NCBI RefSeq assembly: GCF_015070875.1
Contig: NZ_JADDIV010000001.1
Span: forward strand, 465,144 to 529,143
DNA: 64,000 nucleotides
Reading direction: 5' to 3'
Origin: Ramlibacter pallidus
GTDB taxonomy: Bacteria > Pseudomonadota > Gammaproteobacteria > Burkholderiales > Burkholderiaceae_C
Shown here: one piece after another, positions 1-64,000 of the stretch
Numbering within the stretch: the stretch's first letter is position 1
Layout of the letters: every line of letters starts with the position of its first letter
The notes under the pieces: model-generated
The model's input: only the letters and a program-made list of their open reading frames with translations
Told to the model about the DNA's origin: nothing
Database searches by the model: none
Position numbers and translations under genes: made by a program

Positions 1-833
1 TGGAGGAGGAGGTCGGGGTGAGCCTGTTCCTGCGCCACACCCGCGCGGTCGAACTCACGAGCGCCGGCGCGCAGCTGCTGATGGCGGTGTCGCAATCGCT
101 GCCGCGCATCGACGGCGCGGTGCGCCAGATCCGCCAGAGCGCCGGCCGCCGCGCGGTGGCGCTCACCACCTTCGCGTCGTTCGCCTCCATGTGGCTGATC
201 CCGCGGCTGGAGCAATTTCAGCGCGACAACCCGGACATCGACATCCGCATCGACGCCACCGACAACACGCTGGACCTCGAGGTCGCCGACGTCGACATGG
301 CCCTGCGCTACGGTCCCATGAGTTCCATGCCGACCAACGCGGTGCGCCTGTTCGGCGAGCAGCTCACGCCGGTGGTCAGCCCCTGGCTGCTCAAGGGCGG
401 CCACACCATCACCAAGCCGGCCGACGTCGCGCAGTTCACCCTGATCGAGGCGGGCGATGCGCACCACACGCACCTGGAGTGGCTCACGTGGCGCCGCTGG
501 TTCGACGAGCACGGCTTGAGCAAGCTGCAGCCCAAGCGCTGGCTCTACTTCAACTACGCGTACCAGATGGTGCAGGCGGCGCTGACCGGCCAGGGCGTCG
601 TGCTCGCGCGGCTGCCGCTCGTGGCGGAGAGCCTGGCCAACGGCGACCTGATCGAGCCGCTGCCGAAGCTGCGGATGGATTCGCCCATGGCCTACTGGCT
701 GGTCGTCGGCCCGCGCAGCGCCCAGCGGCCGGAGATCCGCGCCTTCTGCGACTGGCTGATGGCGCAGAGCAAGGTCACCCGCCAGACCATCGGCGAGGTG
801 CCCGACCCGGACACCGTGGACGACATCGATTGA
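1..833 (+). CDS. LysR-family transcriptional regulator, 5'-truncated
   Basis: The reading frame enters from outside the window (frame starting at base 3), so the true start and most of the helix-turn-helix are missing. The first visible residues (EEEVGVSLFLR, then a VELTSAG stretch) are the end of the wHTH recognition region of LysR regulators. The rest is a type-2 periplasmic-binding-like effector domain with the GcvA-subfamily look (ASMWLIPRL, VDMALRYGP). Family members bind DNA as tetramers and respond to a small ligand; the ligand cannot be read here. A GTG at 18 is not the real start because similarity extends upstream of it. It ends 3 nt before the convergent cyclo-ligase gene, so its targets probably lie upstream, outside the window. 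Confidence 0.88.
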   Translation, partial: EEEVGVSLFLRHTRAVELTSAGAQLLMAVSQSLPRIDGAVRQIRQSAGRRAVALTTFASFASMWLIPRLEQFQRDNPDIDIRIDATDNTLDLEVADVDMALRYGPMSSMPTNAVRLFGEQLTPVVSPWLLKGGHTITKPADVAQFTLIEAGDAHHTHLEWLTWRRWFDEHGLSKLQPKRWLYFNYAYQMVQAALTGQGVVLARLPLVAESLANGDLIEPLPKLRMDSPMAYWLVVGPRSAQRPEIRAFCDWLMAQSKVTRQTIGEVPDPDTVDDID

Positions 834-836
834 AGC

Positions 837-1436
837 TCAGTCGTCGCCCAGGGGGATCGGCCAGACGACGCCCAGCTCGTTCAGCACGGCATCCAAAGCC
901 ACGTCGTGCGGTTCCGGCTCGAGGTCGGGCAGGAAGCCGTGCGCGAAGCCCAGGCCGACCGTGTACGGCTTGGGCTGCAGCTGGGCCAGGGTGCGGTCGT
1001 AAAAGCCCCCGCCGTAGCCCAGCCGGTAGCCGCCGACGCCGTAGCCGACGCACGGCACGAACAGCAGGGTGGGCACGATCACCTCGGTGTCCTTCGGCTT
1101 CGGGATGCCATAGGCGTCCTCTTCCATCGGGCAGCCGGGGAACCATGCGTGGAATTTCAGCGTCTGATGAACCTTGTCGACCACGGGCAGGCCGATGCGG
1201 CGCAACTGGGCCTGGTCGGTGAGTTCACCGTCCTCCTTCCAGCGGTGCAACGCCGGCAGCGGATCGAACTCGCCCTTGATCGGCCAGTACGCACCGATGA
1301 CGGCATCGGTGCGCCCTACCAGCCAGATGCGCATCACGCGCTGCAACAGGTCGGACCGGTGTCCTCGGTCCGGCATGTTCAGGCGTTGCTCGATGAGCTG
1401 CTTGCGCAAGACCTTTTTTTCGTCCGACCTGTCCAT
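837..1436 (-). CDS. 5-formyltetrahydrofolate cyclo-ligase
   Basis: 199 aa, the usual size for this family (YgfA/MTHFS). The enzyme uses ATP to convert 5-formyl-THF to 5,10-methenyl-THF, returning a storage or inhibitory folate to the one-carbon pool. Seen in the sequence: an N-terminal basic stretch (KKVLRKQLIEQR), the AYWPIKGEFD segment, and the ATP/Mg-binding RLGYGGGFYDR motif near residues 150-160. The start is the ATG whose complement is at 1434-1436, which gives the expected N terminus. Its start lies only 9 bp from the divergent transglycosylase start, leaving no room for a 6S RNA gene, which accompanies this gene in enterobacteria. It converges on the LysR gene. Confidence 0.93.
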   Translation of the reverse strand: MDRSDEKKVLRKQLIEQRLNMPDRGHRSDLLQRVMRIWLVGRTDAVIGAYWPIKGEFDPLPALHRWKEDGELTDQAQLRRIGLPVVDKVHQTLKFHAWFPGCPMEEDAYGIPKPKDTEVIVPTLLFVPCVGYGVGGYRLGYGGGFYDRTLAQLQPKPYTVGLGFAHGFLPDLEPEPHDVALDAVLNELGVVWPIPLGDD

Positions 1437-1439
1437 AAT
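1434..1439 (+). promoter_or_regulatory. -10-like box (CATAAT) directly before the lytic transglycosylase start
   Basis: CATAAT matches TATAAT at five of six positions. It ends 6 nt before the ATG at 1446, so transcription would begin at or next to the A of the start codon. No convincing -35 hexamer or Shine-Dalgarno sequence is visible. It overlaps the start codon of the divergent cyclo-ligase gene. Confidence 0.4.
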
Positions 1440-1445
1440 TTCCCG

Positions 1446-3431
1446 ATGAAGTTGAGAACGATTCTGGCATCCCTGACCGTCGCGCTGCTGGGATGCGCCC
1501 AGGCGCAGCCCCGCGACGACGTCTTCCTGCAGATGCAGGAGGCTTTCCGGCAGGGCAACAAGGTGCGCCTGGCGCAGCTGCTGCCCCAGGCGCAGGGCCA
1601 TGCGCTGGAGCCCTGGGCCGCCTACTGGGAGCTGCGCGCCCGCCTGGACACCGCCGCCCCGGCGGAGATCCAGCAGTTCTTCGCCCGCTTCCCCGGCACC
1701 TACCAGGAGGACCGGCTGCGCAACGACTGGCTGCAGATGCTGGGACAAAGGCGCGACTGGGACACGTTCCTGCAGGAATACCCGAAGTACCGGATGAAGG
1801 ACGACCGCGAGGTGCGCTGCTACGCGCTGCTGGCGCAGTCGATCCGTGATCCGAACGCCATTCCCGCCGCTTCCACCGAAGTGCGGCGCCTCTGGCTGGC
1901 CCAGCGCGACGCCGACGACGGCTGCACGCTCGCGGCGGCCAGCCTGATGGGCAAGGGCGGGCCGCGCGGGCTGAACACGGCCGACGCCTGGCGCAAGGCG
2001 CGCCAGTCGATCGAGGCCAACCGCCCCCGGGCCGCCGCCGCTGCCCTGGAAATGGTCAAGCCGGAAGCGATGCCGCTCTTCAACGAGCTGAACGCGTCGC
2101 CGAGCAAGTTCCTGGCCGGCAAGGTCACGGCCATCTCGCGCGTCCGCCGCGAGGTCGTCGGGCTGGCGTTGATCAAGCTGGCGACCACCGACATCGAACA
2201 GGCCGCCTCGCAGCTGGAAAACAAATGGGGGCCGCAGCTGCACCCCGAGGAACGCGACTGGATCTGGGGCGTCATCGGCCGCCAGGCGGCGCAACGGCTG
2301 CAGCCCGAAGCCAACGGCTATTTCACGAAGGTCGAGCGTGACAAGCACCTGAACGACGAGCTCCTGGGCTGGAAGGTGCGCGCCGCCCTGCGCGCGCCGA
2401 AGGGCACCGACTGGCGCAACGTGCTGGAAGCCGTCAACGCAATGGACGATGAGGCGCTGGCGGACCCGACCTGGGTGTACTGGAAGGCGCGGGCCCTGCT
2501 CGCCGGCCGACCCAGCGAGGCGCAACGCGCGGATGCGGTGAAGCTGCTCGAATCCATCGCTTCGCCACGCGGCTTCTACGAGCAGCTGGCGATGGAGGAC
2601 CTGGGCCGCAAGATCACGGTGCCGGCGAAGCCCGCGCCGCTGACCGACGACGAGATCAAGGCCGCACGCCAGCACCCGGCGCTCAATCGCGCGCTGTTCG
2701 CCATCGCGCTGGGCCTGCGCTCCGAGGGCGTGCGCGAGTGGAACTACACCACCAACCTGCACACGCCCGGCGGCATGAACGACCGCGAACTGCTCGCGGC
2801 CGCGCAGTTCGCCTGCGACCGCCAGGTCTGGGACCGCTGCATCAACACCAGCGAGCGCACGAAGACGGAGTTCGACTTCGAGCAGCGTTTCCCCACGCCC
2901 TTCCGCGACGCGGTGGTGCGCCGCAGCCAGGAGATCAGCCTCGACCCCGCCTACGTCTATGGCCTGATCCGGCAGGAAAGCCGTTTCGTCACCGACGCGC
3001 GCTCCCACGTCGGCGCCTCGGGCCTGATGCAGGTGATGCCCGCCACCGCCCGCTGGACGGCCCGCAAGATCGGCATGAACAACTTCAACGTGAGCCAGCT
3101 GAACGAACGCGACGTCAACATCGCCATCGGCACCGGCTACCTGAAACTCGTGCTCGACGACTTCGCCGGCTCCATGCCGATGGCCGCGGCCGCCTACAAC
3201 GCGGGCCCCAGCCGGCCGCGCGCATGGCGCAACGGGCCGGTGCTCGAAGGCGCCGCCTGGGCCGAGAACGTCCCGTTCAACGAGACCCGCGACTACGTGA
3301 AGAAGGTGCTGGCGAACACCACCTTCTATGCGGCCATGCTCACCGGGCAGCCCCAGTCCCTGAAGGCGCGCCTGGGGGTGGTCGGGCCGCGCGAGGGCTC
3401 CCAACCCGCCCCCAACACCGACCTGCCCTAA
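1446..3431 (+). CDS. Lytic murein transglycosylase (Slt70-like lipoprotein)
   Basis: 661 aa. The N terminus is a short signal sequence with a lipobox-like LLGC (Cys16), so the protein is probably an outer-membrane-anchored lipoprotein. A long alpha-helical superhelical region typical of Slt70 (residues about 30-470) precedes a C-terminal SLT lysozyme-like domain (about 490-610). That domain carries RQESRF, with Glu511 as the expected catalytic acid, followed by ASGLMQVMPATA and AAYNAGP motifs. It cleaves the MurNAc-GlcNAc bond in peptidoglycan, producing 1,6-anhydroMurNAc, the substrate of anmK at 32889. The ATG at 1446 is preceded by CATAAT, which suggests a leaderless mRNA. Confidence 0.93.
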   Translation: MKLRTILASLTVALLGCAQAQPRDDVFLQMQEAFRQGNKVRLAQLLPQAQGHALEPWAAYWELRARLDTAAPAEIQQFFARFPGTYQEDRLRNDWLQMLGQRRDWDTFLQEYPKYRMKDDREVRCYALLAQSIRDPNAIPAASTEVRRLWLAQRDADDGCTLAAASLMGKGGPRGLNTADAWRKARQSIEANRPRAAAAALEMVKPEAMPLFNELNASPSKFLAGKVTAISRVRREVVGLALIKLATTDIEQAASQLENKWGPQLHPEERDWIWGVIGRQAAQRLQPEANGYFTKVERDKHLNDELLGWKVRAALRAPKGTDWRNVLEAVNAMDDEALADPTWVYWKARALLAGRPSEAQRADAVKLLESIASPRGFYEQLAMEDLGRKITVPAKPAPLTDDEIKAARQHPALNRALFAIALGLRSEGVREWNYTTNLHTPGGMNDRELLAAAQFACDRQVWDRCINTSERTKTEFDFEQRFPTPFRDAVVRRSQEISLDPAYVYGLIRQESRFVTDARSHVGASGLMQVMPATARWTARKIGMNNFNVSQLNERDVNIAIGTGYLKLVLDDFAGSMPMAAAAYNAGPSRPRAWRNGPVLEGAAWAENVPFNETRDYVKKVLANTTFYAAMLTGQPQSLKARLGVVGPREGSQPAPNTDLP

Positions 3432-3437
3432 TAGAAT
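3432..3437 (+). promoter_or_regulatory. -10-like box (TAGAAT) before mgtC-like gene
   Basis: TAGAAT follows the transglycosylase stop codon immediately and ends 6 nt before the ATG at 3444. The spacing puts the transcription start at the start codon. No Shine-Dalgarno sequence is present in the 12 nt between the genes. Confidence 0.4.
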
Positions 3438-3443
3438 TTTTGG

Positions 3444-3944
3444 ATGGGCACCTGGGACACCATCCAACACACCATCGCCGCGGAGTTCTCCGACCTCGGG
3501 AGCGCCAGGGAAGTCACGCAGCTCGTGGTGCGGCTCCTGGTGGCCGCCTTCCTGGGCGGGCTCCTGGGGCTGGAGCGCGAACTGCAGGGCAAGGCGGCCG
3601 GCATCCGCACGCACATGCTGGTCGCCTCCAGTTCCGCGCTGATCGTCGTGGTGCCGCTGCAGATGGGATTCGAGGGCGACGCCCTCAGCCGGGTCCTGCA
3701 GGGGCTGCTGGCGGGCATCGGCTTCCTCTGCGCCGGCGCCATCCTGAAGCTGGAACGCGAGGAACAGGTCACCGGGCTCACCACCGCCGCCAGCGTCTGG
3801 ATGACGTCGGCCATCGGCATCGCCGCCGGCCTCGGGCGCGAGATGACGGCCGCCCTGGCCACGCTCCTGGTCCTCTTCATCCTGTGGCTGGAAAGGCCGT
3901 TGCAGCGCGCCGGGCTCAAGCCGACGCAGAAGCCCGACGACTGA
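3444..3944 (+). CDS. MgtC/SapB family membrane protein
   Basis: 166 aa inner-membrane protein with about four hydrophobic segments. Family hallmarks are visible: the LLGLERE motif after the first membrane segment, IRTHMLV, and the GFLCAGAIL motif, where the family usually has GFLGAGAI, so one Gly is replaced by Cys. MgtC proteins are linked to growth in low magnesium and, in pathogens, to inhibition of the F-type ATP synthase; the longer C-terminal regulatory domain of pathogen MgtC is absent here. It has its own putative leaderless promoter and no obvious partner gene, so the physiological role is open. Confidence 0.88.
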   Translation: MGTWDTIQHTIAAEFSDLGSAREVTQLVVRLLVAAFLGGLLGLERELQGKAAGIRTHMLVASSSALIVVVPLQMGFEGDALSRVLQGLLAGIGFLCAGAILKLEREEQVTGLTTAASVWMTSAIGIAAGLGREMTAALATLLVLFILWLERPLQRAGLKPTQKPDD

Positions 3945-4028
3945 GCATCAATTCCCGCGCGATTCGGCATCAATGGCGCGCCGGGCGGCGGCTAGCATCA
4001 CGCCCACCTTGGCTACGGAGGGGCATCG

Positions 4029-4712
4029 ATGCTCACGCTCTACATCGGCAACAAGAACTATTCGTCCTGGTCCATGCGCCCCTGGGTGCTGATGAAGCAG
4101 GCCGGCATTCCCTTCGAGGAGCGCATGCTGCGCTTCGACAGCTTCGAGGGCGAATCGCGGTTCAAGCAGGAGATCCTGAAGGTCACCCCCACGGGCCGCG
4201 TGCCGGTCCTGGTGGATGACGGCTTCGCGGTCTGGGACACCCTGGCCATCGCCGAATACGTGGCGGAGAAGTTTCCCGACCGGCAGCTCTGGCCGCAGGA
4301 CCCGAAGGCGCGCGCGCGGGCCCGCAGCGTCTGCGCCGAGATGCATTCCGGCTTCGGCGCGCTGCGCAGCCACTGCCCCATGAACATCGAGGCCACGCTG
4401 GCGCAGAACGGGGCCATCGTCTGGCGCGACCAGCCGGCGGTGCGCGCCGACGTGCAACGCATCGTGGCGATGTGGACCGAGCTGCTGTCGGAGCACAAGG
4501 GCCCCATGCTGTTCGGCGAGTTCGGCATCGCCGATGCCTTCTTCGCGCCGGTGTGCATGCGCATCCGCAACTACGCCCTGCCGGTGCCGGGCCACATCAC
4601 CGACTACATCCGCCGCGTCTGCGCCCTGCCGGGCGTGAAGGCCTGGATCGACGACGCGCTGCAGGAGCACGACTTCGTCGACTTCGACGAGCCGTATCGC
4701 ATCAAGCGCTGA
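4029..4712 (+). CDS. Glutathione S-transferase family protein
   Basis: 227 aa. The N-terminal thioredoxin-like GST domain (residues 1-80) carries a serine-rich active-site loop NYSSWSMRP, the conserved cis-proline segment GRVPVL near residue 59, and a following D-x-LAIAEY glutathione-binding helix. An all-helical C-terminal domain follows. Such enzymes conjugate or isomerise electrophiles with glutathione in the cytoplasm; the substrate cannot be predicted. The ATG at 4029 has a purine-rich ggagggg Shine-Dalgarno sequence about 6-8 nt upstream, and TAGCAT at 3992 is a possible -10, so this gene looks conventionally leadered. Confidence 0.9.
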   Translation: MLTLYIGNKNYSSWSMRPWVLMKQAGIPFEERMLRFDSFEGESRFKQEILKVTPTGRVPVLVDDGFAVWDTLAIAEYVAEKFPDRQLWPQDPKARARARSVCAEMHSGFGALRSHCPMNIEATLAQNGAIVWRDQPAVRADVQRIVAMWTELLSEHKGPMLFGEFGIADAFFAPVCMRIRNYALPVPGHITDYIRRVCALPGVKAWIDDALQEHDFVDFDEPYRIKR

Positions 4713-4724
4713 AAGCGCGGGGGC

Positions 4725-4730
4725 TACACT
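4725..4730 (+). promoter_or_regulatory. -10-like box (TACACT) before cca
   Basis: TACACT ends 6 nt before the cca ATG at 4737, inside the 24-nt gap after the GST gene. The intervening GCCCCC contains no ribosome-binding site, consistent with leaderless expression. Confidence 0.4.
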
Positions 4731-4736
4731 GCCCCC

Positions 4737-5867
4737 ATGCGAATCTTCCGGGTCGGCGGCGCGGTGCGCGATGCCCTGCTGGGGCTGGCGGTGCACGACG
4801 AGGACTGGGTCGTGGTCGGCGCCACGCCCGAACAGATGATCGCCGCCGGCTACCTGCCGGTGGGCAAGGACTTCCCGGTCTTCCTGCATCCCGCGACCCG
4901 CGAGGAGTACGCGCTGGCGCGCACCGAGCGCAAGACCGGGCGCGGCTACCAGGGCTTCAGCTTCCACGCGGCGCCCGACGTCACGCTGGAGGAAGACCTC
5001 GCGCGCCGCGACCTCACCATCAACGCGATCGCGCAGGCGCCGGACGGCGCCCTGATCGACCCGTTCGGCGGGCAGCGCGACCTGCGGCACAAGGTGCTGC
5101 GCCACGTCACCGAGTCGTTCCGCGAGGACCCCGTGCGCATCCTGCGCGTGGCCCGTTTCGCGGCGCGCTTCCAGGACTTCACGCTGGACGAGGGGACGCT
5201 GGCGCTGATGCGCGCCATGGTGGCGGAAGGCGAAGCCGACCACCTGGTGGCCGAACGCGTCTGGCAGGAGCTCGCGCGCGGCCTGCTGGAAGGCCGGCCT
5301 TCGCGCATGTTCGAAGTGCTGCGCGCCTGCGGGGCGCTGCAGCGCGTGCTGCCGGAGTTGCAGGGGGACGCGCACGCGATGGCGGCGGTCGACCTGGCCG
5401 CGCAACGTCAGGCCCCCTTGCCGGTGCGCTTCGCCTGCGTGACGCGCGGACTGGGCGACGGCCCGGAAGGTGCCGCCACGCTGAAGGCGTTGTGCACCCG
5501 GTTGCGGGTGCCGAACGAGTGCCGCGAACTCGCGGAAGTCGTCCTGCGCGAACAGGCCGCGATCCAGGACAGCGATCCGCTGCCGCCGGCCGGGATCGTC
5601 CGGCTGCTGGAGCGCTGCGACGCCCTGCGCAAGCCGCAGCGCTTCGAGCAGGTCCTGCTCGCGTGCGAAGCCGATGCGCGGACGCGGCTCGGGCTGGCAG
5701 AGGGAGACTACCGGCAGGGCCGGCGGCTGATGGCGGCGCTGCATGCCGCCCGGTCGGTCGCGACCGCCGAGATCGCGAGCCAGGCCCAGGCCGCCGGCCT
5801 GGCCGGCGAGGCGATCGGCGAACGCGTCCACCAGGCGCGCGTGGACGCCGTGGCCGCCGTTCTCTAG
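4737..5867 (+). CDS. cca: CCA-adding tRNA nucleotidyltransferase with degraded HD domain
   Basis: 376 aa. This class-II nucleotidyltransferase adds or repairs the 3'-terminal CCA of tRNAs. Residues 1-27 contain the GGAVRD motif and the acidic HDEDWVVVG active site; the RRDLTINA and EDPVRILRVARFAARF motifs follow at about 90-150. The bacterial two-domain form (about 410 aa) carries a C-terminal HD phosphohydrolase. Here the equivalent segment reads CVTRGLGDG instead of the usual CHDLGKG, so the metal-binding His-Asp pair is lost and the protein is shorter. CCA addition should be intact, but the 2',3'-cyclic phosphodiesterase/phosphatase activities probably are not. The stop overlaps that of the convergent ROK kinase on a CTAG. 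Confidence 0.93.
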   Translation: MRIFRVGGAVRDALLGLAVHDEDWVVVGATPEQMIAAGYLPVGKDFPVFLHPATREEYALARTERKTGRGYQGFSFHAAPDVTLEEDLARRDLTINAIAQAPDGALIDPFGGQRDLRHKVLRHVTESFREDPVRILRVARFAARFQDFTLDEGTLALMRAMVAEGEADHLVAERVWQELARGLLEGRPSRMFEVLRACGALQRVLPELQGDAHAMAAVDLAAQRQAPLPVRFACVTRGLGDGPEGAATLKALCTRLRVPNECRELAEVVLREQAAIQDSDPLPPAGIVRLLERCDALRKPQRFEQVLLACEADARTRLGLAEGDYRQGRRLMAALHAARSVATAEIASQAQAAGLAGEAIGERVHQARVDAVAAVL

Positions 5868-6787
5868 CCGAGCAGCGCCAGGGCGGCGTAGTCGCCGACC
5901 TTGTCGCCCAGGCCGGCGGGCACCAGTTCGCTGCCGCCCGTCAACGCCGGCAGCTTGCCGCTCACCTGCGCCTGCAGCTGCGGCAGCAGGTAGTCCTTGT
6001 TGTTCGTGAACACGCTGCCCCCCAGGCTGATGCGCTGCAGGTCGAGGATCACGATCATGTTGTACAGGGCGCGGCCCATGATGCGGCACAGCTCGTCGAC
6101 GGTCTTCTCCGCCGCGGCGTCGCCGGCGCGCGCGCGCTGCAGCAGCGTGGCGGCGTCCGCGCCGAACCGGCGCGCCACCGCATTGCCCGCCACGAGCGCC
6201 TCGAGGTCGCCGATGTTGCCGCAGCCGCACAGCGCGTCGTCGTTGTCGCTCACGAACATGTGGCCGCCGTGGCCGGCGTTGCCGTTCTTGCCGCGCAGCA
6301 CGCGGCCGTCCACGCACAGGCCGGTGCCCACGCCGGTGCTCCAGGTGACGTACGCGCAATGCTCGTAGCCTTGCAGCGCGCCCCAGCGCCGCTCCGCCTC
6401 CAGCGCGGCGATGCAGTCGTTCTCCACGCGCACTTCGGCGAAGCGCTGGCGCAGCGGTGCTTCCAGCGTCGCCGTCATCCAGTCGTTGGGCAGGCCGCGG
6501 GCCGGCCCCGCCATCCCGCCGCAGATGTTGGGCCCGGCCAGTTCCACCAGCCCGGCGCGCAGCACGAACGGCCCGGCCGAGGACACGCCGGCGCGCTGCA
6601 CGCGGCTGGGATCGATGTTCGCCTCGGCGCAAGCCTCGTCGACCATGCGCATCACCTGGCGCGCGACGGCGTCGTTGGGGCCGGTCTTCAGGGTGGGCTC
6701 GCTGCGCCGGGCCAGCAGGTCCAGCCCCGCTCCCGTGTTCAGGCTCACGGCGACCTTGGTGCCGCCGATGTCGATGCAGGCTTTCAT
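5864..6787 (-). CDS. ROK family sugar kinase (fructokinase-like)
   Basis: 307 aa. The N-terminal CIDIGGTKVAV phosphate-binding loop and the VENDCIAAL, STGVGTGL and GHGGHMF segments identify an ROK kinase; these phosphorylate hexoses or N-acetyl-hexosamines with ATP. The zinc-binding motif normally reads CxCGxxGCxE, but here it is CGCGNIGDLE, so the third cysteine is replaced by Asp. The exact sugar is not predictable; fructose, glucose and ManNAc are all possible. It lies downstream of the DUF2905 gene on the same strand (4 nt apart) and is separated from the ROK-controlled ABC operon by that small gene, so it could serve the same catabolic route. Confidence 0.87.
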   Translation of the reverse strand: MKACIDIGGTKVAVSLNTGAGLDLLARRSEPTLKTGPNDAVARQVMRMVDEACAEANIDPSRVQRAGVSSAGPFVLRAGLVELAGPNICGGMAGPARGLPNDWMTATLEAPLRQRFAEVRVENDCIAALEAERRWGALQGYEHCAYVTWSTGVGTGLCVDGRVLRGKNGNAGHGGHMFVSDNDDALCGCGNIGDLEALVAGNAVARRFGADAATLLQRARAGDAAAEKTVDELCRIMGRALYNMIVILDLQRISLGGSVFTNNKDYLLPQLQAQVSGKLPALTGGSELVPAGLGDKVGDYAALALLG

Positions 6788-6791
6788 GGGT

Positions 6792-6986
6792 TCACAGCAA
6801 CTTCGCGATCCCGGCGGCCGCCAGGCTCAGCAGGATGGTGGTGGTGAACGGCAGGAACATCTGCCGCCCGAACAGCTTGAACCGCAGGTCGCCCGGCAGG
6901 CGGCCGAAGCCCAGTTTCTGCAGCGCCGGCGAGAACCAGCTGATCAGCAGCAGGGCGAGGAAGACGACGATCATCCAGCGGATCAT
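6792..6986 (-). CDS. DUF2905 family small membrane protein
   Basis: 64 aa with two hydrophobic segments (about residues 4-22 and 45-63). Between them lies a family-typical loop reading [11 protein letters not shown]. The DUF2905 family is widespread but has no assigned function; the protein should sit in the inner membrane. The start ATG has its complement at 6984-6986 and is preceded by a TACACT box at leaderless spacing. It is 4 nt from the following ROK kinase start and probably co-transcribed with it. Confidence 0.82.
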
Positions 6987-6992
6987 GGGAGC

Positions 6993-6998
6993 AGTGTA
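6993..6998 (-). promoter_or_regulatory. -10-like box (TACACT) before DUF2905 gene
   Basis: On the minus strand TACACT is followed by GCTCCC and then the ATG, a 6-nt gap. It is the same arrangement as at cca and at the short frame before the SDR gene. Confidence 0.4.
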
Positions 6999-7038
6999 GG
7001 GGCTCCCCACCGCGGCCGGGGCCGCCCGCCGGCGCGCC

Positions 7039-8202
7039 TCAGGCGACCGGCGTCCACTTCTGCGTGCTGCGCGCCGAGGCCAGCACGGCCTCGATGAAGC
7101 GCACGCCGCGCGCGCCGGCTTCCACGTCGGGGAAGTCGGCATCGATCGGATCGGCGGCCTGGCCGCTGCCCTGGGCGCGGATCGCGGCGGCCACGCCGAG
7201 GTACACGTTGGCGAAGGCCTCGATGAAGCCTTCCGGATGGCCCGGCGGGATGCGCGAGGCCCGTTTCGCGGCCTCGTGCAGCCAGGGCGCGCCCCGCGTG
7301 AGGAGCCGGGGTGCCGCATCGAGCGGGAAGTGCGTCAGCCGGTTCGGCTCCTCCTGCCACCACTCGATCGTGCCGAGCGTGCCGGAGACGCGCAGGCGCA
7401 GGCCGTTCTCGAGGCCGGCATTCACCTGCGAGGCGACGAGCACGCCGCGCGCGCCGCCCTGGAAGCGCAGCAGCATGTTGGCGTCGTCGTCGAGTGCGCG
7501 GCCTTCGACGAAGGCGGTGAGGTCCGCGCACAGGCTCTCGATGTGCAGTCCGGTCACCGTGGCCACGAGGTTCTCGGCATGCGAGCCGATGTCGCCCAGC
7601 GCGCCGGCGCCGCCGCTCTGCGCGGGGTCGCTGCGCCACGCCGCCTGCTTGTTGCCTTCGGCCTCGAGCCGGGTGGCGAGCCAGCCCTGGTTGTATTCGA
7701 CGACGACCTTGCGGATCTCGCCCAGTTCCCCGCGGCGGACCATCTCGCGGGCCTGCCGCACCATCGGGTAGCCGCCGTAGTTGTAGGTGACGCCGAACAC
7801 CGTTGCGCGCGAACGCACGGCGGCCACCAGTGCCTCCGCCTGCGCCGCCGTGTGCACCAGCGGCTTGTCGCAGACGACGTGGAAGCCGGCGTCCACGAAG
7901 GCCTTGGCCACCGGGAAGTGCAGGTGGTTGGGCGTGACGATGCAGACGACGTCCACGCGGTCGCCGGGCGCGCGCCGCTGCTCGTCCTCGAGCAGGGCCT
8001 GCCACGCCGGATGGTTGCGCTCGTCGGGCAGCCCCAGTGCACGGCCCGACGCGAGCGCCCGCTCGGGCGTCGAGGACAGGGCGCCGGCGACCAGTTCGTA
8101 CTGGCCGTCGAGGGCCATGGCCTGCCGGTGCACGCCGCCGATGAAGGCGCCCTGCCCGCCACCGACCATGGCGTAGCGCAGCTTGCGGACGGCCTGGCTC
8201 AC
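7039..8202 (-). CDS. Gfo/Idh/MocA family NAD(P)-dependent oxidoreductase
   Basis: 387 aa from a GTG at 8202, which overlaps the stop of the upstream isomerase gene by four bases (GTGA), so translation is probably coupled. The Rossmann fold begins with [23 protein letters not shown] and the CDKPL signature (usually EKP) follow near residue 115, and GDIGSHAEN marks the substrate-binding half. Family members oxidise or epimerise sugars, inositols and amino sugars. Being last in an ABC-sugar operon with a TIM-barrel isomerase suggests it catalyses an oxidation of the imported sugar or polyol, as in inositol-like catabolism. The substrate itself is not visible. Confidence 0.9.
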
Positions 8203-9209
8203 TGGTTCTCCCGGGCGAACGCGGCGTCGAAGGCGCCGCTGGCGGCCGCCGGGAAGTCCAGCCGCCGGCAGAAGGCCGCGCTTTCCGTGGCGCCGTGCAC
8301 GCGGTCCATCCGGCTGTCCTCCCACTCGACGGAGAGCGGCCCGGCGTAGCCGATGTCGTTGAGCGCGACGATGATGGATTCGAAGTCCACCATGCCGCGG
8401 CCGACGCTGCGGAAGTCCCAGAAGCGGCGTGCATCGCCGAAGCTGGTGTGGCCGCCGAACACGCCGACGGTGCCGTCGCCCTTGCCCCACCACACGTCCT
8501 TCATGTGGGCGTTGTAGATCCGGTCGGGGAAGGTGCGGATGAACTTGACGTAGTCCACGCCCTGGTAGGCCAGGTGGCTGGGATCGAAGTTGAAGCCGAA
8601 GCGCCTGTGACCCTTCACGGCTTCGATCGCGCGCTGCGTGGACGCGATGTCGAAGGCGATCTCGGTCGGGTGCACTTCCAGCGCGAAATTGATGTCCTCG
8701 CGTTCGAATGCATCGAGGATCGGCGTGAAGCGCCGGCCGAAATCGGCGAAGCCCGCGTCCCAGTATTCCTGGGTCGTCGGCGGGAAGGCATAGGTGGCGT
8801 GCCAGATCGACGAGCCGGTGAAGCCGGTGACGGTCTTCACGCCGAACTTCCGTGCGGCCCTCGCGGTGTCCGCAAGTTCCTTCGCGGCGCGCTGGCGCAC
8901 GCCTTCGGGGTCGCCATCGCCCCACACGTGTTCGGGCAGGATGGACTTGTGGCGCTCGTCGATGAGGTCGCACACCGCCTGGCCGACCAGGTGGTTGCCG
9001 ATGGCCAGCGAGGTCAGGCCGTGCTGTTTCAGCAGCGCCCACTTGTCGCGCACGTAGGCGTCGCCCTTCAGCGCCTCCTGCACGTTGAAGTGGTCGCCCC
9101 AGCAGGCGAGCTCCAGCCCGTCGTAGCCCATGCGCTTCGCCAGCGGCGCGAGTTCGGACAGCGGCAGGTCGGCCCATTGGCCGGTGAAGAGGGTGACGGG
9201 TCTTGGCAT
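8199..9209 (-). CDS. Sugar phosphate isomerase/epimerase (xylose isomerase-like TIM barrel)
   Basis: 336 aa AP-endonuclease-2/IolE-type TIM barrel. Visible features are the strand motifs [11 protein letters not shown] near the N terminus, [14 protein letters not shown] with a metal-ligand Glu/His, [14 protein letters not shown] and AHMKDVWW with metal ligands, and [10 protein letters not shown] near the end. These enzymes isomerise, epimerise or dehydrate keto sugars and keto-inositols using a divalent metal. It sits between the binding-protein gene (after three hairpins) and the Gfo/Idh dehydrogenase, a pairing common in sugar and polyol catabolism. The ATG at 9209 follows the hairpin-rich spacer. 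Confidence 0.88.
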
Positions 9210-9232
9210 GTTGCTGCTCCGCTAGCGGTACC

Positions 9233-9343
9233 AGGTCGCGCAGCATGCAGCGCGACCTCACTTGCGGCAAGGGTCCGGCTTCGCCGGTCCTTGCCGCACT
9301 GATCAGGCCACCTTGAAAAGTCGCGCAGCGACTTTTCAAGGTG
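9233..9343 (-). repeat. Three consecutive perfect or near-perfect hairpins in the ABC operon
   Basis: Three inverted repeats lie side by side between the binding-protein stop (9350) and the isomerase start (9209). The first has 9-bp arms at 9233-9241 and 9250-9258. The second has 10-bp arms at 9263-9272 and 9289-9298, with an inner 5-bp stem at 9275-9279/9283-9287. The third has 16-bp perfect arms at 9309-9324 and 9328-9343 with a 3-nt loop. None is followed by a T run. The likely role is mRNA 3'-end stabilisation or partial attenuation, giving more binding protein than catabolic enzyme. Confidence 0.75.
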
Positions 9344-9349
9344 AATGCC

Positions 9350-10318
9350 TTAGAACGGGCTGTTCGGGAAGTAGAAGTCCTTCGCGTTCGCCTTGGTGAT
9401 CAGCACCGACGGGATGATGTTGTTGGCCGGCAGCTTCTGCCCCTTCAGGCGCGCCTCGCCGGTCATCTTGATCGCGTCGTACATGAACTTGGGCGAGTAG
9501 GACACGTTGGCCTGGATCAGCGGGTTGCTGCCGTCCATCAGCGTCTTGATCGCGCCCTTGGCGCCGGCGCCGCCGAACACCAGCTTGATGTCCTTGCGCT
9601 TGGCCTGCTCGATGGCCTTGAGCACGCCCACGGCCATGTCGTCGTCGGCCGCCCAGATCGCGTCGATCTCCTTGAAGCGCGTCAGGTAGTCCTGCGTCAC
9701 CTTGAAGGCGTCGTCGCGGTTCCAGTTGCCGTGCTTGGCATCCAGCAGCTTGATGTTCGGGTAGTTCTTCATCACGGCGTTGAACGCGTCCATGCGCTCG
9801 TTGTCGAGCGTGGTCGGGATGCCGCGCAGCGCCACGATGTTGCCCTTGCCGTTCAGTGCCTTGGCGATGTACTCGGCGGGGATGCGGCCGAAGGCGGTGT
9901 TGTCGCCGGAGACGTAGGCGTCCTGCGCGCTCGTGTCGGTCAGGCCGCGGTCGACCACCGTCACGTAGATGCCCTTGGCCTTGACCTGCGCCACCGGCTT
10001 GGTGAGCGCGGCGGACTCGAACGGGAACACGACCAGCGAGGTGATCTTGTTGACGGTCACCAGGTCCTGCAGCTGGTTCGCCTGTTCGGAGGCATTGGCG
10101 GCGGTCTTCACGATCACCTGCATGCCCGGGTTCGCCTTTTCCAGGTCCTTCTTGGCCTCGTTGGCCCAGTACACGGCGCCGGCCATGAAGCTGTGGGTGG
10201 CGGCGGGCATGGACACGCCCAGGATCTCCTTCTTGGCCTGGGCGAGCGCCGGCGCGGTCGCCAGCATGGCCGCCATGGCCGCGGCGCCCAGCGCCAGCCT
10301 GCGGGTCATTTTCGTCAT
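9350..10318 (-). CDS. Sugar ABC transporter periplasmic substrate-binding protein (RbsB-like)
   Basis: 322 aa. The start chosen is the ATG at 10318 (MTKMTRRLA), which has an AAGGAG Shine-Dalgarno sequence; an upstream in-frame ATG would lengthen the signal sequence unnaturally. A signal peptide ends at ALAQA near residue 27. The mature part is a type-1 periplasmic-binding fold: [14 protein letters not shown] at the start, [28 protein letters not shown], and [12 protein letters not shown] in the hinge-distal domain. It captures a monosaccharide or polyol and delivers it to the permease encoded just upstream. The hairpin array follows its stop codon. Confidence 0.92.
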
Positions 10319-10385
10319 CTTCGTCTCCTTGGGGTTGGAATGGTGGCCTTGCGGCCGGTGGAACAACACGGTTACTGCCCTGCGC

Positions 10386-11364
10386 TCATCGCCGGCCCCG
10401 CTGCAGGAAGGCCACGATGATGATCACGAAACCCTGCACCGCGGCGTTGAGGTACACGCTGATGATGCTGGTGAGGTTGAGGATGTTGCTGATCACGGAA
10501 AGCAGGATCGCGCCCACCACGGTGCCGGCCACGCTGCCCGCGCCGCCCTTGAGCGCGGTGCCGCCGACGATCACGGCCGCGATCGCCTCCAGTTCCCACA
10601 GGAGGCCGGTGGTCGGCGAGGCGGAGCCGAGGCGCGGCACGTACAGCAGCGTGGCGATGCCGACGCACAGCCCGAGCAGCATGTAGGTGAGGATCTTGAC
10701 CTTGTCGACGTCGACGGCCGCGTAGCGCGCGACCTGCTCGTTGGAGCCGATCGCCTGCACGTAGCGGCCATACGCCGTGCGGTTCAGGATGAAGCCGCCG
10801 GCCAGCGCCACGACGATGAAGATCCACACCGGGTAGGGCACGCCCAGCAGGCTGCCGTAGTACACGGGGCTGTAGACGTCCGCGAGCTCGTTGCCGAGCG
10901 TGATGGCGCCGCCGTCGGCGAAGTAGGTGAGGTAGGCGCGGAAGATGCCCAGCGTGCCGAGCGTGACGATGAAGGGCTCGATGCGGCCCTTGGTGATCAG
11001 CAGGCCGTGCGCCAGGCCGAACAGCGGCCCCAGCACCAGCGCCACCACCATGCCGATCATGACCACCAGCACCGGCGACTGCACGGTCGCGGCGAAATGG
11101 TTCATGACCAGGATCACGCAGCCGGCGATCAGCGCCGCCATCGATCCGACCGACAGGTCGATGCCGCCGCTGATGATCACGAAGCACATGCCCACGGCGA
11201 TGATGCCGATGAAGGCCGTGCGCGTGAGCACGTTCAGCGCGTTGTCCGCGGTGGCGAACTCGCCATTGAGCAGGGTGCCGGCGATGCACAGCAGCACCAG
11301 GCCCACGACGGGGCCCAGGCCGTGCAGCTTGCCCCACAGGGCGGCGGCGCGCGCCGACGGCGCT

Positions 11365-11384
<20 letters not shown>
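10386..11384 (-). CDS. Sugar ABC transporter permease (RbsC-like)
   Basis: 332 aa integral membrane protein with about eight to ten hydrophobic segments. It carries the RbsC/AraH family signature [13 protein letters not shown] near residue 75 and the cytoplasmic coupling region around [13 protein letters not shown] near residue 265. It forms the transmembrane channel with the RbsA-like ATPase. Its ATG at 11384 lies inside the end of the ATPase gene, a 20-nt overlap, so translation is probably coupled. No substrate assignment is possible from the sequence. Confidence 0.92.
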
Positions 11385-12842
<1,458 letters not shown>

Positions 12843-12846
<4 letters not shown>

Positions 12847-14045
12847 GCGCGGCTCCCGTGCAGCCGCAGCGATTCCTGCATCGCCAGCGCGCCGGCCCCC
12901 ACGAGCCCGGCCTGCGGACCGAGCGGCGTGTACTGGATCTCCAGGTGCCGCGTGGAGAGTGCGAGCGAGCGGTGGTAAACGCTCTGGCGCACCGACGCGA
13001 GGAACAGCGGCCCGATCTGCGTGACGCCGCCGCCGATGAAGACGTGCGACGGGTTGAAGAAGTTCACCACGGAGGCAAGCATCTGGCCGATCAGGCTGCC
13101 GGCGCGCTGGATGATCGCGTTGGCCGCGGCATCGCCGTTGCGGCTGGCCTGGCCGACGTCCATGGCCGTGAGGCGCCCGTTGGCGCGCAGCAGGTCCGCC
13201 AGGGCCTGGCTCTCCCCGGCCTGCGCGGCCTCGGTCGCCACGCGCGTGATCGCCGGTGCGGCGGCCATCGCCTCCACGCAGCCGAAGTTGCCGCAATGGC
13301 AGCGCGGCCCGGACTGGTCGACGCAGATGTGGCCGACGTCGCCGGCGGAGCCGTTGGCACCGCGGTACACCTCGCCGTGGCAGACGATGCCGCAGCCGAT
13401 GCCGGTGCCGACCTTGATCACCATGAAGTTCTGCAGGCTGCGCTGCAGCCGCCACAGCTCGCCCAGCGCCATCAGGTTGACGTCGTTGTCGACGAACACC
13501 GGCGCACTGAAGGCCTCGCCCAGGTAATCGCGGATCGAGAAGCTGTCCCACTCGGGCATCAGCGGCGGGTTGACGAGCTGCGCGCTCGCGAAGTCCACCG
13601 GGCCCGGCACGCCGATGCCGACGCCGATCACGTTCTTCGGCGACAGGCCGCAGCGCGCCAGCAGCTCACGCATCAGGTCGCGCACGCGGGCCAGTACCAC
13701 GCCGGGGCCGGCGCGCACGTCGGCTTCTTCGCCGTGGTGGGCCAGCACGCCGAGGTCCGGCCGCATCACCGCCACGTCGAGGCTGGTGGCGCCGAGGTCG
13801 ACGCCGATCACGACGCCGAGCCCGCGCGCGAGCTGCAGGGTTTCGGGACGGCGGCCGCCGGAAGACGGCTGCAGGCCGGTCTCTTCCAGCAGGCCCTGTT
13901 CGATCAGGCCGGCGGCCAGGGCGTTGGCCTTGCTCTTGGAGCAGTCCAGTCGGCCGGCCAGCACATGGCGCGAGCTCCCCATCGACCAGAAAACGGTCTG
14001 GAGCATGTTCATCTCGGCCGGCGATAACTGGTCCCAGCGACGCAC
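12843..14045 (-). CDS. ROK family transcriptional regulator (NagC/XylR type)
   Basis: 400 aa. An N-terminal winged helix-turn-helix (about residues 1-70) precedes an ROK sugar-binding domain with IGVDLGATSLDVAV, FVDNDVNLMA, GTGIGCGIV and the complete zinc motif CHCGNFGCVE. Unlike the ROK kinase at 5864, all Zn cysteines are present. Start: GTG with complement 14043-14045, preceded by an AGGAGA Shine-Dalgarno sequence. As the first gene of the operon it probably represses its own transcript until the sugar binds. A perfect inverted repeat at 14125-14147 in its upstream region is a candidate operator. Confidence 0.9.
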
Positions 14046-14124
14046 GCGGGTTGTCTCCTGTCCCGGCTATTCCCCCGGGTTGGTTCGGATGCTAGGACCC
14101 TGACTTTAGCCGGGCAAGACTGAT

Positions 14125-14147
14125 CTTCGGCCAAAAGCAGGCCGAAG
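14125..14147. promoter_or_regulatory. Perfect 8-bp inverted repeat, candidate ROK operator
   Basis: Arms CTTCGGCC (14125-14132) and GGCCGAAG (14140-14147) are separated by 7 nt. They lie in the 141-nt gap between the methyltransferase stop and the ROK regulator start. No T run follows on the minus strand, so a regulator site is somewhat more likely than a terminator of the methyltransferase gene. Confidence 0.4.
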
Positions 14148-14186
14148 TGTGCGCAAAAGTGGCTGATCCAGGTCGGGTGGCCGGAC

Positions 14187-15299
14187 TCACAGGCGGCCGG
14201 TGCGGTCGCCGGTGCGAAAACCGACGGCGTCCCAGAACGCCCCGTGGTGCAGGCCGACGACCTTGAAAAGCTCGCCCATCTCGTGCTCGGCGACCAGGCG
14301 CTGCGCCGCGGCCTGCTCCTGCAGGCTGGCGGCTTCCATGCGCTCGCCGATGCCGCAGTTGACGAGGAAGCGGCCCTGGCTGGCGAAGCCCAGGACCCCC
14401 AGGCCAGCGTCCTGCGCCGCCACCGCGATGCCGGTGAAGTCGACGTGCGCGGTGATGTCCTTCTCGCCGGGCGCGTCCAGCGGGTCCGGGTCCGCGAGAT
14501 GCCCCCGGTGGCACATGAGCGTGCCCATGTGCCGCTGCGGGTGGTAGTACTCGGCTTCGGGGAAGCCGTAGTCGATGAAGAAGGCGGCGCCCACCTTCAG
14601 GCGCTCGCCCAGCGTGCGGACAAAGGCTTCGGCCTGGTGGTGGATCTCCGTGAGGTAGTCCTGCGTGCCGGTCGGCTCCACCGGCGGCCGCAGGTGCGTG
14701 AGCACGTCGGCCCAGGCCAGGCGGCCGTCCGCGATGGTCACGCCGCGTTCGTGCCACACGAGGTTCTTGCGCGCCAGCAGCTTGACCGGCATCGCATCCA
14801 GCACCTCGTTGCCGACGACCACGCCTTCCATGCGCTCGGGCAGTTCACTGGCCCAATGCACGCGCGGCGCGAAGGCGGCCAGCGCCTGCTGCTGCCGTGC
14901 GCGCAGGCTGGCCGACACCTCCACGACGGTGTAGCGCCGCACCTGGGGGCCGAGGGCCTGCAGCAGCTCCTGCGCCAGCGCGCCGGAGCCGGCGCCGAAC
15001 TCCCAGAGTTCGTCGGTGCCGGTGCGCTCCAGCGCCTCGCGCAGCTGTACCGCCAGGCACTGCGCGAACAGCGGGCTCATCTCGGGCGCGGTGGCGAAGT
15101 CGCTGCCGGAGGCCGGCATCGTGCCGAACTTGCGCGACGCGTTCGCGTAGTAGCCGAGCCCCGGCGCGTACAAGGCCAGGGCCATGTAGCGGTCGAAGGG
15201 CAGCCATCCGCCGGCCCGCGCGACCTGCTCGGCCAGCAGCTTCTGCAGCGCGCTCGTTACACTCGTTCCATGCTCGTCCACCCACGGATTGTCCGCCAA
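14187..15299 (-). CDS. Class I SAM-dependent methyltransferase, MidA/NDUFAF7 (DUF185) family
   Basis: 370 aa if the TTG with complement 15297-15299 is the start; an in-frame GTG at 15281 is an alternative. The family core starts at GGWLPFDRYMALALYAPGLGYY (residue about 30 onward). Then come SDFATAPEMSPLF, the SAM-binding loop LWEFGAGSGALAQELL and FIDYGFPEAEYY. The eukaryotic relative NDUFAF7 methylates an arginine in a complex I subunit; the bacterial substrate is not established. The candidate TTG start and the divergent SDR ATG use the same base, 15299, so one of the two N termini may be mis-set. Confidence 0.88.
   Translation of the reverse strand: MADNPWVDEHGTSVTSALQKLLAEQVARAGGWLPFDRYMALALYAPGLGYYANASRKFGTMPASGSDFATAPEMSPLFAQCLAVQLREALERTGTDELWEFGAGSGALAQELLQALGPQVRRYTVVEVSASLRARQQQALAAFAPRVHWASELPERMEGVVVGNEVLDAMPVKLLARKNLVWHERGVTIADGRLAWADVLTHLRPPVEPTGTQDYLTEIHHQAEAFVRTLGERLKVGAAFFIDYGFPEAEYYHPQRHMGTLMCHRGHLADPDPLDAPGEKDITAHVDFTGIAVAAQDAGLGVLGFASQGRFLVNCGIGERMEAASLQEQAAAQRLVAEHEMGELFKVVGLHHGAFWDAVGFRTGDRTGRL
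15258..15263 (+). promoter_or_regulatory. -10-like box (TACACT) before a short leader frame and the folM-like gene
   Basis: TACACT is followed by exactly 6 nt and then ATG at 15270. It lies inside the N-terminal codons of the divergent methyltransferase. It is the only -10-like box seen close to the SDR-folB unit. Confidence 0.4.
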
Positions 15300-15302
15300 T
15301 GA
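15270..15302 (+). CDS. Possible 10-codon leader peptide coupled to the SDR gene
   Basis: ATG at 15270 opens a frame encoding MLVHPRIVRQ and stopping at TGA 15300-15302. That stop overlaps the SDR start ATG (15299-15301) as ATGA. The leader ATG sits 6 nt after a TACACT -10-like box, the leaderless spacing seen at many genes here. The SDR start has no visible Shine-Dalgarno sequence, so ribosomes that start leaderless on the short frame could re-initiate on the SDR gene. Peptide expression is inferred only from this arrangement. Confidence 0.35.
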   Translation: MLVHPRIVRQ

Positions 15303-16060
15303 GCGCCATGCCGGGTCGCACCGTGCTGGTCACCGGTGCCGCGCGCCGGCTGGGGCGCAGCATCGCGCTGGACCTCGCCGCGGCGGGCTGGCGGGTGGCG
15401 GTGCACTACCGGGGCTCCGAAGCGCAAGCGCGCGAAACCGCCGAGGCATGCAGGCAGCATGCCGATGCGGACGTGTTCGCGGCCGACCTTTCCGACGCGG
15501 CGCAGGCCGGCGCGCTGGTGCCGCAGGTGGTGGCGCGTTTCGGCACGCTCGACGCCGTGGTCAACAACGCCTCCCTGTTCGAGCACGACACGCCGCAGGA
15601 CTTCAGCGCCGCATCGCTGGCCCGGCACATGGCGACCAACACGGCCGCACCGGTGCTGCTGGCGCAAGCGCTGGCCGCGCATGCCCACGACCGTGCCACG
15701 CAGGGCGTCGTCGTGAACCTGCTCGACCAGAAGCTGTGGAACCCCAACCCGGACTTCTTCAGCTACACGCTGTCGAAGGCCGCGCTGGAAGCCGCCACCA
15801 CGCTGCTGGCGCAAGGCCTGGCCCCGCACCTGCGCGTGGTCGGCGTCGCCCCGGGCCTCACGCTCACCAGCCATCTCCTGCCGCAGGAAAAGTTCGAGCA
15901 GCTGCACAAGCTGTCGCCCCTCGGCCGCTCTTCCACGCCGGAAGACGTCGCGCACGCGGTGCGCTTCGCGCTGGAGAACCGCTCGCTCACCGGCACCACG
16001 CTGCTGGTGGACGGCGGCCAGCACCTCATGAAGTTCGACCGCGATTTCTCGCTGATGTAG
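15299..16060 (+). CDS. SDR family oxidoreductase, FolM/pteridine reductase-like
   Basis: 253 aa. The cofactor motif TGAARRLG (TGxxxRxG rather than TGxxxGxG) is typical of pteridine reductases and FolM, which prefer NADPH. NNAS follows near residue 90, and the active-site YTLSK with the catalytic Tyr and Lys lies near 158-162. FolM reduces dihydromonapterin or dihydrofolate. The immediately following dihydroneopterin aldolase gene (no spacer) makes a pterin/folate role likely. An alternative ATG lies at 15308. Its 5' end is embedded in a coupled short frame (15270-15302). Confidence 0.87.
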   Translation: MSAMPGRTVLVTGAARRLGRSIALDLAAAGWRVAVHYRGSEAQARETAEACRQHADADVFAADLSDAAQAGALVPQVVARFGTLDAVVNNASLFEHDTPQDFSAASLARHMATNTAAPVLLAQALAAHAHDRATQGVVVNLLDQKLWNPNPDFFSYTLSKAALEAATTLLAQGLAPHLRVVGVAPGLTLTSHLLPQEKFEQLHKLSPLGRSSTPEDVAHAVRFALENRSLTGTTLLVDGGQHLMKFDRDFSLM

Positions 16061-16429
16061 ATGACCAAGGCCGGCACCCAGATCCTCACCCTCGAAGGTC
16101 TCCGCTTCGATGCCAACCTGGGCATCCTGGAGCAGGAGAAGAACGCGCCGCAGCCGATCCGCGTCGACGCGGAGCTGAACCTCGGCACGCAGCCGCTGCT
16201 GCCCGCCGACGACGACATCACGCACGTCCTCGACTACCGCAAGGTGCGGCGCATCATCATCGAGGAGTGCACGGCCGTGCACGTGAACCTGCTGGAGACG
16301 CTGATCGGCAAGCTGGCGCACCGCCTGATGCAGCTGCCGGGCGTGCTCGGCGTGCGCGTGCGCATCGCCAAGCTGGAGATCTTCGAGGACTGCGAAGTGG
16401 CGATCCGGGTGGAGACGGGGCTCTGGTGA
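16061..16429 (+). CDS. folB: Dihydroneopterin aldolase
   Basis: 122 aa, standard FolB size. Visible family features are [23 protein letters not shown] at the start (the usual G-x-LxxE segment), the [19 protein letters not shown] core and the C-terminal [19 protein letters not shown] strand. It converts dihydroneopterin to 6-hydroxymethyl-dihydropterin plus glycolaldehyde in folate synthesis, as a homo-octamer in the family. The ATG abuts the stop of the SDR gene, so the two are co-translated. The downstream small membrane protein overlaps its stop by GTGA. Confidence 0.9.
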
Positions 16430-16620
16430 GCAGGAGCCCGGCCGCCGGCGAGCGCGTGAAGACGCTGTTCCAGGTCCTGGCCATCATCGCGCTGGCCGGC
16501 ATCGTCTTCATGGTGTTCCACAAGGGCTACACCGACTTCAAGGCCCTGGAACGCGCCCATCCCCCCGACAGCTTCTGGCTGGAATACGTGCGCAACCTGT
16601 TCCGCAACCTGGCCGGATAG
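16426..16620 (+). CDS. Small single-pass membrane protein, unknown function
   Basis: 64 aa from GTG 16426, overlapping the folB stop as GTGA. One transmembrane segment is predicted (about residues 14-31, [19 protein letters not shown]). It is followed by a charged soluble tail rich in aromatic residues ([17 protein letters not shown]). I do not recognise a family. The tight coupling to folB and consistent codon usage support a real gene. Position suggests it is expressed with the pterin genes, but no functional link is visible. Confidence 0.6.
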
Positions 16621-16649
16621 CCCGCCGCGCGCCCGGCGTGCCGCAATGC

Positions 16650-16655
16650 GAAAAT
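16650..16655 (+). promoter_or_regulatory. -10-like box (GAAAAT) before ttcA
   Basis: GAAAAT ends 6 nt before the ATG at 16662. The match to TATAAT is only four of six, but the spacing equals that at other genes. It supports the ATG at 16662 over the upstream GTG at 16638. Confidence 0.3.
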
Positions 16656-16661
16656 GCCGCC

Positions 16662-17585
16662 ATGAGCGCCGTCTGGATCGAACAGGAAGACCCCTCCCCG
16701 CCCGCCGCGGACCGCCGGATCGAGCGCGAGAACCACAAGCTCGAGAAGCGCCTGTGCCGCCTGATGGGCCAGGCCATCGTCGACTACAACATGGTCGAAG
16801 AGGGCGACAAGGTCATGGTCTGCCTCTCGGGCGGCAAGGACAGCTACGCCCTGCTCGACATCCTCCTGAAGATGCAGCAGCGTGCGCCGGTGCGCTTCGA
16901 CATCGTCGCGGTCAATCTGGACCAGAAGCAGCCCGGCTTCCCGGAACACATCCTGCCGGAGTACCTGAAGGCCCTCGGCGTGCCCTTCCACATCGAGGAG
17001 CAGGACACCTACTCGATCGTCAAGGACAAGATCCCCGAGGGAAAGACGATGTGCAGCCTGTGCAGCCGGCTGCGCCGCGGCATCCTGTACCGGGTGGCCG
17101 ACGAACTCGGGGCCACCAAGATCGCGCTGGGCCACCACCGCGACGACATCCTGCAGACGCTGTTCCTCAACATGTTCTTCGGCGGCAAGCTCAAGGGCAT
17201 GCCGCCCAAGCTGGTCAGCGACGACGGCCGCCACATGGTGATCCGGCCGCTGGCCTACGTGGCGGAGAAGGACCTGGTCCGCTGGGCCGAGGTCCGGCAG
17301 TTCCCGATCATCCCCTGCACCCTGTGCGGCAGCCAGGAGAACCTGCAGCGCAAGCAGGTCGGGCTGATGCTGAAGGAGTGGGAGCGCAAGTTCCCGGGCC
17401 GCCTGGACAACATGCTGCACGCGCTGCAGAACGTCGTGCCGTCCCACCTGGCGGACGGAACGCTCTACGATTACAAGGGTCTCACCGCAAATGGCGTGGC
17501 CAGCGAGGACGGCGACCGGGCCTTCGACCACGAGGAACTGCCCGCCGCCGCGACGCTGCCGACGCTGCAGGTGATCAAGCTGTAA
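16662..17585 (+). CDS. ttcA: tRNA 2-thiocytidine(32) synthetase
   Basis: 307 aa. It thiolates cytidine 32 in several tRNAs using ATP and an Fe-S cluster. The PP-loop SGGKDS is at residues 56-61. Two CxxC pairs that hold the [4Fe-4S] cluster are at 131/134 (CSLC) and 219/222 (CTLC). [26 protein letters not shown] is the conserved central block. An in-frame GTG at 16638 would add eight residues, but the ATG has the better family alignment and a -10-like box at leaderless distance. Confidence 0.95.
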
Positions 17586-17619
17586 ACGGGGCGCGCGGCG
17601 CCTCGCGTTGGGAGGTGCC

Positions 17620-18231
17620 ATGCATTCGATCGTCCGCGTCCTGTCCGCTGCCGCACTGGCGGCCGTCCTGGCAGGTTGCGCCACCGGCTACCGGCTGGAC
17701 AACCAGGTCCAGACCTTTTCCCAGCTGGCGGCCGTGCCGGCACAACCCACCTACCGCTTCGAGCGCAGCCTGTCGCAACAGGCCGACCCTGCGCAGCAGG
17801 CCCTGGAAGCGCTCGCCGATCCCGCCCTGCACCGGGCCGGCTTCCGGCGCGACGACGCCGCTCCGCGCTACAGCGTGCAGGTCTCGGCCCGCACCGACCG
17901 GACGATCTCGCCGTGGGCCGACCCGTGGGACCGCTGGGGCTGGGGAGGCCTGGGATGGGGCGTCGGGCTGAGCGGACGGCACATCGGCATCGGCTTCGGC
18001 GGGCCGTTCCCGCGCCAGGATTCCTACTGGTTCCACCGCGAGGTCAGCGTCATCGTGCGGGAACTGGCGAGCAACCGCGTGGTGTACGAGACCCATGCCG
18101 TGAACGACGGGCCGTGGGTGGACAACCGCTCGGTGATCCCGGCCATGTTCGATGCGGCCCTGCAGGGCTTTCCGAACCCGCCGCCCGGGCCGCGCCGGGT
18201 GGACATCCAGGTGGGCGCTGCGGCCCGCTGA
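17620..18231 (+). CDS. DUF4136 domain lipoprotein
   Basis: 203 aa. A signal peptide ends in lipobox LAGC (Cys about 19), so the protein is probably lipid-anchored in the envelope. The mature part shows the DUF4136 pattern: YRFERSLSQQ, a central glycine/tryptophan-rich loop (DPWDRWGWGGLGWGVG), REVSVIVRELASNRVVYETHA, and AMFDAALQGFPNPPPGPRRVDI at the end. The function of the family is unknown. The ATG at 17620 has a GGAGGT Shine-Dalgarno sequence just upstream. It lies between ttcA and a phosphatase without an evident link. Confidence 0.82.
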   Translation: MHSIVRVLSAAALAAVLAGCATGYRLDNQVQTFSQLAAVPAQPTYRFERSLSQQADPAQQALEALADPALHRAGFRRDDAAPRYSVQVSARTDRTISPWADPWDRWGWGGLGWGVGLSGRHIGIGFGGPFPRQDSYWFHREVSVIVRELASNRVVYETHAVNDGPWVDNRSVIPAMFDAALQGFPNPPPGPRRVDIQVGAAAR

Positions 18232-18270
18232 CCGGCACCAAGTTTTTGCGGAAGCCCCCGTCCGGCTCCC

Positions 18271-18276
18271 TACAAT
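18271..18276 (+). promoter_or_regulatory. -10-like box (TACAAT) before the histidine phosphatase
   Basis: TACAAT (five of six matches) ends 7 nt before the ATG at 18284. An alternative ATG at 18275 overlaps the box and would be upstream of any transcript start, which favours 18284. Confidence 0.4.
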
Positions 18277-18283
18277 GGGCCGG

Positions 18284-18928
18284 ATGGAAGCCACCCGCAT
18301 CATTGCCGTCCGGCACGGGGAGACGTCCTGGAACGTCGACGCCCGCATCCAGGGCCAGCTCGACATCGCGCTGAACGACACGGGCCGGTGGCAGGCCCGC
18401 CGGGTGGGCTCGGCGCTCAGCGCGGAGCAGCTCAGCGCCATCTACTCCAGCGACCTCGGCCGCGCGCACGAGACTGCCCGGGCGATCGCCGAGGCCGCGG
18501 GCATCGCGGTCGTCCCGCATCCGGGCCTGCGCGAGCGGCGCTTCGGCCTGTTCGAGGGCAAGACCTTCGACGAGATCCACACCACCTGGCCCGAGCACGC
18601 GCAGAACTGGAAGAAGCGCATCCCGGACTGGACACCGCCCGAAGGCGGCGAGTCGCTGCTGGAGCTGCGCGAGCGCGTGACGCGCACGGTCACGGATCTC
18701 GCCGCACGCCATCGCGGCGAACAGATCGCCGTGGTGGCGCACGGCGGCGTGCTCGACACGCTTTACCGCATCGCCACCGGCCAGGAAGTGAATTCCCCCC
18801 GGACGTGGCAGCTGCCCAACGGCGCCATCAACCGCCTCCTCTGGACGCCGCAAGGCTTCACCCTCGTCGGCTGGTCCGACACGCAGCACCTCGAGCAACC
18901 CGCCGCCGATGAAAACACCTCCTTCTGA
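18284..18928 (+). CDS. Histidine phosphatase family protein (phosphoglycerate mutase-like)
   Basis: 214 aa. The N-terminal AVRHGETSWN carries the phospho-accepting His. YSSDLGRAHETA, LRERRFGLFEGKTFDEI and VAHGGVLDTLYR (second catalytic His) complete the branch-1 signature. Relatives include GpmB, CobC and RNase-like phosphatases, so it probably dephosphorylates a small phosphate ester; the substrate is not predictable. The 3' end overlaps the next gene by 20 nt, suggesting co-transcription with the PLP enzyme. Confidence 0.88.
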   Translation: MEATRIIAVRHGETSWNVDARIQGQLDIALNDTGRWQARRVGSALSAEQLSAIYSSDLGRAHETARAIAEAAGIAVVPHPGLRERRFGLFEGKTFDEIHTTWPEHAQNWKKRIPDWTPPEGGESLLELRERVTRTVTDLAARHRGEQIAVVAHGGVLDTLYRIATGQEVNSPRTWQLPNGAINRLLWTPQGFTLVGWSDTQHLEQPAADENTSF

Positions 18929-20090
18929 GGACCTCAAGCGCCTGGTCGGCGCGCCCGTCTCCGTCCTCGACACGCCGATGCTGGTGGTCGACCTCGACGC
19001 CATGCAGCGCAACCTCGGGCGCATGGCGGAATTCGCGCGCAAGCACGGCATCCGCTGGCGCCCGCACGCCAAGATGCACAAGAGCAGCGCCATCGCCAAG
19101 CTGCAGCTGCAGGCCGGAGCCGCCGGCATCTGCGTGCAGAAGACCTCCGAGGCCGAGGCGATGGCCGCCGGCGGCGTGTACAACATCTACATCAGCAACG
19201 AGGTGGTGGCGCCGGCGAAGCTCGCCCGCGTGGCCGACCTCGCGCACCAGCTGGCCGCCGAACAGGGACAGCTTGCCATCGCCGTCGACAGCGTGGAGGG
19301 CATCCGCCGCCTCGCCAACGAGATGAACGACCGCCGCCGCGGCGGCGCGCCCGCCGTGATCGACGTGTTCGTGGAGATCGACGTGGGCCAGGGGCGCTGC
19401 GGCGTCACGCCGGGGCAGTCCGCCGTCGACCTCGCGCTGGAAATCCGCAAGCACGCGCCGCTGCGCTTCGCCGGCCTGCAGGCCTACCACGGCCGCGCCC
19501 AGCACCTGCGCACGCCGCGCGAGCGGCGCGAAGCCGTCGCCACGGTGGTGCGCGACGTGCGCTTCACCAAGATGCTGATCGAGCAGGAAGGCCTGCCCGT
19601 GCCCCTGGTGACGGGTTCCGGCACCGGCAGCATGGTCGGCGAGGCGGCGAGCGGCCTGTACGGCGAACTGCAGGCGGGCTCCTTCCTGTTCATGGATGCC
19701 GACTACGCGCGCAACGAACGCGACCCGGCGCAGCCGCAGTTCGAGCATGCCCTGTTCGTGAAGTCGCAGGTCATGAGCTCCGGGCTGCTGCACGCCGTGT
19801 GCGATGCCGGCCACAAGAGCCACGCGATCGACTCGGGCATGCCCACCGTGCTGCCGATGGATCCGACCGGCGAGCTCGACTACCTGAACGGCGGCGACGA
19901 ACACGGCATCCTGAAGCCGGCGCGCGGCAACCAGCGCGTGCCCCGGCTGGACGAAACGGTCTGGCTCATCCCGGGGCACTGCGATCCGACCGTCAACCTG
20001 CACAACCACCTGGTGGGCGTCTCCGGCGGGCTCACCCGCGGCAAGGTCGAGAAGATCATCCGGGTTGATGCCAGAGGCGCGCTGACCTGA
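18909..20090 (+). CDS. DSD1-type PLP enzyme (D-threonine aldolase / D-hydroxyaspartate dehydratase-like)
   Basis: 393 aa, alanine-racemase-like fold type III. The PLP lysine is expected at K55 in RPHAKMHK, and the metal-binding His-Cys pair at H357/C358 in GHCDPTVNLH. The IDVGQGRCGV and GSGTGSM segments bind the cofactor phosphate. Family members act on D-beta-hydroxy amino acids (D-threonine, D-serine, D-threo-3-hydroxyaspartate), releasing glycine plus aldehyde, or ammonia plus keto acid. The exact reaction cannot be settled here. The start overlaps the phosphatase gene by 20 nt, and the fused lipid-enzyme gene follows 19 nt later. Confidence 0.87.
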   Translation: MKTPPSEDLKRLVGAPVSVLDTPMLVVDLDAMQRNLGRMAEFARKHGIRWRPHAKMHKSSAIAKLQLQAGAAGICVQKTSEAEAMAAGGVYNIYISNEVVAPAKLARVADLAHQLAAEQGQLAIAVDSVEGIRRLANEMNDRRRGGAPAVIDVFVEIDVGQGRCGVTPGQSAVDLALEIRKHAPLRFAGLQAYHGRAQHLRTPRERREAVATVVRDVRFTKMLIEQEGLPVPLVTGSGTGSMVGEAASGLYGELQAGSFLFMDADYARNERDPAQPQFEHALFVKSQVMSSGLLHAVCDAGHKSHAIDSGMPTVLPMDPTGELDYLNGGDEHGILKPARGNQRVPRLDETVWLIPGHCDPTVNLHNHLVGVSGGLTRGKVEKIIRVDARGALT

Positions 20091-20097
20091 GGCGCGG

Positions 20098-20103
20098 GAG
20101 AAT
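20098..20103 (+). promoter_or_regulatory. -10-like box (GAGAAT) before the hydroxylase/lysoplasmalogenase fusion
   Basis: GAGAAT ends 6 nt before the ATG at 20110. No Shine-Dalgarno sequence is seen in the 19-nt gap. The same hexamer stands 7 nt before the deacetylase start at 54891. Confidence 0.3.
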
Positions 20104-20109
20104 CGGGAC

Positions 20110-21900
20110 ATGAAGCTGTCCCCGAGCCAGGTCATCGTTCTCGCGACGCCGGTCTTCCTGCTGATGATCGCGGCCGAGATCGCGTGGGGCCTCTGGCGCG
20201 GTCGCAACACCTACCGCCTGAACGACGCGGTCAACAGCATCAGCCTCGGGATGCTGAGCCAGATCAGCGCGGTGCTCACTCGCCTGTTCCGCATCGGCAT
20301 CTACACCGCCGTCTATGGCTGGGTGTCGGTCTGGCACAACGACGACTTCTGGACCTCGCCCCTCGGCTGGCTCCTGGCGCTGGTCTTCTACGACTTCTGC
20401 TACTACTGGCTGCACCGCGCCGGCCACGAGGTGGCGGTGTTCTGGGCCGCGCACGTGGTGCACCACCAGAGCCAGGACTACAACCTGTCGACCGCGCTGC
20501 GGCAGACCAGTTCCGGCGCCCTGCTCGGATGGGTCTTCTACCTGCCGATGGCCATCGCCGGCGTGCCGCCGCTGGTGTTCGGCGTGGTGGCGCTGGTCGA
20601 CCTGCTGTACCAGTTCTGGGTGCACACGGAACACGTCGGCAAGCTCGGCTGGTTCGACCGCTGGTTCTGCTCGCCGTCCAACCACCGCGTGCACCACGCG
20701 GTGAACGACCGCTACCTGGACCGCAACTACGGCGGCATCCTCGTGGTGTGGGACCGCCTGTTCGGCAGCTTCCGGGAGGAAGACGAGAAGTGCGTCTACG
20801 GCACGCGCGCGCCGCTGGAGAGCTGGGACCCGCTGTGGTCCAACGCCGAGGTCTACTGGGCGCTGGCGAAGGACAGCTGGCACGCGAAGTCCTGGGCGGA
20901 CAAGGTGCGCGTCTGGTTCAAGCCGCCCGGCTGGCGTCCCGCCGACGTGGCGGCGCGCTTCCCCAAGCTACCGTTCGCGCTGGAGGAGGTGCGCCGCTAC
21001 CATCCGCCGATGACGCGCGCCATGGCGTGGTTCGCCGGCGTGCAATTCGCGGCCATCCTCGGCGGCGTCGCCTTGTTCCTCTGGCACGCGGACCAGCTGC
21101 CGGTGTCGCAGTCGGCGGTGTGGCTCGCGGCACTGACGGCGTCGCTGTGGGCGGTGGGCGCGGCGATGCAGGGCCGCATCGGCATGGCCATGGTGCTGGT
21201 GGTGCAGGCCGCGGCGCTGTCGACGGCCACGGCGGCCCAGGGCTGGATCGAACTGCACCGCGTGTTCAAGCCGCTGGCCATGCTGCTGGCGATCGCCTTC
21301 GTGCTGGCGCGCAGCCAGCGGCTGCGGCACGAGCGGCGCCACCACCTGCTCCTGGTCGCCGCGCTGGTGATGTGCCTCGCCGGCGACGTGTTCCTGATGT
21401 TCCCCGGCTACTTCATCCCCGGGCTCGCCAGCTTCCTCGTCGGCCACCTGTGCTACACCGCGCTGTTCCGGCAGGATGCGCGCTGGTTCGCCAGCCTGCC
21501 GGCGCTGGCCGCCACGCTGCTGGCCGCGGCGGGCATGTATGCCTATCTCCATCCCGCGCTGGGGCCGGTGTTGAAGGTGGCCGTGGCGGCCTACGCCCTG
21601 GTCATCGCGCTCATGGCCGCGCAGGCGATCGGCCGCGCGACGGTCCTGCGGGATGCCCCCTCCGTGGCCGTCGCCGCGGGCGCCTTGTTCTTCATGCTGA
21701 GCGACACGCTGCTGGCGATCAACCGCTTCGCGCAGCCGCTGCCGATGGCGCAGTTCTGGGTGCTGGCCACCTACTACGCCGCGCAGGTGCTGATCGTGCG
21801 CAATGCGCTTTCCGGGGCGGCCGCGGTCACTTCGCCGGCTTCGCCTGCGCCGCCGCCCGCTGCTGCATCCGCTGCGACATGGACTGGATCTCGCGCTTGA
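20110..21900 (+). CDS. Fusion of fatty acid hydroxylase/AGMO-like and YhhN lysoplasmalogenase-like domains
   Basis: 596 aa membrane protein with two enzyme domains. Residues 1-300 form a sterol desaturase/fatty acid hydroxylase domain with its di-iron histidine clusters: H102/H106 (LHRAGH), H115/H118/H119 (HVVHH), H172/H175 (HTEH) and H192/H195/H196 (HRVHH), as in alkylglycerol monooxygenase. Residues about 385-567 are a multi-pass YhhN/TMEM86 domain with LAGDVFLMF, FLVGHLCYT and FFMLSDTLLAINRF. TMEM86 proteins hydrolyse the vinyl-ether bond of lysoplasmalogens. A hydrophobic linker (about 303-384) joins them. Together they suggest ether-lipid turnover, but this is inference. The last 74 nt overlap the convergent rhomboid gene. 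Confidence 0.85.
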   Translation: MKLSPSQVIVLATPVFLLMIAAEIAWGLWRGRNTYRLNDAVNSISLGMLSQISAVLTRLFRIGIYTAVYGWVSVWHNDDFWTSPLGWLLALVFYDFCYYWLHRAGHEVAVFWAAHVVHHQSQDYNLSTALRQTSSGALLGWVFYLPMAIAGVPPLVFGVVALVDLLYQFWVHTEHVGKLGWFDRWFCSPSNHRVHHAVNDRYLDRNYGGILVVWDRLFGSFREEDEKCVYGTRAPLESWDPLWSNAEVYWALAKDSWHAKSWADKVRVWFKPPGWRPADVAARFPKLPFALEEVRRYHPPMTRAMAWFAGVQFAAILGGVALFLWHADQLPVSQSAVWLAALTASLWAVGAAMQGRIGMAMVLVVQAAALSTATAAQGWIELHRVFKPLAMLLAIAFVLARSQRLRHERRHHLLLVAALVMCLAGDVFLMFPGYFIPGLASFLVGHLCYTALFRQDARWFASLPALAATLLAAAGMYAYLHPALGPVLKVAVAAYALVIALMAAQAIGRATVLRDAPSVAVAAGALFFMLSDTLLAINRFAQPLPMAQFWVLATYYAAQVLIVRNALSGAAAVTSPASPAPPPAAASAATWTGSRA

Positions 21901-23491
21901 TCTGCTCGATGCGCGCCAGCGCCTCGGGCCCCGCTTCGCCGCGGTGCGCGCGCAGCTGAAGCTCCAGCGCTTCGACCGTCTTCGCCGTCACCTGCTGCAT
22001 GTCGCCGAGCATCTCGGCGCGGGGATCGCCCTGCGCCTTCGGCAGGCGCTCCAGCTCCGCGCGTGACGCGCGCAGCGCCGGCAGGTGGACCTTCTCCACC
22101 CGCTCCATCAGCTGCTGTTCCGTCATGCGGCCGGCCTTCGCGGCGCGGGCGTCCTGCTCCAGCCCCTCGTGCGCGGACTTCAGCCGGGGCATGGCCTCCT
22201 GCACGGCCGCATCGCCGGCGAACAGCGCGCGATGGTTGATGCGTGGCGACGGCGTGGCGAACACGAGCCCCATGACCGCGAGCGCGGCGAGCCCGGCCGC
22301 CAGGCCGGCGCGACCGCGAACGGGCGTGTCCTCGCCCGACGCGACGACGGGCACCAGGAGCCACGCCAGCGAGGCCCCCGCCACGAGGCCACCGACGTGC
22401 GCCGCGTTGTCGATGCCGGCGCGGGTGAAGCCGTTGACCAGCGCGTAGGCGAGGAACACGCCTTCGCTGGTGAGGATGTTGCGGGTCAGGGCTTTCGGCA
22501 GCCGCTCGCGGTGGCGCCGCGATGCGACCACCACGGCGCCGAGCACGCCGAACACCGCGCCGGACGCGCCCACCGAAACGGCCGTCTGCGCGCCGAAATG
22601 CAGGCTCGCGGCCGATCCGGCCAGCGCGCTGGCCAGGTACACCAGCAGGAACTGCCCGTTGCCGTACAGGCGGTTCAGGAGCTTGCCGGCGCCCCACAGA
22701 CCGAGCATGTTCATGCCCAGGTGGATGGCGCCGCCATGCAGGAAGGTGCCGGTGAGCAGGCGCCAGTACTCGTGGTCGCGCGCGACCGCCCAGGCGGAAT
22801 TGGCGCCCCAGCGGAACAGGTCCGGCGAAGCCGGCGCCATCGGGGACATGCCCCTGGCGACGTTCGCGACCCACACGCCGACGTTCAGCGCCACGACCAG
22901 GTAAAGGGCCCAGGTGAGCGGCGTGTGCTGTTCCAGCGCGTCGGCGAACTCCGCCTCGAACCGAGCCTCCGCCTCCCGCGCCTGCACCGCCGCGGCCGCA
23001 TGCGGGGCGGCGCGCTCCTTGAAGGTTTCGTATGCGGCCTGCGCCGCGATCTCGGCTTGTTGCGGCTTGAGCCCGTTGAGGGGGATGCGGCGCTCGGGCT
23101 TCTTGCCGGAGAGCCAGCGCCGCGTCTTCTGCAGCGATTCGGTGGCTTCCGGCGCGAGGGTGAGGACGACGAAGGTGTTGCGCTGCACCGTTTCGACGCC
23201 CAGGTCGCGCACATCCCGCCAGGGGACGGTGCGGTTGTTCAGGGCGTGCCCGCTGATGCCGCGCGGCCCCACGCGGATCACCCATTCGCCCAGGAACAGC
23301 GGCTTGCCGAACAGCCAGGCAAAGCCGGCGAAGAAGAGGAAGGCGAGCAACGGGCCGACCTTGGCTCCCCCGACGAACGCGAAGAGGAGCGACAGGAAGG
23401 CCAGGATCAGGAACACGATCGTGAGGGACCCGATCGTCGAGCGCCAGCTCGCCTTGAATTGCCAGATGCCGTCCTGCCCCATGCCTTCCAT
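21827..23491 (-). CDS. Rhomboid intramembrane serine protease with N-terminal membrane/PH-like and C-terminal helical domains
   Basis: 554 aa from the ATG with complement 23489-23491, which has an AAGGA Shine-Dalgarno sequence; longer in-frame starts exist. Residues 20-62 form two hydrophobic segments. Residues about 68-158 look like a bacterial PH-type beta domain (GEWVIRVGPRGISGH). Residues about 190-400 are the rhomboid core with HGGAIHLGMNML, the catalytic Ser310 in GASGAVFG and His365 in NAAHVGG. The C-terminal 130 residues are charged and helical, probably coiled coil. Rhomboids cut transmembrane segments of client proteins; no client is apparent. The 3' end is antisense to the last 74 nt of the fusion gene. 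Confidence 0.87.
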   Translation of the reverse strand: MEGMGQDGIWQFKASWRSTIGSLTIVFLILAFLSLLFAFVGGAKVGPLLAFLFFAGFAWLFGKPLFLGEWVIRVGPRGISGHALNNRTVPWRDVRDLGVETVQRNTFVVLTLAPEATESLQKTRRWLSGKKPERRIPLNGLKPQQAEIAAQAAYETFKERAAPHAAAAVQAREAEARFEAEFADALEQHTPLTWALYLVVALNVGVWVANVARGMSPMAPASPDLFRWGANSAWAVARDHEYWRLLTGTFLHGGAIHLGMNMLGLWGAGKLLNRLYGNGQFLLVYLASALAGSAASLHFGAQTAVSVGASGAVFGVLGAVVVASRRHRERLPKALTRNILTSEGVFLAYALVNGFTRAGIDNAAHVGGLVAGASLAWLLVPVVASGEDTPVRGRAGLAAGLAALAVMGLVFATPSPRINHRALFAGDAAVQEAMPRLKSAHEGLEQDARAAKAGRMTEQQLMERVEKVHLPALRASRAELERLPKAQGDPRAEMLGDMQQVTAKTVEALELQLRAHRGEAGPEALARIEQIKREIQSMSQRMQQRAAAQAKPAK

Positions 23492-23617
23492 CCCATGCTT
23501 CCTTGAGGGGCCCATGCACCCCGCTGTTCGAACGACGGATGATGCCGCCCGTGCCTCGCGCCACCTCTGCCTCGAAGGGCTTGCGCGCAAGCGCGGCCTT
23601 GGCTAGGGGCGCGCAGC

Positions 23618-24679
23618 CTAGCTTCCGTCGAACAGTTCCCCGGCGCTCTTCGGCGGCACCACGCCGAGGTGCCGGTAGGCCGCCAGTGTCGCGATGCGGC
23701 CGCGCGGCGTGCGCTGCAGGTAGCCCTGCTGGATCAGGTAAGGCTCGATGACGTCCTCGATGGTGTCGCGCTCCTCGCCGATCGACGCCGCCACGTTGTC
23801 GAGGCCGACCGGGCCGCCGTCGAAGCGGTGGATCACCGCTTCCAGCAGCTTGCGGTCCATGACGTCGAAGCCCTGCGGGTCCACGTCCAGCATCGTCAGT
23901 GCCTTCTGCGCGATGTCGGTGTCGATGCGGCCGGTGCCCTTGACGTCGGCATAGTCGCGCACGCGGCGCAGCAGCCGGTTGGCGATGCGGGGCGTCCCGC
24001 GCGACCGCCGGGCGATCTCCGAAGCGCCCTCCGCGTCGATCGGCGCGTTCAGCAGGCCGGCGCTGCGGTGCACGATGCGCGTGAGCTCCTCCGCCGTGTA
24101 GAACTCCAGCCGCGCCACGATGCCGAAGCGGTCGCGCAGCGGGTTGGTCAGCATGCCGGCGCGCGTGGTGGCGCCCACCAGCGTGAAGGGCTGCAGGTCC
24201 AGCTTGATCGAGCGGGCGGCCGGGCCTTCGCCGATCATGATGTCGATCTGGTAGTCCTCGAGCGCGGGATAGAGGATCTCCTCCACCACCGGCGACAGGC
24301 GATGGATCTCGTCGATGAAGAGGACGTCGTTGCGCTCCAGGTTCGTCAGCAGCGCCGCGAGGTCCTTCGGCTTTTCCAGCACCGGGCCGGAGGTCGACCG
24401 GAGGTTCACGCCCAGTTCGTTGGCGATGATGTGCGACAGCGTGGTCTTGCCCAGCCCCGGCGGGCCGAACAGCAGCACGTGGTCCAGGGCCTCGCCGCGC
24501 TTGCGGGCGGCGCCGATGAAGATCTCCAGCTGCTCACGCGTCTTGGCCTGGCCGACGTACTCGGCGAGGCCCTTGGGCCGCAGCGCGCGCTCCATCGCCT
24601 CCTCGGCGGGGGAAGCCGGCGCGGCGGACACGACGCGCTTGTCCGGCGGCGGGGCGAAGTCGTCGACGGAGATGCTCAT
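23618..24679 (-). CDS. ruvB: Holliday junction branch migration helicase RuvB
   Basis: 353 aa AAA+ ATPase that drives branch migration of Holliday junctions with RuvA. It has Walker [13 protein letters not shown] (near residue 70), Walker B FIDEIHRL, sensor-1 GATTRAGML and the C-terminal winged-helix domain ending [10 protein letters not shown]. Length and motifs are standard. Its ATG overlaps the ruvA stop by four bases (24676-24679), so the two are translated together. No ruvC is in the window. Confidence 0.97.
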
Positions 24680-25251
24680 CGCGCCAGCGCCTTCAGGGCC
24701 TGCTTGATGCCTTCGCTCACGCCCACGTCCTTGGGCAGCGACTTCAGCGCGGCCTGCGCCTCCTTGTCGCTGTAGCCCAGCGCCACGAGCGCCTGCAGGA
24801 TGTCACCCTGGGCATCGTTGACGATCACGGTGCCGATGGTGCCCAGGTCCGCGCCGATCTTGCCCTTGAGTTCCAGCAGCAGGCGTTCGGCCGTCTTCTT
24901 GCCGATGCCCGGCACCTTGACGAGGCGGCTGGCGTCCTGCTGCGTGACGGCCTGGCCGATGTCGGCCACGCTCATGCCGCTCAGGACGGCCAGCGCCGTC
25001 CGGGGCCCCACGCCGGAGATCTTGATGAGCTGGCGGAAAGCCTCGCGCTCCGCCCCGGTGCCGAAGCCGAAGAGGATCTGCGCGTCCTCGCGCACCACGA
25101 AGTGGGTCAGGAGCGACACCTTGTCGCCGAGCCCGGGCAGGTTGTAGAAGGTGCTCATGGGGACGTCGACCTCGTAGCCGACGCCATGGCAGTCCACCAG
25201 CACCTGCGGCGGGTTCTTTTCGGCCAGCGTCCCCGTCAATTTGCCTATCAT
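24676..25251 (-). CDS. ruvA: Holliday junction DNA helicase subunit RuvA
   Basis: 191 aa. It contains the N-terminal OB fold ([20 protein letters not shown]), the helix-hairpin-helix motifs [15 protein letters not shown] and [17 protein letters not shown] that bind junction DNA, and a C-terminal UBA-like domain ([17 protein letters not shown]) that touches RuvB. It forms a tetramer holding the four-way junction. The start is divergent from phoH; the start codons are 29 nt apart. Confidence 0.97.
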
Positions 25252-25280
25252 TGCGATCCCTCTCCCGAGGAATTATCAGC

Positions 25281-26216
25281 TTGATTCTCCGCCACGCCTT
25301 CAGCCCCCTCAACAACACCCGCCTGTCCCACCTGTGCGGCCCGATGGACGAACACCTGAGGACGATCGAGGCGGCGCTGCAGGTCCGCATCTCCCACCGC
25401 CAGGAACACTTCCGCGTCGAAGGCCCGAAGGCCAAGGCGGAGCGCGCGCTCGACGTGCTGCAGGCACTGTACGAAATGGCGGGCCGCAGCATCGCCAGGG
25501 ACAAGGTGCAGCTGCTGCTGGCGGGCGAGGGCGCGCCGCTGGTGGAGGACGACGACGGCTCCCTGGTGCTGCACACCCGCCGTACCGACCTGAAGGCACG
25601 CACGCCCAACCAGAGCGTGTACCTCGAGAACATCGCCAGCCACGACATCACCTTCGGCATCGGCCCCGCCGGCACGGGCAAGACCTACCTCGCCGTGGCC
25701 TGCGCGGTCGATGCGCTGGAGCGCAGTGCGGTGCAACGCATCGTGCTCACGCGTCCCGCGGTGGAGGCCGGCGAGAAGCTGGGCTTCCTGCCCGGAGACC
25801 TGACGCAGAAGGTCGATCCCTACCTGCGGCCGCTGTACGACGCGCTCTACGACCTGATGGGCTTCGACCGCGTGACCAAGGCCTTCGAGCGCAACGCGCT
25901 GGAGATCGCGCCGCTGGCCTTCATGCGCGGGCGCACGCTGAACAACGCCTTCGTGATCCTGGACGAAGCGCAGAACACGACGCCGGAGCAGATGAAGATG
26001 TTCCTCACCCGCATCGGCTTCGGCAGCAAGTGCGTGGTGACCGGCGACATCAGCCAGGTCGACCTGCCCAAGGGCCACCTGTCGGGCCTGGTGGACGCGG
26101 AACGGGTGCTCAAGCGCGTGAAGGGCATCGCGCACACCCGCTTCACCAGCGCCGACGTCGTGCGGCACCCGCTGGTCGCGCGCATCGTCGACGCCTACGA
26201 CGCCGCGCGCAAGTGA
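25281..26216 (+). CDS. PhoH family P-loop ATPase (PhoL/YbeZ)
   Basis: 311 aa from a TTG at 25281, preceded by a GAGGAA Shine-Dalgarno sequence; a GTG-type start at 25251 would overlap the ruvA start. It contains the P-loop GPAGTGKTYLAV near residue 135, RPAVEAGEKLGFLPGDLTQKV, Walker B FVILDEAQNTTPEQMKM and a final GDISQVDLP motif. In Proteobacteria YbeZ works next to the RNase YbeY in rRNA maturation and is proposed to be an RNA helicase. The 1-nt overlap with ybeY supports that pairing. Confidence 0.92.
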   Translation: MILRHAFSPLNNTRLSHLCGPMDEHLRTIEAALQVRISHRQEHFRVEGPKAKAERALDVLQALYEMAGRSIARDKVQLLLAGEGAPLVEDDDGSLVLHTRRTDLKARTPNQSVYLENIASHDITFGIGPAGTGKTYLAVACAVDALERSAVQRIVLTRPAVEAGEKLGFLPGDLTQKVDPYLRPLYDALYDLMGFDRVTKAFERNALEIAPLAFMRGRTLNNAFVILDEAQNTTPEQMKMFLTRIGFGSKCVVTGDISQVDLPKGHLSGLVDAERVLKRVKGIAHTRFTSADVVRHPLVARIVDAYDAARK

Positions 26217-26665
26217 TGGCGCCGTCGCTGGACCTGTCGCTGCAGTTCGGCACCTTCCCCGGGGCGGCGGAACACCGCCGCGTGCTCACCGCCGCCCGGG
26301 TGCGGCGCTGGGTGGCGATGGCGCTCACCGGCCCGGCCGAGATCGCCGTGCGGATCGTCGGCGCGTCGGAAGGGCAGGCCTTGAACCGGCAATACCGGGG
26401 CAAGGACTACGCCACCAACGTGCTCACATTCGACTACGCGCGGCAGCCCGTCGTCGCGGCCGACCTCGTGCTGTGCGGCCCGGTGGTGGAGCGCGAGGCG
26501 CGCGAGCAGGGCAAGACGCTGGAGGCGCACTACGCGCACCTGCTGGTGCACGGCACGCTGCACGCGCAGGGCTGGGACCACGAGGCGGGCGAGCGCGAGG
26601 CGGCGGAGATGGAAGCGCTGGAAGTCCTGTTGCTCGGCGCGCTCGGCCACGCCAACCCGTACTGA
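26216..26665 (+). CDS. ybeY: Endoribonuclease YbeY (16S rRNA maturation)
   Basis: 149 aa metallo-endoribonuclease needed for 16S rRNA 3'-end processing and ribosome quality control. The zinc site HGTLHAQGWDH (HxxxHxxGxDH) is near residues 114-124, and YRGKDYATNVLTFDY is the conserved substrate-facing segment. The ATG overlaps the phoH stop by one base (TGATG). The usual next gene, corC/hlyC, is absent; a phospholipase-D-type gene follows instead after 6 nt. Confidence 0.95.
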   Translation: MAPSLDLSLQFGTFPGAAEHRRVLTAARVRRWVAMALTGPAEIAVRIVGASEGQALNRQYRGKDYATNVLTFDYARQPVVAADLVLCGPVVEREAREQGKTLEAHYAHLLVHGTLHAQGWDHEAGEREAAEMEALEVLLLGALGHANPY

Positions 26666-26671
26666 GCACGC

Positions 26672-27961
26672 ATGGCCCTGTCCCGCCGCGCCCGGCTCTG
26701 GCTGATCGCCGCGGGCGCCGTCATTGCCACCCTGCTGGCGGTGCTGCTGTACCAGAACCTCACGGTGGGCGAGAAGCGCATCCAGCACCAGCTGCCCCGC
26801 CTGTACGAGAGCGACGACGCGGAGTTCCGCCGCACCCTCAGCTCGCTGCTCGGCCCGCAGATCGTCGAGGGCAACCACGTGGAGACGCTGCTCAATGGCG
26901 ACCGGATCTTCCCGGCGATGCTGGCCGCGATCCGCTCGGCGCAGCACACCATCACGTTCGAGACCTACATCTACTGGTCGGGCCGGATCGGGCGGGAGTT
27001 CGTGGATGCGCTGACCGAACGGGCGCGCGCGGGCGTGAAGGTGCACGTGCTGCTGGACTGGGTGGGCAGCATCAAGATGGAGCCGGAGCTGCTGGAGGAG
27101 ATGCGCCGCGCCGGCGTGGAGGTCGAGCGCTTCCACGAGCCGCACTGGAAGAACTGGGAGCAGATGAACAACCGCACCCACCGCAAGCTGCTGGTGGTCG
27201 ACGGCAGGGTGGGCTTCACGGGCGGCGTGGGCATCGCGGACCAGTGGCTGGGCGACGCCCGCAACCCGGACGAATGGCGCGACACGCACTACCGGGTGAC
27301 CGGGCCGGTGGTCGCCCAGATGCAGGCGGTGTTCCTGGACAACTGGGTGCGGGCCAACGGGCGGGTGCTGCACGGCGAGGCCTACTTCCCCGCGCTGAAG
27401 CCCGCCGGCAACCTGGCCGCGCAGATGTTCAGCAGTTCACCGCAGGGCGGCAGCGACAGCATGCAGCTCATGTACCTGCTGTCCATCACGGCGGCGCGCA
27501 AGACCATCGCCTTGTCGAACTCGTACTTCGTGCCCGACGACCTCACCATCCGGACCCTGCTGGATGCGGCCCGCCGCGGGGTGAAGGTCCGCGTGCTCGT
27601 GCCCAGCGGGCACATCGATTCGGAGACGGTGCGCAAGGCGTCGCGCGGCAGCTGGGGGCCCATGCTCGAAGCCGGCATAGAGATCGCCGAGTACGCGCCC
27701 ACCATGTTCCACGTCAAGGGACTCGTCGTCGACGGCACCTTCTCGTCGGTGGGCTCCACGAACTTCGACAACCGCTCGTTCCGCCTGAACGACGAGGCGA
27801 ACCTCAACGTGCTGGGTGCGGACTTCGGCGGGGTGCAGCTGGAAGTCTTCGAGCGCGACTGGGCGCGCGCCCGCAGGATCACGCTGGCGGACTGGCAGCG
27901 CAGGCCGCTGGCCGAACGGTTCTGGGAGCAGCTCGCGTCGCTGCTGCACACGCAGCTCTGA
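26672..27961 (+). CDS. Cardiolipin synthase-like phospholipase D family protein
   Basis: 429 aa. One N-terminal membrane anchor (residues about 8-28) is followed by two PLD domains with HKD motifs HRKLLVVD (near 170) and HVKGLVVD (near 349), each followed by a GSTN or GGVGI segment. Such enzymes condense two phosphatidylglycerols, or PG with PE, to cardiolipin at the inner membrane. The length fits ClsB-like or minimal Cls proteins. It is 6 nt after ybeY and probably in the same transcript. Other PLD functions, such as a nuclease, are less likely given the membrane anchor. Confidence 0.87.
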   Translation: MALSRRARLWLIAAGAVIATLLAVLLYQNLTVGEKRIQHQLPRLYESDDAEFRRTLSSLLGPQIVEGNHVETLLNGDRIFPAMLAAIRSAQHTITFETYIYWSGRIGREFVDALTERARAGVKVHVLLDWVGSIKMEPELLEEMRRAGVEVERFHEPHWKNWEQMNNRTHRKLLVVDGRVGFTGGVGIADQWLGDARNPDEWRDTHYRVTGPVVAQMQAVFLDNWVRANGRVLHGEAYFPALKPAGNLAAQMFSSSPQGGSDSMQLMYLLSITAARKTIALSNSYFVPDDLTIRTLLDAARRGVKVRVLVPSGHIDSETVRKASRGSWGPMLEAGIEIAEYAPTMFHVKGLVVDGTFSSVGSTNFDNRSFRLNDEANLNVLGADFGGVQLEVFERDWARARRITLADWQRRPLAERFWEQLASLLHTQL

Positions 27962-27967
27962 GCAGGA

Positions 27968-28408
27968 CTACCGCACCGTCATCGGGATGGTGACGGGGCC
28001 GTCGTTCACCAGGTGCACCTGCATGTCGGCGGCGAACTCGCCGGTCTGCACCACCGGGTGCGCGGCCCGCGCGCAGGCGACGAAATGTTCGTAGAGCCGC
28101 CGCCCTTCGTCCGGGGGCGCGGCGCCGGTGAAGCTGGGCCGGTTGCCGCCGCTGGTGTCGGCGGCCAGCGTGAACTGGCTGACCAGCAGCAGCCCGCCGC
28201 CGACGTCCTGCACGCTGCGGTTCATCTTGCCCGCCTCGTCGCTGAAGATGCGCAGCTTGAGCAGCTTGGCGAGCAGGCGCTCCGCCTGGGCATCGCCATC
28301 GCCGCGTTCGGCGCACAGCAGCACGAGCAGGCCGGGCCCGACCTCGCCGGTCGTCCGGCCCTCCACCACCACCTTCGCCTCGCGCACGCGCTGCACCACG
28401 GCCAGCAT
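27968..28408 (-). CDS. dtd: D-aminoacyl-tRNA deacylase
   Basis: 146 aa, standard DTD size. It contains the family motifs [21 protein letters not shown] (near residue 78) and the Gly-cisPro loop NDGPVTIPM at the C terminus, which together sense the D-amino-acid chirality. DTD removes D-amino acids (and glycine from mischarged tRNA-Ala) to protect translation. The ATG overlaps the stop of the upstream metal transporter gene by one base. It converges with the cardiolipin-synthase-like gene, 6 nt apart. Confidence 0.95.
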
Positions 28409-29325
28409 CAGATCAGGTCCTCTTCGTCGTTGGAATGCGCTTCCACGTTGGTGGGCAGCAGCTGGATCGTCGCCCGGAGGCCCGGCACCGCGCTCATGAG
28501 CGCCTGCTCCACGGAAGTCCGCACCGCGGCGGCGCGCCCCAGCGACACGCCGGCCGGCATGTGCATGTGCAGGTCGACGAAGCGGCGCTTGCCCGAGCGC
28601 CGCGTCGACACGTGGTCGAAGCGGATCGTGGGGTGCTCGAACTCGGCGAGCGTCTTCTCGATCTGCGCGATCAGCTCGGGCTCGAGCGCGCGGTCCATCA
28701 GGCCTTCGGCGGACCGCCACATCAGGTGCACGCCTTCGCGCAGGATATTGAGGGCCACGCCGATCGCGACGACCGGGTCCAGCCAGAGCCAGTCGGTCGC
28801 CGCCGCCAGGCCGACGCCGACGATCACGCCCGCCGAGGTCCAGACGTCCGTCAGCAGGTGCCGGGCATCGCCCTCGACCGCGATGGAGCGGTGCGTGCGC
28901 GCCGACTGGAACATCGCCCAGGCCAGCGCACCGTTGAACGCCGAACTCACGACCGACAGGACCAGGCCCAGCCCCAGTTGCTGCAGCGGCTGCGGTTCGG
29001 CGAGCCGCTGCACGGCCGCCCAGATGATGCCCCCTGCCGCCAGGAAGATCATCAGCCCCTCGAAGCCGGCCGAGAAGTATTCGGCCTTGTGGTGGCCGTA
29101 GGGATGGTCTTCGTCCGCCGGGCGCATCGCGATCTTCACCATCACCAACGCGAAGGCGGCGCTCGCGAGGTTGACGAGCGACTCCATGGCATCGGAAAGC
29201 AGGCCGACGGAACCGGTCAGCCACCAGGCCAGCGTCTTCAGGCCGATCGTCACGATCGCCACCGCCACCGACCAGCGCAGCAGGACGTGCGGTTCGAGTC
29301 GGCGGGCGGCGGCGGCGAGGGACAT
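28408..29325 (-). CDS. Cation diffusion facilitator family transporter
   Basis: 305 aa inner-membrane protein with about six hydrophobic segments. The first metal-binding motif is in [31 protein letters not shown] and the second site around [17 protein letters not shown] follow. The C-terminal cytoplasmic ferredoxin-like domain contains [23 protein letters not shown] proteins export Zn, Fe, Co or Mn by proton antiport. The site residues (D/H pattern) do not settle the metal. It is translationally coupled to dtd by a TGATG overlap. Confidence 0.92.
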
Positions 29326-29360
29326 GCCGGGATTGTGCGGCAGCGCCGCCGCGCGACCGC

Positions 29361-29768
29361 TCAATGCGGCCGGCCGGGGTAGATCATGAGCGCGGGCTCC
29401 ACCTGCGCCAGGTGCACGAAGTCCCTGTCGTTGTGCACGAGGAGTGCGCCGTGCTCCAGCGCGAGCGCGGCGATCAGGCAGTCGTTGGGCTTGCGGATGG
29501 TGAGCCCGGCGGTGCGTGCGGCGCGGTACAACTGTGCCGCCACCTCGTAAGTGGAGAGCTCCCGCGGCTGGAGGATCAGCGCCGACCAGAGCACCTTGCG
29601 CATGCGTTCGTAGTCCGCCTCCGCCCGGATGCCCTGCAGCACCTCCTGGAAGATCACCCCCGTGGTGGCGATCTCCTCGTGTTCGTCGCGGGCCTCGACG
29701 AACTGCGTCGCAGCGGTGGAAATTCCCCGCTGCGCATCGATCCACACGCTCGAGTCCAGCAGGAGCAT
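29361..29768 (-). CDS. VapC-type PIN-domain ribonuclease toxin
   Basis: 135 aa PIN domain. Conserved acidic residues are visible: Asp in [10 protein letters not shown] (residue 5), Glu in IFQEVLQG, and Asp in [11 protein letters not shown] and HNDRDF. VapC toxins cleave initiator tRNA or specific RNAs with Mg2+/Mn2+. The start overlaps the antitoxin stop by one base, the normal VapBC arrangement. The pair sits between tyrS and the CDF transporter, with no mobile-element remnants next to it. Confidence 0.9.
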
Positions 29769-30058
29769 CACTTCTTCCGCGGCCGCTTCGCGGGCGGCGG
29801 TGGCATCACCTTGTACGTGGCGATCCCCTGCTCGACGCGGTACTTGCCCGGCGGCTCGCCGGGTTCGGTCTTCGGGTCGTAGCCGGGCCAGAACGTCTCC
29901 TCCGTGGCGCTGCCCCAGACATCGCGCAGGCGCGGCCTGCCGGCCCGCGCCACCATTTCGCGCAGAGCGCGGTCGACCACTTCGCGCTTGGTCCGTGCGC
30001 CGGAAACCTTCATCGCTTCCGCGACGAGGTCTTCGTCGATGTCGATGTTGGTGATCAT
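29768..30058 (-). CDS. VapB-type antitoxin
   Basis: 96 aa. The N-terminal part (MITNIDIDEDLVAEAMKVSG, then TKREVVDRALREMV) is a ribbon-helix-helix DNA-binding domain of the VapB/DUF2191 type. The C-terminal tail is proline-rich and basic, and longer than usual, and would wrap the VapC toxin. VapB normally represses its own operon; a near-palindrome over the -10 box (30063-30077) is a candidate operator. Start ATG with complement 30056-30058. Confidence 0.88.
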   Translation of the reverse strand: MITNIDIDEDLVAEAMKVSGARTKREVVDRALREMVARAGRPRLRDVWGSATEETFWPGYDPKTEPGEPPGKYRVEQGIATYKVMPPPPAKRPRKK

Positions 30059-30062
30059 GAGG

Positions 30063-30077
30063 CGAATTGTACATTCG
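30063..30077 (-). promoter_or_regulatory. vapB promoter -10 (TACAAT) inside a near-palindromic operator
   Basis: On the minus strand TACAAT (complement of 30066-30071) ends 7 nt before the vapB ATG, with TG directly upstream. It lies within CGAATTGTACATTCG (30063-30077), which is nearly its own reverse complement around TGTACA. This is consistent with autorepression by VapBC of a leaderless transcript. Confidence 0.45.
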
Positions 30078-30099
30078 ACCCACAAAGCACCCACACCGT

Positions 30100-31335
30100 C
30101 TATCGAAGCGTCACCCGGGCGAATTTCCGCTTGCCGACCTGGACCACGTAGGTGCCCGCGGCGAGCTTCAATCCCTTGTCGCTCACCACGGCGGAGTCCA
30201 CGCGGACACCGCCGCCATCGATGAGGCGGTTGGCTTCGCTGGTCGACGGCGCCAGGTTGGCCTGCTTGAGCACCTGCGCGATCCCCAGCGGTGCGCCGGA
30301 CAGCGCGACCTTCGGGATCTCGTCCGGCACCCCGCCCTTGCTGCGGTTCACGAAGTCCTGCTCGGCGCCGTCGGCGGCGGCGGGACTGTGGAAGCGCGCC
30401 GTGATCTCCTTGGCCAGGGCCACCTTCGCATCGCGCGGGTTGCGGCCGCCGTCGATTTCGCGCTTCAGTGCGGCGATCTCGTCCTCGCTGCGGAAGCTGA
30501 GCAGCGTGTACCAGCGCCACATCAGCGTGTCGGAAATCGACATCACCTTGGCGAACATGGTGTTCGCGTCCTCGGTGATGCCGATGTAGTTGTTCTTGCT
30601 CTTCGACATCTTGTCGATGCCGTCCAGGCCCTCCAGCAGCGGCATGGTCAGGATGCACTGCGGCTCCTGTCCGTACTCCGCCTGCAGGTGGCGGCCCATG
30701 AGCAGGTTGAACTTCTGGTCGGTGCCGCCCAGCTCGAGATCGCTTTTCAGGGCCACGGAGTCGTAGCCCTGCATCAGCGGGTACAGGAACTCGTGGATGC
30801 TGATGGGCGTGCCGGCCTTGAAGCGCTCGTGGAAGTCGTTGCGCTCCATCATCCGCGCGACCGTGTATTTGGCGGTCAGCTGGATCATGTCTCGCGAGCT
30901 CAACCGGTCGCTCCACTCGCTGTTGTAGCGAAGCTCGGTACGGCTCGGGTCCAGGATCTTGTCGGCCTGCGCGCGGTAGGTCTCCGCGTTCAGCTTGATC
31001 TGTTCCGCCGTGAGCGGGGGGCGGGTGGTGTTGCGGCCGGACGGGTCGCCGATCATCGAGGTGAAGTCGCCGATCAGGAAGATCACCTGGTGCCCCAGGT
31101 CCTGCAGCTGGCGCATCTTGTTCAGGACCACCGTGTGGCCGACGTGGATGTCCGGCGCGGTGGGGTCCAGCCCCAGCTTGATCCGCAGTGGGACGCCCGT
31201 GGCCTCCGACTTCGCCAGCTTCTGCTCCCACTCGTCCCGCGGGATCAGTTCCTCCGCCCCGCGCAGCGTGACGGCCATCGCCTTGCGCACGCCGTCCGTC
31301 ACGGGCCACTGTTTTGTAACAACTGCTTGATTCAT
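30100..31335 (-). CDS. tyrS: Tyrosyl-tRNA synthetase
   Basis: 411 aa class-I synthetase of the TyrRS-Z type. It has the HVGHTVVL (HIGH-like) motif near residue 54, KMSKSKNNYIG near residue 245, and a C-terminal S4-like RNA-binding domain (LIDGGGVRVDSAVVSD). It charges tRNA-Tyr. Start ATG with complement 31333-31335, preceded by an AGGAATTCC-like purine stretch. It is divergent from the M23 peptidase; the 165-nt gap contains an inverted repeat at 31460-31476 and A/T-rich boxes but no clear -35. Confidence 0.96.
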   Translation of the reverse strand: MNQAVVTKQWPVTDGVRKAMAVTLRGAEELIPRDEWEQKLAKSEATGVPLRIKLGLDPTAPDIHVGHTVVLNKMRQLQDLGHQVIFLIGDFTSMIGDPSGRNTTRPPLTAEQIKLNAETYRAQADKILDPSRTELRYNSEWSDRLSSRDMIQLTAKYTVARMMERNDFHERFKAGTPISIHEFLYPLMQGYDSVALKSDLELGGTDQKFNLLMGRHLQAEYGQEPQCILTMPLLEGLDGIDKMSKSKNNYIGITEDANTMFAKVMSISDTLMWRWYTLLSFRSEDEIAALKREIDGGRNPRDAKVALAKEITARFHSPAAADGAEQDFVNRSKGGVPDEIPKVALSGAPLGIAQVLKQANLAPSTSEANRLIDGGGVRVDSAVVSDKGLKLAAGTYVVQVGKRKFARVTLR

Positions 31336-31459
31336 AAAGGAATTTCTGACGGAAGAGCTAGGAGGGCTGGCTATACTGCGGGTCGCCGATTCTAGAGCGG
31401 CAGGGTGTTCGCCATAGGCGCCGCCCGCGCCGACTTGCAGGAAGCCACCTGAGAGACGT

Positions 31460-31476
31460 GTAGGAGCTGGTCCTAC
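31460..31476. promoter_or_regulatory. Inverted repeat GTAGGA-N5-TCCTAC upstream of the M23 peptidase gene
   Basis: Perfect 6-bp arms at 31460-31465 and 31471-31476, 25 nt before the GTG start at 31501. The right half, GTCCTAC, recurs at 53246, 62156 and 62179, all intergenic. This could be a regulator site; the regulator is unknown. Confidence 0.35.
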
Positions 31477-31500
31477 ATCCCGGGCAAGAATGGACAAGAA

Positions 31501-32859
31501 GTGAAGCAAACTTGGATCGCCGCTGGGGAGCGGCTTCTGTCCCGCGCCGCGCACGCGCTGGAACATCATCCCCGCCAGGTCACGGCGCTGGTCGCCGGCC
31601 TGATGCTGACCGCCGGTGGCGGCGCGTTCGCCGTCGCTTCGCTGGGCCCGGACCCGTCCACCCTGCCGGTGCGCGAGATCCTGGAAAGCGTGCAGCCGCT
31701 GCCCCTGGCGGAGCAGTCGGAGGCGCTGGACATCCACCGCTTCAGCCTGTTCACCGCCGAAGCGGTCCGCTCCAGCGACACGGCCGAATCCCTGCTGGCC
31801 CGCCTGGGCATCAACGACCCCGTCGCGGCGGCCTTCCTGCGCAGCGACTGGCAGGCCCGTCCGCAAGTGCTGGGCGCGCCCGGCCGCACCGTCACCGCCG
31901 AAGCCACCGACAGCCGCAACCTGGTGCGCCTCACGGTGCGCTGGGCCGCCGACGAGCACAGCTTCCGCCGCCTGGTGGTGGAGCGCCAGCCCTCCGGCAA
32001 TTTCGCCAGCCGCATCGAAGCCGCCCCCCTGGTGGCCTCGCTGCGCGTGGGCTCCGGCACCATCCGCAGTTCGCTGTTCGGCGCCGCCGACGACGCCGGC
32101 ATCCCGGACGCCGTGACCCTGCAGCTGGTCGACATCTATTCGGGCGACATCGACTTCCACCGCGGCCTGCGCCAGGGCGACCGCTTCGCCGTGGTCTACG
32201 AGACGCTGGAAGCCGACGGCGAGCCGATGCGCATCGGCCGCGTCGTCTCCACCCAGTTCGTCAACGCCGGCCGCCAGCTGCAGGCCCTGTGGTTCCAGGA
32301 ACCCGGCCAGCGCGGCGGCTATTTCGACTTCAACGGCCGCAGCCTGGAGCGCACCTTCCTGGCCTCGCCGATGGAAGTCTCGCGCGTCACCAGCGGCTTC
32401 GCGATGCGCCTGCATCCCATCCACCGCACCTGGCGCGCCCATACCGGCGTCGACTACGGCGCGCCGACGGGCGCCCCGGTCCGCACCGTCGGCACCGGCC
32501 GCGTCGAATACGCCGGCGCGATGAACGGCTATGGCAACACGGTCGAGATCGACCACGGCAACGGCAACACCACCCTCTATGCGCACCTGAGCCGCATCGA
32601 CGTGCGCAAGGGCCAGACCGTCGAGCGCGGCCAGCGCATCGGCGCGGTGGGCTCCACCGGCTGGGCCACCGGCCCCCACCTGCACTTCGAATTCAAGGAA
32701 CGCGGCGTCCACCAGGATCCCCTGGCCGTCGCCCGCCGCCACCAACCGGCCACGGAGCTGAGCGCCCAGGCCCGCCCGAAGTTCGAGCTGGTCGCGCAAT
32801 CCATGCGCAACCAGCTGGTGATGGCCGCGTCGGCCAACATGGTGGCTTCCGCGCGCTGA
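31501..32859 (+). CDS. M23 family metallopeptidase (peptidoglycan endopeptidase, MepM-like)
   Basis: 452 aa from GTG 31501. A membrane anchor lies at about residues 27-47. The middle region resembles the OapA/LysM-adjacent domains of MepM-type enzymes. The C-terminal LytM domain (about residues 295-420) has the zinc ligands H314 and D318 (HTGVDYG) and H393/H395 (HLHFEF). It should cut peptide cross-links in peptidoglycan in the periplasm. It is followed 29 nt later by anmK, which recycles anhydroMurNAc released by lytic enzymes, so the pair is functionally consistent. Confidence 0.9.
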   Translation: MKQTWIAAGERLLSRAAHALEHHPRQVTALVAGLMLTAGGGAFAVASLGPDPSTLPVREILESVQPLPLAEQSEALDIHRFSLFTAEAVRSSDTAESLLARLGINDPVAAAFLRSDWQARPQVLGAPGRTVTAEATDSRNLVRLTVRWAADEHSFRRLVVERQPSGNFASRIEAAPLVASLRVGSGTIRSSLFGAADDAGIPDAVTLQLVDIYSGDIDFHRGLRQGDRFAVVYETLEADGEPMRIGRVVSTQFVNAGRQLQALWFQEPGQRGGYFDFNGRSLERTFLASPMEVSRVTSGFAMRLHPIHRTWRAHTGVDYGAPTGAPVRTVGTGRVEYAGAMNGYGNTVEIDHGNGNTTLYAHLSRIDVRKGQTVERGQRIGAVGSTGWATGPHLHFEFKERGVHQDPLAVARRHQPATELSAQARPKFELVAQSMRNQLVMAASANMVASAR

Positions 32860-32876
32860 GGCGCCTGTCCGGGCGC

Positions 32877-32882
32877 TACGAT
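32877..32882 (+). promoter_or_regulatory. -10-like box (TACGAT) before anmK
   Basis: TACGAT ends 6 nt before the ATG at 32889. There is no Shine-Dalgarno sequence in the 29-nt gap after the peptidase gene. Confidence 0.35.
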
Positions 32883-32888
32883 GCGCCC

Positions 32889-33995
32889 ATGGGTGATCTC
32901 TTCATCGGCCTGATGTCCGGCACCTCGCTGGACGGGGTGGACGGCGTCGTCGCCGACTTCTCTTCCGGGGTGCGCGTGCTGCGACATGCCAGTGCGCCCT
33001 TTCCCGACGAGCTGCGCGCCGTTCTGATGGCGTTGAACGCTTCCGGCCCCGACGAACTGCACCGCGGCTGGCTGGCGGGCAACGGCCTCATGCGCGTCTA
33101 TGCGGAGGTCGTGCGCGACCTGCTGCAGGGCACCGGGCTGGCGCCGGACGCGATCGCAGCGATCGGCGCCCACGGGCAGACCGTGCGGCACCGGCCCCAG
33201 CAGTTCGACGGCACCGGCTACACCATCCAGCTGGCGCAGCCGGCCCTGCTGGCCGAGCTCACCGGCATCCGCGTGGTGGCCGATTTCCGCAGCCGCGACG
33301 TGGCCGCCGGTGGGCAAGGGGCGCCGCTGGCGCCGTTCTTCCACCAGGCGCTGTTCGCCAGGCCGGGCCAGACGGTCGGCGTGCTGAACATCGGCGGGAT
33401 CTCGAACCTCACGGTGCTGCGCGCCGACGGCACGATGCAGGGCTTCGACTGCGGTCCCGGCAACGCGCTGATGGACGCCTGGACCGAGGAGCACACCGGC
33501 CAGCCCTACGACGACGGCGGACGCTGGGCCGCCGGCGGTCGCGTGCTGCCGGACCTGCTGGCCTCCATGCTGGCGGAGCCGTACTTCGCGCAGACGCCGC
33601 CCAAGAGCACGGGCCGCGACCTGTTCAACGCGCCCTGGTTCCGCGCGCACCTCCAGCGCTTTGCGGGCGCGGCGCCGGCCGACGTGCAGGCCACCCTCAC
33701 GGAGCTGACCGCCCGGGCCGCCGCGGACGACGTGCGGCGCCATGCAGCCGGACTGGGCAAGCTGATCGTGTGTGGCGGCGGCGCCCTCAACGCGCACCTG
33801 ATGCATCGCCTGCAGGCGCTGTTGCCCGTCGCGCGGGTGGTCTCCAGCGAAGCCGAGGGCCTGCCGCCGCTGCAGGTCGAAGCGACCGCGTTCGCCTGGC
33901 TGGCGCGCAAATGCGTGCGCGGCGAAAAGCTGGAGCTCCAAAGCACCACGGGCGCCCGAGGCGCCCGTGTGCTGGGGGGGATCTACCCGGCCTAG
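32889..33995 (+). CDS. anmK: Anhydro-N-acetylmuramic acid kinase
   Basis: 368 aa. It phosphorylates and opens 1,6-anhydroMurNAc to MurNAc-6-phosphate during cell-wall recycling. The N-terminal [14 protein letters not shown] phosphate-binding loop, [29 protein letters not shown] and VCGGGALN motifs are all present, and the length matches the family. Its last codons contain a strong hairpin (33942-33973). Its stop shares a CTAG with the stop of the convergent erpA gene. Confidence 0.95.
33942..33973 (-). terminator. Strong hairpin in the 3' coding end of anmK, probable erpA terminator
   Basis: Arms CACGGGCGCC (33947-33956) and GGCGCCCGTG (33960-33969) pair perfectly with a 3-nt loop. They are extended by AGCA/TGCT (33942-33945 and 33970-33973) past a one-base bulge. 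On the minus strand it lies about 20 nt after the erpA stop and is followed by a short T stretch. The codons involved still encode a normal AnmK tail. Confidence 0.55.
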
Positions 33996-34357
33996 GCCGA
34001 GAAGCTCGAACCGCAGCCGCAGGTGCTCTGGGCGTTCGGGTTCTTGATGACGAACTGGGCGCCCTGCAGGTCTTCCTTGTAGTCGATCTCGGCGCCGACC
34101 AGGTACTGGTAGCTCATCGCGTCGATCAGCAGGGAGACACCGTTCTTGGTCATCACCGTGTCGTCGTCGTTGGCGATCTCGTCGAAGGTGAAGCCGTACT
34201 GGAAGCCCGAGCAGCCGCCGCCCTGCACGAACACGCGCAGCTTCAGGTCCGGGTTGCCCTCTTCCGCGATCAGGTCGGCGACCTTGGCCGCGGCGCTGTC
34301 GGTGAACAGCAGCGGTGCGGGCATTTCGGTGGACACGTTCTCGGCAACAGCGCTCAT
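33992..34357 (-). CDS. erpA: Iron-sulfur cluster insertion protein ErpA
   Basis: 121 aa A-type Fe-S carrier. The three cluster-binding cysteines are in GGGCSGFQY (near residue 50) and the C-terminal TCGCGSSF. ErpA delivers [4Fe-4S] clusters to apo-enzymes such as IspG/IspH and respiratory subunits. The ATG has an AAGGAAAG Shine-Dalgarno sequence, and TACCAT about 30 nt upstream (complement 34389-34394) is a possible -10, so this gene is conventionally leadered. It follows bactofilin on the same strand. Confidence 0.95.
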
Positions 34358-34418
34358 GGACTTTCCTTCGTCAGGGACTTCTCGACAGATGGTAAACCGG
34401 CCGGGCAGCCGGCGTCCA

Positions 34419-34829
34419 TCAGGCGCTCTTTGCTGCCAGCTTCAGTAAGGGCTTTTCCTCGCCCTCGGCGGCGCCCTGCACGAGCGGCCGCAACTGACCC
34501 GAGATGGTGGCGCCCTGGTGCATTTCCAGGGAGACGTAGGAAACATCGCCCTCGATCCTGGCCTTGGGCTGCAGTTCCAGCAGTTCACGGGCGTGGACCG
34601 GGCCGCGCACGGTGCCGTTGATGATCACGTGGTCCGCCGAGATGGCGCCCTGGACCACTGCCTGCTCGGAGATGACCAGCATGCTGCCGGCGTCGTCGGC
34701 GCTGGACTGGATGTCGCCGAACACCTCGCCGTCGACGCGCAGGCCTTCGTTGAACTTCATGTTGCCCTCGATGCGCGTGCCCTGCGCAATGAGGCTCTTG
34801 ATGGGGGGCTGGGACTTCTTGCCGAACAT
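34419..34829 (-). CDS. Bactofilin family polymer-forming cytoskeletal protein
   Basis: 136 aa DUF583 protein. The central region (about residues 18-110) shows the hydrophobic/glycine beta-helix repeats of bactofilins ([46 protein letters not shown]), flanked by short polar tails. Bactofilins polymerise without nucleotides at the membrane and often position peptidoglycan enzymes. Start ATG with an AGGAGAA Shine-Dalgarno sequence; the upstream membrane coiled-coil gene is 29 nt away, suggesting the two work together. Confidence 0.92.
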
Positions 34830-34858
34830 GGGATTCTCCTCAACAACGACTTCGGGAC

Positions 34859-35566
34859 TTACAAGGAAAGGCTCTGCACGGCGCGGCTGGTGGACCCTTC
34901 CACCACGCGCGCGGACACATTCTTGACGACGGCCTGGGCGGGGAGGTCGACCATGCCCTCCACCCGGCGGTATTGGCGGAATTGCAACGCCTGCGGACCG
35001 CCGGGCAGCTGCATCATCCACGGCTTGCCGTCCAGGGTGCCGGAGAAGCTCACTTCGAGCCGGCCACGGAATTCGGGGGCGTTCTTCACCGGTTGCAGCA
35101 CCAGCACCTGCCACTTGAGCTGGGTGCCCGACAGCACTTCGGCCTGCAAGCCGCGGATGGCGACCGACTCGGTGCCGCTGGCGGGCATGAGCTTCTCGAA
35201 GAAGCCGAGGTCCTCGCGCAGCGTGCGGTTCTCGGCCTCGAGATGCCGGATCTGGGTGGCCAGGCGCTCCTGCGCCGCCCGCTCGACCGTGATGGCGCTG
35301 CCGGAGGTGTTGAGGATGGACTGGATGCGGTCGCGCTCGCGCCGCAGGCTCGCGACTTCGTCGCGCAGCTGCGCCACTTCCTCGCCGGAACCGCCGTCGA
35401 CGCCGGCGAGATCCTTGCCGAGTTCGAAGGCCCAGAGGCTGATGGCGCCGCAGAAGCCGAGCACGATCGCGGCTGCCGCCCACTGCAGGGGCCAGGGCAT
35501 GGCGCTGCGCACCTTCATCCGGGGTGCGCTGATCGTCAGACGACGCCTGAGCAGCTTGAAACGCAT
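34859..35566 (-). CDS. Membrane-anchored coiled-coil protein (DUF6776-like)
   Basis: 235 aa. A basic N-terminal tail precedes one transmembrane segment (about residues 27-48). A coiled coil follows (about 60-125, EEVAQLRDEVASLRRERDRI and RHLEAENRTLRED), then a C-terminal beta-rich domain (about 140-230). The topology is probably N-in with the coiled coil in the periplasm. This arrangement next to bactofilin is recurrent in Burkholderiales; its function has not been assigned. It could link the bactofilin filament to the envelope, which is inference from position only. Confidence 0.75.
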   Translation of the reverse strand: MRFKLLRRRLTISAPRMKVRSAMPWPLQWAAAAIVLGFCGAISLWAFELGKDLAGVDGGSGEEVAQLRDEVASLRRERDRIQSILNTSGSAITVERAAQERLATQIRHLEAENRTLREDLGFFEKLMPASGTESVAIRGLQAEVLSGTQLKWQVLVLQPVKNAPEFRGRLEVSFSGTLDGKPWMMQLPGGPQALQFRQYRRVEGMVDLPAQAVVKNVSARVVEGSTSRAVQSLSL

Positions 35567-35672
35567 GGATGAGGATGCTGCCCAAAGAACGAAGCCGCAG
35601 CAAGTGCGAACTTGTGCGGCTTCGTGTCGGAGAGCGGCGAACGCCTTGTCGGCGGGCGCCCCGTCAGCCTCG

Positions 35673-35700
35673 GTTAGGAAAGCCGCGGGCGGCTTTCCAA
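35673..35700 (-). terminator. Hairpin after rpsI
   Basis: Arms GGAAAGCCG and CGGCTTTCC separated by 4 nt lie just downstream of the rpsI stop (35709) in a 142-nt spacer. There is no uridine tract, so it may be a weak or Rho-assisted terminator or an mRNA-end stabiliser. It resembles the stem of the terminator at 63820. Confidence 0.5.
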
Positions 35701-35708
35701 CGGAAGCA

Positions 35709-36101
35709 TTAGCGCTTGGAGAACTGCTTGCGGCGGCGGGCGGAGTGCAGGCCGACCTTCTTGCGTTCCACTTCGCGGGCGTCGCGGGTCACGAAGCCGG
35801 CGGCGGACAGCTGGGGCTTCAGCGCCGCGTCGTAGTCGATCAGCGCGCGGGTGATGCCGTGGCGCACGGCGCCGGCCTGGCCGGATTCGCCGCCACCGTG
35901 CACGTTGCACTGGATGTCGAACGTCTCGCCGTGGCCCGTCAGCATCAGCGGCTGCTTGGCGATCATGATCGACGTCTCGCGGCCGAAGAAGGCCTGGATG
36001 TCGCGACCATTGATCGTGATCTTGCCGGAGCCCTTCTTCAGGAAGACACGGGCCACGCTGCTCTTGCGGCGGCCGGTGCCGTTGTTCCATTCACCGATCA
36101 T
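35709..36101 (-). CDS. rpsI: 30S ribosomal protein S9 (uS9)
   Basis: 130 aa. The typical [19 protein letters not shown] start, [20 protein letters not shown] core and the basic tail ending RRRKQFSKR, which reaches the P-site tRNA, are all present. It is in the standard operon with rplM (2-nt gap) and is read from the rplM promoter. Confidence 0.98.
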
Positions 36102-36103
36102 GT

Positions 36104-36535
36104 TCAGATCTCCAGGGGCTTCGGTTGCTGCGCGGTGTGCGGGTGCTCGGCGCCACCGTAGACCTTCAGCTTCTTGATCATGGCGTAGCCCAGCGGGCCC
36201 TTGGGCAGCATGCCCTTGACGGCCTTCTCGAGCGCGCGGCCGGGGTGCTTGGCCTGCATTTCCTTGAAGGTCTGCTGGCGGATGCCGCCGGGGTAGCCGG
36301 TGTGGCGGTAGTAGACCTTGTCGGTCTCCTTGGCGCCGGTGACGCGCAGCTTGGCTGCGTTGATGACGACGATGAAGTCGCCGGTGTCGACGTGAGGCGT
36401 GTAGATGGCCTTGTGCTTGCCGCGCAGTCGGAGGGCAGCTTCGCTGGCTACCCGTCCGAGCACCTTGTCGGTGGCGTCAATCACAAACCACTCGTGCTTC
36501 ACGTCAGCGGGCTTGGCGCTGACAGTGGTGGTCAT
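36104..36535 (-). CDS. rplM: 50S ribosomal protein L13 (uL13)
   Basis: 143 aa from the ATG with complement 36533-36535; an upstream ATG would add 13 residues not found in the family. Contains [37 protein letters not shown] and the [19 protein letters not shown] motif. It is an early-assembly large-subunit protein. In several bacteria L13 regulates its own operon through the leader; the roughly 130-nt leader here (36536-36667) would allow that, but no specific structure was identified. Confidence 0.98.
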
Positions 36536-36668
36536 AAAGACTCTCGAGTTGCGGTTTGGCGGGCTCTTTTCCACGGTCGGTGTCCCTCTGGCGGGGATCT
36601 CTTAGGTGGTTGGCAAGGCGGCTGCCCTGTTTCCGTCGCGGAGCCACTGGAGCGCTGCGGAACCCGGC

Positions 36669-36674
36669 ATTATA
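36669..36674 (-). promoter_or_regulatory. rplM-rpsI promoter -10 (TATAAT)
   Basis: An exact TATAAT on the minus strand (complement of 36669-36674) lies about 134 nt upstream of the rplM ATG. The -35 region is GC-rich without a clear TTGACA. It implies a long leader before rplM. Confidence 0.6.
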
Positions 36675-36726
36675 GCCAGGGTGCGCCCGCCGTGCTCCGA
36701 ACCCGCGGCGGGGCCGCCCCCGGGGG

Positions 36727-36732
36727 TACCAT
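36727..36732 (+). promoter_or_regulatory. -10-like box (TACCAT) before rlmJ
   Basis: TACCAT ends exactly 6 nt before the ATG at 36739, the leaderless spacing found repeatedly here. The same hexamer with the same spacing precedes tag at 44793. Confidence 0.35.
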
Positions 36733-36738
36733 CGAAGC

Positions 36739-37638
36739 ATGTTCAGCTACCGCCACGGCTTCCATGCCGGCAACCACGCCGACGTCCTCAAGCACATGGT
36801 GCTGATCGCCGTCCTGAAGCACCTGACGGCCAAGCCGACGGCCCTGACCGTGGTGGACACGCATGCGGGCGCCGGCCTGTACCGGCTGGACGACGACTTC
36901 GCCGGCACCTCGGGCGAATCCCTGGACGGCATCGTGAAGCTGCTGGCCAGCCCGCTGGCCGCCGACCCGCCCGGGCTGGTGGGCGAGTACCTCGACATGG
37001 TCAGGCGCTTCAACCCCTCCGGCAAGACGAGGATCTACCCCGGTTCGCCCTTCGTCACGCAGGCGCTGCTGCGCAAGGAAGCCCGCGACAAGCTCTGGCT
37101 CTTCGAGCTGCACCCCACCGACAGCAAGGCCCTGGCGACGCACGTCGAGCAGCTGGAGGCGGGCCGCCAGGTCGGCATGAAGCGCGAGGACGGCTTCGAG
37201 GGCCTGCGGGCGCTGCTGCCGCCGCCGTCGCGCCGCGGGCTGGTGCTGATCGATCCCAGCTACGAGATCAAGAACGACTACGCGCGGGTGGCGGCGTGCA
37301 TCCAGGAAAGCCTGAAGAAGTTCGCCACCGGCACCTACATGGTCTGGTACCCGGTGATCCCGCGGCCGGAGGCGCACGAGCTGCCGCGCCGCCTGAAGAC
37401 TCTGTCCAACCAGGCGGGACGGCCCTGGCTGCATGCGGTGCTGAACATCGGGCAGTCGCCGGAGCGGGTGGCCGTGCCCGGGGAAACCGCGCCGCGCCCG
37501 GGCCTCACCGCCAGCGGCGTCTTCCTGGTGAACCCGCCGCACACCCTGAAGGCGGAACTGCAGCAGGTGCTACCGGCGCTGCTGGAGGTGCTCGGACGCG
37601 GGCGCGGCCAGATGCAGGTCGTCGAAACCGGCGGCTGA
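36739..37638 (+). CDS. rlmJ: 23S rRNA (adenine(2030)-N6)-methyltransferase
   Basis: 299 aa. It contains the N-terminal MFSYRHGFHAGNHADVLKH block typical of RlmJ, the SAM loop DTHAGAGLYRLDD, and the catalytic LIDPSYEIKNDY (DPSY, the N6-adenine methyltransferase motif IV, near residue 173). It methylates A2030 of free 23S rRNA before subunit assembly. It converges with the CAP-domain gene, 7 nt apart. Confidence 0.95.
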   Translation: MFSYRHGFHAGNHADVLKHMVLIAVLKHLTAKPTALTVVDTHAGAGLYRLDDDFAGTSGESLDGIVKLLASPLAADPPGLVGEYLDMVRRFNPSGKTRIYPGSPFVTQALLRKEARDKLWLFELHPTDSKALATHVEQLEAGRQVGMKREDGFEGLRALLPPPSRRGLVLIDPSYEIKNDYARVAACIQESLKKFATGTYMVWYPVIPRPEAHELPRRLKTLSNQAGRPWLHAVLNIGQSPERVAVPGETAPRPGLTASGVFLVNPPHTLKAELQQVLPALLEVLGRGRGQMQVVETGG

Positions 37639-37645
37639 AGCCGCT

Positions 37646-38206
37646 TCACCTGCGGGCCAGCACCATCGTCCAGTAGGTGCCCCATTCGGTGCCGGGCTGC
37701 GCGACGCAGGCCACGCCCATGTCGACGTAGCGCGGGTCCATCAGGTTCTCGCAGTGCTCCGGGCTCGCGACCCAGCCCTGCACCACCTCCGCGACGCTGG
37801 TGTCGCCCGCCGCCAGGTTCTCGCCGACGCTCTTCCACGGATAGCGGCTGTTCGACACGCGCTGGCTGATGTCCACGCCCTCGGGCGTCCGGTGCGCGAA
37901 GTAGTTGCGCTTGGCCATGTCCAGGGAATGGCCCGAGGCGGCGGAGAACAGCGCCGGGTCCCAGCGCAGCGCCGGCGCCGGCGCCATGCGGCGCGTGCCG
38001 CATCGCTGGCCGCGGGCCCGCACCTCGTTGACCCGCCGCAGGACCTCCTCCGGCAGCGCGCGGATGCCGCAACTGGCCATCGCCGGACCCGCGCCCATGG
38101 CGCGCGTGTCGGGCGCGGCCGGCGCGGCGACGGGTTGCGGCGCCGGCCGCTCGCCGCACGCAGACAGCGTCATGACGAGGCAGAGGATGGCCAGCCGGCG
38201 ATGCAT
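37646..38206 (-). CDS. CAP/SCP domain lipoprotein
   Basis: 186 aa. The signal peptide ends at a lipobox-like LSAC (Cys17). The CAP domain (about residues 53-185) retains all four cavity residues: His in SGHSLDMAKRNYFAHRTPEG, Glu in SVGENLAAG, and His in SPEHCENLM. Cysteines near 46, 69, 152 and 167 could form disulfides. Bacterial CAP proteins are secreted and sometimes act as proteases or lipid binders; the role here is unknown. Confidence 0.88.
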   Translation of the reverse strand: MHRRLAILCLVMTLSACGERPAPQPVAAPAAPDTRAMGAGPAMASCGIRALPEEVLRRVNEVRARGQRCGTRRMAPAPALRWDPALFSAASGHSLDMAKRNYFAHRTPEGVDISQRVSNSRYPWKSVGENLAAGDTSVAEVVQGWVASPEHCENLMDPRYVDMGVACVAQPGTEWGTYWTMVLARR

Positions 38207-38264
38207 GGCGCCAGCTTAGCGAGCCCCTTCGTAGCCGGGTGTTTCCGCGCGCCGGCGAAGCGCG

Positions 38265-38270
38265 CAGAAT
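38265..38270 (+). promoter_or_regulatory. -10-like box (CAGAAT) before the fructosamine kinase-like gene
   Basis: CAGAAT ends 7 nt before the ATG at 38278. It supports that ATG over the earlier in-frame start at 38239. Confidence 0.3.
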
Positions 38271-38277
38271 TGCACGG

Positions 38278-39138
38278 ATGAGGGACATCGTCGAAGACGA
38301 GCTGGAAGCCGCGCTGGGCGGCGAATGGCGCGTGCGTCCCTTGCGCAACAGCGGTTTCTGCGACACCTGGGACGCGCGCGGCGAAGGCCACCGCCTCTTC
38401 GTCAAGAGCGGCACCGGCGCCGCCATCCCGATGCTGCGCGCCGAGGCGGAAGGACTGCGCGCCCTGCGCGGCACCGGCACCATCCGCGTGCCCAAGGTGC
38501 GGGCGTGGACGGAGCGCCCGGGCAGCTGCGTCCTCGCGATGCAATGGCTGGAGCTGGTGCCGCCCGACGCCGGCTTCGGCGCCCGGCTGGGCGAAGCCCT
38601 GGCGGCCCTGCACGGCGCGCCGCACGAAGGCTTCTTCGGCTGGCCGCAGGACAACCACATCGGCGCCACGCCCCAACGCAACGCGCCCACCGACGGCGCC
38701 ACGGGACGCGACTGGTGCGAGTTCTTCGCCAGCGAACGGCTGGGCGCGATGCTGGAACGCCTGGAGGATGCCGTGCTGGCCGGCGCCGTGGAGCGCGTGA
38801 TCGCGAGGCTGCCCGGCCTCCTCGAAGGACATGCGCCGTCCCCGGCGCTGATCCACGGCGACCTCTGGCACGGCAACTGGGGCATGCTGCCGGACGGCGC
38901 GCCGGTGCTGTACGACCCAGCCATCTCCTATTCGGACCCGGAGGCGGAACTGGCCATGATGGACCTGTTCGGCGCCGTGCCGGAAGGCTTCCACGAGGCT
39001 TACCGGTCCGCGGGCGGCGTGCGTCCCGATCCCGTCCGCAAGCGGCTGTACCAGCTGTACCACCTGCTGAACCACGTCGTGCTGTTCGGCGGCGCCTACC
39101 GCGACCAGGCCCTGTCCGCGGCAGGGTCGCTGGCCTGA
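38278..39138 (+). CDS. Fructosamine kinase family protein
   Basis: 286 aa. It has the FN3K/APH kinase fold: FVKSGTGAAIPMLRAEAEGL with the ATP-binding Lys, PQDNHIGATPQRN (an FN3K hallmark), the catalytic loop LIHGDLWHGNW and metal-binding YDPAISYSDPEAELAMM. These kinases phosphorylate fructosamines or ribulosamines on glycated proteins and amines so that the sugar falls off (deglycation). The ATG at 38278 fits the family N terminus. It stands alone apart from the ClpP-like gene 50 nt downstream. Confidence 0.92.
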   Translation: MRDIVEDELEAALGGEWRVRPLRNSGFCDTWDARGEGHRLFVKSGTGAAIPMLRAEAEGLRALRGTGTIRVPKVRAWTERPGSCVLAMQWLELVPPDAGFGARLGEALAALHGAPHEGFFGWPQDNHIGATPQRNAPTDGATGRDWCEFFASERLGAMLERLEDAVLAGAVERVIARLPGLLEGHAPSPALIHGDLWHGNWGMLPDGAPVLYDPAISYSDPEAELAMMDLFGAVPEGFHEAYRSAGGVRPDPVRKRLYQLYHLLNHVVLFGGAYRDQALSAAGSLA

Positions 39139-39188
39139 GCGCCCGCCCGCCGCCGGACTGGGGCATCATCCGCGTTCAAGGAGTGAGC

Positions 39189-39782
39189 ATGGAGCATCCC
39201 GATCCCGAAACCCCGGCCGCGACGGCCGAACCCCGCAACGCCTTCCTGGAAGAGAAGGCCTTCAAGTCCCGCACGGTGCTGCTGTTCGGCGCCATCTCCG
39301 ACCAGTCCGCGAGCGACATCGCCCGCCGCCTGATCGCGCTGGACGCCGATTCGGCCATGCCGATCGACATGCTGGTGAGCTCGCCCGGCGGCCACCTGGA
39401 GTCCGGCGACGCCATCCACGACATCATCCGCTTCATCAGCGCGCCGGTGAACATGATCGGCACCGGCTGGGTGGGCAGCGCCGCGACGCACCTCTACCTG
39501 AGCGTGCCGAGGGAGCGCCGCTTCTGCACGCCCAACACGCGTTTCCTGATCCACCAGCCGTCCGGCGGCGCCGGCGGCCCTGCCAGCGACATCGCGATCC
39601 ACGCGCAGGAGATCATCAAGGCGCGCGAGCGCATCGCCCGCACGATCGCGCGCGAGACCGGACGGCCGCTGGACAGCGTGCTGGAGGACATCGAGCGCGA
39701 CCGCTGGCTGTCGGCCGAGGAAGCGATCGAGTACGGCCTGGTCGGCCGGATCATTTCCAACAAGGCCGAACTCAAGAAGTAG
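39189..39782 (+). CDS. ClpP-like serine protease (non-canonical locus)
   Basis: 197 aa. The Clp protease fold has MLVSSPGGHLESGDAIHD near residue 60 and RFCTPNTRFLIHQPSGGAGGPASDI. By alignment to E. coli ClpP the catalytic Ser is in WVGSAATHLY, the His in LIHQP, and the Asp in ERDRWLSAEEA, so the triad looks complete, although the nucleophile context (GSAAT) differs from the usual QAASM. Canonical clpP lies with tig and clpX, neither of which is here, so this is a paralog whose ATPase partner is unknown. An AAGGAG Shine-Dalgarno sequence precedes the ATG. Confidence 0.88.
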   Translation: MEHPDPETPAATAEPRNAFLEEKAFKSRTVLLFGAISDQSASDIARRLIALDADSAMPIDMLVSSPGGHLESGDAIHDIIRFISAPVNMIGTGWVGSAATHLYLSVPRERRFCTPNTRFLIHQPSGGAGGPASDIAIHAQEIIKARERIARTIARETGRPLDSVLEDIERDRWLSAEEAIEYGLVGRIISNKAELKK

Positions 39783-39787
39783 GTCTT

Positions 39788-39824
39788 GCTCCCTCTCCCC
39801 TTGGGAGAGGGCTGGGGTGAGGGC
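39788..39824. repeat. Dispersed palindromic element, copy 1 (between clpP-like and metF)
   Basis: A CCCTCTCCC-CTT-GGGAGAGGG hairpin (39791-39811) is followed by CTGGGGTGAGGGC. Related copies stand at 41421-41454 and 41475-41507. It lies between two convergent genes and could act as a bidirectional terminator. This is a REP-like family common in many proteobacterial genomes, judged from general knowledge. Confidence 0.7.
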
Positions 39825-39833
39825 GCGCTGCGC

Positions 39834-40664
39834 TCAGCAATCCCTACCAAGGGCCTTGCAGAGCGCCAGCGTGGCCTGCGCCTGGTTCATCGTGTAGAAG
39901 TGCAGCCCCGGCGCGCCCCCGCGCGCCAGGCGTTCGCACAGCTGCGCCACGACTTCCTGCCCGAAGGCCTTGATCGACGCGGTGTCGTCGCCGAAGCTCT
40001 GCAGCCGCATGCGGATCCAGCGCGGGATCTCCGCGCCCGACGCATCCGAAAAGCGCAGCAGCTGGCTCGAATTGGTGATCGGCATGATCCCCGGGACCAC
40101 CGGCACGTCCAGGCCCAGCTTGCGCACTTCGTCGACGAAGCGGAAGTACGCGTCCGCGTTGTAGAAGTACTGGGTGATCGCCGAGTCGGCGCCCGCGCGC
40201 ACCTTGGTCACGAAAGCCTGCAGGTCGCTGTACGGCGACTTCGCCTGCGGGTGCGTCTCCGGATAACAGGCGACCTCGATGCGGAACGCCTTGCCGCTCT
40301 CGGCCCGGATGAACTCCACCAGCTCGCTGGCGTACTGGAACTCGCCGCCGCTGCCGTAGCCGCTGGGCAGGTCGCCGCGCAGCGCCACCAGCCGCGTCAC
40401 CCCCATGGCCTTCAGCTGCGCCAGCTGGTCGCGTACCTTCGCGCGCGTCGCGCCGATGCACGAGAAGTGGCTGGCCGCCTCCATGCCTTCGGCGAGGATC
40501 TCGCTGACGGTCGTGAAGGTCCCGCTGTGGGTGGAGCCGCCCGCGCCGTAGGTGACGGAACAGAACTCGGGCTTCAGTGCATAGAGCTGCTTGCGCGCGG
40601 CGCGCAGCTTGTCGGCGCCTTCGGGCGTCTTGGGGGGGAAGAATTCGAGGCTGAGGGGAAGCAT
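39834..40664 (-). CDS. metF: Methylenetetrahydrofolate reductase
   Basis: 276 aa, the bacterial short form. It contains SLEFFPPKTPEGADKL at the start, SVTYGAGGSTHSGT, and the flavin- and folate-binding LRGDLPSG and GADSAITQYFYN segments. It reduces 5,10-methylene-THF to 5-methyl-THF for methionine synthesis, using FAD and NADH. The ATG overlaps the tlyA stop by one base (TGATG). As the third gene behind ahcY it may come under the SAH riboswitch, if transcripts read through the hairpins at 41421-41507. Confidence 0.96.
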   Translation of the reverse strand: MLPLSLEFFPPKTPEGADKLRAARKQLYALKPEFCSVTYGAGGSTHSGTFTTVSEILAEGMEAASHFSCIGATRAKVRDQLAQLKAMGVTRLVALRGDLPSGYGSGGEFQYASELVEFIRAESGKAFRIEVACYPETHPQAKSPYSDLQAFVTKVRAGADSAITQYFYNADAYFRFVDEVRKLGLDVPVVPGIMPITNSSQLLRFSDASGAEIPRWIRMRLQSFGDDTASIKAFGQEVVAQLCERLARGGAPGLHFYTMNQAQATLALCKALGRDC

Positions 40665-41407
40665 CAATGGCTCCTCGTCTGGGCATGGAGGAAGAACTCG
40701 CGGTTGCCGTCGCCGCCCGCGATGGGGCTGTCGTGCCAGCCGGTCACGGCCAGCCCGAGCGAGGCGCAGGCATCGCGCAGCCGCCGTTCGACCAGCGGAT
40801 AAAGCGACGCGTCCCGCACCACGCCGCCCTTGCCGACCTGCGCCGGCTGCAGCTCGAACTGCGGCTTGGCCAGCATCAGCAGGTGGCCGCCGGCCTTGAG
40901 CAGCGGCGCCAGCGCCGGCAGCACCAGCGTGAGCGAGATGAACGACAGGTCGCCGGTCACGAAGTCGAAGCCGCGACCGACCTGCTGCGCATCCAGTTCG
41001 CGGGCATTCAGCTTCTCGATCGCGGTGACGCGCGGGTCCTGGCGCAGGCGCGGATGCAGCTGGCCACGGCCCACGTCCACGCCGGTCACGCGCGCCGCGC
41101 CGTGCTGCAGCAGGCAGTCGGTGAAGCCGCCTGTGGACTGGCCGACATCGAGGCACGTCCAGCCGGTGACGTCGAGCCCGGACGCCTTCAGCGCACCTTC
41201 GAGCTTCAGGCCGCCGCGCGAGACGTAGCGCGTCTCGGCGGTGTCCAGCAGTTCGACCGGCGCGGCCGGCGGCAGCTCGTCGCCGTTCTTGGCGACGCGC
41301 TTCCAGGCGGCGCCGTCGAACCACTGCACGCCGGACGCGATCAGGCGCTGCGCCTGCGAGCGCGTCGCGGCGAGTCCGCGTTCGACGAGGAGCTGGTCGG
41401 CACGCAT
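40664..41407 (-). CDS. TlyA family rRNA methyltransferase / hemolysin-like protein
   Basis: 247 aa. An S4 RNA-binding domain (MRADQLLVERGLAATRSQAQRLI, residues 1-60) precedes an FtsJ-like Rossmann methyltransferase domain with CLDVGQSTGGFTDCLL near residue 90 and KPQFELQPAQVGKGGVVRD. TlyA in mycobacteria 2'-O-methylates 16S and 23S rRNA; proteobacterial members are less studied. The ATG with complement 41405-41407 is chosen because upstream codons run into the repeat element. It is translationally coupled to metF. Confidence 0.9.
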   Translation of the reverse strand: MRADQLLVERGLAATRSQAQRLIASGVQWFDGAAWKRVAKNGDELPPAAPVELLDTAETRYVSRGGLKLEGALKASGLDVTGWTCLDVGQSTGGFTDCLLQHGAARVTGVDVGRGQLHPRLRQDPRVTAIEKLNARELDAQQVGRGFDFVTGDLSFISLTLVLPALAPLLKAGGHLLMLAKPQFELQPAQVGKGGVVRDASLYPLVERRLRDACASLGLAVTGWHDSPIAGGDGNREFFLHAQTRSH

Positions 41408-41420
41408 GGAGGGCTTCTGC

Positions 41421-41507
41421 TCCCTCCCCCGCCGGGGAGGGCTGGGGTGGGGGCATCCCGGATCGGTCGAAGCGCCCCCATCCCGGCCCTCCCCCAAAGG
41501 GGGAGGG
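41421..41507. repeat. Inverted pair of dispersed palindromic elements (copies 2 and 3)
   Basis: Copy 2 (hairpin arms 41422-41429/41434-41441, then a CTGGGGTGGGGGC tail) and copy 3 (arms 41487-41495/41499-41507) face each other. Each folds alone and the pair can fold into one long stem. They fill the space between the ahcY stop (41517) and the tlyA start (41407), where they may cut or attenuate the ahcY transcript. Confidence 0.75.
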
Positions 41508-41516
41508 AGGCATGCA

Positions 41517-42953
<1,437 letters not shown>

Positions 42954-42960
42954 GGTGGCT

Positions 42961-42994
42961 CCGGAAGCTGAAGTGGGGGAACCCACGCTTCCGG
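42961..42994 (-). promoter_or_regulatory. Hairpin sequestering the ahcY ribosome-binding site
   Basis: Outer arms CCGGAAGC (42961-42968) and GCTTCCGG (42987-42994), plus inner arms GTGGG/CCCAC (42973-42977 and 42982-42986), form a stem. The stem includes the first bases of the GGAG Shine-Dalgarno sequence (complement 42959-42962). It is the likely expression platform of the riboswitch. Confidence 0.6.
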
Positions 42995-43017
42995 GAGGGC
43001 TCACCGCACGGAAGAGT

Positions 43018-43080
43018 GGGTGAGCGTCGTTGCAGGTTCGCCGAGCCTCGCGTCCATGGGGACGCTGCAACGCTCCTCGG
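43018..43080 (-). ncRNA. SAH riboswitch aptamer in the ahcY leader
   Basis: Read on the minus strand, the element begins CCGAGGAGCG and ends GACGCTCACCC, the conserved edges of the SAH riboswitch class. Pairings found by eye: P1 GAGCG (43075-43071) with CGCTC (43026-43022); a stem GTTGCAG (43071-43065) with CTGCAAC (43035-43029); a small hairpin CGTCC/GGACG (43064-43060 and 43055-43051); and the pseudoknot CCGAG (43080-43076) with CTCGG (43045-43041). A competing hairpin pairs GCTCACC (43025-43019) with GGTGAGC (43005-42999), which would break P1. SAH binding should therefore switch ahcY on. Confidence 0.88.
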
Positions 43081-43088
43081 TTGGCGCG

Positions 43089-43094
43089 ATTTTA
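43089..43094 (-). promoter_or_regulatory. ahcY promoter -10 (TAAAAT)
   Basis: TAAAAT on the minus strand lies 8 nt before the first aptamer base, so transcription should start right at the riboswitch 5' end. No good -35 is visible. Confidence 0.5.
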
Positions 43095-43146
43095 ACGGAA
43101 ACCCGCCGGGAGGCCGTCCGTGCCCCACACTCGGGCCGCTTCCCGG

Positions 43147-43152
43147 TACAAA
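43147..43152 (+). promoter_or_regulatory. -10-like box (TACAAA) before the DNA ligase gene
   Basis: TACAAA ends 7 nt before the ATG at 43160. It lies about 50 nt upstream of, and divergent to, the ahcY promoter. Confidence 0.3.
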
Positions 43153-43159
43153 GGCACAC

Positions 43160-44233
43160 ATGGCTTCCTCCGCGCTTCCCGCACCCCCCATCGAGCCCAT
43201 GCTCGCCAAGATCGCCGAGGCGCTGCCCACGGAAGAAGGCTTCCTGTTCGAGCCCAAGTGGGACGGCTTCCGTGCCCTGGTCTTCCGCGGCGCCGAGCAG
43301 ACCTACCTGCAAAGCCGCGACCTGCGGCCGCTGAACCGTTACTTCCCCGAGCTGGAGAAGGCGCTGCACGAACTGCTGCCCAGGGGCTGCGTGCTCGATG
43401 GCGAGATCGTGGTGGCCGGGCCCGGCGGGCTCGACTTCGACGCGCTGCAGCAGCGCATCCATCCGGCCGCATCGCGCATCGCCAGGCTCGCGAAGGAGAC
43501 CCCCGCGGGCTTTGTCGCCTTCGACCTGCTCGCGGCCGGTGGCAAGTCGACGATGGAGCTGCCGCAGTCGGAGCGCCGGGAGCGGCTCGAGCGCCTGCTC
43601 GGCAAGGCGAAGGCGCCCCTGCACCTGACGCCGGTGACGCGCGACCGCGCGCAGGCCGAGGAGTGGCTGCAGAAGTTCGAGGGCGCCGGCCTCGACGGCG
43701 TGATCGCCAAGCTGGAATCCGCGCCCTACCAGCCCGGCAAGCGGGCCATGCTCAAGATCAAGCACGTGCGCAGCGCCGACTGCGTCGTGGCCGGCTTCCG
43801 CTGGTACAAGGACCGCGACGATGCGGTCGGGTCGCTGCTGCTGGGCCTGTACGACGACGCCGGCGTGCTGCACCACGTCGGCGTGACGTCGTCGTTCACG
43901 ATGGCGGTGCGCGAGCAGCTGGCCCAGGAGCTCGCGCCGCTGCGCAGCGGCGTCGAGGACCACCCGTGGCGCGACTGGGCCGGCGCGCAGGTCGGCGACG
44001 CGCAGCGCATGCCGGGCGCGCAGAGCCGCTGGAGCGGCGGCAAGGACCTGAGCTGGGTGCCGCTGCGGCCGGAACGCGTGGTGGAGGTGAAGTACGACCA
44101 CATGCAGGCCAACCGCTTCCGCCATGCCGCCGTGTTCCTGCGCTGGCGGCCGGACAAGCCGCCGCAGGACTGCCGCTACGACCAGCTGGAGGTGACGACA
44201 CCCTTCGAGCTGGCGAAGGTGTTCGGGGCCTAG
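43160..44233 (+). CDS. ATP-dependent DNA ligase (LigC/LigD-ligase type)
   Basis: 357 aa. The adenylation domain has the nucleotidyl Lys in EPKWDGFR (motif I, near residue 35), DGEIVV, FVAFDLLA, GLDGVIAKL (motif IV) and KRAMLKIKH (motif V). An OB-fold domain fills the C-terminal 120 residues (ADCVVAGFRWYKD onward). Ligases of this size seal nicks in repair with LigD-like polymerases, distinct from the essential NAD-dependent LigA. It neighbours tag and a LigD-type polymerase gene, but no Ku gene is in the window. Its stop shares a CTAG with tag. Confidence 0.92.
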   Translation: MASSALPAPPIEPMLAKIAEALPTEEGFLFEPKWDGFRALVFRGAEQTYLQSRDLRPLNRYFPELEKALHELLPRGCVLDGEIVVAGPGGLDFDALQQRIHPAASRIARLAKETPAGFVAFDLLAAGGKSTMELPQSERRERLERLLGKAKAPLHLTPVTRDRAQAEEWLQKFEGAGLDGVIAKLESAPYQPGKRAMLKIKHVRSADCVVAGFRWYKDRDDAVGSLLLGLYDDAGVLHHVGVTSSFTMAVREQLAQELAPLRSGVEDHPWRDWAGAQVGDAQRMPGAQSRWSGGKDLSWVPLRPERVVEVKYDHMQANRFRHAAVFLRWRPDKPPQDCRYDQLEVTTPFELAKVFGA

Positions 44234-44793
44234 GCCTTGCGCCGGAAGCAGCCGCTGGCGTGGTCGTCCACGATGCCGACGGCCTGCATCCACGCATAGA
44301 CGATCACCGGGCCGACGAACTTGAAGCCGCGGCGCTTCAGTTCCTTCGAGATCTCCTGCGACAGCGGGGTCTCCGCGGGCAACGTCCGGCCGTCGCCCTT
44401 CAGCACCTTGCCTTTCGTGAACGACCAGCAGAAGTCGGCGAAGTCCTCCCCCTGCGCCTGCATGTCGTTGTAGATCCGGGCGGCGGCGATCGTCGCCTCG
44501 ATCTTGGCGCGCGAGCGGATGATGCCGGGGTCGGCCAGCAGCCTCTCTACCTTCCCGGGCGTGAAGCGCGCGACCTTCGCCGGGTCGAAGTCCGCGAAGG
44601 CCTTCCGGAAGGCTTCGCGCTTGTGCAGGATGGTCCGCCAGGACAGGCCGGCCTGGAAACCCTCCAGCACCAGCATCTCCCACAGCATGCGCGGGTCGCG
44701 CTGCGGCACGCCCCATTCCTTGTCGTGGTACTTCGCCATCAGGGCGTCGTCGCCGTTGGCCCAGGAGCAGCGGTGCGGGGAGGTGTTCGCCAT
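44230..44793 (-). CDS. tag: DNA-3-methyladenine glycosylase I
   Basis: 187 aa. It removes 3-methyladenine from alkylated DNA to start base excision repair. N-terminal HRCSWANGDD carries the first zinc cysteine; YHDKEWG holds the substrate-pocket Glu and Trp; and C-terminal DDHASGCF supplies the last His and Cys zinc ligands. GFQAGLSWRTILHKREAFRKAF is the conserved HhH-type core. The ATG with complement 44791-44793 has TACCAT 6 nt upstream. Convergent with the ligase gene on a shared CTAG. Confidence 0.96.
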   Translation of the reverse strand: MANTSPHRCSWANGDDALMAKYHDKEWGVPQRDPRMLWEMLVLEGFQAGLSWRTILHKREAFRKAFADFDPAKVARFTPGKVERLLADPGIIRSRAKIEATIAAARIYNDMQAQGEDFADFCWSFTKGKVLKGDGRTLPAETPLSQEISKELKRRGFKFVGPVIVYAWMQAVGIVDDHASGCFRRKA

Positions 44794-44799
44794 CCCGCC

Positions 44800-44805
44800 A
44801 TGGTA
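44800..44805 (-). promoter_or_regulatory. -10-like box (TACCAT) before tag
   Basis: On the minus strand TACCAT is followed by GGCGGG and then the tag ATG, an exact 6-nt gap and the same box as at rlmJ. It lies in the 35-nt gap downstream of the polymerase pseudogene. Confidence 0.35.
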
Positions 44806-44828
44806 GAGCCAGCGCGCCGGCGACTGCG

Positions 44829-46054
<1,226 letters not shown>

Positions 46055-46139
46055 GCGGGACAAGCTACACCGCCACGGCACAATACGGGGTCAGACACAA
46101 CCGCCATCCATGCGCGGCTGTTCCAGCTGGAGCTCCCCC

Positions 46140-47780
46140 TTGTCCGCCTCCCCCTTTGGCGCCGAAGTCCGGCGCCGCCGCACCTTCGCCATCATTTCGC
46201 ACCCCGACGCGGGCAAGACCACGCTGACGGAAAAGCTGCTGCTGTTCTCCGGCGCCATCCAGATCGCGGGCGCTGTGAAGGGCCGCAAGGCTTCGCGCCA
46301 CGCGACGTCGGACTGGATGGAGATCGAGAAGCAGCGCGGGATCTCCGTGGCGTCGTCCGTGATGCAGATGCTGTACCGCGACCACGTGGTCAACCTGCTC
46401 GACACGCCCGGCCACAAGGACTTCTCCGAAGACACCTACCGCGTGCTGACCGCGGTCGACGCCGCCCTGATGGTGATCGACGCGGCCAACGGCGTGGAGG
46501 CGCAGACGCGCAGGCTGATCGAGGTCTGCCGCCAGCGCGACACGCCCATCATCACCTTCGTCAACAAGATGGACCGCGAAGTGCGCGAGCCCCTGGACAT
46601 CCTCGACGAGGTGGAGCGGGAGCTCGGCATGCCCTGCGTGCCCATGACCTGGCCGGTCGGCAAGGGCAAGAGCTTCGGCGGCATCATGAACCTGCGCACG
46701 CAGGCCATGACCGTGTTCGAGTCGGGCAGCGAAAAGCGCCCGCAGGACCTCGACACGATCCCGCTGACGGACAAGGACGAACTGCGGCGCCGCTTCGCCG
46801 GCGAGTACGACGCGGCCGCCGAAAGCATGGAGCTGGCCGCCGGCGCCTCGCCCGAATGGGACCACGCGGCCTTCCTCGCCGCCAAGCAGACACCGGTGTT
46901 CTTCGGTTCGGCCGTGAACAACTTCGGCGTCATGGAGGTGCTGGACGCGCTGGTCGACCTGGCGCCGCCGCCGCAGGCGCGCAAGAGCACGGCCGTCGTC
47001 AACCGGCAGCCGGTGGAACGCATCGTGGAGCCGGACGACACCGCCTTCTCCGGCGTCGTGTTCAAGGTGCAGGCCAACATGGACCCTTCCCACCGCGACC
47101 GCATCGCCTTCGTGCGCATGGCCTCGGGCAAGTACACGCCGGGCATGAAGCTGAAGGTGCAGCGCACGGGCAAGGAGCTGCGCCCCACTTCCGTGGTCAC
47201 CTTCCTGTCGCAGCGCCGCGAGGCCGTCGATGAGGCCTACGCCGGCGACATCATCGGCTTCACCACGCACGGCGGCGTGCAGCTGGGCGACACCATCACC
47301 GACGGCTCGGTGAACCTGCAGTACACGGGCCTGCCCTTCTTCGCGCCCGAACTGTTCATGGTGGTGGTGCTGAAGAACCCGCTGCGCACCAAGCAGCTCC
47401 AGCAAGGCCTCGCCCAGCTCGGCGAGGAGGGCGCGATCCAGGTGTTCCGCCCGCACGTCGGCGGGCCGATGCTGCTGGGCGCGGTGGGCCAGCTGCAGTT
47501 CGAGGTCGTGCAGCACCGCCTGAACGCGGAGTACGACTGCGACGTGCGGCTGGAAGGCTGCCCGTACACGGGTGCCCGCTGGATCACGGCCGACACGCCG
47601 GCGGAGCTGCGGTCCTTCACCGACGCCTACCCGCAACGCCTGGCGCTGGACGCCGCCGATGCCCTGGCCTTCCTCTGCACCTCGCCGTACGACGTGCGGC
47701 TGGCGCAGGAACGCTTCCCCAAGATCCACTTCCACCTGCTGCGCGAGCACGCGGGCCTGGCTTTACAGAAGGCCGCCTGA
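46140..47780 (+). CDS. prfC: Peptide chain release factor 3
   Basis: 546 aa from TTG 46140, which has GGAG 6 nt upstream and gives the family-like N terminus (SPFGAEVRRRRTFAIISHPDAGKTT); an ATG at 46110 is the alternative. It is a translational GTPase that recycles RF1/RF2. It has the G1 motif SHPDAGKTTLTEK, switch-2 LLDTPGHKDFSEDTYR, G4 FVNKMDRE, and RF3-specific FRPHVGGPMLLGAVGQLQFEV near residue 440. It stands alone between the polymerase pseudogene and an S41 peptidase. Confidence 0.95.
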   Translation: MSASPFGAEVRRRRTFAIISHPDAGKTTLTEKLLLFSGAIQIAGAVKGRKASRHATSDWMEIEKQRGISVASSVMQMLYRDHVVNLLDTPGHKDFSEDTYRVLTAVDAALMVIDAANGVEAQTRRLIEVCRQRDTPIITFVNKMDREVREPLDILDEVERELGMPCVPMTWPVGKGKSFGGIMNLRTQAMTVFESGSEKRPQDLDTIPLTDKDELRRRFAGEYDAAAESMELAAGASPEWDHAAFLAAKQTPVFFGSAVNNFGVMEVLDALVDLAPPPQARKSTAVVNRQPVERIVEPDDTAFSGVVFKVQANMDPSHRDRIAFVRMASGKYTPGMKLKVQRTGKELRPTSVVTFLSQRREAVDEAYAGDIIGFTTHGGVQLGDTITDGSVNLQYTGLPFFAPELFMVVVLKNPLRTKQLQQGLAQLGEEGAIQVFRPHVGGPMLLGAVGQLQFEVVQHRLNAEYDCDVRLEGCPYTGARWITADTPAELRSFTDAYPQRLALDAADALAFLCTSPYDVRLAQERFPKIHFHLLREHAGLALQKAA

Positions 47781-47844
47781 GGCCCGGACCCCACGGACCG
47801 GATGCCCGTGGCAATAATCCCGGCACTCCTTCCCGGATGACGTC

Positions 47845-49086
47845 ATGCAACTGAAACCGCTGTCCCGTTCCCTGGCCGCGCTGGCCGCTTCCCTGCTCCT
47901 GCTGGCCAGCTGCGGGGGCGGCGGAGGCGACGGCGACGGCGCCGCTGCCGGCCTGATGCCGGGCGTGCCGCCCGGCGGCTCCGCGGCCTACGCCGGCGTG
48001 GCCGGCGATGCCCAGAGCTGCTCGCTCGATCGCCAGAAGAATTTCGTGCGCGCCTACCTCGACGAGGTCTACCTCTGGTACGACGAGATCCCGAGCGTCG
48101 ATCCGGCGGCCTACAGCAACATCCCGGACTACTTCAACGCGCTGCTGGTGCGGACGCCGGACGCCTCCGGCCAGCCGAGGGACCGGTTCAGCGCCGTCCT
48201 GCCGTTGCCCCAGGCGCAGGACCTGCGCAAGTCGCTGGGCCTCGAGCAGGCCTCCGCCGGCACGCTGCTGAAGGCCCACACGAACTTCGTTCCCCTCACG
48301 CAGGTGGTCAACAGCGGCACGGGGCGCAAGGTCGGCTACATCCTCTTCAACGACCACGACGTCGGCGCGCAGGACGACCTGATCGCCGCGTTCCGCAACC
48401 TGCAGGGACAGGGCGTGCAGGACCTGGTGCTGGACCTGCGCAACAACTCGGGCGGCTACCTGTACATCGCCCTCGCGGCGGCGTCGATGATCACCGGCCC
48501 GCAGAACAACGGCCAGGTGTTCGAGCAGCTGCGCTACAACGCCAAGCGCACCCAGCTGACGGCGCAGAGCACGCTGCGCTTCGCCGGCACCGTGCAGTAC
48601 GGCGAATCGCAGAACCCCGCCGGCACGCCGCTGCCGCAGCTGGCGCTGCCGCGCGTGTTCGTGCTGACGACCGGCGCCACCTGCTCGGCGAGCGAGTCGA
48701 TCATCAACAGCCTGCGCGGCGTCAACGTGCAGGTCGTGCGCGTCGGCACCACCACCTGCGGCAAGCCGTATGGCTTCCAGCAGAAGAACAACTGCGGCTA
48801 CGCTTACTTCCCGATCGAGTTCCAGGGCACCAACGCGCAGGGCTTCGGCGACTACACGGGCGGCTTCCAGCCGACCTGCAACGTGGCGGCGAGCGGCACG
48901 CCGGGAGACCCCGCCTCGGACACGCTGCTGCAGGGGGCCCTGACCTACATCGACACCGGCGCCTGCCCGGCCGGCACCGCCACCGGCGTGCAGAGCGCGG
49001 GCACGCCGGTGCTCGGTGCCAGCGAAGTGCCGCGCCGCCCGGGCTGGGCCGGCCGCCTGCTGCTGCCGCAGCAGCAGCCGCGTTGA
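47845..49086 (+). CDS. S41 family peptidase lipoprotein (tail-specific protease-like)
   Basis: 413 aa. A signal peptide with LASC lipobox (Cys23) followed by a Gly/Asp-rich linker indicates a lipid-anchored envelope protein. The S41 core includes VGYILFNDHD, LVLDLRNNSGGYLYIALAAA and the nucleophile region TGATCSASES (Ser281/283). The PDZ domain of classic Ctp proteases is missing; an N-terminal helical segment with DEVYLWYDEIP, typical of this lipoprotein subgroup, takes its place. Several extra cysteines (about residues 58, 280, 305, 316 and 341) may form disulfides. The substrate is unknown. Confidence 0.87.
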   Translation: MQLKPLSRSLAALAASLLLLASCGGGGGDGDGAAAGLMPGVPPGGSAAYAGVAGDAQSCSLDRQKNFVRAYLDEVYLWYDEIPSVDPAAYSNIPDYFNALLVRTPDASGQPRDRFSAVLPLPQAQDLRKSLGLEQASAGTLLKAHTNFVPLTQVVNSGTGRKVGYILFNDHDVGAQDDLIAAFRNLQGQGVQDLVLDLRNNSGGYLYIALAAASMITGPQNNGQVFEQLRYNAKRTQLTAQSTLRFAGTVQYGESQNPAGTPLPQLALPRVFVLTTGATCSASESIINSLRGVNVQVVRVGTTTCGKPYGFQQKNNCGYAYFPIEFQGTNAQGFGDYTGGFQPTCNVAASGTPGDPASDTLLQGALTYIDTGACPAGTATGVQSAGTPVLGASEVPRRPGWAGRLLLPQQQPR

Positions 49087-49100
49087 CGGCGCCGGCGCCC

Positions 49101-49892
49101 ATGCAGCCGCTGCGGGCCTGGCCCGCGGCCGCGCGCGCCCGCATCGCCGGCGTCCTGACGGACATCGACGACACGCTGACGACCGAGGGCGCGGTCACGC
49201 CCGACGTGCTGGAGGCGCTCGCCGCGCTGGCCCGCGCCGGCCTGCACGTGATCCCCATCACGGGCCGGCCGGTCGGCTGGAGCGAACCCTTCGCGCGGGC
49301 CTGGCCGGTGGACGCGATCGTGGCCGAGAACGGTTCGGTGGCCCTCACGCACAGCGGGCCCGACGCGCCGCTGCGCAAGCTGTACGTGCAGGACGAAGCC
49401 GAACGCCGCGAGAACTTCGCGCGCATGCAGCAGGTCGCGCAGCGCATCGCGCGCGAAGTGCCGGGTGCCACGCTGTCGCAGGACAGCGCAGGGCGCGAGA
49501 CCGACATCGCCATCGACCACAGCGAGTTCACGCACCTGCCGCAGGAGCGGATCGACGAAGTGGTGGCCCTGATGCGCTCCGAAGGCATGAACGCCACTGT
49601 CAGTTCGATCCACGTGAACGGCTGGTACGGCGGGCACAACAAGCTGGCCGGGGCGCGCTGGGTGGTGCGCGAACTGCTCGGACGGGACCTCGACGAGGAG
49701 CTGGACCGCTGGGTCTACGTGGGCGACTCGACCAACGACGTGCTGATGTTCGAGCATTTCCCGCACAGCGTCGGCGTGGCGAACATCCGCCGCTTCGAGG
49801 CGCAGCTGGCGTTCAAGCCGCGGTACGTCACGGAAGGCGAGCGCGGCGCCGGCTTCGCCGAATTGGCCCGGGCGATCCTCTCCGCGCGATAG
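49101..49892 (+). CDS. HAD-IIB family hydrolase (sugar phosphatase-like)
   Basis: 263 aa from ATG 49101; a TTG at 49083 overlapping the previous stop as TTGA is possible and would couple translation. Motif I is DIDDT (Asp21, Asp23), then ITGRP, AENGS, and motif IV GDSTNDVLMFEHF near residue 212. These define the Cof/mannosyl-3-phosphoglycerate phosphatase-like HAD subclass, which dephosphorylates small sugar phosphates. The substrate is not clear. It converges on the amidotransferase pair with a 3-nt gap. Confidence 0.87.
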   Translation: MQPLRAWPAAARARIAGVLTDIDDTLTTEGAVTPDVLEALAALARAGLHVIPITGRPVGWSEPFARAWPVDAIVAENGSVALTHSGPDAPLRKLYVQDEAERRENFARMQQVAQRIAREVPGATLSQDSAGRETDIAIDHSEFTHLPQERIDEVVALMRSEGMNATVSSIHVNGWYGGHNKLAGARWVVRELLGRDLDEELDRWVYVGDSTNDVLMFEHFPHSVGVANIRRFEAQLAFKPRYVTEGERGAGFAELARAILSAR

Positions 49893-49895
49893 CGC

Positions 49896-50711
49896 TCAGG
49901 CCACGATGGGCTGCAGCGGCAGCTGCTGCACGCCCGTCCGCTCCGCCATGCGCTTCCAGCACGCCCGCACGTACGCGTTCATGATCCGCCCGTAGGCGGG
50001 ATGCCAGCGCCAGCCCCACTCCGGATGGAACTGGAAGCCCCAGGCGAAGACGCCCTCGTCGTGCCAGCGGAACGCCTCCACCAGCCCGTCGTCGGAATGC
50101 GCCTCGGCCACGAGGTCCTGGCCCAGCACCTTCACGCCCTGCGAATGCAGCGAGCTCACGGGGAAGCGGCCCATCCGCGTGATGCGTTCCAGCGCGCCGC
50201 CCGGCGTGCAGGTCACGAAGTGGCGCTCCACATAGGCCTCGTCCAGCGTCTCGTCGGGCTCCTCGTGGTGCTGGAGCATGCCTGGCACCTCGCGCAGCCA
50301 CTGGTGCAGGCTGCCGCCCATGGCCACGTTGAGGTCGTGCGAGCCGCGGCAGAATCCGAGGACGGGCACGCCGCGCGCCACCGCCATGCGGATCAACGGC
50401 TGCGCCAGTGCGTCGCGCTCCTCGTCGAACTGGAATTCCCCGCGCGCCGGCGCCTCGCCGAAGTGCCGCGGATGCACGTTGGTGTCCGACCCGCCGAGCA
50501 GGATGCCGTCCACCGTGGCCAGCAGCCCCTCGAGCCGCTCCGGCGGGACGCGCGGGTAGCAGACCGGCTGCAGGCCCATGTTCAAGACCGTGCGCTGGCC
50601 GCCCTGGTCCAGCACCGTGTACTGCTGCGTGTGTCCCGCGGGGTTCTGCAGCTCCCGATGGCTCGCCACCACCCACACCAGCGGCGCGCGGGCCGCGGAC
50701 GCGTCGCTCAT
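49896..50711 (-). CDS. Gamma-glutamyl-gamma-aminobutyrate hydrolase family (class I GATase-like), copy A
   Basis: 271 aa. Nucleophile elbow VLGFCRGSHDLNVAMGG near residue 125, LLGGSDTNVHP earlier, and FQFHPEW with the catalytic His near residue 235. PuuD-type enzymes hydrolyse gamma-glutamyl-GABA in putrescine catabolism; close relatives act on other gamma-glutamyl amides. No puuABC-like genes are nearby, so the substrate is open. The ATG overlaps the upstream paralog stop by four bases (ATGA), so the two are made together. Confidence 0.88.
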   Translation of the reverse strand: MSDASAARAPLVWVVASHRELQNPAGHTQQYTVLDQGGQRTVLNMGLQPVCYPRVPPERLEGLLATVDGILLGGSDTNVHPRHFGEAPARGEFQFDEERDALAQPLIRMAVARGVPVLGFCRGSHDLNVAMGGSLHQWLREVPGMLQHHEEPDETLDEAYVERHFVTCTPGGALERITRMGRFPVSSLHSQGVKVLGQDLVAEAHSDDGLVEAFRWHDEGVFAWGFQFHPEWGWRWHPAYGRIMNAYVRACWKRMAERTGVQQLPLQPIVA

Positions 50712-51484
50712 TCCTCGTCCCTGCGCTGGCGGTGCTCGCGGCAGGACTGGGCAAAGGCCTCCAGCGTGCGCTGGTAGAACGGATGGCGCTCGTGCTGCCA
50801 TTCGGGATGCCACTGCACGCCGTAGGCGAACGCCGGCGCGCCCATCACCCGCACCCCCTCGACCAGGCCATCGGGTGCATGCGCTTCGGCCACCAGGCCC
50901 TCGCCCAGCCGCCGGATCCCCTGGCCGTGCAGCGAATTCACCATCGCCCGGGTGCCACCGGCCCACTGCGCGAAGGCGCTTCCCTGCTCCAGCAGCACTT
51001 CGTGGCGTTCGGCGAACTGCACCGCGAGGTCCTCGTCGTGCGGCTCGCGGTGGTCCATCATTCCGGACTCCTCGTGCACCGTCTGGTACAGGGTGCCGCC
51101 GAGGGCAACGTTGATCTCCTGCAGACCGCGGCAGACGCCGAACAGCGGCACGGCACCGGCCAGGCTCTCGCGCACGAGCCGCATCGTCAGCTTGTCGCGG
51201 CGCGGGTCCAGCAGGTCGGTGGGCAGCGCGGTCGCGCCGAAATGCGTCGCTTCCACGTTGGAGGGCGAGCCGGTCAGCAGCACGCCGTCCACCAGCGGCA
51301 GCAGGCAGGGGATGTCTTCGGCTTCCGCCATGGGGAACAGCACGGGCTGCAGGCCCAGCTGGGTGACGGCCAGCGCATAGCGGTCGGCCAGCACCGTGTA
51401 GCCGCCGGGATCGTCCAGGTCGAGGTTGCGATGGCAGGCGGGCAGCCAGACCAGCGGCTTGTGGGGTGCTTTCTTGGCGGGCAT
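50708..51484 (-). CDS. Gamma-glutamyl-gamma-aminobutyrate hydrolase family (class I GATase-like), copy B
   Basis: 258 aa paralog of the following gene with the same order of motifs: PLVWLPACHRNLDLDDPGGY, LLTGSPSNVEATHF, nucleophile elbow LFGVCRGLQEINVALGG near residue 115, and VQWHPEWQ with the catalytic His. Both copies keep the Cys and His, so both are probably active, perhaps on different gamma-glutamyl compounds or as a heterodimer. A C-terminal tail rich in Arg and Glu ends the protein. Translationally coupled to copy A. Confidence 0.88.
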   Translation of the reverse strand: MPAKKAPHKPLVWLPACHRNLDLDDPGGYTVLADRYALAVTQLGLQPVLFPMAEAEDIPCLLPLVDGVLLTGSPSNVEATHFGATALPTDLLDPRRDKLTMRLVRESLAGAVPLFGVCRGLQEINVALGGTLYQTVHEESGMMDHREPHDEDLAVQFAERHEVLLEQGSAFAQWAGGTRAMVNSLHGQGIRRLGEGLVAEAHAPDGLVEGVRVMGAPAFAYGVQWHPEWQHERHPFYQRTLEAFAQSCREHRQRRDEE

Positions 51485-51570
51485 GCGAGGGACCTCGCAG
51501 CCATGGTGCCAAGCCAGCGGCGGCGCCGAGCGCCGCCGTGGCTCTTCCGGCCGTCAGACGGCGACTACGA

Positions 51571-52539
51571 TCAGTTGGGCTTGGCCAGCCCCAGCTTCTC
51601 CACCAGTGCCTTCTCGCGGTTGAAGGTCTCCTGCGCGAAGCGGCGGTACTGCGCCGAGTCCATGTAGTCGGGCAGCATGTCGTAGCGGGCCAGGGCCTGC
51701 ACGTAGCTGGGATCCTCCATCGCCTTCTTGAAGGCGTCGTGCAGCTTCTTCGCGACGTCGGGCGGGGTGTCCCGCGGCGCGCCGATGCCGAAGGGCGAGT
51801 TCTGGACGATGTCGATGCCCAGTTCCTTGAGCGTCGGCGCGTCGGGGAACTTCTCCAGCCGCTTGGCGCCCCAGGTGTTCAGCACGCGCACCTTGCCGGA
51901 CTGCACCAGCGGCGCAAAGCCGGTCGAATCGGCGGCCGCCATGATGTGGCCGCCGACGATCGCCTGCGACAGTTCGGCGCTGCCCTTGTAGGGGATGTGG
52001 TTCAGCTGGATGCCCAGGCGCTGCGCGATCAGCTCGGTGGTCAGGTGCGGGCTGGTGAGCGTGCCGGTCGAGCCGTAGGTCAGCTTGCCGGGATTGGCCT
52101 TCGCGTACGCGACGAAGTCGTTCCAGTTCTTGATGGGGCTGTCCGCCGGCACGATGATGCCGAAGGCGTAACCCGTGACGTTGATGACGTAGTTGATGTC
52201 CTTGACCGGGTCCCACGTCATCTTGGTGGTGTACGGCAGCCGGAACACGCCCAGCGGGATCTGCGCCAGCGTGTAGCCGTCGGCCGGCGAGGTCTGCAGC
52301 AGCTGCGCGGGCAGCGTGCCGCCGGCGCCGGGGCGGTTCTCCACCACCACCGTCTGGCCGAGGATCTTGCCCGCGTTGTCCGCGAGCTGGCGCATGGTGA
52401 TGTCGGTGGGGCCGCCGGCGGGGAAGGCGATCACCAGCCGGATCGGCTTGTTCGGGAAATTGCTGGACTGGGCATGCACACCCAGACCGGTGGCGGCCAG
52501 CGAGGCTGCGGCGATCTGGATGAGTTGGCGACGGCGCAT
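51571..52539 (-). CDS. Bug family tripartite tricarboxylate-type solute-binding protein
   Basis: 322 aa from the ATG with complement 52537-52539, with an AGGAG Shine-Dalgarno sequence. A Tat-like signal peptide (MRRRQLIQIAAASLAATGLG) precedes a Bug fold with FPNKPIRLVIAFPAGGPTD, VVVENRPGAGG, YGSTGTLTSPH and VPYKG-like HIPYKGSAE. Bug proteins bind carboxylates or amides and are massively expanded in Burkholderiales; most lack a linked TctAB permease, as here. Ligand unknown. Confidence 0.92.
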   Translation of the reverse strand: MRRRQLIQIAAASLAATGLGVHAQSSNFPNKPIRLVIAFPAGGPTDITMRQLADNAGKILGQTVVVENRPGAGGTLPAQLLQTSPADGYTLAQIPLGVFRLPYTTKMTWDPVKDINYVINVTGYAFGIIVPADSPIKNWNDFVAYAKANPGKLTYGSTGTLTSPHLTTELIAQRLGIQLNHIPYKGSAELSQAIVGGHIMAAADSTGFAPLVQSGKVRVLNTWGAKRLEKFPDAPTLKELGIDIVQNSPFGIGAPRDTPPDVAKKLHDAFKKAMEDPSYVQALARYDMLPDYMDSAQYRRFAQETFNREKALVEKLGLAKPN

Positions 52540-52638
52540 CGTGACTCCTGAATGCAAGGGAACGAAACCCTGCATTGGAGCGCAACCCGCGCCGCCGCGC
52601 ATCGGGGCGGACCCGCTGCCGGTAACCCGCGTGACAGG

Positions 52639-53154
52639 TCAGCAGCCGCCCGGGCGGTTGCCCAGCATCGGGATGGAACCGGTGAAGGTGATCGAGCGGC
52701 CTGAGCCCTGGGTGGAGACCAGCACCGCGCCCGCGTAGTTCACGCGGTCGTTCGCCCGGTCCACCGTGGCGCCCGTCGTGCCCTCGAGGACGAACTCGAC
52801 GCCGTTGATGCTGATGAAGGTCGTGCGCACCTGGGGGCTGTCCGGGAGGTAGCGGACGTCGCCGATCATCGTGCGGCCCGCGCCGGCCTGCACCAGTCCC
52901 TCGAACTTGAAGCGGCAGGTCTCGGGGTCGGAGCCGATCGGGTTGACCTTGGTCACGTTGTTCAGGCGCAGGTCGGACGTGGAGTACACGCCGTTCAGCG
53001 TGGCATCGCCCGCCGCGGAGACGGCGACGCTCGCCGCCTTGCCGGAAGACGAAGGACGGTCCTCGTCGACGATGATGCCCTCGTCGTCGCCGCCGCCGCA
53101 GGCGGACAGCAGGGCGAGGGACGCGGACAGCGCGAGGACTGGGAAGGTGCGCAT
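52639..53154 (-). CDS. Uncharacterised lipoprotein, tandem paralog 1
   Basis: 171 aa. Signal peptide with LSAC lipobox and a following GGGDDEG linker. The mature domain (about residues 40-171) has the pattern VSAAGDATLNGVYST, DPETCRFKFEGL, IGDVRYLPDSP, ISINGVEFVLEGTTGATVDRA and a final GSIPMLGNRPGGC that ends on Cys. It aligns along its length with the next lipoprotein. The two non-lipid cysteines (in TCRF and at the C terminus) could form a disulfide. I recognise no known family. Start ATG with a GGAG-type Shine-Dalgarno sequence upstream. Confidence 0.72.
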   Translation of the reverse strand: MRTFPVLALSASLALLSACGGGDDEGIIVDEDRPSSSGKAASVAVSAAGDATLNGVYSTSDLRLNNVTKVNPIGSDPETCRFKFEGLVQAGAGRTMIGDVRYLPDSPQVRTTFISINGVEFVLEGTTGATVDRANDRVNYAGAVLVSTQGSGRSITFTGSIPMLGNRPGGC

Positions 53155-53241
53155 GGCTTGGATCTCCGGGTGTAGAAGGGCACCAAAGGTAGAGGCGCCC
53201 GGACGCGGGACGTGTCGGCGAGCCGCCACCGCATCGATGCC

Positions 53242-53253
53242 CGTCGTCCTACA
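53242..53253. promoter_or_regulatory. GTCCTAC motif between the paralogous lipoprotein genes
   Basis: GTCGTCCTAC (GTCCTAC at 53246-53252) stands about 90 nt upstream of lipoprotein 1 on its template side. The same heptamer occurs upstream of the M23 peptidase and twice between uvrA and the 62243 gene. Function is unknown. Confidence 0.25.
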
Positions 53254-53288
53254 TGCGAAAGGCGCACCGTGCGGGTGCGCAGCCTGGC

Positions 53289-53828
53289 TCAGCAACCCAC
53301 CGGCTTGTCGGCGGCCCGCAGCGGGATGGTGCCCGTCAGCGTGAGGGTCCCCATCGTGCCCTCGACGCCGGTGAGGACCGCGCCGTCGAACGTCACCAGG
53401 TGGCCCGCGCGGTCGACGCTCGCGCCCGCCGTGCCCGCGAGCCGGAAGTCGAAGCCGTTGATGACGACCTGCACGCGGTGCAGCTGGGCGGTGCCGGGCA
53501 GGTACCGGATCTCGCCTTCGAGAACGCGCTGGTCGCCTGCCTGCGGCAGCCCCGCGAACCGGAAACGGCAGGTCTGCGGGTCCCCGCCGAACCGGAACAC
53601 CGGCGACAGCCAGACGTTCGCGCTCGCGTAGGTGCCGTTGAAGGCGGGGTCCGTCGCGGCGCTGACGGTCACCGCCGCCGGCAGCCCACTGGAACGTGGG
53701 GGATGGAACGCGAACGGGTCGTCCTCGTCGAAATCCCCGACGCTCACGCCCACGCTGCCGCCGCCGCAGGCGGACAGCACGGCGGCCAATGCCAGGCAGA
53801 GGATGACAGGGCGTCCGCGCAGGTGCAT
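53289..53828 (-). CDS. Uncharacterised lipoprotein, tandem paralog 2
   Basis: 179 aa. Signal peptide ending in LSAC, followed by an acidic linker (GDFDEDDPF). The mature domain matches lipoprotein 1 motif by motif: VSAATDPAFNGTYASAN, DPQTCRFRFAGL, EGEIRYLPGTAQ, VINGFDFRLAGTAGASVDRAG and the ending TGTIPLRAADKPVGC. Both keep the same internal Cys and the C-terminal Cys. The gap between the two genes is 134 nt, so each may have its own promoter. The function is unknown; a beta-rich envelope protein is likely. Confidence 0.72.
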   Translation of the reverse strand: MHLRGRPVILCLALAAVLSACGGGSVGVSVGDFDEDDPFAFHPPRSSGLPAAVTVSAATDPAFNGTYASANVWLSPVFRFGGDPQTCRFRFAGLPQAGDQRVLEGEIRYLPGTAQLHRVQVVINGFDFRLAGTAGASVDRAGHLVTFDGAVLTGVEGTMGTLTLTGTIPLRAADKPVGC

Positions 53829-53847
53829 GCCTGCAAGGCTACCGCTT

Positions 53848-54891
53848 TCACGCGCGTTGCAGGAAGCCTTCGAGGACGTTTACCGTGTGAAGGCCGAGGT
53901 CCGCCACCGCGTACCCGCCCTCGAACACGAAGGCGGTCGGCAGCCCGGCGGCGGCCAGGTCCTCGCCCACGCGCAGGTAGTCGGCACTCGCGAGCCGGAA
54001 GCCCGAGATCGGATCGCCTTCGAAGGTGTCCAGCCCGAGGGAGACCACCAGGGCCTCGGCGCCGTAGGCCGAGATGCGGCGCAGCGCGAAGTCCATCGCC
54101 TTGCGCCAGTCGGCGAACCCGGTGCCCTTCGGCAGCGGCAGGTTGAGGTTGCAGTCGAGGCCGGCACCGGCGCCGCGCTCGTCGGCATGGCCCAGGTAGT
54201 ACGGGTACTCGGTGAGCGGATCGCCATGCACGCTGGCGAAGAACACGTCGGCGCGTTCGTAGAAGATCGCCTGCGTGCCGTTGCCATGGTGGTAGTCGAT
54301 GTCCAGCACGGCCACCTTCCGCATCCCGCCGTCGCGCAGGCACTGCGCCGCCACGGCCGCGTTGTTGATGAAGCAATAGCCGCCGAAGAAGTCGTGGCCG
54401 GCGTGATGGCCCGGCGGGCGCGTCAGCGCGAAGGCGGAGCGCGCACCGGCAAGCAGTTGCCCGGCCGCCGCCGCCGCGCAGGCGCCGCCCCATCGCGCGG
54501 CTTCCCAGGTTCCCGCGGTGAGCGGGGAGCCGGCATCGAAGGAGAACAGGCCCATGCGGGCCGGGAAGCTCGCGGGCAGCACGTCGCTGCGGAAGGTGCG
54601 GATCGGCCAGTACGAGGGCAGCGCGTCGCGCCCGGCGTTGCGCGGGTCGAGCGCCACCCACTCGTCCCAGGCGGTCGAAAGGAACTCCAGGTAGCGCCGC
54701 GCGTGCACGCGCGCCAGGACGTCGATGCCGATCCCGGGCGCTGCAACGATGTCGCCGATGGCCCGTGCGCGCAACGCCTGCAGCACGAAGTCGGCGCGCT
54801 CGGGCACCTCGAAGCAGGGCACCAGCTCGCCGCGGAACATCTCGTGGCGGCCGTGGTGCAGCGGGTGGCGGTCGTTGTAGAAGACCTGCAT
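53848..54891 (-). CDS. Histone deacetylase family / acetylpolyamine amidohydrolase-like protein
   Basis: 347 aa, the size of bacterial acetylpolyamine amidohydrolases. The zinc-hydrolase motifs are RPPGHHAGHDFFGGYCFINNAA (His pair near residue 150), VLDIDYHHGNGTQAIFY (zinc ligands Asp and His) and SLGLDTFEGDPISG (second zinc Asp). N-terminal MQVFYNDRHPLHHGRHEM matches the ApaH-type family. It probably deacetylates polyamines or other acetyl-amides in the cytoplasm. The ATG at 54891 is supported by a GAGAAT box 7 nt upstream; MARM from 54900 is an alternative. Confidence 0.9.
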   Translation of the reverse strand: MQVFYNDRHPLHHGRHEMFRGELVPCFEVPERADFVLQALRARAIGDIVAAPGIGIDVLARVHARRYLEFLSTAWDEWVALDPRNAGRDALPSYWPIRTFRSDVLPASFPARMGLFSFDAGSPLTAGTWEAARWGGACAAAAAGQLLAGARSAFALTRPPGHHAGHDFFGGYCFINNAAVAAQCLRDGGMRKVAVLDIDYHHGNGTQAIFYERADVFFASVHGDPLTEYPYYLGHADERGAGAGLDCNLNLPLPKGTGFADWRKAMDFALRRISAYGAEALVVSLGLDTFEGDPISGFRLASADYLRVGEDLAAAGLPTAFVFEGGYAVADLGLHTVNVLEGFLQRA

Positions 54892-54898
54892 GCGCGCC

Positions 54899-54904
54899 AT
54901 TCTC
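54899..54904 (-). promoter_or_regulatory. -10-like box (GAGAAT) before the deacetylase gene
   Basis: On the minus strand GAGAAT ends 7 nt before the ATG at 54891. It lies in the 40-nt gap behind the upstream binding-protein gene. Confidence 0.3.
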
Positions 54905-54931
54905 CCGCAGCGCGCGCCGCGGCTGGGCGGG

Positions 54932-56062
54932 TCAGTAGCGCAGCTGCCCGCTGCCGTCGATGATGGCAAGCTCCACGAACGAGGAGCCGTTGTGCGACTG
55001 GGGCGTGTACTGCGCCTTGAAGTTGCCGAACGCGATCTCGCCGGACGTTTCCATGGCCTGGATGAACGATTCGGTGCTCAGGTTCCTGCCGGCGCGGCGC
55101 AGGCCTTCGACCAGCAGGTTGGCGTGGACCCAGCCCTCCAGCTGGCTGGGCGTGGGCCGGGCTTCCGGCATCTTGTCGCCCAGCACCTTCAGGTACTCCC
55201 GCACCACCGGCACCGCATTGTTCTTCAGCGACGGCATGATCTGCGCGAGGACGATGCCCCGCGCGCCGGCGCCGAGCTCCTTGTTCAGCAGGTCGACACT
55301 GGCGATGGAGAAGCCGTAGTAGTTCGGCCGGCTCGCGCCCTGGTTCATCGCCTTGACGAAGGACGGGAACGTGGTGCCCGCGGTCCCCATGATGACCGCC
55401 TGCGGTTCCGCGGCCGCGGCTTCCTTCGCGGCGGCCGCGAAGTCCGGCTGCTTCGGGTCGACCTTCACTTCGGCGGCCAGCTTCACCTGCTCGTCGGCGG
55501 CCGCCTTGCGCACTTCCTGCAGCAGCGTCTTGCCGAGCGGGTCGTCCTGGTAGAAGGCCACGACGCGGGTGATGCCGACGTTCTTCAGCTGCGACACAAT
55601 TCGGCGCGCCTCGTGCGCGTAGCTGGCGCGCACGTGGAACAGGTGGCGGTTGTACTGGGCGCGCATCGAGGTCGCGCCGGTGACCGGGCCGAAGACGATC
55701 GTCCGCGACGACTCCGCCAGCGGCAGGATGGCGCCGACCTGCGCCGTGCCGGTGTTGTTGTAGACCACGAAGACCTTGTCTTCCTCGATCAGCTTGCGGG
55801 TGTTCTCCACCGCCCGCTTGACGTCGAAGCCGTCGTCGAGCGGCTTGTACGCGATCTTGCGGCCGTGGACCCCGCCCTGCGCGTTCACCACGTCGAAGTA
55901 AAGCTGCGAGCCGATCACGTACTCACGCGTCTGCGAGCCCAGCGGCCCGCTCAGCACCGCCGACGTCCCGATGCGGATCTCGCCGGCGGAAACGCCGGCG
56001 TCCGAGGACCAGCACGCGAAGGGGGCGGCAACGAGTGCGGCGATGGCGACCAACTTTTTCAT
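54932..56062 (-). CDS. Branched-chain amino acid-type ABC substrate-binding protein (orphan)
   Basis: 376 aa. A signal peptide ends near CWSSDAG. The mature part is a Leu/Ile/Val-binding type-1 fold: IRIGTSAVLSGPLGSQTREY, FDVVNAQGGVHGRKIAY, YNNTGTAQVGAILPL and VGITRVVAFYQDDPLG. No permease or ATPase genes accompany it. It resembles the binding protein at 62645, and the two flank uvrA. Start ATG with complement 56060-56062, preceded by AGGAG at good spacing. Its ligand could be amino acids, amides or aromatic acids. Confidence 0.9.
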   Translation of the reverse strand: MKKLVAIAALVAAPFACWSSDAGVSAGEIRIGTSAVLSGPLGSQTREYVIGSQLYFDVVNAQGGVHGRKIAYKPLDDGFDVKRAVENTRKLIEEDKVFVVYNNTGTAQVGAILPLAESSRTIVFGPVTGATSMRAQYNRHLFHVRASYAHEARRIVSQLKNVGITRVVAFYQDDPLGKTLLQEVRKAAADEQVKLAAEVKVDPKQPDFAAAAKEAAAAEPQAVIMGTAGTTFPSFVKAMNQGASRPNYYGFSIASVDLLNKELGAGARGIVLAQIMPSLKNNAVPVVREYLKVLGDKMPEARPTPSQLEGWVHANLLVEGLRRAGRNLSTESFIQAMETSGEIAFGNFKAQYTPQSHNGSSFVELAIIDGSGQLRY

Positions 56063-56219
56063 GGCAGGACTCCTGTGGCAATTCGTTTATTCACGTAACG
56101 AGTTGCTACAGTTTCTGCGCCGTTCCCCGCAGGTGGGGCCGGGAAAACCCGATAGAAAGGGCGCGAGATGCTTCAGTCCGTGAACTAATGGGCGGCCGCC
56201 GCCGCCCACCCCGCCCACG

Positions 56220-62078
<5,859 letters not shown>

Positions 62079-62106
62079 GGAGGCCTTCTGGTGAGCAAGG
62101 CGGAAC

Positions 62107-62112
62107 ATTCTA
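62107..62112 (-). promoter_or_regulatory. uvrA promoter -10 (TAGAAT)
   Basis: TAGAAT on the minus strand lies 28 nt before the uvrA ATG, so the leader would be about 20 nt, with an AGAAGG purine stretch as a possible ribosome-binding site. No LexA-like CTGT-N8-ACAG box was seen nearby. Confidence 0.4.
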
Positions 62113-62155
62113 GGGACGTGCCTGCCCCTGCGCCGCGCAGCCCGGCCATACCCTC

Positions 62156-62185
62156 GTCCTACCACGGGCATGGAAAACGTCCTAC
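62156..62185. promoter_or_regulatory. Two direct GTCCTAC motifs 23 bp apart
   Basis: GTCCTAC at 62156-62162 and again at 62179-62185, spaced about two helical turns apart, in the divergent gap between uvrA and the small gene at 62243. They may be a regulator binding site. Confidence 0.3.
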
Positions 62186-62242
62186 AGGAAAAGCTCATCC
62201 GTGGTCGGTAAGTTCGGGGCCTCCCTTCCCGGAAACCTGCCC

Positions 62243-62551
62243 ATGGCCGCGTGGAAGAACTGGCTGCACCACAGCAACTTCGAATGGCATTTCCATCCCA
62301 CCGCCGCCGGGGTGGAGACGGCGCGCCGCCAGCTGCTCGAGGCGCTGGACGACTGCCAGGGTTTCGAGTGCGACCGGCTGCGCTGGAGGCTGCACACGGC
62401 CGAACGCGCGCAGGAGCTCTGGCTGCTGAGGGAGTCGGTCTTCCAGGTGGTGGCCGGCCAGCATTGCCAGGCGCAGGCCGCCGAGCGCATCAACCGTCTC
62501 GTCCCCGCCTTCCAGACGGTGTTGCCGCCCGGCGTCGTTACCCGGGTGTAA
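62243..62551 (+). CDS. Small hypothetical protein
   Basis: 102 aa from ATG 62243; a GTG at 62201 with an AGGAAA purine stretch upstream would give 116 aa. The N terminus is rich in Trp and His ([18 protein letters not shown]), and the rest looks helical with two Cys residues ([12 protein letters not shown]) and a further Cys in GQHCQAQ. No signal peptide or membrane segment. I recognise no family. Placed alone between uvrA (divergent) and a binding-protein gene. Codon usage is like its neighbours, which supports coding. Confidence 0.55.
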
Positions 62552-62644
62552 CAGACGGTTTACGGGTTCCTCCTCTTGGGGTATGGACGAGCAAGTCTTA
62601 GACTTCCTCGCGGCAGTACCACCAAGGTACCCAAGGAGCCCGAA

Positions 62645-63745
62645 GTGAGGAAGTACATCCTGGCGGCGCTGGCCGCCCTCGCGCCCGCATGGGCGTGTTC
62701 GCAGATCCTGATCGGCCAGACGGCCGGATTCACCGGCACCGTGGCCGCCGGCGTGAAGGAGACCACCGATGGCGCCAAGCTCTGGATCGACAGCGTCAAT
62801 GCCAAGGGGGGCGTGAACGGGCAGAAGGTCGAACTCCTGTCCATGGACGACAAGTTCGATCCCAAGATCGCCGCGGCCAATGCCAAGGTGCTGATCGAGG
62901 AAAAGAACGTGCTGGCGCTGTTCCTGGTGCGCGGCACGCCGCACTCGGAGGCCATCATCCCGCTGCTGGACCAGCACGGCGTGCCGCTGGTGGCGCCTTC
63001 CACCGGCGCGATGTCGCTGCATCAGCCGATGCGCAAGCACGTGTTCAACGTGCGCGCGACCTACCAGCGCGAAGCCGAGAAGGCCGTGACGCACCTGCAC
63101 ACGCTGGGCATCACGCGCATCGCGGTGATCGTGGCCGACGACTCCTTCGGCGCCGACGGCCTGCAGGGCGCGCAGAACGGCTTCCAGAAGGCGGGCTTCC
63201 AGCCGGTGGCCGTCATCAAGGCCGACCGCATGAAGCCCGACTACGCCAAGATCATCCCCGAGGTGACGGGCAAGGAAGCGCAGGCGGTGGTCTGGGTGGC
63301 CTCGGGCAACGCCGTGGCCGACGGGGTGAAGGCGCTGCGCGCCGCGAAGTCGGCGGCGCAGGTGGTCACGCTGTCCAACAATGCGTCCGGCGGCTTCATC
63401 AAGAGCCTGGGCGACAACGCCCGCGGCGTGATCGTCACGCAGGTGTTCCCTTACGAGCGCTCCTATGCCTATGCGTTCATCAAGGAGGCGACGGCGCTGG
63501 CGAAGGAGAAGAGCATCGAGCTGAGCCCGGCGATGCTGGAAGGCTATGCCGGTGCGAAGGTGCTGGTGGAAGGCCTGCGCCGCGCGGGCCCGAACCCCAC
63601 GCGCGCGAAGGTGCAGGCCGCGCTGGAAGGCCTGAGCAAGTTCGACATCGGCGGGCTGGAGGTGAGCTACTCGGCGGCCGACCGCACGGGCCTGGACTTT
63701 GCCGACCTGTCCATCATCGGCAGCGACGGGAAGTTCAAGCGCTGA
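62645..63745 (+). CDS. Branched-chain amino acid-type ABC substrate-binding protein (orphan)
   Basis: 366 aa from GTG 62645, preceded by an AAGGAG Shine-Dalgarno sequence 7 nt upstream. A signal peptide ends near WACSQ. The mature fold shows ILIGQTAGFTGTVAAGV, WIDSVNAKGGVNGQKVEL, FLVRGTPHSEAIIPLL and LGITRIAVIVADDSFGADG. It is the same family as the protein at 54932. No transporter genes are adjacent inside the window. A terminator nested in an inverted repeat follows the stop. Confidence 0.9.
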   Translation: MRKYILAALAALAPAWACSQILIGQTAGFTGTVAAGVKETTDGAKLWIDSVNAKGGVNGQKVELLSMDDKFDPKIAAANAKVLIEEKNVLALFLVRGTPHSEAIIPLLDQHGVPLVAPSTGAMSLHQPMRKHVFNVRATYQREAEKAVTHLHTLGITRIAVIVADDSFGADGLQGAQNGFQKAGFQPVAVIKADRMKPDYAKIIPEVTGKEAQAVVWVASGNAVADGVKALRAAKSAAQVVTLSNNASGGFIKSLGDNARGVIVTQVFPYERSYAYAFIKEATALAKEKSIELSPAMLEGYAGAKVLVEGLRRAGPNPTRAKVQAALEGLSKFDIGGLEVSYSAADRTGLDFADLSIIGSDGKFKR

Positions 63746-63782
63746 CGGGGGACTCCCCGAACCGCCGCGCCCCTCGGGACAT

Positions 63783-63882
63783 CGTCATTCCCGCGCAGGC
63801 GGAAAGCCAGAGCTTCGGGAAAGCCGCCACCTGGCGGCTTTTTCATGCGAAGCGCTGGATCCCCGCCTGCGCGGGGATGACG
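63783..63882. repeat. 100-bp imperfect inverted repeat with nested terminator
   Basis: Left arm 63783-63817 (starting CGTCATTCCCGCGCAGGCGG) and right arm 63848-63882 (ending GCGGGGATGACG) match at about 30 of 35 positions when folded. This looks like a dispersed CGTCATTCCCGC-type element common in proteobacteria. A separate perfect hairpin with T run (63820-63843) sits in its centre. Confidence 0.75.
63820..63843 (+). terminator. Rho-independent terminator after the binding-protein gene
   Basis: Stem AAAGCCGCC (63820-63828) / GGCGGCTTT (63833-63841) with a 4-nt loop, followed by further Ts. It lies 75 nt after the stop at 63745. Confidence 0.8.
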
Positions 63883-63919
63883 AAATTCACCTCAACGCGG
63901 TGAAACCTTGGCGCGAAGC

Positions 63920-64000
63920 TCAGTGCTTCTTCTCGCCTTCGGCCGGAGCGGCCGTCTCCACGCCGTGCTTCTCACCGCCCATGTCGACCTTGTCGCCAGC
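63920..64000 (-). CDS. C-terminal end of an unidentified protein, truncated by the window edge
   Basis: An open frame runs in from the right edge and stops at TGA (complement 63920-63922). It encodes 26 residues, AGDKVDMGGEKHGVETAAPA then EGEKKH. The tail is charged, with Lys, Glu and His at the end. Too little is visible to name a family. It is supported as coding by the in-frame stop after the repeat element and by a composition typical of a soluble C-terminal tail. Confidence 0.45.
   Translation of the reverse strand, partial: AGDKVDMGGEKHGVETAAPAEGEKKH

Follow-up and report, generated by a model that had tools for sequence, protein, structure and literature searches.

The window analysed here, a stretch of 64,000 nucleotides from Ramlibacter pallidus, carries on its forward strand a gene (20110..21900; 596 aa plus stop) whose product, P0001, joins an AGMO-like hydroxylase to a YhhN lysoplasmalogenase-like domain according to its ORF, Pfam and AlphaFold2. 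The reading frame starts with ATG, is preceded by GGGAG 9 nt 5' of this codon and contains no internal stops. The AGMO-like half, delimited by alignments and AlphaFold2, comprises residues 1-356 (20110..21177, +), and within it Pfam places the PF04116 FA_hydroxylase core at residues 87-220 (20368..20769, +; E 5e-30, 105 bits against a gathering cut-off of 31), with H102, H106, H115, H118, H119, Q132, H172, H192, H195 and H196 followed by D204, N206, Y207, W214 and D215. The YhhN half is predicted by AlphaFold2 to form eight helices over residues 359-565 (21184..21804, +); its PF07947 core (residues 383-564; 21256..21801, +; E 7e-47, 160 bits against a gathering cut-off of 25.6) holds K387, G425, D426, H446, G524, S531, D532 and Y555. 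An Ala/Pro/Ser-rich C-terminal tail (residues 566-596; 21805..21897, +) completes the protein, with pLDDT <50 from residue 582. A sequence-only reading of this DNA had claimed such a fusion in a single protein, and the claim is confirmed: both Pfam domains score far above their cut-offs, the profile search recovers YhhN in the C-terminal half, and the three YhhN motifs that had been named (LAGDVFLMF, FLVGHLCYT and SDTLLAINRF) are all present in the translated ORF. In NCBIfam, P0001 matches only the ornithine lipid hydroxylase OlsE (NF052566; residues 48-226, E 2.8e-14), which belongs to the same superfamily and scores 53 bits, far under the cut-off of 475. The genome of the window encodes one YhhN protein and three FA_hydroxylases. 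Promoter and terminator scans at the fusion gene found nothing, and repeats within it are unremarkable.

Upstream of the fusion gene lie genes for an SDR, FolB, TtcA, a DUF4136 lipoprotein, a histidine phosphatase (18194..18928, +; start codon uncertain) and a PLP enzyme of the alanine-racemase-N / D-serine-dehydratase type (DSD1/BhcC-like; 18909..20090, +). The stop codon of the PLP enzyme is 19 nt 5' of the fusion ATG, and the two genes are possibly on one transcript. Among the 66 related loci longer than 13 kb (out of 80), the neighbours found were RuvB in 59, the phosphatase in 51, the PLP enzyme in 50, DUF4136 in 47, TtcA in 44, RuvA in 38, PhoH in 36, FolB in 27, SDR in 25, a methyltransferase in 21 and a rhomboid protein in 3, indicating that the fusion gene often occupies the same chromosomal place. 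These neighbours alone give no pointer to ether lipids.

One possible connection concerns pterins. The SDR and the FolB-type protein directly following it (15293-16429, +; about 4 kb upstream of the fusion) represent a possible source of reduced pterin, although the link is weak. The SDR scores above the NF006597 cut-off while its resemblance to pteridine reductase stays below cut-off, and we place little weight on the pair because the flanks limit the 27/66 and 25/66 counts and TtcA intervenes. Pterin-4a-carbinolamine dehydratase is encoded in the genome of the window; being near-universal in the family (181 of 200 genomes), it is uninformative as a marker of the pathway. Phenylalanine hydroxylase occurs in 104 of these 200 genomes and was not found in the genome of the window (G000) or in the two genus mates sampled. 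The presence of the dehydratase together with no detected phenylalanine hydroxylase leaves room for another pterin-dependent oxygenase.

The AlphaFold2 model of the fused protein (119 sequences) has a mean pLDDT of 93.1 and a pTM of 0.90. Seven helices are predicted in the AGMO-like half (5-29, 37-72, 84-107, 137-150, 154-170, 303-329 and 332-353), with a large part between helices, residues 171-302, that is predicted to be cytosolic, and the helices are almost unchanged when this half is modelled alone. The eight helices of the YhhN half, the same number as in YhhN/TMEM86, mostly have pLDDT >95. By position, helices 303-329 and 332-353 correspond to TM6 and TM7 of human AGMO as these are given in the accessible text of PMC7911779. 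Past about residue 356 the identity to separate AGMOs fades, and that to separate YhhNs starts at about 368; since the eight YhhN helices fill residues 359-565, the last two helices of AGMO are missing from the fused protein. Nor was PF24858, the AGMO C-terminal domain, matched anywhere within residues 1-380 with E up to 1 allowed (in the relatives L121 and L123 it reaches 25.8 and 24.1 bits, under the cut-off of 28.3), and we therefore call this half AGMO-like. Thus P0001 resembles AGMO/TMEM195 (PF04116 plus PF24858) in its nine histidines, six further residues and TM6/TM7 equivalents, but appears to differ in carrying YhhN instead of the last two helices and PF24858. It also differs from YhhN/TMEM86 proteins (PF07947), whose members are free-standing as far as the accessible descriptions go, whereas here the domain is the C-terminal half of a fusion. 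Among solved structures, no sequence relatives of the fused protein were found at E up to 1, a single match at E 0.15 being taken for chance, and Foldseek searches with both models returned no significant match (best E 0.25 and 0.61).

Judging from aligned residues, the fused protein seems to have two complete active sites. According to the accessible text of PMC7911779, nine histidines and six more residues (Q162, D233, N235, Y236, W243 and D244) are essential in human AGMO. All 15, including the nine conserved histidines, are found in P0001, and the set is kept in 69/69 aligned fused proteins (P0001 and 68 of 128 fused ORFs, the 128 including repeats) except for one Y236F equivalent. For the other half, mutagenesis described in the accessible part of PMC11994398 names eight residues of TMEM86A/B, most of them essential there; the equivalents of all eight are kept in 69/69 of the same fused proteins, K387 corresponding to K43, while 2 of 27 separate YhhNs have Q in place of H104. 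P0001 is 38% identical to gibbon AGMO (P0122) over 314 aa (E 7e-69). As a control, a three-sequence alignment with the two other FA_hydroxylases of the window's genome shows that these keep the histidine cluster and lack the residues corresponding to Q162 and D233. All 15 residues are also kept in six shorter bacterial FA_hydroxylases (L136, L137, L139, L141, L142 and L143), and hence the residues mark an AGMO-like group and are no proof of ether cleavage. The AGMO signature also does not settle the substrate, because one AGMO relative, a Pseudoalteromonas enzyme that we take to be PRUB680, cyclises prodigiosin. This bacterial protein is presented in the accessible text of PMC7911779 as AGMO-related and as catalysing prodigiosin cyclisation.

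The fusion is widespread among relatives of the window. The protein homologue search gave 7838 matches from 7998 scored candidates, and both domains are present in 120/120 of the best matches listed (the window's own and 119 others). In named genomes, the best 80 of 297 relative-encoding loci all match both halves at 64-84% identity; they come from Ramlibacter, Caenimonas, Polaromonas, Hydrogenophaga, Acidovorax, Variovorax and other genera, isolates included, and the closest named relatives among the matches listed are Ramlibacter at 82-84%. How often the two domains are paired had also been asked, and in the window's family the fusion occurs in 34 of 200 sampled genomes, representing 25 of 141 genera. 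These genomes were counted by eye: 33 have one match spanning both halves, and G497, with two matches inside one 626-aa frame, was counted as fused, while G461 is broken mid-way and was excluded. Loci were available for 30 of the 34, each with a single ORF of 569-643 aa. A stop was flagged within the match in 7 of the 34, and in the six of these with loci the ORF ends only beyond YhhN. The sequence-only reading had named two genes joined by an assembly error as what might undo the claim. An artefact of assembly or annotation can be dismissed, given the 119 other protein clusters with both domains among the matches listed, the best 80 of 297 named-genome loci that match both halves, isolates among them, and the 30 single ORFs in the family sample.

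Beyond the family, the survey covered the window's own phylum. YhhN is present in 67 of 299 sampled genomes and is fused, meaning that a P0001-like hydroxylase lies in the same frame, in three (G000, G093 and G133), all belonging to the window's family. In six loci of other families with long YhhN frames, no hydroxylase was found beside YhhN at E 1e-5; in G386 and G535, the long frame overlaps, in a different reading frame, a neighbouring gene that presumably encodes a UvrD-type helicase. The two-domain architecture is already visible in databases through Pfam pairs and names, and each half is a known family. A paper on the fusion was not found in the open-licence literature, as searched mostly through titles and the starts of abstracts, nor was a description of it in the accessible part of PMC4602095, and PMC9131029, in its accessible part, handles AGMO and lysoplasmalogenase as separate enzymes.

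The phylogenies fit one fusion within the window's family, with several later losses of either half. In a tree of 84 AGMO-type sequences, all 36 fused proteins share a single clade (99/99), whose one further member is a separate AGMO, L214. Nineteen separate AGMOs of the same family adjoin this clade, their own grouping being weak (81/27), and the 56 rows together receive 100/98; a quick tree of 181 rows also recovers a single fused clade (97). L214, from genome G498, matches P0001 up to residue 384 only, and no YhhN was found in G498, suggesting that its YhhN half was probably lost. In a tree of 74 YhhNs, the fused clade (98/99) includes four YhhNs without a hydroxylase, three of them nested among fused proteins. 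These four are L149 (1471-2313, -), L157 (1477-2226, -), L147 and L167, and L149 retains a match to residues 301-567 that includes the AGMO helices 303-353. Twelve separate YhhNs of the same family are grouped away from the fused ones in a clade of their own (100/96); seven of them belong to genomes that also contribute a separate AGMO to the 84-sequence tree. The twelve are hence not split-off halves of the fusion, and an origin of the separate genes by fission is unsupported.

Loss of the last two AGMO helices may have preceded the fusion, since the separate AGMOs of the same family (L215-L232) also end past TM7 (18 of 20 fetched, at 354-377 aa), while 16 of 17 long AGMOs of other families are 405-425 aa. 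The 84-sequence tree sets animal and long bacterial AGMOs apart from the group of shorter bacterial FA_hydroxylases (100/99), and the root was placed there. With the very long outgroups of the 181-row tree, animal AGMOs instead join these shorter proteins (80).

AGMO-type and YhhN proteins also appear together where they are not fused. Among 165 unfused genomes of the window's family, 32 have both, 10 only AGMO, 15 only YhhN and 108 neither (odds ratio 23, p 2e-14, ignoring phylogeny), where a full-length AGMO is a match running from residue 9 or earlier to residue 325 or beyond, limits picked by eye. Counted by genus, the figures are 26/8/9/72 in the same order (odds ratio 26). G498 and four of the 15 YhhN-only genomes fall within the fused clades, where they may represent remnants of the fusion. 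In the phylum sample, with the three fused genomes taken out and AGMO defined by E below 1e-94, the corresponding numbers are 11/6/53/226 (odds ratio 7.8, p 9e-5, again ignoring phylogeny); at E 1e-3, some FA_hydroxylase match is found in 220 of the 299 genomes. Physical linkage of the separate genes is rare: a YhhN-like stretch was found within 1.5 kb at 0/27 separate-AGMO loci (17 long and 10 short), and an AGMO near YhhN at 1/43 YhhN loci, three of them repeats, namely L008. In G013, which belongs to another family, yhhN and AGMO are separate genes on the same strand, 1 nt apart, in reversed order relative to the fusion. They end a row of genes on one strand (L234, 3150-8078) that begins with an LplT/acyltransferase-like protein and an AraC regulator. 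The first of these, a 646-aa MFS/acyltransferase protein, has acyl-ACP-phospholipid acyltransferases and the lysophospholipid transporter LplT as its top NCBIfam matches, all below cut-off. This cluster, seen in one genome only, is a candidate for ether-lysolipid handling; two other genomes of the family of G013 gave no AGMO match at E 1e-60. Together, the co-occurrence and the G013 pair point to a functional link between AGMO-type and YhhN proteins outside the fusion.

The charges flanking the helices give an indication of how the protein may lie in the membrane. Averaged over the 69 sequences, with three flanking residues included and each helix, also 37-72 by assumption, taken as one crossing, the loops on the histidine side have 1.0-3.8 K+R each, or 18.4 in the case of loop 171-302, and those on the other side 0-1.0. 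By the positive-inside rule, this excess would place the N-terminus in the periplasm and the di-iron site at the cytosolic face, the side on which reduced pterins, being cytosolic, are found. The same rule puts D426, D532 and K387, whose depth was read from helix positions, in the outer half of the membrane. A mycobacterial YhhN, according to the accessible text of PMC9052158, is entered by its substrate from the periplasm, in line with this prediction. Whether both active sites face one leaflet had been raised by the sequence-only reading, and the AlphaFold2 helices and K+R counts tentatively suggest that they do not.

In animals, AGMO and YhhN-type enzymes are separate proteins that both cut ether-linked lipids. 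We consider it somewhat more likely than not that the fusion is a bifunctional inner-membrane enzyme that breaks down sn-1 ether lysolipids and releases fatty aldehyde, its substrates being judged from those of its relatives. The earlier suggestion of a bacterial ether-lipid enzyme thus stands in part. It gains from the AGMO-like N-terminal half (15/15 residues, 38% identity to gibbon AGMO, paralogues without Q162 and D233), from the complete YhhN half (PF07947 at 160 bits, 8/8 residues) and from the AGMO-YhhN link outside the fusion (co-occurrence and one gene-pair neighbourhood), while for a host as the source of the lipids we found no support. The architecture, the intact catalytic residues, a fusion of sufficient age to be spread over 25 of 141 sampled genera, the linkage in unfused genomes and the confident two-domain model were found directly. 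We infer the two reactions, the use of pterin, the periplasmic access to YhhN and the biological role as follows. AGMO, as described in the accessible text of PMC7911779 and generally known, hydroxylates the ether carbon using O2 and reduced pterin, and YhhN enzymes hydrolyse the vinyl ether of lysoplasmalogens according to the accessible parts of PMC9052158 and PMC11994398. The AGMO-like half would accordingly act on O-alkyl glycerols or lyso-alkyl phospholipids, hydroxylating their ether carbon by means of its di-iron site, O2 and reduced pterin at the cytosolic face, and the hydroxylated product would collapse to fatty aldehyde and either glycerol or a glycerophospho head group. Products of the same kinds would come from the YhhN half, whose site, in the membrane's outer half and open to the periplasm, would hydrolyse lysoplasmalogens at their vinyl ether. 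Both halves would take lyso or free substrates and yield fatty aldehyde, and when joined would allow one polypeptide to remove both ether types, detoxifying lytic lysolipids and supplying carbon. Tight coupling does not seem to be needed, as either half has been lost while the other stays. CarF/PEDS1 was not found in the genome of the window, a weak result because the controls likewise gave no match; an own source of vinyl-ether lipids is thus not evident, and lysolipids from outside would be favoured as substrates.

More tentatively, and with less confidence than for the enzyme itself, we suggest that aerobic betaproteobacteria of soil and water could have a pathway for ether lysolipids, dependent on O2 and pterin and so far undescribed, to which the fusion would belong and in which one protein would guard both faces of the inner membrane. 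The YhhN part would destroy incoming lysoplasmalogens on the periplasmic side and the cytosolic AGMO-like site would cleave lyso-alkyl lipids that have crossed, both then being used as fatty aldehyde and head group; the lipids might come from eukaryotic prey, fauna or other bacteria.

A different substrate for the AGMO-like half would leave only the broader theme of membrane lipid remodelling: this half might hydroxylate another lipid or hydrophobic molecule, such as an ornithine lipid, an acyl chain or a secondary metabolite, next to a YhhN that is a lysoplasmalogenase or an enzyme for related head groups. The catalytic diversity of the superfamily, the prodigiosin-cyclising relative (in the accessible text of PMC7911779), the sole NCBIfam match to OlsE (53 bits against 475) and, weakly given the silent controls, the missing CarF/PEDS1 in the genome all allow for this. 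Yet all 15 AGMO residues are kept, unlike in the two FA_hydroxylase paralogues of the genome, AGMO-like genes tend to occur together with YhhN even without linkage, and the G013 neighbourhood contains a gene resembling lysophospholipid transporters and acyltransferases, so that we hold such a substrate to be unlikely, if well worth bearing in mind. We give still less credence to a fusion of accident or convenience, in which two independent membrane enzymes have a promoter and stoichiometry in common but no substrate class. Single losses of the halves (L214 with AGMO only; L149, L157 and L167 without hydroxylase in the fused YhhN clade) and the rarity with which the separate genes adjoin (0/27 and 1/43 loci) would be expected from it, but the odds ratios of 23 and 26 in unfused genomes suggest a functional link, and the adjacent pair in G013 and the retention of the fusion across 25 genera also speak against it.

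Sequential chemistry, in which the di-iron half would make or expose a 1'-oxidised (e.g. vinyl-ether) alkyl lysolipid for hydrolysis by the YhhN half, seems very improbable to us. The two domains share one chain, sn-1 ether lysolipids are substrates of both AGMO and YhhN-type enzymes in animals, and di-iron membrane enzymes are capable of desaturation besides hydroxylation. However, hydroxylation by AGMO breaks the ether unaided, the predicted sites lie on opposite membrane halves and each half persists without the other. Against these alternatives we retain the two-ether lysolipid enzyme as the preferred reading. The fusion and the co-occurrence tie AGMO-type to YhhN enzymes in bacteria, and raise the question of why aerobic bacteria without known ether-lipid synthesis retain both; to our knowledge, these bacteria are not known to make ether lipids. 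This could be a sign that bacteria turn over ether lipids of soil fauna, protists or other bacteria.

Two further genes were observed on the downstream side. A rhomboid-domain protein (21827-23590, -), present in 3 of the 66 loci, overlaps the 3' end of the fusion with its own 3' end by 74 nt. About 5 kb downstream, the protein encoded at 26672-27961 (+) has two PLD-type domain matches (PF13091 and PF00614) and is presumably cardiolipin-synthase-like.
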